This document shows, one piece after another, positions 1 to 42,075 of a DNA stretch of 42,075 nt. How positions within the stretch are numbered: position 1 is the stretch's first letter; each line of letters begins with the position of its first letter. The stretch covers positions 1 through 42,075 of the forward strand of contig JAKEHP010000254.1 in NCBI GenBank assembly GCA_022614955.1, written 5' to 3'. Position numbers and translations under genes: made by a program. This DNA is from Candidatus Methylomirabilota bacterium. GTDB taxonomy: Bacteria > Methylomirabilota > Methylomirabilia > Methylomirabilales > JACPAU01. Under the pieces are notes generated by a model that saw nothing but the letters and a program-made list of their open reading frames with translations, had not been told where the DNA came from and searched no databases.

Positions 1-186
1 GACCGCGGCCTGGGGCTCTTCATGGTGGCGAAGATCGTGGGGGAGTACCGGGGGAGCCTGCACCTCCGCTCGGGCGACGCCCGGCTGTATCTGCGCCACC
101 GGGCCCGCCGCCTCGCCGCCGGCCCGTTTCCGGGCACCCAGCTGGCGATCAGCCTGTCCGCCCGGGGCGCGCAAAAAAGGGCTTGA
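1..186 (+). CDS. C-terminal part of GHKL/HATPase_c ATP-binding protein (5' truncated by window edge)
   Basis: Frame 1 reads DRGLGLFMVAKIVGEYRGSLHLRSGDARLYLRHRARRLAAGPFPGTQLAISLSARGAQKRA*. The GLGL...I motif followed by GT.l.isl matches the end of a HATPase domain. It is followed directly by a STAS-like gene, a common pairing. Confidence 0.6.
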   Translation, partial: DRGLGLFMVAKIVGEYRGSLHLRSGDARLYLRHRARRLAAGPFPGTQLAISLSARGAQKRA

Positions 187-212
187 CAACCAGGGTGTGT
201 TTATCCTATTTA
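183..212 (+). promoter_or_regulatory. Candidate sigma70-type promoter TTGACA-N18-TATTTA
   Basis: Exact TTGACA at 183-188, TATTTA at 207-212, ATG at 219. The -35 box overlaps the stop codon of the upstream gene. Confidence 0.4.
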
Positions 213-218
213 GTGAAC

Positions 219-803
219 ATGATGAAATCACCGCTGATGGCCGGGCTGAAACGGCAGAAGCCCCACGAGGTTAGGGGCAAGACGGACGTGCTCAATGGCC
301 GGCGCGAGGGGCGCGCGCTGGCGGACCGGCTGCTGGCGCACCTGGCGGCCATCGAGCCGGACAGTATCCTCCCGCTGGATTTCGGGCAGGTGCGCTTCAT
401 GGACTTCTCCTGCGCCGACGAGCTGCTGACGCGCGTCCTCCGGCGCATCAGGAGCGGTGAACTCGGGACGCGGTTCATCCTCCTCCAGGACCTCGCGCCG
501 AGCGTGGAGGAGAACCTCGCCGCGGTCTTCCAGATTCGCGACCTGGTGTGCCCGAAGCGGACCAAGGGGGGCAAGATCGAGCTGCTGGGCAAGATCGGCC
601 CGGAGTTGGCGGAGACCTACCAGCTCGCGGTCCGAAAAGGCAGAATTACCGCGCGCGACGTGATGGCGATCGCCCCGGACGTGGGGATCAGCGCCATCAG
701 TAACCGGCTCGCGAAGCTCCAAACGCTGGGGCTGTTGGTGCGAACACAGGAGGGAGCGCCGGGAACCGGGGGGCGGCAGTTTGTCTACCAGGCCGTCTGC
801 TGA
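219..803 (+). CDS. STAS-like (DUF4325-type) domain plus C-terminal winged-helix protein
   Basis: ORF 183..803; ATG at 219 is preferred over the TTG. ILPLDFGQVRFMDFSCADELLTRVL is a STAS-like core. The C-terminus (ITARDVMAIAPDVGISAISNRLAKLQTLGLLVR) reads as a winged helix. Confidence 0.6.
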   Translation: MMKSPLMAGLKRQKPHEVRGKTDVLNGRREGRALADRLLAHLAAIEPDSILPLDFGQVRFMDFSCADELLTRVLRRIRSGELGTRFILLQDLAPSVEENLAAVFQIRDLVCPKRTKGGKIELLGKIGPELAETYQLAVRKGRITARDVMAIAPDVGISAISNRLAKLQTLGLLVRTQEGAPGTGGRQFVYQAVC

Positions 804-855
804 TTTTTTTTTGCGTGGCAATTCATCGCGTTCAGTGAATCATGTAAAGATTGAA

Positions 856-1135
856 ACGTCGATCGCCGCCATGGCCGAGTTCGAGCGCGAGCTTCATCCG
901 GGAGCAAATCCAGGCCGGCTTGCGCCCGGGCCGGGCCCAGGGGAAGTGCCTCGGACGGCCCGCCGAGATCTACCACCGCGACCGCGTTCTCCCCCTCCGG
1001 GAGGCTGGCCGGAGCCTCCGGGCCATCGCCCGGGAGCTCGGGGTCTCGCGGTGGGCCGTCCAGGCGAGGGCGCAAAATCATCCTGCTGACTTCCGGACCA
1101 TGGAGGCCATATTCCAGGGCCCACTGCGAGGCTGA
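856..1135 (+). pseudogene. Serine recombinase/resolvase C-terminal remnant (N-terminally truncated and frameshifted)
   Basis: IAAMAEFERE in one frame continues as FIREQIQAGLRPGRAQGKCLGRPAEIYHRDRVLPLREAGRSLRAIARELGVSRWAVQA in another, matching the resolvase AEFEReiirERtqaGLaaARarGr.lGRP...HTH signature. An extra C near 892 restores the frame if removed. Confidence 0.75.
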
Positions 1136-1167
1136 AGGGGAGCGCGGGAATCACCTGATTTCGCGCC

Positions 1168-1350
1168 ATGAAGCTGGGAAAGGTGACCAACGCGGCCATG
1201 CTTACCGCCCGCCTGGGTGTGGACCTGCTGCAGGCCATGGTGCTGATCGTCCAGGACGTTCGAACCCTCCGTGAGCCCCCCCTCGCCGGCGGTGGAGAGC
1301 GGTCCCGGAACCGTGAGCGCACGGGCAGTACCGCAGGAGGCCGGCGGTGA
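1168..1350 (+). CDS. Small hypothetical protein translationally coupled to the downstream HTH gene
   Basis: 60 aa ORF. Its stop overlaps the next gene's GTG start (GTGA at 1347-1350). Confidence 0.35.
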   Translation: MKLGKVTNAAMLTARLGVDLLQAMVLIVQDVRTLREPPLAGGGERSRNRERTGSTAGGRR

Positions 1351-1625
1351 GGCGACTGCCGAGGAAGCAGAAGGGGCAAGCGAGCGGCCCCCGCCGGCTC
1401 GATGGTACGGTCCTGGACGTAGCCGCCGCGGCTGAGCTCCTCGGGGTGACGGAGAAGCTAGTCCGGGCCCGGGCGGCGCGGGGTCTGCTGCCCTGGCGGC
1501 GCTGGGGCGGCCGCGTCCTCTTCCTCCGCGAGGAGCTGCTGGCCTTCATGGGGGCGCTTCCTGGCGTGAGCGTTCAGCAAGCACTTGAAAACGTGGGCGC
1601 CCGGGCGGTAGAGCAGGACCTGTGA
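1347..1625 (+). CDS. Excisionase-type/MerR-like helix-turn-helix DNA-binding protein
   Basis: LDVAAAAELLGVTEKLVRARAARGLLPWRRWGGRVLFLREELLAFM matches the HTH_17 excisionase pattern. Confidence 0.65.
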   Translation: MRRLPRKQKGQASGPRRLDGTVLDVAAAAELLGVTEKLVRARAARGLLPWRRWGGRVLFLREELLAFMGALPGVSVQQALENVGARAVEQDL

Positions 1626-1707
1626 AGGGAGGTTGCTTGAGACATGAGGGCTTCCGGTATCCTGGGCACCTGGCTCCCGGTAGTGGCTGGGACGCCGGCA
1701 GAAGACA

Positions 1708-1884
1708 TTGGACGCGCCTCCTTTGGGGGAGTTCGCCTACCTCAAGCGCCAGGTCGCGACCTTCCCGCGGCAGCGGGAGGCGCTCGTCCGGCTGCTCGAG
1801 ACGACGCCGGATCCACTCGGGGCGCTCGAGGCGGTGGTCGGCGCCGGGCGGCGGCGCGGCCCGGCGGACGGGACGAGCCCCTGA
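1708..1884 (+). CDS. Possible small protein (TTG start)
   Basis: Unlisted short frame: LDAPPLGEFAYLKRQVATFPRQREALVRLLETTPDPLGALEAVVGAGRRRGPADGTSP*. Composition looks coding; no homology asserted. Confidence 0.25.
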   Translation: MDAPPLGEFAYLKRQVATFPRQREALVRLLETTPDPLGALEAVVGAGRRRGPADGTSP

Positions 1885-2017
1885 AGCCCCCGACGACACG
1901 ACTGTTCGCGGTTGACAAGGTGAGAGAAGGGGCTGCCCGAAAAAAATGGCTCACCACGTTGCCCCAGGTTGCGAGATCTCCCGCCGGGCCAGGCCGGAGC
2001 CCGGGGGAAAATGGCGC

Positions 2018-2046
2018 TTGACAGCGTCGTAGCCCCCGGTTACAAG
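2018..2046 (+). promoter_or_regulatory. Candidate promoter TTGACA-N17-TACAAG, 7 nt upstream of ATG
   Basis: TTGACA at 2018-2023, TACAAG at 2041-2046, ATG at 2054. Confidence 0.4.
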
Positions 2047-2053
2047 TTGGGGC

Positions 2054-2278
2054 ATGACCCCCGCCGCCCTGAGGCGCATCCGACGGGACCTCGGCCTCAC
2101 CCAGGAGCAGCTGGCGAAGGAGCTCGGGGTGGATCGCGTCAGCGTGGCGAGGTGGGAGACGGCGGCGCGCCCGATCAGCGAGCCGGTCGCCCGCCTCGTG
2201 CGGCGGATCGCGGCCGAGGCCCGGGGGAAGGCGAAGCGGAAGGGGGAACGTCCGAGCCGGGGTAGCCGTGACAGCTGA
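2054..2278 (+). CDS. XRE-family HTH transcriptional regulator
   Basis: LRRIRRDLGLTQEQLAKELGVDRVSVARWETAARPISEPVARLVRRI is a classic HTH_XRE. Confidence 0.85.
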   Translation: MTPAALRRIRRDLGLTQEQLAKELGVDRVSVARWETAARPISEPVARLVRRIAAEARGKAKRKGERPSRGSRDS

Positions 2279-2344
2279 CGGCTCGCCGGGATTTTGCCCT
2301 CTTCGATTAGGGCGCGAAGGCCACCTAGGGCAAGGGAGGAGCGC

Positions 2345-3457
2345 ATGGCACGACGCGGCGACGGCATCTACCTGCGGCGGCGGACCTGGTGGCTCGACTT
2401 CATGCACCAGGGCAAGCGCCACTACATCCGCCTCGGGAAGAACATCAACCGCACGGCGGCCGGGGAGCTGGCGCGGGTCCAGCGGGCCGCGATCCTGAAG
2501 GGCGAGGCCGGCATCGGCCGGAAGCGGAGGGACCTCCCCTTCGAGAAGGCGAAGGAGGAGTTCCTCGCGTGGGCCGAGGCCAACAAGCGGCCCAAGACGA
2601 TGCAGGGCTATCGCCAGTGCCTGAAGCCGCTGGCGCAGGCCTTTGCCGGGAAGCGCCTCGGGGAGCTCCATCCGTTCGCGATCGAGCGGTACCGGCGCGG
2701 GCGGGTCGAGGCCGGGGCCCCGATCGCCTCCAACCGCGAGCTCGCGGTCCTCAAAGCCCTTTTCAACCGCTGCCTGGAGTGGGGGAAGTACGAGGGGGAG
2801 AACCCGGTCCGGCGGGTGAAGCTCCGGAAGGAGCCCCGGCGCCGCCTCCGCTACCTCGAGCCCGAGGAGGAGGCCGCGCTCCTCGCGGCGGCGGCCGAGC
2901 CGCTGCGGACCATGATCCTGGTCGGGATCCACGCGGGCCTCCGGCTCCGGAGCGAGGCCCTGACCCTCCGGTGGGCCGACGTGGATCTGCGGCGGCGCCT
3001 CCTCACGGTGCAGGCGGCCTACGCGAAGTCGGGGCAGACCCGGAGCGTCAACCTCAACGCCCCCTTGCGCGACGCGCTCGGGCGGCTTAGGATGCAGGAC
3101 GGGGCCGGGGAGTTCGTGTTCAGCCGGCGGGACGGGAGCCCCTACCGCTCGGTCCGGACGGCCTTCGCCACAGCCTGTCGGCGGGCGGGCCTGAAGGAGG
3201 TCACGCCGCACGTCCTCCGGCACACCTTCGCGTCGAGGCTGGCGATGGCCGGGGTGGACCTCCGGACGCTCCAGGAGCTCGGGGGCTGGACGGAGCTGGA
3301 GATGGTCCAGCGGTACGCGCACCTGAGCCCGAGCCACAAGGCGGAGGCGGTCGAGCGGATCGCCCGGGCGAATTCCCCGACGCTTTTCACGACACCCCTT
3401 CCGGGGGTCGCGCTAAGTCCGCGAAAAGCCGGCGTAGCTCAGTGGCAGAGCAGCTGA
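2345..3457 (+). CDS. Tyrosine recombinase / phage integrase
   Basis: GLRLRSEALTLRWADVD, HVLRHTFASRLAMAGVDLRTLQELGGW, RYAHLS: catalytic R...HxxR...H/W...Y. The frame terminates inside the adjacent tRNA gene. Confidence 0.95.
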   Translation: MARRGDGIYLRRRTWWLDFMHQGKRHYIRLGKNINRTAAGELARVQRAAILKGEAGIGRKRRDLPFEKAKEEFLAWAEANKRPKTMQGYRQCLKPLAQAFAGKRLGELHPFAIERYRRGRVEAGAPIASNRELAVLKALFNRCLEWGKYEGENPVRRVKLRKEPRRRLRYLEPEEEAALLAAAAEPLRTMILVGIHAGLRLRSEALTLRWADVDLRRRLLTVQAAYAKSGQTRSVNLNAPLRDALGRLRMQDGAGEFVFSRRDGSPYRSVRTAFATACRRAGLKEVTPHVLRHTFASRLAMAGVDLRTLQELGGWTELEMVQRYAHLSPSHKAEAVERIARANSPTLFTTPLPGVALSPRKAGVAQWQSS

Positions 3458-3499
3458 TTCGTAATCAGCAGGTCGCTGGTTCAACTCCAGTCGCCGGCT
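3428..3499 (+). tRNA. tRNA-Thr (anticodon CGT), CCA encoded at 3500-3502
   Basis: Cloverleaf drawn by eye: acceptor GCCGGCG/CGCCGGC, D stem GCTC/GAGC, anticodon stem GCTGA/TCAGC with loop TTCGTAA, T arm GCTGG-TTCAACT-CCAGT. Confidence 0.95.
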
Positions 3500-3628
3500 C
3501 CACTAGCGCCCACCTCTGGCCTTGACAACCGGTGAGATTGCCTGGCATTGTACCCTCGGCACGCAGCGGAACGGGAGGCAATGCCTCCTGTTTCTGTTTC
3601 TAGCATCGGGTAGCGGGAAGGGAAGGCC

Positions 3629-4072
3629 ATGAGGCAGGGGAGGTCCAGGGTCTGCTGGCAAGGGGGGCTGGCCACCGGCCTGCTTCTCCTCGCGGCGACC
3701 TTCACGGGCGCCGAGCCCCCGAAGGCGCCGCCGAGTAAGCCGCCCGCTCTCAAACCGCCCGCGGGCGACGCTGCCGAGAAGGCCCAGGCCCACTACGAGC
3801 TGGGGGTCCTGTACCACGACCGCCTCTTCGAGCACCTGGACAAGGCCATCGAGGAGTACCAGGCGGCGCTCAAGCTGAAGCCGGACCTTGCCGAGGCCCA
3901 CTACCACCTGGGCCTTGCCTACCATACCAAGGCGAAGCTCACCACGGAGGACAAGGCGCTCTACCGGAAGGCGCTGGAGGAGTACCGGCTGTACCTGAAG
4001 CACAAGCCGAACGGGGAGTTGGCCAAGAGCGCCCAGACCAACATTAAGGCCCTGGAAGCCCGCCTCCGCTAG
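3629..4072 (+). CDS. Secreted TPR-repeat protein
   Basis: N-terminal hydrophobic signal, then AHYELGVLYHDR...AIEEYQAALKLKPDLAEAHYHLGLAYH TPR units. Confidence 0.75.
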   Translation: MRQGRSRVCWQGGLATGLLLLAATFTGAEPPKAPPSKPPALKPPAGDAAEKAQAHYELGVLYHDRLFEHLDKAIEEYQAALKLKPDLAEAHYHLGLAYHTKAKLTTEDKALYRKALEEYRLYLKHKPNGELAKSAQTNIKALEARLR

Positions 4073-4098
4073 CGCCCGCCCTGTTGCGCCCCGCAGCC

Positions 4099-4830
4099 AT
4101 GCCTGCGCCTGCCCCCCCCGACGCCGCGGCCCACACCGCCGCCATCCGGCGGATGTTCGCCGCCATCGCCCCGCGCTACGATTTCCTCAATCGGCTCCTC
4201 TCGTTCCGCCGCGATGTGGCGTGGCGGCGGGCGGCGGCCGCTGAGGCGGTCCTCCCCCCTCAGGGTGCGGCCCTGGATCTCTGTACGGGCACGGCAGACC
4301 TGGCGCTGGAGGTGGCCCGCCAGCACCCCGGGGCGCGGATGATCGTGGGGGTGGACCTGTGCGAGCCGATGCTGTGGCTGGGGCGCCGAAAGGTGGCGGG
4401 GCGGGAGCCCCGGGTGTGCCTGGCGGCGGGCGCGGCGGAGGCCCTCCCATTTGGCGCCAGGACCTTCGACGCGGTTCTGGTAGCCTTCGGCATACGGAAC
4501 GTGACCGACCGGGCGGCCACCCTGGCCGAGATGCGCCGGGTCCTGCGCCCCGGCGGGCGCGCCATCGTCCTCGAGTTCTTCCAGCCCCGGGGGACCCTTT
4601 TCGCGGCCCTCTACCGGTTCTATAGCCAGGCGCTCCTCCCCAGGATCGGGGGCTGGATCTCGGGCAATGCCGAGGCCTACGCCTACCTCCCGGCCTCGGT
4701 CGAGGCCTTCCCGGAGCCGGCCGCCTTCGCCGAGGCGCTGCGGGCGGCGGGGTTCGGCGGTGTGCGCTGGAGGGCCCTCACCGGCGGGATCGTCTGCATT
4801 CACGTCGGCGTGCTGGACAGGGGAAAGTGA
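4099..4830 (+). CDS. ubiE: Demethylmenaquinone/ubiquinone methyltransferase
   Basis: MFAAIAPRYDFLNRLLSFRRDVAWR...LDLCTGTADLALEVAR...VAFGIRNVTDRAATLAEMRRVLRPGGRAIVLEF. Confidence 0.95.
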   Translation: MPAPAPPDAAAHTAAIRRMFAAIAPRYDFLNRLLSFRRDVAWRRAAAAEAVLPPQGAALDLCTGTADLALEVARQHPGARMIVGVDLCEPMLWLGRRKVAGREPRVCLAAGAAEALPFGARTFDAVLVAFGIRNVTDRAATLAEMRRVLRPGGRAIVLEFFQPRGTLFAALYRFYSQALLPRIGGWISGNAEAYAYLPASVEAFPEPAAFAEALRAAGFGGVRWRALTGGIVCIHVGVLDRGK

Positions 4831-5690
4831 GAGTGGGGCCCCTGGCGCGCATCCGTCTCTTTCTGGAGATGATCAAGTTCTCCCACACCATCTTCGCCCT
4901 CCCCTTCGCCCTGATGGGGGCGATTCTGGCGGCGCGGGGGATCCCGGACGGGCGGACCCTCTTCTGGATCGTGGTGGCCATGGTCGGGGCCCGCAGCGGG
5001 GCCATGGGGATGAACCGGTTCGCCGACCGGGACCTGGATGCCCTCAACCCCCGAACCAAGGAGCGCGCCCTCCCCCGGGGCCTGATCCGTCCTGGGCAGG
5101 TCCTGGCCCTGGTCGGCGCCTCCTTCGCCCTGCTCCTGCTGGCTGCCTACAATCTCAATCCTCTCTGCCTCGCCCTGGCGCCGCTCGCCATCGTCATCCT
5201 GGCTGGCTACTCCTACACGAAGCGGTTCACCACCCTCTCCCACCTCATCCTGGGCCTCTGCCTGGCCTTCGCCCCCATGGGCGCGTGGATCGCGGTGGCT
5301 GGACGTCTGGAGCTGGCGCCGCTCCTGCTGGGGACGGCGGTCCTGTGCTGGGTGGCCGGGTTCGATATCCTGTATGCCCTGACCGACATTGCATTCGACC
5401 GGGCCCATGGCCTCTTCTCCATCCCGGCCCGCCTGGGCGAACGGGGCGGGCTCACCGTGAGCCTGCTGCTCCACGCCCTGACCCCCCTGTTGCTGGCGGT
5501 GGTCGGGTCCCTCCTCGGCCTGGGTGCCTGGTATTACGCTGGCGTCCTCTTCGTCCTGCTCCTCCTCGCCATGGAGCACGCCATCATCCGCCGCTACGGC
5601 GTCTCCCGCCTCGAGCTCGCCTTCTTCAACGTCAACGGGGTTCTCAGCGTCGGAATCTTCCTCTTCACGCTCGCGGATTTGCTCCGGTAG
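4827..5690 (+). CDS. ubiA: 4-hydroxybenzoate polyprenyltransferase family protein
   Basis: GTG start overlaps the ubiE stop. MIKFSHTIFALPFALMGA...RSGAMGMNRFADRDLDALNPRTKERALPRG; multiple TM segments. Confidence 0.93.
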   Translation: MRVGPLARIRLFLEMIKFSHTIFALPFALMGAILAARGIPDGRTLFWIVVAMVGARSGAMGMNRFADRDLDALNPRTKERALPRGLIRPGQVLALVGASFALLLLAAYNLNPLCLALAPLAIVILAGYSYTKRFTTLSHLILGLCLAFAPMGAWIAVAGRLELAPLLLGTAVLCWVAGFDILYALTDIAFDRAHGLFSIPARLGERGGLTVSLLLHALTPLLLAVVGSLLGLGAWYYAGVLFVLLLLAMEHAIIRRYGVSRLELAFFNVNGVLSVGIFLFTLADLLR

Positions 5691-5698
5691 ACCGCGGC

Positions 5699-5731
5699 GG
5701 ATCCGAGAGGACCGTCTGTAACTCGGGATCC
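5699..5731. terminator. Candidate bidirectional terminator hairpin between convergent ubiA and the DinB gene
   Basis: GGATCCGAG...CTCGGGATCC imperfect inverted repeat (one bulged G) in the convergent gap. Confidence 0.4.
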
Positions 5732-6283
5732 TTACCGGGGAAAGTCGCGGGCGGCCACGATGCGCTGGATCTGGGAGAGGTGGCGCGCCTCGTGCCAGGC
5801 CTGCAGCTTCACCCAGCCGCCGAGGGTGAACCAGACGCCGGTCGCGGGGTCCGGGGCTCGCAACGCCTCCGGGTCGTCGCCCTGAAACGCGGCGAGTTCA
5901 CTGCGAAAGCGCGCATGCGCTTCCGCCAGCTCCCGTTCCAGGGTCTCCCGGTTGCGGACCGGGCCCGGCACCAGGGCGGGCGGCGCCTCAAGAGCGCCGA
6001 AGGGATAGCGATCGAGGGCGGCGGTGTAAGAGATTGCGCCCGCCGGGAGGTGCTGAGCGTGGAAATCGCCCCGGATCAACTTGCGCGCCATCTTGCTCGA
6101 TCCGATCTCGGCGCGGAGGAGGTGCTCGACCTGCTCACCGATGCACCACGCGTGGGCTGCGGGCCGGAAGACCCACCGCGCGGCCGTGAGTGGCCGGATG
6201 GTCTCGAGGAGCGTGGCTCGCACCTGCTCCGCTAAGTCCCACGCTGTCCGGAGCACAGGGTGGAGGTCACCAGGCCTTTGCAA
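5732..6283 (-). CDS. DinB superfamily protein
   Basis: WCIGEQVEHLLRAEIGSSKMARKLI...WVKLQAWHEARHLSQIQRIV, with DinB-type metal-binding His pattern. Confidence 0.75.
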   Translation of the reverse strand: MQRPGDLHPVLRTAWDLAEQVRATLLETIRPLTAARWVFRPAAHAWCIGEQVEHLLRAEIGSSKMARKLIRGDFHAQHLPAGAISYTAALDRYPFGALEAPPALVPGPVRNRETLERELAEAHARFRSELAAFQGDDPEALRAPDPATGVWFTLGGWVKLQAWHEARHLSQIQRIVAARDFPR

Positions 6284-6293
6284 AGGCCATCCC

Positions 6294-8258
6294 CTATTTC
6301 ACGGGAGACCCCGGCGGCACCTCCTGGTCCGGCTGCAGCAGGACCACGCGGCCGTCGGGGGCTTCGGCGGCCAGGACCATCCCCTGGGAGGTAACGCCCA
6401 TGAGGGTGGCCGGCTTCAGGTTGGCGACGAGGATGACCTGCCGCCCGACCAGCGCCTCCGGGGCGTACTCCTGGAGGATTCCCGCCACCACCGTCCGCTC
6501 CTCCCCTCCGACATCTACACGCAGGCTGATCAGTTTCTTGGAGCGGGGCACGGCCTCCGCCGCCACGACGGTCGCCACACGTAGATCCAGGCGGCCGAAC
6601 TCCTCGGCACTGAGCAACGGCGGCTCGGCGGGGCGGTCCGAAGGTGTCCCGCGCTGGCGGCTGGTCTCCCCACCGGCCCGGCCCTGGGCGGCTGCCACCT
6701 TGGCCCGGACGCCAGCCGTCTCGACCCGGGGGAAGAGCGCCTCCCCCTTCTGCACGCGACCGGTGGAGACCGGCGCCCCCCACCTTCCCTCGGTCGGGAG
6801 CCGAGCCTCCTGGATCGGGAGCGTGATCCCCAGTTGCCGCCAGATGGCGGCGCCGGTCTCGGGCATGGCCGGGGAGAGGAGCAGGGCCGCCTGTCGGATC
6901 GCCTCCCAGAGATGGTAGAGGACCCGCTCCAGGTCCGCCGGCCGGGCCTTCACCAGATCCCAGGGCTTTACGCTGTCAATGTACCGGTTCGCGAGACTGA
7001 CGATCTCCCAGATGGCCTCCAGGGCCCGGTGCCAGGCGAAGGTCTCCACCGCGCTCCGGGCGGCGGCCTTCGCCGCCTCCACCGTCCGCGGGAGCTCCGA
7101 GTCCAGCCCCGCTGTGGGCGGGGAGAGCTTGGGGATGCGGCCTTGCAGGTACCGCTCCAGCATGGTGCAGGTCCGGCTGACCAGATTCCCCAGGTCGTTG
7201 GCCAGGTCGGCGTTCAGGCGCGCGACCAGCGCCTCCTCGCTGAACGTCGCGTCCAGGCCAAAGACCATCTCCCGCAGCAGGAAGTACCGAAACGCGTCGT
7301 AGCCGTACTGATCCACCAGGTCCAGGGGCCGGACCACCGTCCCGCGGCTCTTGGACATCTTGCCGGTCTCTACGGTCCAGTAGCCGTGGACATTCAGGTG
7401 GCGGTAGACCGGGATGCCGGCGGCCCAGAGCATGGTGGGCCAGTAGATGCCGTGGGGCTTCAAGATGTCCTTGCCGATGAGGTGCTGGGCGATCGGCTCC
7501 TGCTCGGTTCCCCAGAACTTGGCATAGAGGTCGCCGTCCGGGTAGCCCAGGGCGCTCGCGTAGTTGATGAGGGCGTCGAACCAGACATAGGTGACGTACC
7601 GGTCGTCGAAGGGGAGCGGGATCCCCCACTGCAGGCGGGCCTTGGGGCGGGAGATGCAGAGGTCCTCAAGGGGATCCTTCAAGAAGGCCAGGACCTCGTT
7701 CCGGTAGCGCTCCGGCCGGATGAAGTCCGGGTGGGCCGCCAGGTGCCGCAGGAGCCGCTCCTGGTACTTGCTCATCCGGAAGAAGTAGTTCTGCTCCTTG
7801 ATGTAGGTGGGTACGGTCAGATGGTCGGGACACTTCCCGTCCACCAGCTCCCGCTCCGTGTAGAACCGCTCGCACCCGAAGCAGTACTGGCCGCCGTACT
7901 CGCCGAAGTAGATGTCCCCGGTCTCGTGGATCTTCTGGAGGATGCGCTGGACCACCTTCCGGTGGAGGGGGGCCGTGGTCCGGATGAACTGGTCGTGGGT
8001 GATTGTCAGCCGGCGCCAGGTCTCCTGGAAGACGCCACTGATCCGGTCGGTGTAGGCCTGCGGACTCTCGCCGGCCGCCGCGGCCGCCTGGGCAACCTTG
8101 TCGCCGTGCTCGTCGGTCCCTGTGAGGAAGTAAACCGCGTCCCCGAAGAGGCGACGGAAGCGGGCCGTGGCGTCGGCCAGGATGGTGGTGTAGGCGTGCC
8201 CCAGGTGGGGGGTGGCATTGACGTAATAGATGGGTGTGGTGATGTAGAAGCGGGTCAT
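6294..8258 (-). CDS. metG: Methionyl-tRNA synthetase with C-terminal tRNA-binding domain
   Basis: MTRFYITTPIYYVNATPHLGHAYTTILAD...GKMSKSRGTVV...EFGRLDLRVATVVAAEAVPRSKKLISLRVDVG. Confidence 0.97.
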   Translation of the reverse strand: MTRFYITTPIYYVNATPHLGHAYTTILADATARFRRLFGDAVYFLTGTDEHGDKVAQAAAAAGESPQAYTDRISGVFQETWRRLTITHDQFIRTTAPLHRKVVQRILQKIHETGDIYFGEYGGQYCFGCERFYTERELVDGKCPDHLTVPTYIKEQNYFFRMSKYQERLLRHLAAHPDFIRPERYRNEVLAFLKDPLEDLCISRPKARLQWGIPLPFDDRYVTYVWFDALINYASALGYPDGDLYAKFWGTEQEPIAQHLIGKDILKPHGIYWPTMLWAAGIPVYRHLNVHGYWTVETGKMSKSRGTVVRPLDLVDQYGYDAFRYFLLREMVFGLDATFSEEALVARLNADLANDLGNLVSRTCTMLERYLQGRIPKLSPPTAGLDSELPRTVEAAKAAARSAVETFAWHRALEAIWEIVSLANRYIDSVKPWDLVKARPADLERVLYHLWEAIRQAALLLSPAMPETGAAIWRQLGITLPIQEARLPTEGRWGAPVSTGRVQKGEALFPRVETAGVRAKVAAAQGRAGGETSRQRGTPSDRPAEPPLLSAEEFGRLDLRVATVVAAEAVPRSKKLISLRVDVGGEERTVVAGILQEYAPEALVGRQVILVANLKPATLMGVTSQGMVLAAEAPDGRVVLLQPDQEVPPGSPVK

Positions 8259-8352
8259 CCCCGTCCCCTGCCCGGAAAAAAATCCGGGCGAACGGCTGCC
8301 CCGCCCGCCCGGCCCCACCGCCCCGGCGCCGCTACACGGCGCGGGACTTCCC

Positions 8353-9294
8353 TCAGCCCCCGCCCGACCCGCAGCCACCCCCCCCGGACCCGCACCCGCC
8401 GCCCGACCCGCACCCACCCCCCTTGGACCCGCAGCCCCCACCGGAGCCGCAGCTACCGGAGATGGGGGGGATCGCGGGCTGGTCGGGGTAGTCCGCCTTC
8501 CGGACCGCCACCTCGTTGGCCCGGTACCGGACGAAGCTCCCATCCTCGAGCTGGACCATCAGGCTCTCCTCGAGAACATGGTGCTGCTTCACGAGACCCG
8601 CCCCCTGGTGGGTCATCACGTGTCCCCCGACCTTGGGCAGGCCTCTCCGGAGGTCCTGGTACATCGTGTACTCGTAGGAGAGGCAGCATTTCAGGCGGCC
8701 GCAGGCCCCGGAGATCTTCGAGGAGTTGAGGGAGAGGTTCTGCTCCTTGGCCATCTTGATGCTGATCGGCTGGAACTCCTTCAGCCAGGACTTGCAGCAG
8801 AGGGTCCGGCCGCAGGTGCCGATCGCCCCCGTGACGCTGGCCTCGTCCCGGGCGCCGATCTGGCGCATCTCGATCCGCATCCGGAGGCGGTGGGCCAGGT
8901 CCCGGACCAGGTTCCGGAAGTCCACCCGCCCCTCGGCGTTGAACCGAACCAGGCAGCGGGACTGGTCGCCGGAGAAGCGCACGTCCACCAGGTTCATCGG
9001 GAGCTGGTGCTGCTGAATCGCCTCCTCCACCGCGACCCGCGCCTCCTTCTGTCGGGCCTTGAGGTGCTCCGCCCGCTCCAGGTCGGCGGGGGTCGCGGGC
9101 CGCCGGATCTCCCGAAGCGGCTTCGTCAACTTGTGGACGGGGTAGTAGGGGACCTTCGCGGTGACCTTCCCGACCAGGATCCCGCGATCGCTCTCCACCA
9201 CTACCGGCATGCCCAGGGAAATCGGGAGCGACCCGGCGTAGTAAAACTGCTCACGCTCCTGGTCGCCGAAGCTCACCTTCACGACGGGTGCCAT
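8353..9294 (-). CDS. ricT: RicT/YaaT-type PSP1 domain protein with Gly/Cys-rich C-terminal tail
   Basis: MAPVVKVSFGDQEREQFYYAG...GTCGRTLCCKSWLKEFQPISIKMAKEQNLSLNSSKISGACGRLKCCLSYEY; tail GSCGSGGGCGSKGGGCGSGGGCGSGGGGCGSGGG. Confidence 0.9.
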   Translation of the reverse strand: MAPVVKVSFGDQEREQFYYAGSLPISLGMPVVVESDRGILVGKVTAKVPYYPVHKLTKPLREIRRPATPADLERAEHLKARQKEARVAVEEAIQQHQLPMNLVDVRFSGDQSRCLVRFNAEGRVDFRNLVRDLAHRLRMRIEMRQIGARDEASVTGAIGTCGRTLCCKSWLKEFQPISIKMAKEQNLSLNSSKISGACGRLKCCLSYEYTMYQDLRRGLPKVGGHVMTHQGAGLVKQHHVLEESLMVQLEDGSFVRYRANEVAVRKADYPDQPAIPPISGSCGSGGGCGSKGGGCGSGGGCGSGGGGCGSGGG

Positions 9295-10300
9295 TCCTGT
9301 CACCTCCAGACGCGGGAGCGAGAAGATCCCGCAACCGGAACAGAAGCGCCTCACAGGTGAGGCGCGGGTTGGCGTTGGTCTCCAGGGCCTCGCGGGCAGC
9401 CGCCACGACGGCCACCGCCTCGGCCAGTGCCTCCACCGGGAACCCCCCGGCCGCCGCCGCCAGGGCGTCGGCCCGGTCCCGGTTCACCACGAGCCCGGGG
9501 TGCCCCAGGACCGCGGTCACCAGCAGGTCTCGGCACCAAGTGAGGAGCAGGTCGAACGCCTCGCCCAGGCCCTCCCGGTCCCGCGCGATCTCCTCGGCGA
9601 GTTCGACGCAGGCGGCCGGGCCCCGCTCGAGGGCTGGGAAGAGCCGACTGAGCAGGGCATCCCGGGTCTCGAGCACCGCCTCGCCCGCCAGCGCCAGCGC
9701 ACCCCCCACGCTCCCCCGCGCCAGGGCTGCCACGGCGTGAGCCCGGTCGGCGGGGACGCCCGCCGCTGCCAGGTGCCGCGCGATGAGAGCCTCCGGCACC
9801 GGACCGAAAGCCAGGCGCTGGCAGCGGGACACGACCGTGGGGAGCAGCGCACCCGCCCGCTGGGCCAGGAGGATGAACGTGGTGGCCCCCGCTGGCTCCT
9901 CCAGCGTCTTCAGGAGGGCGTTCTGGGCCTGCTCCGTCAGCGCCTCGGCCGGGTCCAGCAGGGCGAAGCGGCGGCTTCCCTCGTAGGGGCGGCGGCCCAC
10001 CTCCTCCCGCAGGGCCCGCACCTGCTCGATCCGTACCGTCGCCTCTTCCGGGGTCAGGAGGAGCACGTCCGGATGGACCCCGGCAGCGACCTTCCGGCAG
10101 GCCACGCAGGCGCCGCAGGCGTCCCCGTCCGGGAGGCGGTGCAGACAATTCACCGCCTGGGCGAGCGCGAACGCGACCCGGCGCTTCCCAACTCCCCCGG
10201 GTCCGACGAACAGGTACGCGTGCGCCAGGCGATCCGCCCGGAGAGCCTGCCGCAGGAGGGCGACGGCTCGGTCCTGTCCGATGATTCCACCGAAACCCAT
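9251..10300 (-). CDS. holB: DNA polymerase III delta' subunit
   Basis: MGFGGIIGQDRAVALLRQALRADRLAHAYLFVGPGGVGKRRVAFALAQAVNC...CGACVACRK...QNALLKTLEEPA. Overlaps ricT by 44 nt. Confidence 0.9.
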   Translation of the reverse strand: MGFGGIIGQDRAVALLRQALRADRLAHAYLFVGPGGVGKRRVAFALAQAVNCLHRLPDGDACGACVACRKVAAGVHPDVLLLTPEEATVRIEQVRALREEVGRRPYEGSRRFALLDPAEALTEQAQNALLKTLEEPAGATTFILLAQRAGALLPTVVSRCQRLAFGPVPEALIARHLAAAGVPADRAHAVAALARGSVGGALALAGEAVLETRDALLSRLFPALERGPAACVELAEEIARDREGLGEAFDLLLTWCRDLLVTAVLGHPGLVVNRDRADALAAAAGGFPVEALAEAVAVVAAAREALETNANPRLTCEALLFRLRDLLAPASGGDRNGTRREGELRRPGA

Positions 10301-10933
10301 GGATGCTCCGGGTGCTCGCCGGCCCCCTGTGGCCGGGAATCCTAGCACAACAGGGAAGGCGCGACCAACAGGGTTTTGCGCGGTCCGCCTAACGTGCCGG
10401 CTCCCCTTTCGTTGAGCGGAGGCAGGCAGCGGGCCGTCCTGAAATCCTCCGTCTGCTGACCCAAAGATGCCGAGATTGCCCCTATAGGATCAGGGTTTCC
10501 CTCTCTCCTACCAGCTCAAAATGGGTCGGATTCGCCCGAGCCGAGGCGCCTTGAGACCCCTTGGAAGGTCATAGAAGCCAATGAAATCAGCAAAGATTCG
10601 ATGGTTTTCACTATCCGGAATACCTGAAGGGAAGCGCAGACCGCAATCCTGCCGGGAGGGCCTTGAGCCGATTGGCATTGATATTGCTGGTGCCGGTGGG
10701 TGGGACCGACATCAAAATCACGTGAAACGACTTGTCCCCCTGGCCAGGCGGCGCGTTCATCGCCGCCGCCGAGGAGATGGCCATCGGTGGGGACCCGAGT
10801 TCGTCGGGAGGGTGGTCATCGAATGCGGGTTTCCTCTCCGCGTCCTCGCCTGGCGGGAGGTGACCGAGCGATCGAGGCCAGCAGGATGGGTGGAGGCGAT
10901 GCGCCGCCCTGCCAGGCAGGGACGGTGGAGGAG

Positions 10934-11578
10934 ATGACGATGAAAGCGACACAGGCTCTCCCGTGGTGGCAACGAAAGTTCTACGTCCACCCGATCCAAC
11001 GGAAGTATTTCTTCCTCTCCCTGGTCCCGCTGATCGTCTGTGCGTTCCTCCTGCTCTTCCTGGTCTTCACTCCCCTGACGCTGTCTTTCCTGGGGCCGGC
11101 CTTCGATCCCGAGAAGGTGGCCACCCTGGGACAGATCCACGCCCTGGCTGTCCGGATCTGGCCTGCCGTGCTCCTCAGCATGCTCGTCATCTCCCTCGTG
11201 AGCATTTTCGTCACCCACAAGTTTGCCGGGCCCCTCTACCGCATCGAGCGGATGATGCAGGGGGTCGCGGAGGGAAATCTCCCGTCCTCCGTTCGGGTTC
11301 GGAGTGACGATGACCTCCAGGATCTGGCGCGGCATCTGGACAAGGCTTTCGGGAGGATCACCTCGGCCCTGACAGGGATTCGGGAGCGAGGGGTGGTGGC
11401 AGCGAGGGAGCTGGCCGTCCTCCAGGGGAAGTGCAAGGTTGGGCTGAAGGACGCCGGGGAGATCCTACAGGGCCTGGAGGAAATCGGCCGTTGCCATCGG
11501 GAGGTGGAGAATATCCTGGGCGGTTTCAGGTTCCCAGGCCGGAGTGACGATGAAGGCGGCCAGGACCGGGAAGCCTGA
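10934..11578 (+). CDS. HAMP-domain membrane protein without recognisable output domain
   Basis: Two TM segments, then THKFAGPLYRIERMMQGVAEGNLPSSVRVRSDDDLQDLARHLDKAF (HAMP) and a short tail. Confidence 0.75.
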   Translation: MTMKATQALPWWQRKFYVHPIQRKYFFLSLVPLIVCAFLLLFLVFTPLTLSFLGPAFDPEKVATLGQIHALAVRIWPAVLLSMLVISLVSIFVTHKFAGPLYRIERMMQGVAEGNLPSSVRVRSDDDLQDLARHLDKAFGRITSALTGIRERGVVAARELAVLQGKCKVGLKDAGEILQGLEEIGRCHREVENILGGFRFPGRSDDEGGQDREA

Positions 11579-11837
11579 GAAAGCGCCGGCCCTCGCTTCT
11601 CATAGAGCGTCCCTCTCCTGATCGCGTTCCTCTCGTTCCCCTCGAAAGCACCTAGCCCGCAGGCCGATCCCGTTGCCGATCCCGTCCCCCGGGATCAGGC
11701 TGCCGGCGGGCACGCCCCCGTTCTCGGGTTCCACGGTAGGGAGATCATCCGCCCCGCGCCCTGGCCTTTTGGCTGCATCCGGGGGCGTGGTAGACTGGCC
11801 CGCTCACGGCATCGGAACAGGGTGGGCGGGAGGCGTG

Positions 11838-12461
11838 GTGCACCTGCGGGAAGGGATCCTACTGGCCCTCGAGGGGATTGACGGGGCGGGGAAGACCACG
11901 CAGGCGCGTCGTCTGGAAGCCACGCTGGGGGAGGCCGGCTACCCCGTTCTCTATACCCGCGAGCCGACGGCCGGTCCCACCGGGCAGCGCCTTCGGGCTC
12001 TCATCGCGGGGGGCCGGGTGGGGCTGAGTCCCGAGGAGGAACTTAACCTCTTCGTCCGCGACCGGCAGGAGCACGTCCTGGCCGTCATCCGACCGGCCCT
12101 GGCCCACCACAAGGTGGTTCTCCTGGACCGGTACTACTTCTCGACGATGGCTTACCAGGGGGCGCTCGGCCTGGACCCCGAGGCGATCCGCCGCCGCAAC
12201 GAGGCCTTCGCGCCGCGCCCGCACCTGACCTTCGTCCTGGACCTCCCCCCCTCGGCGGGCCTTGCCCGGATCCGCCACGCGCGGCAGGCCGCCCCGGACA
12301 CCTTCGAGCGGGAGGAGTATCTGGAGCGGGTCCGGACCATCTTCGCCGGACTCAGCGGCCCGGACATCCTCCATCTGGATGCGACGCAGCAGACCGACGT
12401 CCTTGCCACCCGGATCCGGGAGGCGGCCTACGCTTTCCTCCGTCCCCGCCAGGCCCCCTAG
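11838..12461 (+). CDS. tmk: Thymidylate kinase
   Basis: LLALEGIDGAGKTTQARRLEATL...YTREPTAGPTGQRLR...FVRDRQEHV...VLLDRYYFSTMAYQG. Confidence 0.95.
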   Translation: MHLREGILLALEGIDGAGKTTQARRLEATLGEAGYPVLYTREPTAGPTGQRLRALIAGGRVGLSPEEELNLFVRDRQEHVLAVIRPALAHHKVVLLDRYYFSTMAYQGALGLDPEAIRRRNEAFAPRPHLTFVLDLPPSAGLARIRHARQAAPDTFEREEYLERVRTIFAGLSGPDILHLDATQQTDVLATRIREAAYAFLRPRQAP

Positions 12462-12465
12462 CGCA

Positions 12466-13277
12466 CTAGTGCCCGCCCCCCGGCGCCCCCCCCGGGGGCT
12501 TCTTGTGCCGCTCCAGGACCTGCTTCGCCGCGCGCGAGACGGCCGCCGGGATGTTCCGGTTTCGGGCCAGCCCCTCGACCTCCTTCTCTGTCAGGCTGGC
12601 GATCCCCAGCCCAAGCGAGACCCCCACGGGGGTCTTCGGGTTGTGCAGGAGGGCCAGGACCACCAGCTTGTTGCTCCGGTGGCGCTTCATGTTGGCGATC
12701 TCCCGGAGGACCTTCTCCGAGACGTCCCGCATCTGGGCGATGCTCATGATCTCGGTGTCGGTGATGCGGGGGCCCTTCACCACCTCGAGCGCCACCATCT
12801 CGTTCGCGTCCTTGACCAGGATCATCCGGGCTTCCTTGTCCCCCTTCTTGGCCAGCGTCAGCTTCTGGCCGGCGGCGAGTCCCTTGATCGTGGCGAAGAG
12901 GCTCTTCTTTTTCTCCTCTTCGGTCGCCCCCCGGGCCTCCTGGTGAAGCATGGCCTCCACCGCCGCGATCTCCTCCTCGGTGGCCGCCGGGTTCTCCAGG
13001 ACCGCCTGGGGGATCTGGGGGGAGCGGCCCAGGAGGCGGCGATTCCCCGTGAGCTGCTTCAGGAGGCTGAGGGGGGCGGCGCGGGCGATCCTGGCCAGCA
13101 GAGAGGGGGGGGTGGCGGGGTGGAACAGGATGAGCTGCCAGATCTCCTCGTCCACCACCGGCTGGGAAAACACGTGGTCCAGAAGGGCGGGGTCGGCCTT
13201 TGGGTCCCGGATGAGGCTGAGGAGCTGGTCGCGGGAGACGCCCTCCAGGAACTCGCCGGAGAGGGGGAGGTCGGCCA

Positions 13278-13278
<1 letters not shown>
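12466..13278 (-). CDS. Conserved hypothetical protein (DUF2336-like/leucine-rich-variant helical repeat)
   Basis: 270 aa ORF coupled to selA (TGATG). Repeats such as KGPRITDTEIMSIAQMRDVSEKVLREIANM. Confidence 0.6.
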
Positions 13279-14684
<1,406 letters not shown>

Positions 14685-14772
14685 CCGTCGTCGCCTCCCG
14701 GCGACGGGTCTTGCTTAGCATAGTTCCGAGGGGGGTTCAACGGAAAGTTCCCGCCCTGAGGGCGCAGAAGAA

Positions 14773-14803
14773 CGCCCGGCCACCCGTGGGGGGCGGCCGG
14801 GCG
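14773..14803 (-). terminator. Intrinsic terminator-like hairpin
   Basis: Perfect 9-bp stem CGCCCGGCC/GGCCGGGCG, followed on the minus strand by TTCTTCT, downstream of the zinc-ribbon gene. Confidence 0.55.
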
Positions 14804-14819
14804 GACTGGGGCAGGAAAA

Positions 14820-15122
14820 TCAGGCCGGCGTAGAGCGGGGGGCGGATGCGCGGCGGGCCTGGAAGCAGGTCTTGCAGTAGACCGGCTTGTCCAGGACCGG
14901 CCGGAAGGGGACCGTGGTCCGCTGCCCGCACTGGGAGCACGTCACCTCGTGCTCCTCCCGCGTGGGGTTCCCGGTCGCCCCGCGCCGGAGGGCCTTGCAA
15001 GGCTTGCAGCGTTTCGGCTCGTTGGTGAATCCCTTCTGGGCGAAGAACTCCTGCTCCCCCACGGTGAAGACGAACTCCTGGCCGCAGTCCACGCAGGTCA
15101 AGGTCCTGTCCTGAAAGGGCAT
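14820..15122 (-). CDS. Zinc-ribbon protein with CxxC-x17-CxxC domain
   Basis: MPFQDRTLTCVDCGQEFVFTVGEQEFFAQKGFTNEPKRCKPC...CSQCGQRTTVPFRPVLDKPVYCKTCF (spacing counted as 17). Confidence 0.85.
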   Translation of the reverse strand: MPFQDRTLTCVDCGQEFVFTVGEQEFFAQKGFTNEPKRCKPCKALRRGATGNPTREEHEVTCSQCGQRTTVPFRPVLDKPVYCKTCFQARRASAPRSTPA

Positions 15123-15211
15123 CCGGGTCTCCTCGGCGCCCGCGCCGGGGCGGCCGGCCCACGGCTGCGCGGCAAAGACGGGTGGCACCTCCGGCTCACG
15201 CGGATCGGATC

Positions 15212-16411
15212 TTATCCCATAGGCACCCCCCGGGCCGGGACCGCCCCGCCGGCCGCCAGCCCGAACCGCGGGAAGATGAGCTCCTGGACGGCCGCCACGC
15301 TCGCCCGGGCGTATCGCCAGGCCTGCGCCCGCTCGAGGGGGTCGGGCGGAGCGAGCGGGTCGCTCAGGGTCTCCAGCCGAATGCCTTGCTCCTGGAGGGC
15401 GCGCCGGGCGGCGTCCGGGAGCAGGTCCGGGATCTCCCGGCCCGTCATGACGGCCCAGGCGGCCGCCCAGGCCCGGGGGACGTTCGCCAGGTCGTATCCC
15501 CCGCCCCCCAGCGCGACCCACGGGAGGTCGCACCCCCGGAGGATCTCCACGGCCCGCCGGAACCCCTGGATGGTGAGCTTGAGGTGGGCCAGCGGGTCCG
15601 TCCGGTGCGTGTCGATCCCGAGCTGGGTGACGAGCAGGTCGGGGGCGTAGGCCCGCAGCAGGGGAGGGACCACGGCCTCCAGCGCCCAGAGGAAAATCTC
15701 GTCGTCGGTGCCGGGGGCGAGGGGGACATTCACGCTGAACCCTTCCCCGGGCCCCGCCCCGGTCTCCTCCGGGAACCCGGTGCCGGGGAAGAGGGTCTCG
15801 CCGGTCTCGTGCAGGGAAATGGTCAGGACCCGGTCGGTGTCGTAGAACCCGAACTGCACGCCATCCCCGTGGTGGGCGTCAATGTCCACGTACGCCACCC
15901 GCCTGCCCCGGGCGAGGAACTCCGCGATGAGCACCGCGGCATCGTTCACGTAGCAGAAGCCGGAGGCGCGGGCGGGGGCGGCGTGGTGCAGCCCCCCCGC
16001 GATGTTGAAGGCGACCCGGACCTCCCCCGCCTCCACCAGCCTCCCGGCAGAGAGCGTCGCGCCTGCCAGCAGGGCCGAGTACTCGTAGAGGCCGGGGAAG
16101 GTGGGGTTATCCCCGCTCCCGAGACCCCATCGCAGCAGGTCCCACCCGGGCTCGCCGGCGGAGGCCCGCTTGAGGGCGGCCAGGTACTCGGGCCGGTGGA
16201 AGCGGTGGAGGTCCTCGTCGGGGGCGGGCTTCGCGGGCAGCACCCGGACGCCCGGGCCGTCGAGCAGGCCGTAGGCGCCCGCCACCTCGACGGTCAGCGC
16301 CAACCGGCTGATCCGCATGGGGTGGGCGGCACCGTAGTCGAAACGGGCGTACTCGTCAGAGAAGAAGAAGGCGATCGGCGGGGGCTCGTGCATGGTCGGG
16401 GCGCGGCGCAT
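15212..16411 (-). CDS. acuC: Histone deacetylase superfamily / acetoin utilisation AcuC-like protein
   Basis: AFNIAGGLHHAAPARASGFCYVNDAAVLIAEFLARGRRVAYVDIDAHHGDGVQFGFYDTDRVLTISLHE...LGGGGYDLANVPRAWA. Confidence 0.93.
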   Translation of the reverse strand: MRRAPTMHEPPPIAFFFSDEYARFDYGAAHPMRISRLALTVEVAGAYGLLDGPGVRVLPAKPAPDEDLHRFHRPEYLAALKRASAGEPGWDLLRWGLGSGDNPTFPGLYEYSALLAGATLSAGRLVEAGEVRVAFNIAGGLHHAAPARASGFCYVNDAAVLIAEFLARGRRVAYVDIDAHHGDGVQFGFYDTDRVLTISLHETGETLFPGTGFPEETGAGPGEGFSVNVPLAPGTDDEIFLWALEAVVPPLLRAYAPDLLVTQLGIDTHRTDPLAHLKLTIQGFRRAVEILRGCDLPWVALGGGGYDLANVPRAWAAAWAVMTGREIPDLLPDAARRALQEQGIRLETLSDPLAPPDPLERAQAWRYARASVAAVQELIFPRFGLAAGGAVPARGVPMG

Positions 16412-16426
16412 CCAGGCGCCGCGGGG

Positions 16427-16912
16427 CTATTCCTCGCCGGGGCGGAGGTACTCTCCGCTCTTGCCGCCGCGCTTCGCCACCAGGCGGACGTCGCCGATCA
16501 CCATCCCCTTGTCCACGGCCTTGCACATGTCATAGATGGTCAGGGCGGCCACCGACACGGCGGTGAGGGCTTCCATCTCGGCCCCCGTCTGCCCGGTGGT
16601 CTTTACCCGGGACTCGATCTCGATGCGGGCCGCGTCCTCGCGGGGGGCGAAGGTCACCTCGGCGGAGGTGATGAGGAGGGGATGGCAGAGAGGGATGAGC
16701 TGGTCAACCCGTTTGGCGGCCAGGATGCCCGCTACGCGCGCAGCCGCCAGCACGTCACCCTTGGGGAGGGCCTCGTCCAGGATCAGGCGGATGGTCTGCT
16801 TCTGGCACGCGACGTGACCGCGGGCCACCGCCTCGCGGGCGGTCTCGGGCTTGGCGGTCACATCCACCATCTTGGCCCGCCCCTGCGGGTCAAGATGAGA
16901 GAACCTTCTCAT
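16427..16912 (-). CDS. moaC: Cyclic pyranopterin monophosphate synthase
   Basis: [29 protein letters not shown]...[33 protein letters not shown]...[29 protein letters not shown]. Confidence 0.97.
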
Positions 16913-17135
16913 TCTGTCCCATGAACTGGCGCATGATGGCGTACATCTGGTCCTTCACCACGAGCTTCATCTTCTGCAGCTCTTTGCGCTTCCGCTCCTG
17001 CTCGGTGGTCAAATAGTAGATCCGGTCGAACTCCCCGATCTTCTGGTCGTACTCCCGATGCTTCTCGGCGAGGCGGCGGAATTCGGGATGCTCCTCCTTC
17101 AGCCGCGCAAAGAGCTGCGCCTCCGTTTCATTCAT
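16890..17135 (-). CDS. DUF465 (YdcH-like) protein
   Basis: [57 protein letters not shown]; overlaps moaC by 23 nt. Confidence 0.85.
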
Positions 17136-17182
17136 CTTTCACCTCCTTGGGGGGAGCGGGGAGAAACGGGGAGAAACAGGAA

Positions 17183-17203
17183 CGCCCCGGGGGTCCCGGG
17201 GCG
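17183..17203 (-). terminator. Strong hairpin: terminator of the tup operon or attenuator in the DUF465-moaC leader
   Basis: Perfect CGCCCCGGG-GGT-CCCGGGGCG (9-bp stem, 3-nt loop), followed on the minus strand by TTCCTGTTTCTC. Confidence 0.5.
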
Positions 17204-17369
17204 TGCAGGCTGGCTAGGGGTGGACGACTGGGCCGGAACGGAGCGGAAGAGCAGAACCTCTGGCGTGAGCGACCGGCGCATACCCACCGTCGGTAGGGGA
17301 AAACCTACCACGCGTCAGCCTAGTCCAGAGCCGGGGACAAGTCAAGGCAAAAAGCGGTGGCCGAGCGGC

Positions 17370-18470
17370 CTAGGGGCGCGGAGAGAGTCGTGGCAGGCAG
17401 TGGGCTGCGGAGGCCTTGAAGGTGGCGATGACCGCTGTCCCCTCCGCCAGACCGAGCGCGGCGGCGGAGGGCCGGGTCACCAGGGCCGTCACGGGCGCGC
17501 CGCAGTCCAGGTGGACCCGGAGCAGCGGCCCGGCCGCGACGAGCCTGACCACCCGGCCGGGGAGATTATTCCGCGCGCTGCTCACGCGCCCCCTCTCCGC
17601 CGCCGGCAGCAGCGTCACATCCTCCGGGCGGAGGCACAGGAGGGCCCGCTCCCCGGCGGGGAGGGTCCCGACTGCCTGGACCCGGTTTCCCGCCACCTCC
17701 AGGGTCAGGAGACCCTCCGCCGCCCCCAGAACGGTCCCCTCCAGAATGGTGTCCGCCCCCACGAGGCGCGCGACGGCCGGGGTGGCCGGCCGCGTGAAGA
17801 CCTCCGCTGCCGGCCCCACCTGCGCCACCCGGCCCTCGAGCAGGACCGCGACCCGGTCGCCCAGCCGCAGGGCCTCGGCCCGGTCGTGGGTGACCAGGAC
17901 CGCCGCTATCCCACGCTCTCGCTGCAGGGCCAGGAACTCCTCCTGCAGCGGCTCGCGGCTCCCCGGGTCGAGGGCGGCGAAGGGCTCGTCCAGCCCGAGC
18001 AGGTCCGGGTCGGGGGCGAACGCCCGCGCCAGGCTCACCCGCTGCGCCTCCCCCCCGGAGAGGGTCGCAGGCCGCCGGCCAGCCACCCCGGCCACACCGA
18101 GGCGCTCGAGCCAGCGGAGCGCCCGGGTCTCCGCCTCGTGCCGGGGCACCCCCCGCAGGCGCAGCGGCAGCGCGGCGTTCGTCAGGGCGGTGGCGTCGAG
18201 CAGGAGCGGCTCCTGGAAGCAGCAGCTCAGCCGCCGACGCCAGGAGACCCGCCCCGCGGCCGCAACGGGGGCTCCCTCGAAGATCACCTCGCCAGCCGAC
18301 GGGGCCTCGAGGAGCGTCAGCACCCGGAGGAGGGTGGATTTCCCTGCCCCGTTCGGCCCGAGGAGGGCGAGGATCTCCCCGCGCTCCACCGTAAGGGCCC
18401 CCACCGCCAGAACCGTCCGGTCCCCATAGCGGACCCGGACATCGCGCAGGCTGGTGAACGGTGCGCTCAT
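17370..18470 (-). CDS. tupC: Tungstate/molybdate-type ABC transporter ATP-binding protein with C-terminal TOBE-like domain
   Basis: LLGPNGAGKSTLLRVL...LSGGEAQRVSLARAFAPDPDLLGLDEPFAALD; C-terminal SARNNLPGRVVRLVAAGPLLRVHLDCGAPVTALVT resembles TOBE. Confidence 0.8.
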   Translation of the reverse strand: MSAPFTSLRDVRVRYGDRTVLAVGALTVERGEILALLGPNGAGKSTLLRVLTLLEAPSAGEVIFEGAPVAAAGRVSWRRRLSCCFQEPLLLDATALTNAALPLRLRGVPRHEAETRALRWLERLGVAGVAGRRPATLSGGEAQRVSLARAFAPDPDLLGLDEPFAALDPGSREPLQEEFLALQRERGIAAVLVTHDRAEALRLGDRVAVLLEGRVAQVGPAAEVFTRPATPAVARLVGADTILEGTVLGAAEGLLTLEVAGNRVQAVGTLPAGERALLCLRPEDVTLLPAAERGRVSSARNNLPGRVVRLVAAGPLLRVHLDCGAPVTALVTRPSAAALGLAEGTAVIATFKASAAHCLPRLSPRP

Positions 18471-19165
18471 GGACGGCGCGCCCGCTGCTGGACGGAGGTG
18501 AGGGCGGCGTTCAGCGCAAAGGCCAGGGCGAGCAGGATGATCCCGAGGGCGATGGCTGTCTCGAACTTCCCCATGCTGGTCTCGAGGACCGTCGCGGTCG
18601 TGAGGACGCGGGTGAGGCCCCGGATATTCCCGCCGACCATGAGGACCGCGCCCACCTCCGCGAGGAGCCGGCCGCCGGCCGCCATGACCGCGGCGAGCAG
18701 GGCGCCGCGCGCCTCGTACAGGAGGAGGGCGACCGCCTGCACCGGCGAGGCGCCGAGGGCGAGGAGTTGCAAACGGAGCCGGGGATTCAGGGCCTGCAGC
18801 GCCGCCATGGCGAGCCCGGTGACGATCGGCAGCGCGATGATCGTCTGGGCGAGGACCATTGCACTCGGCGTAAAGAGCATCTCCAGGAAGCCCAGGGGGC
18901 CGCTCCGCCAGAGGAGGATCGTGACCAGGAGGCCCACGACGACCGGCGGGAGCCCCATCCCGGCGTTGACGGCGCTCGCCAGCAGGTGCCGCCCCGGGAA
19001 GCGGCCGAAGGCGAGGAGGGCGGCCCCGGGCAGGCCCAGCAGGAGGGCAACGAGCAGGGCTGCCCCGGAGACCCGGAGCGTGAGGAGCGTGATCTCCCAG
19101 ACCCCCGGGTCGCCCGTCAGGACGAGCCGCAGGGCCTCCCGGATGCCTTCCCAGATCAGGTCCAT
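18467..19165 (-). CDS. tupB: Tungstate-type ABC transporter permease
   Basis: Multi-TM; GMGLPPVVVGLLVTILLWRSGPLG..., between ATPase and binding-protein genes. Confidence 0.85.
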   Translation of the reverse strand: MDLIWEGIREALRLVLTGDPGVWEITLLTLRVSGAALLVALLLGLPGAALLAFGRFPGRHLLASAVNAGMGLPPVVVGLLVTILLWRSGPLGFLEMLFTPSAMVLAQTIIALPIVTGLAMAALQALNPRLRLQLLALGASPVQAVALLLYEARGALLAAVMAAGGRLLAEVGAVLMVGGNIRGLTRVLTTATVLETSMGKFETAIALGIILLALAFALNAALTSVQQRARRP

Positions 19166-19166
19166 G

Positions 19167-20018
19167 CTACCCGCCTCCGGGCGCGGCCGTGTTGGCGTCT
19201 GGGAAGAAGAGTGGTTGGCCGTAGCGCTCCACGCCGAAGGTCCGGATCACCTCCTGCGCCTCGGCCGAGACCAGGAAGTCCGCGAGGGCCTTCCCCCCCG
19301 CCGCGTTGACCTTCGGGTGCCGGGCCGGGTTCACCTCCATCACGTGGTACGGGTTGAGGAGCGGGGCGTCCCCCTCGAGGAGGATGGCGAGGCGGAGCCG
19401 CTGCTGGAAGGCCAGGTACGTCCCCCGGTCCGTCAGCGTGTAGGCCCCCTTCTCTGAAGCGATGATGAGCGTCACCCCCATCCCCTGCCCCGACTCCAGG
19501 TACCAGCGCCCCTTGGGCCCGACGGCGGCGGCCTTCCAGAGGGTCTGCTCCTTGTTGTGGGTGCCGGAGTTGTCGCCCCGCGAGACGAACCGGGCCTGGC
19601 GTCCGGCGATCCTCCGGAAGGCCTCGGCCGCTCCCGTCGCCCCCCGAATCCCCGCCGGGTCGGCGGGCGGACCCACCAGGATGAAGTCGTTGTGCATGAC
19701 GGGACGGCGATTCGTCAGGTTCCCCTCGGCGACGTAGCGGCGCTCGAGTTCCGGAGCATGGGCCAGGACCACGTCAGCTTCGCCCCGGGCGCCCAGTGCC
19801 AGGGACTGCCCGGTCCCGACGGCGATAGCCTTGACGGTGTAGCCCGTTTTCTTCTCGAAGAGCGGGACGAGGACGTCGAGGAGGCCGGAGTCCTGGGTGC
19901 TGGTCGTGGTCGCGAGGAGGACCGTTCGCTCCTGCGGGGCGGCGGCTCTGGGCCCTAACAGGAGAGCGAGGAGGAGTCCGACGACCATCGGTTGCCACCT
20001 GGAGGGTTTCCGTCGCAT
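19167..20018 (-). CDS. tupA: Tungstate-type ABC transporter substrate-binding protein
   Basis: VLLATTTSTQDSGLLDVLVPLFEKKTGYTVKAIAVGTGQSLALGARGEADVVLAHAP...GRWYLESGQGMGVTLIIASEKGAYTLTDRGTY, a TupA-type pattern. Confidence 0.88.
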   Translation of the reverse strand: MRRKPSRWQPMVVGLLLALLLGPRAAAPQERTVLLATTTSTQDSGLLDVLVPLFEKKTGYTVKAIAVGTGQSLALGARGEADVVLAHAPELERRYVAEGNLTNRRPVMHNDFILVGPPADPAGIRGATGAAEAFRRIAGRQARFVSRGDNSGTHNKEQTLWKAAAVGPKGRWYLESGQGMGVTLIIASEKGAYTLTDRGTYLAFQQRLRLAILLEGDAPLLNPYHVMEVNPARHPKVNAAGGKALADFLVSAEAQEVIRTFGVERYGQPLFFPDANTAAPGGG

Positions 20019-21158
20019 CTAGTTCACCTCCCGCACCCGGCCGGTCTCGCGGGTGTCGTAGCCCCCCAGGTGCCGGACCTGCTGCCGGAAAGCCCGGTCC
20101 CGCAGGGCGGCGCGGAGGATGGTCAGCGGGGGGCGGCTTACGCGCGCCAGGGGGCAGACGAGATCGTAACGCTCGCGGAACAGGGGGACAAAGCCGAGAC
20201 CGAAGGCCTCGGCAGCCGCCCGGAGGCCCAGGCCGGCGTCAGCTTCCCCCCGGGCCACGGCCGCGGCGACCTCGAGGTGCGTGGTGGCCTCCCGGGGGAC
20301 GGGGCGCAGCCGCGCCATCGGGATCCCGTCTTGCCGCAGCCCCCACTCCAGCAACAGGTGGGTCCCGGAGCCGGCCGTCCGCCGGATCAGCCGCACCCCG
20401 GACCGGGCGAGGTCGGCCAGGCGCCGCAGGCCCCGCGGGTTGCCCGGCGCCACGAGCAGCCCTTGCTCTCGATGGGCCACCGTGACGAGGGCCATCCGCT
20501 CTCCCGGGAAGAGGCGGGCCACGATGGGCCCGTTGTACTCCCCCGTCGCCGGGTCGAGTAGGTGAACGCCCGCGATGTCCGCCTCCCCCTGCCTGAGCGC
20601 GAGGAGGCCGGGGAGGCTCCCCACGGCGCGGATGTCCAGGGAAAGGCGGAGGCCTGTCTGGCGCAGGGCGGCGGGGAGTAGATCGAGGGTCAGGTCGTGG
20701 CTCCCGACGAGGCGCAATGTGGCAGGCTCCCTGCGCCGGGCGGCAGCCGGGGGTGCCACGGCGTCGGGCGCTCCGGCCGTCCGCCACCGGCCGAGCTGCA
20801 GGGAAAGCGCTGCCTCGATCTCTGCCGGCTCTGCCCCCAGGCTCAACGCTTCTAGGGCCGCCCGGCCGAGGAGACCCCGGACCTGCCCCGCCCGCCGCGC
20901 GAGGAGCCGTGGGTCCCCCGGCGGCATCGCCACAATCGTCCCGGCGCGCCGCCGTGTAGCCAGAAGCCCCTCCCGTCCCAGGGCAGCGTAGGCCCGGCCC
21001 ACCGTGTTGGGGGTGACGCCGAGCGTCCCGGCCAGGCGGCGAACGGGGGGGAGCCGGTCGCCGGCCTTCAGGCCCCCGGCGGCGACCGCCGCCCGGACCT
21101 GGTCCATCACCTGGGTGTAGAGGGTGCGGTCCGGCTTCAGGCGTAGGCGTAGCGGCAT
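20019..21158 (-). CDS. GntR-type HTH fused to COG1910-like molybdate/tungstate-binding (PBP) domain; transcriptional regulator
   Basis: N-term LYTQVMDQVRAAVAAGGLKAGDRLPPVRRLAGTLGVTPNTVGRAYAALGREGLL (wHTH). C-term SHDLTLDLLPAAL...GLLALRQGEADIAGVHLLDPATGEYN...EQGLLVAPGNPRGLRRLADL...RRTAGSGTHLLLEW. Confidence 0.85.
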   Translation of the reverse strand: MPLRLRLKPDRTLYTQVMDQVRAAVAAGGLKAGDRLPPVRRLAGTLGVTPNTVGRAYAALGREGLLATRRRAGTIVAMPPGDPRLLARRAGQVRGLLGRAALEALSLGAEPAEIEAALSLQLGRWRTAGAPDAVAPPAAARRREPATLRLVGSHDLTLDLLPAALRQTGLRLSLDIRAVGSLPGLLALRQGEADIAGVHLLDPATGEYNGPIVARLFPGERMALVTVAHREQGLLVAPGNPRGLRRLADLARSGVRLIRRTAGSGTHLLLEWGLRQDGIPMARLRPVPREATTHLEVAAAVARGEADAGLGLRAAAEAFGLGFVPLFRERYDLVCPLARVSRPPLTILRAALRDRAFRQQVRHLGGYDTRETGRVREVN

Positions 21159-21169
21159 GGGGAGCACCA

Positions 21170-21194
21170 TTTGTATCAAGATAATTAGTACAAA
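21170..21194. promoter_or_regulatory. Candidate operator TTTGTA-N13-TACAAA upstream of the GntR-PBP regulator
   Basis: Perfect 6-bp inverted repeat (21170-21175 / 21189-21194) in an AT-rich patch within a GC-rich region, directly upstream of the likely ATG (21158). TTGACA (minus) at 21216-21221. Confidence 0.45.
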
Positions 21195-21315
21195 CTACTT
21201 CGGCGACGGGTACCCTGTCAAGGGGGGTGCTGCGGGGCCGGGGCACGGGCGGAGGGGGTGGGTTGTGCGGGAGGAAGGGCCCGGCGCCGGGGAGGGGCTC
21301 GACCTCTCCCGGGCC

Positions 21316-22497
21316 TTAGCGGGAGGGCCGCAGGCGCCGGAGGCGACGGGCCGCCTCAGCGAGCGTCTCCAGGCGCTTGCAGAAAGAGAACCGGACGTAG
21401 TGGCGGCCCATGGCGGGGTCGTGGAAGAAGCTGCTGCCGGGGACAACGGCCACCCCCACGGCGCGGGTCAGGTGCTCGGCGAACTGGACATCGTGGGCGG
21501 CGCCGAAGGGCGTGAAGTCGGCCATCACGTAGTAGGCCCCGTCCGGGTCGCGGAACCGGAAGCCCACCTCCCGGAGCGCCCCGCAGAGGAAGTCTCGCCG
21601 CTCCTGGTACTCGGCCTGCAGGCGCTGGTAGTAGGCGGGCGGGAAGCGCAGAGCCGCGGCCCCCGCCTCCTGCAGCGGGGCGGGGGCTCCCACCGTGAGG
21701 AAGTCGTGGACCTTCCGGATGGCGGCGGTGATGGCCGGCGGGGCCAGCACGTAGCCGATCCGCCATCCGGTCACGGCGTAGGTCTTGGAGAGGCCGTTCA
21801 CCACGATGGTGCGCTCCCGCATCCCCGGAAGCGTCGCCGGGCAGAGGTGCCGGAGGGGGTGCCCGGCGCTGGGGTAGTAGATGTGCTCGTAGATCTCGTC
21901 CGTCACCAGGAGAGTGTCGTGCTCCTGGCAGAGGGCCGTGATGGCCTGGAGCTCCTCGAGGCTGAAGACCTTGCCGGTGGGATTGTTGGGCGTGTTGAGG
22001 ACCACCGCCTTCGTCCGGGCGGTGAAGGCCCGCGCGAGGTCGGCCGGGTCGAAGGTCCAGTCGGGAGGGCGCAGGGCAACGTAGCGCGGGGTGGCCCCGG
22101 AGAGGATGGCGTCGGGCCCGTAGTTCTCGTAGAAGGGCTCGAAGACGATGACCTCGTCCCCCGGGTCAATCACCCCCATCAGGGCGGCGATCATCCCCTC
22201 GGTGCTGCCGCAGGTGACTGTGATCTCCCGCTCCGGGTCGAGTTCGAGACCCAATGACCACTTCACCTTGGCTGCCAGGGCGTCCCGGAAGGTTTTGGCG
22301 CCCCAGGTGATGGCGTACTGGTTCACGTCGGCGCGGATGGCGGCGACGGCCGCCTCCTTCACCTCGGTTGGCGCCGGGAAGTCCGGGAAGCCCTGGGCCA
22401 GGTTGATGGCGTCGTGCTGCTCCGCCAGCCGGGTCATCTCCCGGATGACCGATTCGGTGAAGATCCGCGTCTTGGCGGCAACGTGGGATCTGGCCAT
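21316..22497 (-). CDS. Class I/II pyridoxal phosphate aminotransferase
   Basis: INLAQGFPDFPAP...NQYAITWGAKTFRDALAAK...VLNTPNNPTGKVFSLEEL...VVNGLSKTYAVTGWRIGYV. Confidence 0.95.
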   Translation of the reverse strand: MARSHVAAKTRIFTESVIREMTRLAEQHDAINLAQGFPDFPAPTEVKEAAVAAIRADVNQYAITWGAKTFRDALAAKVKWSLGLELDPEREITVTCGSTEGMIAALMGVIDPGDEVIVFEPFYENYGPDAILSGATPRYVALRPPDWTFDPADLARAFTARTKAVVLNTPNNPTGKVFSLEELQAITALCQEHDTLLVTDEIYEHIYYPSAGHPLRHLCPATLPGMRERTIVVNGLSKTYAVTGWRIGYVLAPPAITAAIRKVHDFLTVGAPAPLQEAGAAALRFPPAYYQRLQAEYQERRDFLCGALREVGFRFRDPDGAYYVMADFTPFGAAHDVQFAEHLTRAVGVAVVPGSSFFHDPAMGRHYVRFSFCKRLETLAEAARRLRRLRPSR

Positions 22498-22520
22498 CGG
22501 TTCTCTCGGAGCGGCGAAAG

Positions 22521-22549
22521 CCCTCTCCCCCTATCAGAAAGGGAGAGGG
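22521..22549. terminator. Palindromic hairpin CCCTCTCCC/GGGAGAGGG
   Basis: Perfect 9-bp stem with 11-nt loop between rnd and the aminotransferase gene. Confidence 0.4.
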
Positions 22550-22552
22550 GTG

Positions 22553-23758
22553 TCAACCCGCGGGAGGACGGGCGGCTGCGGGTCGGCGGCGGCGCCGGCG
22601 GCGCCGGCGACGTCCGGGTGGGCCCGCGGGCGGGGCCAGGGCGTTGAGGAGGTCAGGCCCCAGCAGATCCGCCTGCCAGTGGTAGAGAACGTCCAGGGCC
22701 CGCAGTCCATCCAGTGTGGAGGGGCAGGTGGTGGCGATGGCCACCAGGGCCGACTTCGGGGCTACCAGCGCGGGGTCGAGCAGGAGGCGCCTGGCGGCGG
22801 CATCCCGGGCCTCGCGTAACCGCGCGACCCTCGGGCCCAGGGCCGGGTCCTGGGGTTGGCGCTCCGGTTCGGGGAGGACCGGCCAAGCCTCGGGGGGGAG
22901 GGCCAGCCCTCGGGCGATGGCTGCCTCCAGCCCTTCCCGGAGGGCGCCCGTGACGTTGCGGGGGAGCTTCACCCCTGGCGGGATGCCCACGGCCCCCACT
23001 TCGGCTGCCTTTGCCGCCAGGTTGACCAGGTACTCGTTGCCGATGATCCGGAACGGCGCGACATCCCGGTCCCGCGCCAACGCCTCGCGCCATCCCCAGA
23101 GCTCCCGGAGGACGGCCAGGGCGGGCGGGGGGAGGGCGTGGCTCCCCCGGAGCCGCCACGTTCGCTCGGGGTCCGGCTCGCGCGGGCTGAAGCGGACGGC
23201 GGCGAGGCGCTGGCAGGTCTCCCGATGCCAGGCAAGGCGTCCCGTGGCGGCCAGCTCCGTCTCGAGGCGCCCGGCCAGCGGGAGGAGATACCGGATGTCG
23301 CCCAGCGCATAGGCGGCGAGGTCTGGGGGCAGCGGGCGTCGCGACCAGTCCGCCCGCTGGACTCCCTTGTCCATCGCGACGCCGAAGTACCGCTGAATGA
23401 GGGCGGCCAGGCCGAGTTCCTTTTGGCCGAGCAGTTGCGCGGCCAGCATGGTGTCGAAGAGTTCGCCCGGGACGAAGCCGAAGTGCCGGTGGAGGAGCCT
23501 GAGGTCGTAATCGCCCCCGTGAACGATGAGGCGCTTCGACTCCAGGAGCTTTACCAGAGGCCGCAGATCCAGACCGGCGAGCGGGTCCACCAGGGCCTCG
23601 CGGTCGGGTGTGGCCACCTGGATGAGACAAAGCTTCTCGTAGTAGTGGTGGAAGGAGTCGGCCTCGGTGTCGAGGGCGACGATGGGGGCGGGCCGGACAT
23701 CATCGAGCACTCCGACGAGGCCATCGGACGTATTGATGATGGGGGGATGTGGAGCCAT
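22553..23758 (-). CDS. rnd: Ribonuclease D with poly-arginine C-terminal tail
   Basis: VALDTEADSFHHYYEKLCLIQVAT...HGGDYDLRLLHRHFGFVPGELFDTMLAAQLLG...YALGDIRYLLPL; HRDC-like region, then GRRRRRRRRRRPAAARPPAG. Confidence 0.92.
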   Translation of the reverse strand: MAPHPPIINTSDGLVGVLDDVRPAPIVALDTEADSFHHYYEKLCLIQVATPDREALVDPLAGLDLRPLVKLLESKRLIVHGGDYDLRLLHRHFGFVPGELFDTMLAAQLLGQKELGLAALIQRYFGVAMDKGVQRADWSRRPLPPDLAAYALGDIRYLLPLAGRLETELAATGRLAWHRETCQRLAAVRFSPREPDPERTWRLRGSHALPPPALAVLRELWGWREALARDRDVAPFRIIGNEYLVNLAAKAAEVGAVGIPPGVKLPRNVTGALREGLEAAIARGLALPPEAWPVLPEPERQPQDPALGPRVARLREARDAAARRLLLDPALVAPKSALVAIATTCPSTLDGLRALDVLYHWQADLLGPDLLNALAPPAGPPGRRRRRRRRRRPAAARPPAG

Positions 23759-24025
23759 CGCGCCTCATGAGACATGAGAATAGACAGCAAGGGGCCTCCG
23801 CGCGGCAGCGGGTAGCCCCCTCCGCTTCGGCTACTCTATTCTACCGCCCATGGCTATTGTGGACCAGGGCTTCGATGGCCCCCTGGTCGGTCGGGGCCCG
23901 TTCTCAGTGAGGACGTGCGCTGGAAGGTGTGGCTGCGGAAGTGGGCCTACCCCCGGAGCGGCAGCCCCCGGTCCCCGCGGCCCCCCAGGCTGTGGGTGAC
24001 GCTGCCGGCTTGGAGGGTGGCTCCC

Positions 24026-25105
24026 CTACCGGCAGGCCTTGCCGACGACCCGGATGGCGTCGCTCCCGCTCATCCGATCGCCCGAGAAGGTGACGCCGCT
24101 GAGGGTGGCCTGGGTGTCGGCACACGTGAGGCCGGTGGCGGGGATCGAGAACTGGAGGAGGAGGTCGGGCCGGCCATCGTCGTTAGTATCTTCCAGGTGA
24201 TGCTTCGGCTTGCCCCTTGTCCCCGTGTGCTTCCGCCGGCCTTCCCGATCCTCCTCCTCATCGTCTTCGTCATCGTCTCCAGCGAGGGGCGGGGCCTGCC
24301 CTGGGCCGAAGCGCACGGTCGGGGTGTTCACCGTGGTGGCAGCGAAGGTCGGCGTGGACAGAATGGCCACGCGCACATGCCCCCCGGAGTCGAGGTTGAT
24401 GGTGTTGCGCCGATCATCCGGCTTGATGTCGAGGGGGACGGTGAGCTTTCTGAACTTCACGGTGACCGGGACGGTGGTGGATTTGTCCTTGTAGGTCACG
24501 GTGATCGTGGTCGTCCCGGGCTCCACGGCCTCGACCAGGCCCTCAGGAGTGACAGTGGCCACTTGGGGATTGCTCGAGACATATGTGATCTCCCGGGATT
24601 TCGAGATATCACGCGTCGTCCCGTCGGTGAAAGTACCCTCCACCTTGAGCCGCTGCTCGGTCACTCCTGCAATCAGAGCAACGCTGGCTGGCCGGCCAAC
24701 AGTCCTTGACCTCACCCGGATCATTTGAACCGGCGCCACGGTCTCCACATGAATCGTAATCGTTGATTTGACGGAGTCATCCTTGCCGAGGCCGATAAAG
24801 GCGGTGAGTGGCTGGGGCCCTAGGGGAGCGTCGGGAGGGATCTCGAGGGTGAAGACGAAGGGGGGAGCGGTCTTGAAGTCGCTGGCAAGCGGAGAGAGGA
24901 CGGCGACGCCCCGGAACCGGTCAGTCGGCGAGGCCTCGACCGTCACGGTCAGGGTCTCCCCGGGCTCCACGGCGGTCCCGTCGGCAGGGGAGAGTATGCG
25001 AAGAGTAATTGGGGATCCCGCCGCGGCCGAGACAATCGGGAAAGTCGAGAGGCTGAGGAGAAGAGCGGACACACCTCTCAGCCAATGGCGGGCCCTGGAC
25101 TTCAT
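24026..25105 (-). CDS. Secreted Big_2-type Ig-like domain protein with acidic/Ca-binding-like segment
   Basis: Signal peptide; VEGTFTDGTTRDISKSREITYVSSNPQVATVTPEGLVEAVEPGTTTITVTYKDKS (Big_2); GDDDEDDEEED and EDTNDDGRPDLLLQF. Confidence 0.8.
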   Translation of the reverse strand: MKSRARHWLRGVSALLLSLSTFPIVSAAAGSPITLRILSPADGTAVEPGETLTVTVEASPTDRFRGVAVLSPLASDFKTAPPFVFTLEIPPDAPLGPQPLTAFIGLGKDDSVKSTITIHVETVAPVQMIRVRSRTVGRPASVALIAGVTEQRLKVEGTFTDGTTRDISKSREITYVSSNPQVATVTPEGLVEAVEPGTTTITVTYKDKSTTVPVTVKFRKLTVPLDIKPDDRRNTINLDSGGHVRVAILSTPTFAATTVNTPTVRFGPGQAPPLAGDDDEDDEEEDREGRRKHTGTRGKPKHHLEDTNDDGRPDLLLQFSIPATGLTCADTQATLSGVTFSGDRMSGSDAIRVVGKACR

Positions 25106-25168
25106 TCCCTTTCCTCCTCCCGAAGAGGTATCAGGCGGAGAACGATCTGCCCGCTAACTCTCGGTTGG

Positions 25169-27763
25169 CTACCGCAGCCCTGGGGGTCGCACAAAGAAGT
25201 CAAAGAGTTCTGACTCCAGCACGCCATTTAGCAGGAGGATGACTCGCTGGGCAATGGCTCCGGATTCCAGTTCGGCCTGGCCGATGAAAAGTTTCGGGAT
25301 CCGCGTGTGGATGACCGCATCGCTAAGGGGGAAAGGGCCAAACGTGCTTACGCTCAGGGCGCCGGGGGAAAAACTCCCCCGCTGGCTCGCCGCCTCGACC
25401 ACGAGATCGTGATCCAGCGTCCGGAAGATCTGATCCAGACCCCCCGGGGGAATCGCCCCCGCACACCCGATGCTGAGCGTCTGGAATTTCGGGCTGGTTT
25501 GGCTCGCTGCCTTCTGCTGCGGGCTCGCAATGCCCACAATCGTGTGCATCCTGATGGGGGAGAGATTCCGGTTCACGAGCTCGAGGTTTGGGCTCCGCGG
25601 AACCATATCGGCAACGGCGCCTTGATCCGTTCGCAACCCCGCAGCGTTGAGCGCATCGCTCAGGCAGGCGCTTCGGCGCACCCGGCGTGCAAGAGCAGAG
25701 CCAAAATGGGGCGTGCCGATGGTGACGAGCTTATGGGTGTCGCCCAGGCCGAAGTTATCATCGCGGAAGAACGCACTGCCAAGCAGGGGCAGCCCCCGAA
25801 CCAGCAGGCCCCCCATGCTGTGGGCGACTACATCGGCTTGGATGGCAGCAACCTGTTCTGTTGTCTTAAACTCTTGGATAAAGCTCTTAATTTGGTTTCC
25901 CACGACCGGCGTGTTGAAGCTCAGCCCTGCGGCATTGAAATCCTCGTAGTCTGCGAAATTTAATGAGAACGGAGCATTGGTTATTAGGGGTACGAAGTTG
26001 CTCCAACTTTTCTCCGAGCCCCACAGGCCATGCACGAGGACTACGGGAGGCCGGGCGATCGTGATCGGGATCGTGGCCTCCTGGGCCGCCTCGCCCGTCT
26101 GGGGGGTGAAGCGGCCGCGGAGGGAGACCTGCCGATCCCTCTCGTTGGCATCCCCGGATCCCGCCCGCGCAAAGCGGCTCGGAGCATGGTAGATGGCGAA
26201 GGCCATCGGGCCCCTGTCGGGGACCTGCACGGTGGGCACGAAGAGGCTATTGGACCCCACTGTGTCTCCTACCTGGGTCAGGAAGCCGGCCTCCTCCGCA
26301 GGAGCAAGCGGCGTGCCAGCGGCATCCACCAGGGCAAGTTCCACCGTGCCCGGCCCCGGGGGGATCACCCGGACCACCACCCGGGCCACCCCGTCGGCGG
26401 CCACCCCTCTGACCGTCTCGACTCGTTGCGCCAGCGCGGCCTTGGCTTCCTCCGCCGTCTGGGTGAGTTCTGCCAGCAGGTCCGGCACCGGATCGACGAT
26501 CTCCATCTCCAGACCACCTGGAGAGGCAAGGAAGATCCCGCGCTGGCCCGTGGATAATTGCGATTGGAATGCGATCTCGCGCTTATTATTGAGCCGACCA
26601 AAAACGAACTGAAAAGTCCCGCCCCTCGGCGCTGTATCGCCCCTCCGCACAACTTTGGATAACGCGCCTTCCGTGCTCAGGAGAAAGATTCCATTGCTTG
26701 ACCCAAAGGCGATATCTCCCTTGTCATTGATGTCAACCTGGATCGTAACAAAATTCCCAAAACCAAGAGCGCTCCAAAACGTCCCCCCTCCCGGGGCAGC
26801 ATCATCCTGATGCACGAGGCTCGTAAGGGTGCCATCGGGAGCTCGGCGGAAAATGGCCCAGGTGAAATCGCTCAGTTCAGCCACAAAGACAACTTGCCCT
26901 ACGTTATTCATATCCGCCGCTGCACCCCCAAATTGCCGGAATGTGGTGCCCTCTCGGGCTGGCCCCCCGGAGAGCGCAACGGGAATTCTTGAACTCCCAG
27001 TCTGGATGAATATGCCGCTGGGTGCGGGGGGTTGGGGCGCGGAGGTGATTCCAGTGCTGAACCAAACCAGGACATCTCCGAGATCACTGATAGCGGGGAT
27101 GGTGGCCGAATCGATTGTCCCTCCTCCGGGTGCGGAGGCGCCTCGCAGGGCAAGGAGGGTCGGGGTTCCACCCCGAATGAGGAAGTGCTCAATGCCCCTG
27201 TCAAGCGTGAAGAGCTGTAAGGCTATCGTGCCGGTGTTATTCATCGAAGTTACAACCACGTCGATGGTGCGTACGAAGCCCCCCGGACCAAAAATATCGG
27301 GGCACACCCCGAGACGGGTCAAGGTCCCACCCGAATAAAGGGCGGGGAGACCATGAAGAAGAGAAGGATGCGCTTCGGGAAAAACAATATCGCCGGAGTC
27401 GTTCATGAATGGAGGTCCTGGGGACGATGAGCTAATGCCTAGCAGTTCAAACGTAACGTCGCAGGACACACGAATCGGATCGCCTGGCTTGATAAGTCTT
27501 GTAATCCTTCCCTCCGCAACCAGATAAAGACCAAAACCGCCAAAGGGAATGAAGGGGTTCGTCCTGCCCGAGAAAGCGATCGCGCCGAGATTATTCGCCG
27601 CGAAAGTGAGAAGGTCGACGAATTCCCCTCCCTCTGGAGCGGTATCTCCAGTCAGGACGACAGGCTTGATCGTAAATTCGGCAGTCTCAGCGTGGTGCGA
27701 GGTGAGGAGGGGCAGGAGGAAGACGCTGAACATCAACAGATGAGGAGGGCGTTTCCGGGGCAT
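25169..27763 (-). CDS. Secreted multi-domain protein: N-terminal NxxGxxxF-type tandem repeats, C-terminal alpha/beta hydrolase (lipase-like)
   Basis: Start at MPRKRPPHLL with signal sequence. Repeats of LTGDTAPEGGEF...NNLGAIAFSG type; hydrolase PPVVLVHGLWGSEKSW...VVAHSMGGLLVRGLPLLG...VTIGTPHFGSAL. Confidence 0.82.
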   Translation of the reverse strand: MPRKRPPHLLMFSVFLLPLLTSHHAETAEFTIKPVVLTGDTAPEGGEFVDLLTFAANNLGAIAFSGRTNPFIPFGGFGLYLVAEGRITRLIKPGDPIRVSCDVTFELLGISSSSPGPPFMNDSGDIVFPEAHPSLLHGLPALYSGGTLTRLGVCPDIFGPGGFVRTIDVVVTSMNNTGTIALQLFTLDRGIEHFLIRGGTPTLLALRGASAPGGGTIDSATIPAISDLGDVLVWFSTGITSAPQPPAPSGIFIQTGSSRIPVALSGGPAREGTTFRQFGGAAADMNNVGQVVFVAELSDFTWAIFRRAPDGTLTSLVHQDDAAPGGGTFWSALGFGNFVTIQVDINDKGDIAFGSSNGIFLLSTEGALSKVVRRGDTAPRGGTFQFVFGRLNNKREIAFQSQLSTGQRGIFLASPGGLEMEIVDPVPDLLAELTQTAEEAKAALAQRVETVRGVAADGVARVVVRVIPPGPGTVELALVDAAGTPLAPAEEAGFLTQVGDTVGSNSLFVPTVQVPDRGPMAFAIYHAPSRFARAGSGDANERDRQVSLRGRFTPQTGEAAQEATIPITIARPPVVLVHGLWGSEKSWSNFVPLITNAPFSLNFADYEDFNAAGLSFNTPVVGNQIKSFIQEFKTTEQVAAIQADVVAHSMGGLLVRGLPLLGSAFFRDDNFGLGDTHKLVTIGTPHFGSALARRVRRSACLSDALNAAGLRTDQGAVADMVPRSPNLELVNRNLSPIRMHTIVGIASPQQKAASQTSPKFQTLSIGCAGAIPPGGLDQIFRTLDHDLVVEAASQRGSFSPGALSVSTFGPFPLSDAVIHTRIPKLFIGQAELESGAIAQRVILLLNGVLESELFDFFVRPPGLR

Positions 27764-28051
27764 GCGATCCCCTCCTGATGGCGCGAAGAGACGAGGTCGA
27801 GGAGGAAAACAATCCCAATCTGGCAAGGATCTTAAAATCATGGAAGGCCTACGAACTCTAATGGAAAGCGTGTTTGACCGCAAGCGAGATGTCTATCTCA
27901 CTAATGGTTGAGATCGGGCTGCGAGCGTTCGGGAAGACGCGCCGCCAAGCGGTAGAGGTAGCGCTCCTGGCTCGGTGGCCTCTTCCCCCAGCGCAGCGGA
28001 GTCTTCGCCCCTTGGTGGGGTTCCAGGAGGGCGGCCGCGCATGGGCAGGGG

Positions 28052-29017
28052 CTAGTACCCGCGGGTGGGCCTGACCAGGCCCCTGAGGGGACGGCGGCTT
28101 CGCAGCCGCCGGAGGTTCTCCACGAGGACGGCCACCTCCCGCTCGGGGAAGGCAGCGCCGGCAATGTGCGGGGTGACGATCACCTTTGGATGCCGCCAGA
28201 AGGGATGGTCCGGTGGGATCGGCTCCTCGGCAAACACGTCCAGGACCGCCCCCGCGATCCAGCCCCGATCCAAGGCGTGAAGGAGGGCTGCCTCGTCCAC
28301 GACCGGACCCCGGCCGATGTTCATGAGCCAGGCGCTCCGCCGCATCGCCCGAAGCGCGCGCCGCCCGATGAGGCCGCGGGTCTCGGGGGTGAGGGGGAGC
28401 AGGACGACGAGGAAATCGAGGGACCTGAGGAAGACCTCCATTTCCTCCATCCTGAAGATCCGCTCTGCCCCGCTTGCCCGCCCTCCTGTCCGCCGCAGCC
28501 CCCAGACGCGCATCCCGAGGGCCCGGGCTTTCCGGCCGACGAGCCGGCCGATGGCGCCGTAGCCGGCGATCCCCAGCAGCCGCCCCTGGAGGTATTGGGG
28601 GACAAACGGCGACCAGCGGTGCGCCGCCTGCTGGGCCAGAACCCGCGGCACGCCCTGGCTCACTGCTAGGAGGTAGGCGAGGGTGTACTCCGCCATGCGA
28701 TCCTCGAACACCCCCACGGCACGGCAGAGGGGAACGCCGGCTGGCAGGGGGGACCGGAGGAAGCCGTCCACCCCGGCGGACATGGCCTGGATGAGCCGAA
28801 GGCGGCGGGCGGCGGCGAAGGCCTCCGCGGGGACCCTGTAGCCGAAGACCACCTCCGCCTCCGGCATCTTCCGGAGGACCTCCGCGGGCGACCGGCAGAA
28901 CAGGAAGCGGGCTCCGGGCAGGGCGCGTCGCAGGAACGGTGGATAGCGGTCTCCCTCGACGGGCGTATAGACGAGGATCCGGGGGTGGGCGGGCAGGGAT
29001 GGCAGGCGGGTGGGCAT
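28052..29017 (-). CDS. D-isomer-specific 2-hydroxyacid dehydrogenase
   Basis: LLGIAGYGAIGRLVGRKARALGMRVWGLRR...LLPLTPETRGLIG...WLMNIGRGPVVDEAALLHAL...AVLDVFAEEPIPPDHPFWRHPKVIVTPHIAG. Confidence 0.93.
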   Translation of the reverse strand: MPTRLPSLPAHPRILVYTPVEGDRYPPFLRRALPGARFLFCRSPAEVLRKMPEAEVVFGYRVPAEAFAAARRLRLIQAMSAGVDGFLRSPLPAGVPLCRAVGVFEDRMAEYTLAYLLAVSQGVPRVLAQQAAHRWSPFVPQYLQGRLLGIAGYGAIGRLVGRKARALGMRVWGLRRTGGRASGAERIFRMEEMEVFLRSLDFLVVLLPLTPETRGLIGRRALRAMRRSAWLMNIGRGPVVDEAALLHALDRGWIAGAVLDVFAEEPIPPDHPFWRHPKVIVTPHIAGAAFPEREVAVLVENLRRLRSRRPLRGLVRPTRGY

Positions 29018-29787
29018 CAGGCCACAGCCGCCCGGGCCGTGGCCTCCCGCACGAAGCGGGCCAGGGTCTCGAAGTAGGCCCGGCCCCCGACGACGTACGT
29101 GTCGTTGTGGCCGGCCCCCCGGATGACCTCGAGGGCCTTGGGCTCGCGGGCGGCGGCGAAGAGGCGCCGGGCCATCTCGAGCGGGATGATCTCGTCCCTC
29201 TCCCCGTGCAGGAAGAGGACCGGGCAGCGGACGCTCCCGATCTGCGCCAGGGAATCGTACGTCGGGGTGCCGGGGGAGGGCGGGGGGAGGAAGGGAAAGT
29301 AGAGGCGGATCACGTCGGCGCTGGACGTGAAGGCCGCCTCGAGGACTGCACCCGCGCACCGGTGGCGGGCAGCGATATGCACGGCGAGCGCCGTTCCCAG
29401 CGAGCGGCCGAACAGGATGAGCGGCAGACCGGATTCCGTCGCCCGGGCCGCAGCCGCCTGGAAGGCGGCCTCACCGTCCAGGAAGGTGCCGGCCTTGGAG
29501 ATCTCCCCCTCGCTCCGGCCGTACTCCCGGTAGTCGAAGAGAAAGACCGACACCGGCACCGCCTCGTGCAGGAGGGCGAGGTTCTCCAGGCGGTGGGAGA
29601 TGTTGCCCGCATTCCCGTGGAACCAGAGCCAGGTGGCGATAGCTCGGGGATGGGGGACCCACCAGGCGTGCAGCCGCACGCCATCGGTCGTCCGGAAGAA
29701 AACATCCTCGTAGGCGAGACCCGCGTCGGCCGGGGTCCCGATGAACGCCCGCTCGGGGAAGAAGACGGTGCCGCGTTCGGGAAGCAT
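29017..29787 (-). CDS. Alpha/beta hydrolase (BEM46/YfhR-like)
   Basis: WLWFHGNAGNISHRLEN...DYREYGRSEGEISKAG...LILFGRSLGTALAVHIA...LFLHGERDEIIPLEMARRLF. ATG/TGA overlap with the dehydrogenase. Confidence 0.9.
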   Translation of the reverse strand: MLPERGTVFFPERAFIGTPADAGLAYEDVFFRTTDGVRLHAWWVPHPRAIATWLWFHGNAGNISHRLENLALLHEAVPVSVFLFDYREYGRSEGEISKAGTFLDGEAAFQAAAARATESGLPLILFGRSLGTALAVHIAARHRCAGAVLEAAFTSSADVIRLYFPFLPPPSPGTPTYDSLAQIGSVRCPVLFLHGERDEIIPLEMARRLFAAAREPKALEVIRGAGHNDTYVVGGRAYFETLARFVREATARAAVA

Positions 29788-29824
29788 GGTGTGCCGCCAT
29801 TCTCCGGGAGGGCCCCCGGGGGTG

Positions 29825-30807
29825 TCAAGGCGGCGGGGGGCGGAGGTGCGGGAACTCGCGGGTCAGGAGGGCGATCAGGACATCGGGGACATCGGTAATG
29901 ATCCCGTCCACGCCCATCTGGATGAGCGTCCGCATGCTGGCCTCGTCGTTTACCGTCCAAGGGATCACCCGGACACCCCCCGATGGGCCTGCTCCACCAG
30001 GTCCCGGTCCACGAACCGGAAGGTGGGGGACCAGGCCGCTGCCTGGGCCTCCTTGGCCAGCTGGTCCGGCCGAACGGGGTTGCCGGTGCTGGTGAGGACG
30101 ACGGTCTCAATGGCGGGACTGAGCTGGTGGACCCGGAGGGCGGAGCGGTGGTCGAAGGATTGGATGGTCACCCGGTCGGCCAGGCCGTTCTGCTCGATGA
30201 GCCGGACGATGGCCCGCTCGAAGGCCTGCCCGTCATCCCCGATGTGCTGCGGGTCGAACGGGACCCGCTTGGTCTCGGCGTTGAACCGGACGCGCCGCGC
30301 GTAGGGGGCGTCCGCGGTCCGGCCGAAGGCGGCCACCAGGTCGAAGATCTCCTGCAGGGTGGGCACGGTGTAGTCGGCCGCGGCGATCTCCCCTCGGAAG
30401 GCCGGGTCCTGCCTCGGGAACTCCTTCTGCTTGACGTCGCAGACGTACCCCCGCTTGAGCTCTTTCAGGCTGAGCCCGGCGATGGCCACGGGGAGGTCGG
30501 GCACATCTGCTGCCACCTTGCGGCACTTGCCCGCCGCGAGGGTCGGGTCGTGGATGACCACCACCTGCTGGTCCCGGGTGAAGTGGAGGTCCAGCTCCAG
30601 GGTGTTCACCCGGAGCTGGAGGGCCCGCTCGAAGGCGGGGAGGGTGTTCTCGGGGATCAGGCCCCGGGCTCCGCGGTGGCCCTGGACATCGAACGCGGGG
30701 ACGCGGCCGATCCAATTCGCCTTCTGGCCGGCAAGCTCCCGGGTCCCGGCCAGGAGGAGGAGGCTCAGGGGCAGGAGGAGCAGTACGGGGCTCCACCGGC
30801 AGCGCAT
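29825..30807 (-). CDS. Glycerophosphodiester phosphodiesterase, exported; apparent -1 frameshift in a poly-C/G run near 29976-29981
   Basis: [55 protein letters not shown] stops early at 29965, but the next frame continues [49 protein letters not shown]. Confidence 0.88.
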
Positions 30808-30848
30808 GATGATCTCCCGGTGCTCAGGGGTCGCCTACCCTTACACGC

Positions 30849-32603
30849 TCACTTCGCCTTGAGGCGGCGGGCCAGGGCTTCGTACTCCTCGCGGATGCCG
30901 GCGGGGAGCCGGTCCCCGAATTTCTCGAAGAACTCGGCCTGGCTGCGGAGGTTTACGCGCCAGCCCTCGCGGTCCACCCTGAGCAGCTCCTTGAGGGCGT
31001 CGGCCGAAACGGTGAGCCCCTTGCGGTCGAGGGCGGATTTCGTGGGGACGTATCCGATGGGCGTTTTCTCCGCTTCACCGCCGCCCTTGCAGCGCTCGAT
31101 CACCCACTTGAGGATCCTGAGGTTCTCGCCGTACCCGGGCCAGAGGAACTTGCCCTTCTCGTCCCTGCGGAACCAGTTGACGCGGAAGATTTTGGGCGGC
31201 TTCGACGCTCGCTTTTCCATCGCGAGCCAGTGCCCCCAGTATTCGGCCATGTTGTAGCCGCAGAAGGGGAGCATGGCCATGGGGTCCCGGCGCACGACGC
31301 CCACGGCGCCGGTGGTCGCGGCGGTGGTCTCGGAGGAGAGGGTGGCCCCCAGGAAGGTGCCGTGCTGCCAACTGAAGGCCTGGTACACGAGTGGCACGAG
31401 GGTCTGGCGCCGCGCGCCGAAGAGGATGGCGCTGATCGGGACCCCCTTCGGGTTCTGCCACTCGGGCGAGATGGAGGGGCAGGCACTCGCGGGCGCGGTG
31501 AAGCGGCTGTTCGGGTGCGCCGCCGGCTCTCCGCTCGCCGGCGTCCATGGCCGCCCGCGCCAGTCGCGCGCGTGCGGCGGCGGGGGATCGTCGTGCCCCT
31601 CCCACCACACGGTGCCGTCGGGCCTGAGCGCAACGTTGGTGTAGAGGGTGTTCTTCCGGATGGTCGCCATGGCGTTGGGGTTGGTCTTCGAGCTGGTGCC
31701 CGGGACCACCCCGAAGAAGCCGGCCTCGGGATTGACGGCCCACAGTCGGCCATCGGGACCGACGCGCAGCCAGGCGATGTCGTCCCCCAGCGTGTGGACC
31801 CGCCAGCCCTTCAGGGAGGCCGGCGGAATCAGCATGGCGAGGTTGGTCTTGCCGCAGGCGCTTGGGAAGGCGCCGCAGATGTAGGTGATCTCGCCGTCAG
31901 GGCTCTCGACCCCGACGATCAGCATGTGCTCGGCGAGCCACCCCTCGCGTCGGCCCATGTGGCTGGCGATGCGAAGGGCCATGCACTTCTTGGACAGGAG
32001 CGCGTTGCCGCCGTAGCCCGACCCCACGCTCCAGATGGTGTTGTCCTCGGGGAAGTGGCAGATAAAGCGCCGGTCAACGTTCAGGTCGGCCTTGGCGTGC
32101 AGGCCGCGCGTGAAGCTGTCCGAACCGCCGAGCTGCTCGAGGGCCACCGTCCCCATGCGGGTCATCATCCGCATGTTGAGGACGACGTAGTCGCTGTCAG
32201 TGACCTGGATGCCGACCTTGCTGAAAGGAGAGCCGGGCGGTCCCATGAGGAAGGGGATGACGTACATCGTCCGGCCTTCCATGGAGCCGGCAAAAATTTT
32301 GGTGAGGCGGTCGTAGGCCTCCACCGGGGCCATCCAGTTGTTGGTGGGGCCGGCGTCGCCCTTCTCCCGGGAGCAGATGAAGGTGAGGTGCTCGGTGCGG
32401 GCGACGTCGTTCACGGCGCTCCGGTGGAGGTAGCAGCTCCGCAGTTCCCGCTGGTTCAAGGGGATGAGGTCCCCCACGCGAACGGCGGCCTCCAGGAGCC
32501 GCTCGCGCTCGGCCTCGGAACCGTCGCACCACACGACGTCCGCGGGGCGGCACGTTCTGGCGACGTCGCTCACCCAGCGGCGGGCAGATTCGTTTATCGC
32601 CAT
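30849..32603 (-). CDS. pckG: Phosphoenolpyruvate carboxykinase (GTP)
   Basis: TYICGAFPSACGKTNLAMLIPP...WAVNPEAGFFGVVPGTSSKTNPNAM...GVPISAILFGARR...WPGYGENLRILKWVIERC. Confidence 0.97.
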   Translation of the reverse strand: MAINESARRWVSDVARTCRPADVVWCDGSEAERERLLEAAVRVGDLIPLNQRELRSCYLHRSAVNDVARTEHLTFICSREKGDAGPTNNWMAPVEAYDRLTKIFAGSMEGRTMYVIPFLMGPPGSPFSKVGIQVTDSDYVVLNMRMMTRMGTVALEQLGGSDSFTRGLHAKADLNVDRRFICHFPEDNTIWSVGSGYGGNALLSKKCMALRIASHMGRREGWLAEHMLIVGVESPDGEITYICGAFPSACGKTNLAMLIPPASLKGWRVHTLGDDIAWLRVGPDGRLWAVNPEAGFFGVVPGTSSKTNPNAMATIRKNTLYTNVALRPDGTVWWEGHDDPPPPHARDWRGRPWTPASGEPAAHPNSRFTAPASACPSISPEWQNPKGVPISAILFGARRQTLVPLVYQAFSWQHGTFLGATLSSETTAATTGAVGVVRRDPMAMLPFCGYNMAEYWGHWLAMEKRASKPPKIFRVNWFRRDEKGKFLWPGYGENLRILKWVIERCKGGGEAEKTPIGYVPTKSALDRKGLTVSADALKELLRVDREGWRVNLRSQAEFFEKFGDRLPAGIREEYEALARRLKAK

Positions 32604-32654
32604 GGCTCACTCCGGGCGATGCGGCCGCCCCGACGGCGCGGACGCGGCCGGGCG

Positions 32655-34592
32655 CTAGACCTCGCCCACCACCTCGCCCATGCGGCTCACGCCGTAGCCC
32701 CCCAGGGCGCCGACGGCGGCCCGGAACTCCGGGCCGCGGATGAGGGCGAGGAGGGGCACGAGGAGCGGAGCCTCGTAGTGGGCCCTGGGGATCACCAGGT
32801 CGTATCGCTCCTGAAGCAGCGGGACGAAGGCCAGGTCGAGGGCGCGGGCGGCCGCCAGGATGCCGAGGCCGCAGTCGGCGGCGCCGCTCCGGACGGCCGC
32901 GGCCACGTTCAGGTGGGTGTACTCCTCGCGGGCATAGCCGGGGATCCTCGCGGGGGAGATCCCCCGCTGTTTACACTGATAGTCGAGCAGGATGCGGGTC
33001 CCAGAGCCCCGCTGCCGATTGATGAACTGGAGATCCGGGCGCGTGAGGTCCTCCAGGGTCCGGATGCCCTTGGGATTCCCCTTCGGGACGATGAGCCCCT
33101 GCTCCCGGAACGTCAGGTTCACCAGGACGGCCGGGACGCCGGGAAGGGTCTGGCGGACGAAGGGGAGGTTGTACTCCCCCGTCGCCTCGTCCAGGAGGTG
33201 GGCGCCGGCCAGGTGGGCCTCCCCCCGGGACAGCGCCGTCAGTCCCCCCAGGCTCCCCACGTTGGCCGAGGCGAGTGTGAGGTCCGGGTGGCGCTGCCGG
33301 ATGAAGCTCGCCAGCAGATCCAGCGTGAGGTCGTGGCTCCCGATGGCCACGATGGTCCGGGCGATCTCCTCGGGGTCGCGGAAGAGCTCCACCGTGACCT
33401 CGGCCCCGGCGTGCAGCCCCTCGGAGCCCCGCGGGATCTTCACGACGCCATCGGCCCGGACCAGCGACATGATGACTCCGGCGCCGCGGGAGACGGGGGT
33501 GGCCACAACCTTGCCCCCGACCTGCCCGACTTTAACCCGGAGGAACTCGTCCTCCCCCATGGGGGAGAGGACCTTCCGGGTCAGGGTGGCCCGGACCTTG
33601 GGCCGGCCCGGCAGCGGCAGGCCCAGCATCCGGCACAGGAGGGGCCGCCCCAGCAGCTCGAAGGTGACGGCGGCCGAGACCGGGTAGCCCGGGATTCCCA
33701 GGACCGGTTTCCCCTGGGCAATCCCGAGGATCACCGGGTGGCCCGGCCGGATGGCGATGCCGTGAACCAGGAGCTTTCCCAGCTCCGCCACGGCCGCCGC
33801 GGTGAAGTCCTCCGAGCCGGCCGAGGAGCCGGCGTTCACCACGACTAGGTCGTGCTCCTTGAGCGCCTCCCGGACCGCCTCCAGGACCCGGGGATACTCG
33901 TCCGGGACGATGGGGAACCGGGTCGCGATGCCCCCCCATTCCTCCACCTGGCCGGCGAGCATGAGGGAGTTGTACTCGATGATGTCCCCCGGCTTGACGG
34001 CAGTCCCGGGAGGGACCAGCTCCGTGCCCGTGGGGATGATGGCCACCCGGGGCTTCCGCCGGACGAGGAGGGTGGGGCAGCCGCAGCCGGCCGCGGCCCC
34101 CAGGTCCACGGGGCGGAGGCGGTGGTTCTCCGGCAGGATCAGCTCCGTCGCCACCATGTCCTCCCCCATGGGTCGGACGTGGTGCCACGGGGCGACGGGG
34201 GCCACGATCTCCACCGCCTCGTCCCCGACCGGCTGCAGGGCCTCTAGCATGATGACGGCGTTGAACCCCTCCGGGATGGCATCCCCGGTGTCCACCCAGC
34301 GCGCCTGCTCTCCCAGCTTCAGGTGGATGGGGGTGGCCTCCGAGGCCCCCCGGGTCTCGCTGGCTCGAACCGTCACCCCATCCATGGCCGCCGCGTGGTA
34401 GTGGGGGGAGGAGAGCGCCGCCCAGACCGGGCGGGCCGTCACGCGCCCCAGGCACTCGGCCACCGGGAGGGCTTCCCCCGGCAGGCGGGTGGAGGCCCCG
34501 ACCTCGTCCAGGGCGGTGAGGAAGCGCTCGACCGCCACGTCGAGGGGGATGTCCTCCAGGTAAACCTTCCTGCCCTTCAGCGGATGGACCAT
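32655..34592 (-). CDS. moeA: MoeA molybdopterin molybdenumtransferase fused to C-terminal COG1910-like substrate-binding domain
   Basis: MoeA: SSPHYHAAAMDGVTVRA...VDTGDAIPEGFNAVIMLE...IIPTGTELVPPG...NAGSSAGSEDFTA...GIPGYPVSAAVTFELL. C-term: SHDLTLDLLASFIRQRHPDLTLASANVGSLGGLTALSRGEAHLAGAHLLDEATGEYN. Confidence 0.95.
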   Translation of the reverse strand: MVHPLKGRKVYLEDIPLDVAVERFLTALDEVGASTRLPGEALPVAECLGRVTARPVWAALSSPHYHAAAMDGVTVRASETRGASEATPIHLKLGEQARWVDTGDAIPEGFNAVIMLEALQPVGDEAVEIVAPVAPWHHVRPMGEDMVATELILPENHRLRPVDLGAAAGCGCPTLLVRRKPRVAIIPTGTELVPPGTAVKPGDIIEYNSLMLAGQVEEWGGIATRFPIVPDEYPRVLEAVREALKEHDLVVVNAGSSAGSEDFTAAAVAELGKLLVHGIAIRPGHPVILGIAQGKPVLGIPGYPVSAAVTFELLGRPLLCRMLGLPLPGRPKVRATLTRKVLSPMGEDEFLRVKVGQVGGKVVATPVSRGAGVIMSLVRADGVVKIPRGSEGLHAGAEVTVELFRDPEEIARTIVAIGSHDLTLDLLASFIRQRHPDLTLASANVGSLGGLTALSRGEAHLAGAHLLDEATGEYNLPFVRQTLPGVPAVLVNLTFREQGLIVPKGNPKGIRTLEDLTRPDLQFINRQRGSGTRILLDYQCKQRGISPARIPGYAREEYTHLNVAAAVRSGAADCGLGILAAARALDLAFVPLLQERYDLVIPRAHYEAPLLVPLLALIRGPEFRAAVGALGGYGVSRMGEVVGEV

Positions 34593-34607
34593 ACGCGCAC
34601 CGGCTCT

Positions 34608-35840
34608 TCAGAAGAGGCGAACCGTCACCCGCTCCCCCGCCGGGATTCCGCTGGCGTCTGCCGGGACCTTCACCAGGCCATCCGCCCGGACCAGGGTGTA
34701 GATAAGATTGGACTTGCCGAAGACCGGCTCGGCCGTGAGGACCCCGTCCCTCCGGGTGATCCGCACCGGAACGTAGTCCTCCCGCCCCGGGATCGAGTTC
34801 ACGTTCTTGCCGAGGATTGCCGTCACCTCGGTCCGGTGGGGGGGGTCCCGGAGCCCGAGGAGCGCCGCGATCGCCGGGAGGACGAAGAGCCCGGCAATGA
34901 CCATGGCGGAGACGGGGTTGCCGGGGAGTCCGACCACCGGCTTCTCGTCCACCAGGGCCAGGATGGTCGGCTTCCCCGGCTTGATGGAGATGCCGTGGAC
35001 CAGGACGCCCGGGCGCCCCAGGGCGCTGATCACCTTTGCCGTGATGTCCCGGACGCTCACGGAGGAGCCGGCGGAGAAGACGGCCAGGTCCCCCTCGGCC
35101 ACGGCCCGCTCCGCTAACGCCCGGAGCGCCTCCTCCCGGTCCGGCGCGATGCCCAGGGGGACCGGGATTCCGCCCGCCTCCCGGACGAGGGCGCCGATGG
35201 TGTAGGTGTTGATGTCGCGGATCTGGCCCGGCCCGGGCTCCCGGTCGGGGGGGACTACCTCGTCCCCCGAGGAGACTATGGTGACCCGGGGCCGGCGCCG
35301 GACCCGGACCGCCGTGATCCCCACTGCCGTCAGGCCCCCGAGGTCCTGGGGCCGGAGGCGCTGCCCCGCGGCGAGGAGGACCTGTCCCTTCCGCACGTCC
35401 TCCCCCACCTGGATGACGTTCTCGCCGGGGGCCACGGGCCGGACCACCTCAATGGTAGTGGCGTCCACGGCCTGGGTGTGCTCCACGATGACGACCGCAT
35501 CCGCCCCGTCGGCCAGCATCCCACCCGTGTGCGCCTTCGCCCCCTCCCCCGGGTTGAGCCGAACCGCGGGAGCCTGCCCCATGGGGACCTCGCCGACGAT
35601 CTTCACGTAGGCCGGCAGGCCCTCCGTGGCCCCGAAGGTGTCCTCGGCCCGGACGGAGAAACCGTCCATGTTGCTCCGGGGGAAGGCGGGGAGGTCCATC
35701 GGCGAGGCGAGGTCTTCTGCTGTGACCCGCCCTAACGCCTCCGGCACCGGGACCACCTCGGTCTCCGGGATCGGGGCGATCCGGGGCAGGAAGCGGGCGG
35801 CGGCCTCCTCGACCGTGAGCACCTGGAAGAGTTCTGGCAT
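34608..35840 (-). CDS. moeA: MoeA molybdopterin molybdenumtransferase (second copy, single-function)
   Basis: LPAFPRSNMDGFSVRAEDTFGA...AHTGGMLADGADAVVIVEHT...VSSGDEVVPPD...SAGSSVSVRDITAKVI...VVGLPGNPVSAMVI. Confidence 0.95.
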   Translation of the reverse strand: MPELFQVLTVEEAAARFLPRIAPIPETEVVPVPEALGRVTAEDLASPMDLPAFPRSNMDGFSVRAEDTFGATEGLPAYVKIVGEVPMGQAPAVRLNPGEGAKAHTGGMLADGADAVVIVEHTQAVDATTIEVVRPVAPGENVIQVGEDVRKGQVLLAAGQRLRPQDLGGLTAVGITAVRVRRRPRVTIVSSGDEVVPPDREPGPGQIRDINTYTIGALVREAGGIPVPLGIAPDREEALRALAERAVAEGDLAVFSAGSSVSVRDITAKVISALGRPGVLVHGISIKPGKPTILALVDEKPVVGLPGNPVSAMVIAGLFVLPAIAALLGLRDPPHRTEVTAILGKNVNSIPGREDYVPVRITRRDGVLTAEPVFGKSNLIYTLVRADGLVKVPADASGIPAGERVTVRLF

Positions 35841-35997
35841 GGAACGCTCCGGGCAACGCGGTTGTGCCTCCGAGTAAAACAGGGGGGGGAAAGGTTGTCA
35901 AGGAGCGCAGGTGGGGATGCCATAGGGGAGCGGTTGCCCGTGGCGCCCGGACAGCATATTATCCCGCGGAACCTGGCCTGCGGGGGGAGGTCGTGGC

Positions 35998-36789
35998 GTG
36001 AGCCTGTGGGAGGCCGCAATCCTGGGAACGGTCCAGGGCCTGACGGAGTTTCTGCCGGTCAGTAGTTCGGCCCACCTGGTCCTCGTCCCCTGGGCCCTCG
36101 GCTGGCCCGACCCCGGCCTCACCTTTGATCTGACCGTCCACCTCGGGACGCTCTGCTCCCTGCTCCTCTACTTCCGGAGGGACCTGATGCACCTGACGCG
36201 GCAGGCCGTGGCGGGCGCGCCGGGCGGCGTGCGCCTCCTCACTGCCCTCGCCGTGGGGACGGTGCCGGGAGCGGCGGCCGGCTACTTCGGGAAGGGGTTC
36301 TTCGAGGCGCTCTTCGCCCGGCCGGATTGGGTGGGGGTGTTTCTCCTGGGGACGGCGGTGCTCCTGGGGGTGGCGGAGCGAGTCGGGCGGCGCTCCCGGT
36401 CCCTGGAGGCCCTCGGCGCTTACGAGGCCATCTGGATCGGGGTGGCCCAGGCCGTCGCCATCGCGCCGGGCATCTCCCGCTCGGGGTCCACGATCGCGGT
36501 CGGGCTGCTCCTGGGGTTCACGCGGGAGGCGGCGGCCCGGTTCTCGTTTCTCCTCGCCATCCCCATCGTCCTCGGGGCAGGCGCCCACCAGCTCCTGGGC
36601 CTCCGCCACGCCAGTGGGGCGTCCGTTGCATGGGGACCCCTGCTCGTGGGCTTCGTCATCGCCTCGGCAGCGGGCTACGCCGCCATCGGCGCGCTCCTCC
36701 GCTACCTCCGGACCCGCTCCCTCACCCCCTTCGCCCTCTACTGCGCGCTCCTGGGCATGCTGGTCGTGGCGGCGACCTGGCTCGGCTGA
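35998..36789 (+). CDS. uppP: Undecaprenyl-diphosphatase
   Basis: AAILGTVQGLTEFLPVSSSAHLVLVPWALGW...IAPGISRSGSTIAVGLLLGFTREAAARFSFLLAIP. Confidence 0.96.
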   Translation: MSLWEAAILGTVQGLTEFLPVSSSAHLVLVPWALGWPDPGLTFDLTVHLGTLCSLLLYFRRDLMHLTRQAVAGAPGGVRLLTALAVGTVPGAAAGYFGKGFFEALFARPDWVGVFLLGTAVLLGVAERVGRRSRSLEALGAYEAIWIGVAQAVAIAPGISRSGSTIAVGLLLGFTREAAARFSFLLAIPIVLGAGAHQLLGLRHASGASVAWGPLLVGFVIASAAGYAAIGALLRYLRTRSLTPFALYCALLGMLVVAATWLG

Positions 36790-36802
36790 GGGGACGGGCC
36801 CC

Positions 36803-37600
36803 TCAGGCCTCGCCCGCGGCCTCCGCCACAGCCGCCTTCCGCTGGGCCTTCTCGATAATGCGGGCGGCCAGGATCCCGATCTCGTAGAGGAGGGTGAGGG
36901 GGACGGCCATCAGGGTCTGGTTAAAGATGTCGGGTGTGGGGGTGAGAATGGCGGCGAGGGTGAAGTTGACCAGGATGGCGTACTTCCGATTGCGGGCCAG
37001 GAACTTCGCGGAGACGAGGTTGGCCGCAGCCGCGACGGCGATGGCCAGCGGCAACTGAAAGATCACCCCGAAGGCGAGAAGAAACTTCACGGAGAAATCA
37101 ATGAACAGGCCCACGGAGAGGAGGGGCCGCAGCCCCTCGGTCTTGTAGGTGAGGAGGAAGTTCATGGCGAAGGGGAGGACCAGGAAGTAGCAGAAGGCGA
37201 CCCCGCCGAGGAAGAAGACGACCGACAGGAAGAGGAAGGGGAGGGCGAACCGCTTCTCTCGCTGCAGGAGGCCCGGGGCCACGAACTTCCAGGTCTCGTA
37301 GAGGACAACGGGAAGCGCGATCAGGAGGCCGGTGAAAAACCCCAGCTTGAGGTGCGCCCAGAAGGCCTCCGCCGGGGCCAGGAAGACCAGGTCCGGGGCC
37401 ACCCGGGGCAGCGCCACCAGGTAGGGGTAGGTCGGCTGGAACTCAAAGGCGGTGGCGAGGGACCGCTTCAGGAAGGCGAGGACGACCTCGGAGTAACTGA
37501 AGGAGAGTACGAAGCCGATCCCGATCGCGATGAGGGAGACGACGAGCCGGCGCCGCAGTTCCTCGAGATGGGAGAGGAAGGGCATCTTGGCGTCGGCCAT
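36803..37600 (-). CDS. tatC: Sec-independent protein translocase TatC
   Basis: MPFLSHLEELRRRLVVSLIAIGIGF...FVAPGLLQREKRFALPFLFLSVVFFLGGVAFCYFLVLPFAMNFLL. Confidence 0.96.
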   Translation of the reverse strand: MADAKMPFLSHLEELRRRLVVSLIAIGIGFVLSFSYSEVVLAFLKRSLATAFEFQPTYPYLVALPRVAPDLVFLAPAEAFWAHLKLGFFTGLLIALPVVLYETWKFVAPGLLQREKRFALPFLFLSVVFFLGGVAFCYFLVLPFAMNFLLTYKTEGLRPLLSVGLFIDFSVKFLLAFGVIFQLPLAIAVAAAANLVSAKFLARNRKYAILVNFTLAAILTPTPDIFNQTLMAVPLTLLYEIGILAARIIEKAQRKAAVAEAAGEA

Positions 37601-37612
37601 GCCGGGTACCCC

Positions 37613-37924
37613 TCAGGCCTCGCGCGAGGCGGGCTCACCCCCGGCCGTCGGCTCGACAGTCGGCAGAGGGGTCTCCCCTGGGGCGGGGGTGGGCGCGGGC
37701 GCCTGCTCCGCCGGGGCAGCAGCCCCGGCCGCTGGCGCAGCAGGGGGCTCCTCCACCGCCGCCACCTCGGCGGCCCAGCCCTCCTTGAGGTCCTCCGAGG
37801 CCCGGCGCAGCTCCCCCAGGGCCCGCCCGAGCTGCTTCCCGATCTCCGGCAGCTTCTTTGGGCCGAAGATAAGGAGGGCCAGGACGAACAGGAGGAGAAG
37901 CTCGGACATCCCGATACCGAACAT
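37613..37924 (-). CDS. tatA: Twin-arginine translocase TatA/TatB family protein
   Basis: MFGIGMSELLLLFVLALLIFGPKKLPEIGKQLGRALGELRRASEDL; TatA versus TatB not resolved. Confidence 0.93.
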   Translation of the reverse strand: MFGIGMSELLLLFVLALLIFGPKKLPEIGKQLGRALGELRRASEDLKEGWAAEVAAVEEPPAAPAAGAAAPAEQAPAPTPAPGETPLPTVEPTAGGEPASREA

Positions 37925-38481
37925 GGTGTGCCTCTCCGGGCCACGCTCAGCGCTCGGGGGAAGCCTAGTGGCCGCTTTCCCGGAGTGTCAAGCCGAATCT
38001 CGCCCGCCCCGCTCACGAGGTCGAGCCCCGGCGGGGTCAGGGCCGCTGCCGATGCGCATTACACCCAGCGACGAAGCGGCAGGTAGGTGAGGCAGGCCAC
38101 GAGGCGGGACTCCGGAAAGGTGGAGAGCCAGGCGGAAACGACCTCCGGCTGATCCCCCGGCGGACAGCCGAGTCGCCCTGCGCGCCGTCCTGGCAGCGCG
38201 TGATGTGGGGGGCGATTGCCGTTTCCAGGGTCTGCGAGCTTGCGAAGCACGTTCGGTGGCAGTGAATCGCGGCGAATCCCCTTGAAAATTTTGGCGACAT
38301 GCTCCAAGATGCAGCAACGTCCGGCTCGCCAGGGGGGCGGATGAGAACGCCCCTCAGGTTCACGCCAACAGCGCCCGACGGCGATTCAGGTTCCTCCAGA
38401 ACACGCAAGGATCATAATCCGCTCGCTGAGGAGGAAAAGGATTTCCGCGAAGCAAGAACTTGGGATAGGAGGGAGGAGAAA

Positions 38482-39642
38482 ATGGGTCCATATTGGAAAT
38501 TCCAGGTTGGGGGTCTTTCCCGGCGTGCCTTCCTCGTTCAGACCGGGGCAGCGGCGGCGCTGCTCAAAGGGGGACTTCGGGTTCCGCTGGCCTTCGCTCA
38601 GGAACCGGTCCCCGGCAAGGAAAGACTGATCGTCCGATCCGGGCGCCCCCTCAATCTGGAGACGCCGCTCAGGGAGCTGACGTCCTGGCTGACCCCCACC
38701 GACCGCTTTTTCGTTCGGAACAATTACGATGCCCCGGCCCTCGATGCGACTCAGTGGACGTTGCAGGTAGAGGGGGAGGTGGACAGGCCCCTCACCCTGC
38801 GCCTGGACGACCTGAAAAAGCTGGAGCCGGTGACCCAGGTCGTGACCCTGGAGTGCGCGGGCAACGGCCGCGGCTTCCACACCCCCAAGGCGTCGGGCAT
38901 CCAGTGGGAGCGTGGGGCCGTGGGGACCGCTGGCTGGGGCGGTGTGCGCCTGGCCGATATCCTCCGGATGGCTGGGGTCCGGCCCGCGGGCCGGCACGTG
39001 GCCCTCGACGGGGCGGACAAGCCCCCCTCCCCCGCGGCTCCGGACTTCATCCGGAGCGTCCCCATCTGGAAGGCCCTGGAGCCCCACACGATGGTCGCCT
39101 TCGAGATGAACGGGCAGCCCCTGCCGCCCCTCCACGGCTTCCCGGCCCGGGTCGTCGTCCCCGGGTGGATCGGCTCGGCCTCCGTCAAGTGGATCACGCA
39201 TATCCGCGTGATCCGCGACGAATTTGACGGCCCGTTCATGAAGCGGAGTTACCGGGCGCCGCGGGCGGAGGACGAGAAGGAGACCTACTCCCTCCAGTCA
39301 CTCGAGGTCAAGTCCGTCATTCTCCAGCCGGCGGACGGCCAGCAGGTCCCGGCGGGATCAGTGACCGTGGCTGGGTGGGCATGGGCGGGGGAGGGGGAAC
39401 TGGCCGGCGTGGACGTCTCTACGGACGGCGGGCAGAGTTGGAAGCCCGCGGGGCTCGTGGGGGAACAGCACCGCTACGCATGGCGGGGCTGGGAGTACGC
39501 CTGGGAGGCCAAGGCCGGGCAGCACACGGTGATGGCCCGGGCGACGGACAGCTACGGCCGGATCCAGCCCCCGCAGCCCAAGTGGAACCCGCTGGGCTAC
39601 CGCTGGAATGTGATTCATGCCGTTCGGGTCACCGTGGGGTAG
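38482..39642 (+). CDS. Sulfite oxidase-like molybdopterin-dependent oxidoreductase with Tat signal
   Basis: LSRRAFLVQTGAAAALL Tat motif; DRFFVRNNYDAP...VVTLECAGNGRGFHTP...AVGTAGWGGVRLADIL...HGFPARVVVPGWIGSASVKWI; C-terminal Mo-co dimerisation-like domain. Confidence 0.95.
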   Translation: MGPYWKFQVGGLSRRAFLVQTGAAAALLKGGLRVPLAFAQEPVPGKERLIVRSGRPLNLETPLRELTSWLTPTDRFFVRNNYDAPALDATQWTLQVEGEVDRPLTLRLDDLKKLEPVTQVVTLECAGNGRGFHTPKASGIQWERGAVGTAGWGGVRLADILRMAGVRPAGRHVALDGADKPPSPAAPDFIRSVPIWKALEPHTMVAFEMNGQPLPPLHGFPARVVVPGWIGSASVKWITHIRVIRDEFDGPFMKRSYRAPRAEDEKETYSLQSLEVKSVILQPADGQQVPAGSVTVAGWAWAGEGELAGVDVSTDGGQSWKPAGLVGEQHRYAWRGWEYAWEAKAGQHTVMARATDSYGRIQPPQPKWNPLGYRWNVIHAVRVTVG

Positions 39643-39949
39643 GCGGCTGGCCCGGCGCCTCCTCCTCGGGCTCCCGGGGGTGGGGGTCGTTCTCCTCGCC
39701 CTGGCCCAGCCGGATGCGGCCTTTCCGGCGACAGGACCCCTCCCACCGGGAAAGGACGTGGATCTGGTTACCGGGCGGTGCATTATCTGCCACGGCCTTG
39801 AGCTCGTGGCCCAGCAACGTCAGGGCCGGGGAGGGTGGACGGAGATTGTTGACCGGATGATCACGTGGGGGGCGCCGATCACCCCTGACGAACGCCAGAT
39901 GATCATTGAATATCTCATAAGATACCTCGGCCAGTCTCAGACCCCGTAG
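39617..39949 (+). CDS. Cytochrome c-like subunit of the sulfite oxidase-like enzyme
   Basis: Signal sequence and a single CIICH heme-binding motif; overlaps the oxidoreductase 3' end by 26 nt. Confidence 0.82.
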   Translation: MPFGSPWGRRLARRLLLGLPGVGVVLLALAQPDAAFPATGPLPPGKDVDLVTGRCIICHGLELVAQQRQGRGGWTEIVDRMITWGAPITPDERQMIIEYLIRYLGQSQTP

Positions 39950-39997
39950 GTCAAGTCCCAATTTCGGTGTAAAAGTCTCCAGGGGCAGGGTCCCATG

Positions 39998-40159
39998 TTA
40001 GGCCACAGCGTGTGCTGTCCCCGGGGCCCACTCGGGGTGCAGGGCATCGAGGGCCCGCAGGATCTTCGGCGTCATGCGGAGGCCGCGCCACCGCGCCGAG
40101 GCGGTGATGAGCGTGGCAAAGAGGAGTGTGAGACACGCCTGTTCCCTGGCGAAGCGGGC
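39998..40159 (-). pseudogene. IS256-family (mutator-type) transposase C-terminal remnant
   Basis: Minus frame reads ARFAREQACLTLLFATLITASARWRGLRMTPKILRALDALHPEWAPGTAHAVA*, resembling the IS256-type C-terminus. Flanking TTTACACCGAAATTGGGAC (minus) may be an IS end. Confidence 0.5.
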
Positions 40160-40181
40160 TTAGATAGCTGAGGAGGTCTTC

Positions 40182-42075
40182 GTGTACCGGCACATTTACG
40201 TCCCGGTGGACAACTCCGAGCATTCCAATGCCGCCATCGACGTTGCCGTCGCCCTGGGGAAGGCATTCGGGGCCGATCTCGTGGGCAGTCATGTGTACGC
40301 GGCCAAGATGCACGACTACCGGTTCCGCCAAATGGAGTACACGCTGCCGCCGGAGTACCAGGACGAGCAGGAGATGGAGAAGCAGCGGAGGATCCACGAC
40401 TCCCTGATCACCATGGGACTGCAGCTCATCTCAGACTCCTACTTGGAGGTGATGGCCCAGAAAGCGGGGGCCGCGGGGCTCACTTGCAGAAAGGTGATGA
40501 TCGACGGCAAGAACTACGCCGAGCTGGCTCGGGACATCCAGAAGTCGGACTACGACCTGGTGGTGATCGGGGCCCTGGGGATGGGGGCGGTGAAGGAAAG
40601 CAGCCTGGGGAGCGTCTGCGAGCGGACGGTCCGCCGGATCCAGACGGACACCCTCGTGGTGAAGACCGTCATGCCGCCCGACGCGCTCCCCGATGCGGCG
40701 ATCGTGGTCGGTATCGACGGGAGCCTGCAGTCCTACGCCGGCCTGCAGGCGGCCATTGCGCTGGGGAAGGCGTTCCACCGCCGGGTGGAGGCGGTGGGGG
40801 TGTACGACCCCGTCCTACACTACGCGGTGTTCCACAGCCTCGCCGACGTCTTGACGGAGAAGGCGGCCAAGGTCTTCAAGTTCAAAGAGCAGGAGCAGCT
40901 CCACGAGGAGGTCATTGACACCGGCCTGGCCAAGATCTATCAGTCGCACCTAGAGGTCGCCCGGGAGGTAGCCCGTGACCAGGGGGTGGACCTGAAGATC
41001 ACCCTGCTGGACGGGAAGGCGTTCGAGCGGATCCTCCGGTACGTCCGCCAGACGGAAGCCTGGATGCTGGTCCTGGGCCGGATCGGCGTCCACAGCGACG
41101 ACGGGATGGACATCGGCTCCAACACCGAGAACCTCCTGCGGCTGGCCCCCTGCCACGTCCTGATCACCAGCCGGAAGTTCTATCCCCCCATGGATGTGAA
41201 GGCGGAGGCCAGCATCGCCTGGACGCCGGAGGCGGAGCAACGGATGGAGAAGGTGCCGGGCTTCGTGAAGGCCATTGCCAGGACGGCGGTCCTCCGCTTC
41301 GCGCTGGAGCGGGGACACTCGGTGATCACCAACTCCGTGATCGAGCAGGTGATGGACATCTTCATGCCCAGCCGGACCGCAGAGAAGGCGCAGGCGCTGG
41401 CCTTCGAGCTGGCGGTGGAGAACATCCGGGCTTCAGACATCCCGGCATACATCTGCCGGGTCTGCGGGCACACGGTGCGGGGCGTGCAGCCGGCGGTCTG
41501 CGTGGTCTGCTCCGCGGACGCGGCGAAGTTCGAGAAGCTGGACAAGGCGACGGTGGAGGTCCTCGCGGCCTCAGAGGGGGCGATCCGGGAGGAGGAGACC
41601 TTCGACGGGCTCAAGCTCCGCTGGACGGAGGAGGCGAACCGGGTTCTGCGGATGGCCCCCTCGGGGTACATGCGCCGCCGGGCCAAGGCCCGGATCGAGA
41701 AGGCGGCACGGGTGCAGCAGGTGGAGGCGGTCAGCAAGGAGCTGGCGTGGCCGATCGTGGCGGAGACTCTTGAGGATCAGCGGGTGATGCAGGACCGGGA
41801 CGCCCTGACGCCGGAGCAGCACATGCTCCGCGCCACCCGCGCCACGGGCAGGACCGACGACCTCTTCACCTGGACGGAGGAGGCGGTGGCTCGCCTCCAT
41901 CGGGTCCCCGAGGGGTACATGCGGGACATGACCAAAAAGCGGGTGGAGGAGGCCGCCGCGGAACGGGCGACTCGGGAGATCACGCTGGAGATCGTGGAGG
42001 CCGGAATCGAAGTCGGGAAAAAGATGATGGCCGAGCTGATCGAGGCGTACAACAAGACCGGGAAGACCCCCGGAC
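40182..42075 (+). CDS. Multi-domain protein: UspA + UspA + PCP_red-like + rubredoxin-like CxxC/CxxC + PCP_red-like x2 (runs off window)
   Basis: GTG start after GAGGAGG; continuous frame with no stop to the window end (631 codons read). VYRHIYVPVDNSEHSNAAIDVAVALGKAFGADLVGSHVY..., AIVVGIDGSLQSYAGLQAAIALGKAF..., AWTPEAEQRMEKVPGFVKAIARTAVLRFALERGHSVIT..., YICRVCGHTVRGVQPAVCVVC, LRWTEEANRVLRMAPSGYMRRRAKARIEKAA, FTWTEEAVARLHRVPEGYMRDMTKKRVEEAA. Confidence 0.85.
   Translation, partial: MYRHIYVPVDNSEHSNAAIDVAVALGKAFGADLVGSHVYAAKMHDYRFRQMEYTLPPEYQDEQEMEKQRRIHDSLITMGLQLISDSYLEVMAQKAGAAGLTCRKVMIDGKNYAELARDIQKSDYDLVVIGALGMGAVKESSLGSVCERTVRRIQTDTLVVKTVMPPDALPDAAIVVGIDGSLQSYAGLQAAIALGKAFHRRVEAVGVYDPVLHYAVFHSLADVLTEKAAKVFKFKEQEQLHEEVIDTGLAKIYQSHLEVAREVARDQGVDLKITLLDGKAFERILRYVRQTEAWMLVLGRIGVHSDDGMDIGSNTENLLRLAPCHVLITSRKFYPPMDVKAEASIAWTPEAEQRMEKVPGFVKAIARTAVLRFALERGHSVITNSVIEQVMDIFMPSRTAEKAQALAFELAVENIRASDIPAYICRVCGHTVRGVQPAVCVVCSADAAKFEKLDKATVEVLAASEGAIREEETFDGLKLRWTEEANRVLRMAPSGYMRRRAKARIEKAARVQQVEAVSKELAWPIVAETLEDQRVMQDRDALTPEQHMLRATRATGRTDDLFTWTEEAVARLHRVPEGYMRDMTKKRVEEAAAERATREITLEIVEAGIEVGKKMMAELIEAYNKTGKTPG

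Follow-up and report, generated by a model that had tools for sequence, protein, structure and literature searches.

The stretch of DNA analysed here (hereafter the window) is 42,075 nucleotides long and makes up contig C256 in full; the assembly to which it belongs, from a Candidatus Methylomirabilota bacterium, comprises 624 contigs and 2.8 Mb. At its right edge, whole-frame translation revealed a reading frame that opens with a GTG at position 40182 and continues to the contig end without a stop. We refer to its product, which combines Usp, PCP_red and rubredoxin-type modules, as the hub protein, after the role proposed for it below. The first-pass annotation had picked out this unlisted plus-strand coding region, and it proved to be a real gene for a single polypeptide: in relatives of the same class, orthologues with 55–89% identity are encoded in a single frame and cover residues 1 to about 625–630 of the query. 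Full-length orthologues terminate within a few codons of the point where the window is cut off and, judged from the closest relatives, the window copy would lack only about one codon and the stop. Given that full-length orthologues are found in many unrelated assemblies, both an assembly chimera and a separate downstream gene could be ruled out. The Usp-Usp-PCP_red-rubredoxin-PCP_red-PCP_red architecture is far beyond chance.

Directly upstream of the hub gene and co-directional with it lie genes for a molybdenum enzyme of the sulfite-oxidase type and for a small cytochrome c (38482–39949), in place of which relatives have other respiratory or methanol-dehydrogenase genes. Inspection by eye also pointed to a MoeA-like protein apparently fused to a periplasmic-binding-like C-terminal domain (32655–34592), an adjoining second MoeA-like gene (34608–35840), and a separate cluster resembling an ABC transporter of the tungstate type together with a regulator of the GntR type (17370–21170). 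The region 24000–28000, with a G+C content of 0.60–0.63 against about 0.70 elsewhere, encodes a long secreted protein, part of which is lipase-like, and is possibly acquired DNA.

Domain architecture and conservation of the hub protein

Pfam searches with the hub protein recovered Usp in two stretches (2.1e-35, 122.8 bits against a cut-off of 24), PCP_red in three (4.7e-29, 100.6 bits against 32.5) and RUBY_RBDX (1.3e-6, 28.2 bits against 26.5), all above the curated cut-offs. The domain reading made earlier from the sequence is borne out by these matches: tandem Usp domains are indicated both by the repeated family match and by the fold; the three PCP_red modules each open with W-T-x-E-A, at W347, W481 and W564; and the CRVCG...CVVC knuckle between modules 1 and 2 (C425-RV-C428-G ... 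C440-VV-C443) is of the rubredoxin/rubrerythrin type by both Pfam and profile comparison. Each module was confirmed by a second method (Table 1). Neither a nitrogenase-like catalytic domain nor the diiron four-helix domain of rubrerythrin was matched by Pfam in the hub protein, which also scored only 54.3 bits against the full-length TIGR01278 model, under its cut-off of 490.

Table 1. Features of the hub gene and its product, in window coordinates
Feature	Position	Strand	Basis
Shine-Dalgarno-like GAGGAGG	40170..40176	+	5 bases before GTG, spacing by eye
Usp-Usp-PCP_red-rubredoxin-PCP_red-PCP_red protein	40182..42075	+	631 residues; contig end probably about 1 codon before stop
Usp domain 1, aa 2-161	40185..40664	+	Pfam PF00582; tandem matches Rv2623, TTHA0350 (Foldseek)
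Usp 1 nucleotide motif G-2X-G-9X-G (G130, G133, G143)	40569..40613	+	glycines invariant, 52 sequences
Usp domain 2, about aa 172-330	40695..41171	+	second PF00582 stretch; model strands E174-177 to E325-329
Usp 2 nucleotide motif G-2X-G-9X-GS (G299, G302, G312, S313)	41076..41120	+	invariant, 52 sequences
PCP_red repeat 1, aa 347-389, WTPEA	41220..41348	+	PF08369; 2kru match
Rubrerythrin-type rubredoxin knuckle, aa 423-451, C425xxC428...C440xxC443	41448..41534	+	PF21349; rubrerythrin 2e-7 by profile
PCP_red repeat 2, about aa 481-524, WTEEA	41622..41753	+	PF08369 third stretch; 2l09 match; repeat alignment
PCP_red repeat 3, aa 564-607, WTEEA	41871..42002	+	PF08369; 2xdq ChlB match

The sequence profile of the protein additionally retrieved 2l09 (6e-6) and 2kru (1.5e-4). 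A full-length AlphaFold2 model (pLDDT 77.5) matched tandem Usp proteins in Foldseek searches, the closest solved one being Rv2623 of M. tuberculosis, followed by the ATP-bound TTHA0350, with UspE also among the matches. Matches of this model to KCC/NKCC transporters, which probably reflect the Usp-like cytoplasmic domain of the latter, were set aside on account of their low TM and 10% identity. Residues 335–631 were also modeled alone (pLDDT 82.1), with a low pTM of 0.37 that leaves the arrangement of the domains uncertain. The top PDB matches of this model were 2l09, nigerythrin and 2kru, at a Foldseek E of only about 0.02 because the domains are small, and it superimposed on the PCP_red domain of ChlB with an rmsd of 1.1 Å and 33% identity; histone-like and AAA+ matches (E > 0.3) were discarded.

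A scan of GTDB genome contigs detected relatives on 263 contigs, the best 80 of which are near full length and span several phyla, with representatives from Methylomirabilota (including Rokubacteria), Poribacteria, Calditrichota, Rhodothermia, Marinimicrobia, Planctomycetota, Acidobacteria and Deltaproteobacteria; the carriers are mostly metagenome-assembled. A search of plasmids with the hub protein gave Usp-domain matches only. Across 52 aligned members we noted strict invariance of the four knuckle cysteines, of the tryptophans that open the three PCP_red repeats, of D10 and D179, of the glycines of both Usp nucleotide motifs, and of a further set of histidines, namely H44, H72, H213, H241 and H256. 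The motif of the ATP-binding subclass, G-2X-G-9X-G(S/T), is wholly invariant in Usp 2, while its last position in Usp 1 is occupied by S in 29 of the 52 sequences and by G in the other 23.

The kinship to Rv2623 and TTHA0350 and the invariant glycines would also suit a regulator rather than a builder, in which the Usp domains and the knuckle sense ATP, redox state or oxygen limitation and adjust the activity or turnover of an oxidase, in the manner of hypoxia or dormancy Usp proteins; Usp proteins are among the strongest risers under low oxygen in Nitrospira marina (PMC8115632). Regulation of this kind leaves unexplained the fusions of PCP_red to a radical-SAM enzyme and a Zn-ribbon protein, and the link of PCP_red genes with hemH, hemE and ChdC, both described below, and we consider it somewhat unlikely.

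A conserved gene module next to terminal-oxidase genes

In the genome of NC10 CSP1-5 (locus L033), to which the window's genome is probably related judging from 89% identity, the hub gene is followed by genes for a radical-SAM/SPASM enzyme, a small membrane protein, an Mrp/NBP35-like ATPase and a Zn-ribbon protein, and these in turn by a CydA-like protein and then c cytochromes; both the radical-SAM enzyme and the Zn-ribbon protein carry a C-terminal PCP_red domain. The assembly of the window itself contains a contig of 3237 bp (C558) that begins about 7 codons into a radical-SAM-PCP_red gene, continues with the membrane protein, Mrp and Zn-ribbon-PCP_red genes in the CSP1-5 order, and ends where CydA starts in CSP1-5. 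C558 very likely continues the window, across a gap that CSP1-5, taken as a guide, would put at some 45 bases; the facing contig ends, when compared, had no common sequence. Many genomes of the phylum encode about five PCP_red domains, which fits a set of 3+1+1.

Among 86 orthologue loci, Mrp was found near the hub gene in 74, the radical-SAM-PCP_red gene in 56 (it was not found near the hub gene in the other 30) and the Zn-ribbon-PCP_red gene in 48. The partners are retained although they are arranged differently in Rokubacteria, Poribacteria, Calditrichota/Rhodothermia and CSP1-5. All copies of the Mrp-like ATPase keep the SGKGGVGKS motif, whereas 23 of the 74 (e.g. L034:13037-13900) are devoid of the CxxC cluster motif; these are nearly all from Rokubacteria, where almost every copy has lost it. 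This makes simple Fe-S delivery unlikely for those copies, weakening it as the role of Mrp, and suggests that ATPase switching is more general in this family than Fe-S transfer. We also observed a divergent module (L146:5932-13239, G066:C28), whose Usp protein is about 34% identical; it includes genes for Mrp, Zn-ribbon-PCP_red, a small ferredoxin-like protein and a radical-SAM enzyme, directly upstream of a CydA-like gene.

A terminal-oxidase gene, counted as Cox1-4, CtaA, CtaB or CydA-like within the flank examined, occurs near the hub gene in 75 of the 86 loci and nearly always on the same strand. By type these are Cox3 (67 loci), Cox4 (66), CtaB (62), CtaA (57), Cox1 (55) and CydA-like (7), as called with a home-made codon-usage gene caller by which small genes and starts are approximate. 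The remaining 11 loci mostly have short flanks; by eye, three of them (L053, L056, L057) are surrounded by other respiratory genes and one (L069) is not. SCO1/SenC and DUF983 genes are further frequent neighbors. In Rokubacteria a CydA-like gene and c cytochromes precede Cox2-Cox1-CtaA-CtaB-Cox3-Cox3-Cox4, DUF983, the hub gene, the radical-SAM gene, the membrane protein and Mrp, while in Poribacteria bc-type genes, a CydA-like gene, c cytochromes, Cox genes and SCO precede the hub gene, Mrp and Zn-ribbon-PCP_red. In both Poribacteria read through, the CydA-like gene lies upstream in the same respiratory cluster. This neighbor belongs to PF01654; genes for diheme and multiheme c cytochromes come after it, and CydB is missing.

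Proteins with three PCP_red domains were also encountered in other settings. Two such genes lie in further CydA-like clusters (L139:9474-16535 and L143:942-7687), the former followed by a Usp-type gene at the contig end and the latter with no Usp-type gene in the stretch examined. Another adjoins nitrate-reductase delta- and beta-type genes (L136:6672-10092) and a fourth lies near complex-I-like genes (L140:6196-7852). PCP_red may serve respiratory complexes besides oxidases.

Co-occurrence with a CydA-like protein and links to heme

We surveyed 81 genomes of the phylum with a completeness of at least 80%, in which PCP_red is present in 56, the hub protein in 50, radical-SAM-PCP_red in 49, the CydA-like protein in 52 and Cox1 in 74. 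PCP_red was detected in 51 of the 52 genomes with a CydA-like protein and in 5 of the 29 without (Fisher 1.2e-14), and the hub protein tracks radical-SAM-PCP_red (46/4/3/28, Fisher 2.9e-14), both values ignoring, and being inflated by, shared ancestry; the association of PCP_red with CydA-like is still present inside a single family (f7, p 3e-4). Radical-SAM-PCP_red and CydA-like likewise co-occur (46/6/3/26). In 23 genomes the PCP_red and CydA-like genes lie on one contig, 2.2–12.1 kb apart, and a CydA-like gene was found in all 14 sampled orthologue-bearing genomes from groups outside the phylum search.

The five genomes with PCP_red and without CydA-like (G000, G009, G029, G074, G075) are in 160–624 contigs or only 80–86% complete. 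The genome of the window gave no match to CydA-like or Cox1 at 1e-50, which we tentatively attribute to its fragmentation into 624 contigs, C558 breaking off just where CydA begins in CSP1-5. Cox1 showed no association with the module in the 81 genomes (p 0.42–0.67), and aa3 oxidases of the same kind are present without it in G010 and G013. Given that Cox1 does not track the module, the aa3 oxidase was rejected as its specific partner and the CydA-like oxidase is the better candidate. CydB scored above its cut-off in 13 of the 81 genomes, and in none of them did it share a contig with the CydA-like gene, so this oxidase is not the canonical quinol oxidase.

PCP_red is best known from BchB/ChlB, where it is the C-terminal domain of subunit B of DPOR; BchB, which bears the domain, has the P-loop Fe-S ATPase BchL as its working partner. 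To our knowledge, Methylomirabilota including Rokubacteria, Poribacteria and Calditrichota are not lineages known for photosynthesis. The earlier remark that no photosynthesis genes are visible in the window extends to the phylum: in a search that included Synechococcus as positive control, chlorophyll-type BchL was detected in none of the 81 genomes. A remnant of photosynthesis was rejected on this ground. The best-known home of PCP_red and the promiscuity of Usp domains as fusion partners might suggest a chlorophyll-pathway leftover or a general stress scaffold with no specific partner, but the lack of BchL in those genomes, the lack of a nitrogenase-like domain in the hub protein, and the strong synteny of its gene and its co-occurrence with a single type of oxidase render this most improbable. 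In the open-access literature we found neither a paper naming PCP_red together with Usp nor a description of the role of PCP_red inside DPOR; PF08369 was mentioned in a single paper.

Several observations connect PCP_red with heme. In G018 (L048:6185-11331, C172) a pair of PCP_red genes, encoding a 242-residue protein with three PCP_red domains and a Zn-ribbon-PCP_red protein, lies beside ferrochelatase (hemH), HemE, a CopD/DUF4149-type membrane protein and ChdC; this is a heme-biosynthesis cluster with PCP_red proteins. CtaA and CtaB adjoin module genes. The best families of the radical-SAM enzyme are NirJ2 (302.8 bits) and AhbD (298 bits), both under the equivalog cut-offs of 500, and TIGR04053, a family assigned without a substrate, scores 247.6. 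Heme precursors are the substrates of NirJ and AhbD (PMC7242693). Together with the presence of PCP_red in DPOR subunit B and the co-occurrence of the radical-SAM enzyme with CydA-like, these matches could indicate a catalytic tetrapyrrole-modifying complex, in which the enzyme, held by the hub protein, produces a special heme destined for the CydA-like oxidase. Such a complex is unlikely, since the scores fall below the cut-offs, TIGR04053 matches as well, and the neighboring CtaA and CtaB account for hemes A and O. Moreover, ChdC is present in the window's own genome (G000) and in G015, G003 and G027, from which it follows that heme b does not depend on the radical-SAM enzyme; a need for the latter as coproheme decarboxylase is thereby ruled out.

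Proposed function and comparison with known systems

As would be expected of a biogenesis factor, the hub gene is linked to, and co-occurs with, a terminal oxidase across distant lineages. This linkage is shown by genome context, and a functional link between the hub protein and the oxidase is highly probable; the biochemistry that we infer is as follows. The gene product would be the cytoplasmic hub of a conserved module that assists aerobic respiration. Its two Usp domains may bind ATP and thereby serve as a nucleotide switch, and the four-cysteine knuckle would carry either iron, as a redox input, or zinc, in a structural role. PCP_red could be a common docking domain through which the three PCP_red proteins converge on one partner, which by analogy to BchB and BchL would most likely be the module's P-loop ATPase or the tetrapyrrole-bearing oxidase. 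The radical-SAM partner might act on a heme-type substrate, and the module together would assemble the CydA-like oxidase or supply its cofactor, perhaps serving the neighboring aa3 oxidase too. We give even weight for and against a cytoplasmic, ATP- and redox-responsive protein that assembles or matures a heme-bearing oxidase; the choice of maturation or assembly over regulation is likewise evenly balanced, and heme as the cofactor handled is a tentative assignment.

The first-pass annotation had proposed a stress- or redox-responsive scaffold. Its domain reading stands, but the functional label is too vague and misses the oxidase-linked multi-gene module, and the evidence does not choose between scaffolding, maturation and regulation of the oxidase. 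A bolder version, which is rather unlikely, would have the module be a previously undescribed cofactor-maturation system for c-linked bd-like oxidases, with PCP_red as a general tetrapyrrole-handling or ATPase-docking domain common to the Usp hub, a radical-SAM enzyme that modifies heme and a Zn-ribbon protein, and possibly with a heme new to respiration. A domain filed under chlorophyll biosynthesis recurs here in a multi-gene respiratory module and, if the oxidase link is true, it would provide a handle on the building or control of poorly known c-linked bd-like oxidases and offer a function for the PCP_red domain.

Among known systems, c-linked OR-N enzymes of the cytochrome bd superfamily have been described (PMC10839748), and the PF01654 neighbor with its c cytochromes is a candidate member of the cytochrome-c-linked (OR-C/OR-N) groups. 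The heme-pathway radical-SAM enzymes AhbD and NirJ2 are the best families of the module's radical-SAM protein, which differs from them in scoring 298–303 against cut-offs of 500 and in carrying a C-terminal PCP_red domain. With the rubredoxin domain of rubrerythrin and nigerythrin (PF21349; 1nnq, 1yuz) the hub protein shares a helix followed by the CxxC...CxxC knuckle, but it is devoid of their diiron four-helix domain. The tandem Usp proteins Rv2623 (3cis), TTHA0350 (3ab8) and UspE (5cb0) share the fold of its N-terminal half (Foldseek E 2e-16 to 5e-12) and both G-2X-G-9X-G motifs; unlike them, the hub protein adds about 300 residues of PCP_red and rubredoxin modules and extra invariant histidines, and its gene is linked to oxidases. 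Finally, PF08369 is common to the hub protein, DPOR subunit B (ChlB/BchB; 2kru, 2xdq, 2ynm) and the stand-alone Asr4154 (2l09), the hub model superimposing on 2kru and 2ynm_D with an rmsd of 1.0–1.1. In DPOR this domain partners a P-loop ATPase, as it may, by analogy, in the hub setting; the latter is distinguished by three PCP_red copies, no nitrogenase-like domain, a phylum without BchL, and the additional fusion of PCP_red to radical-SAM and Zn-ribbon proteins.
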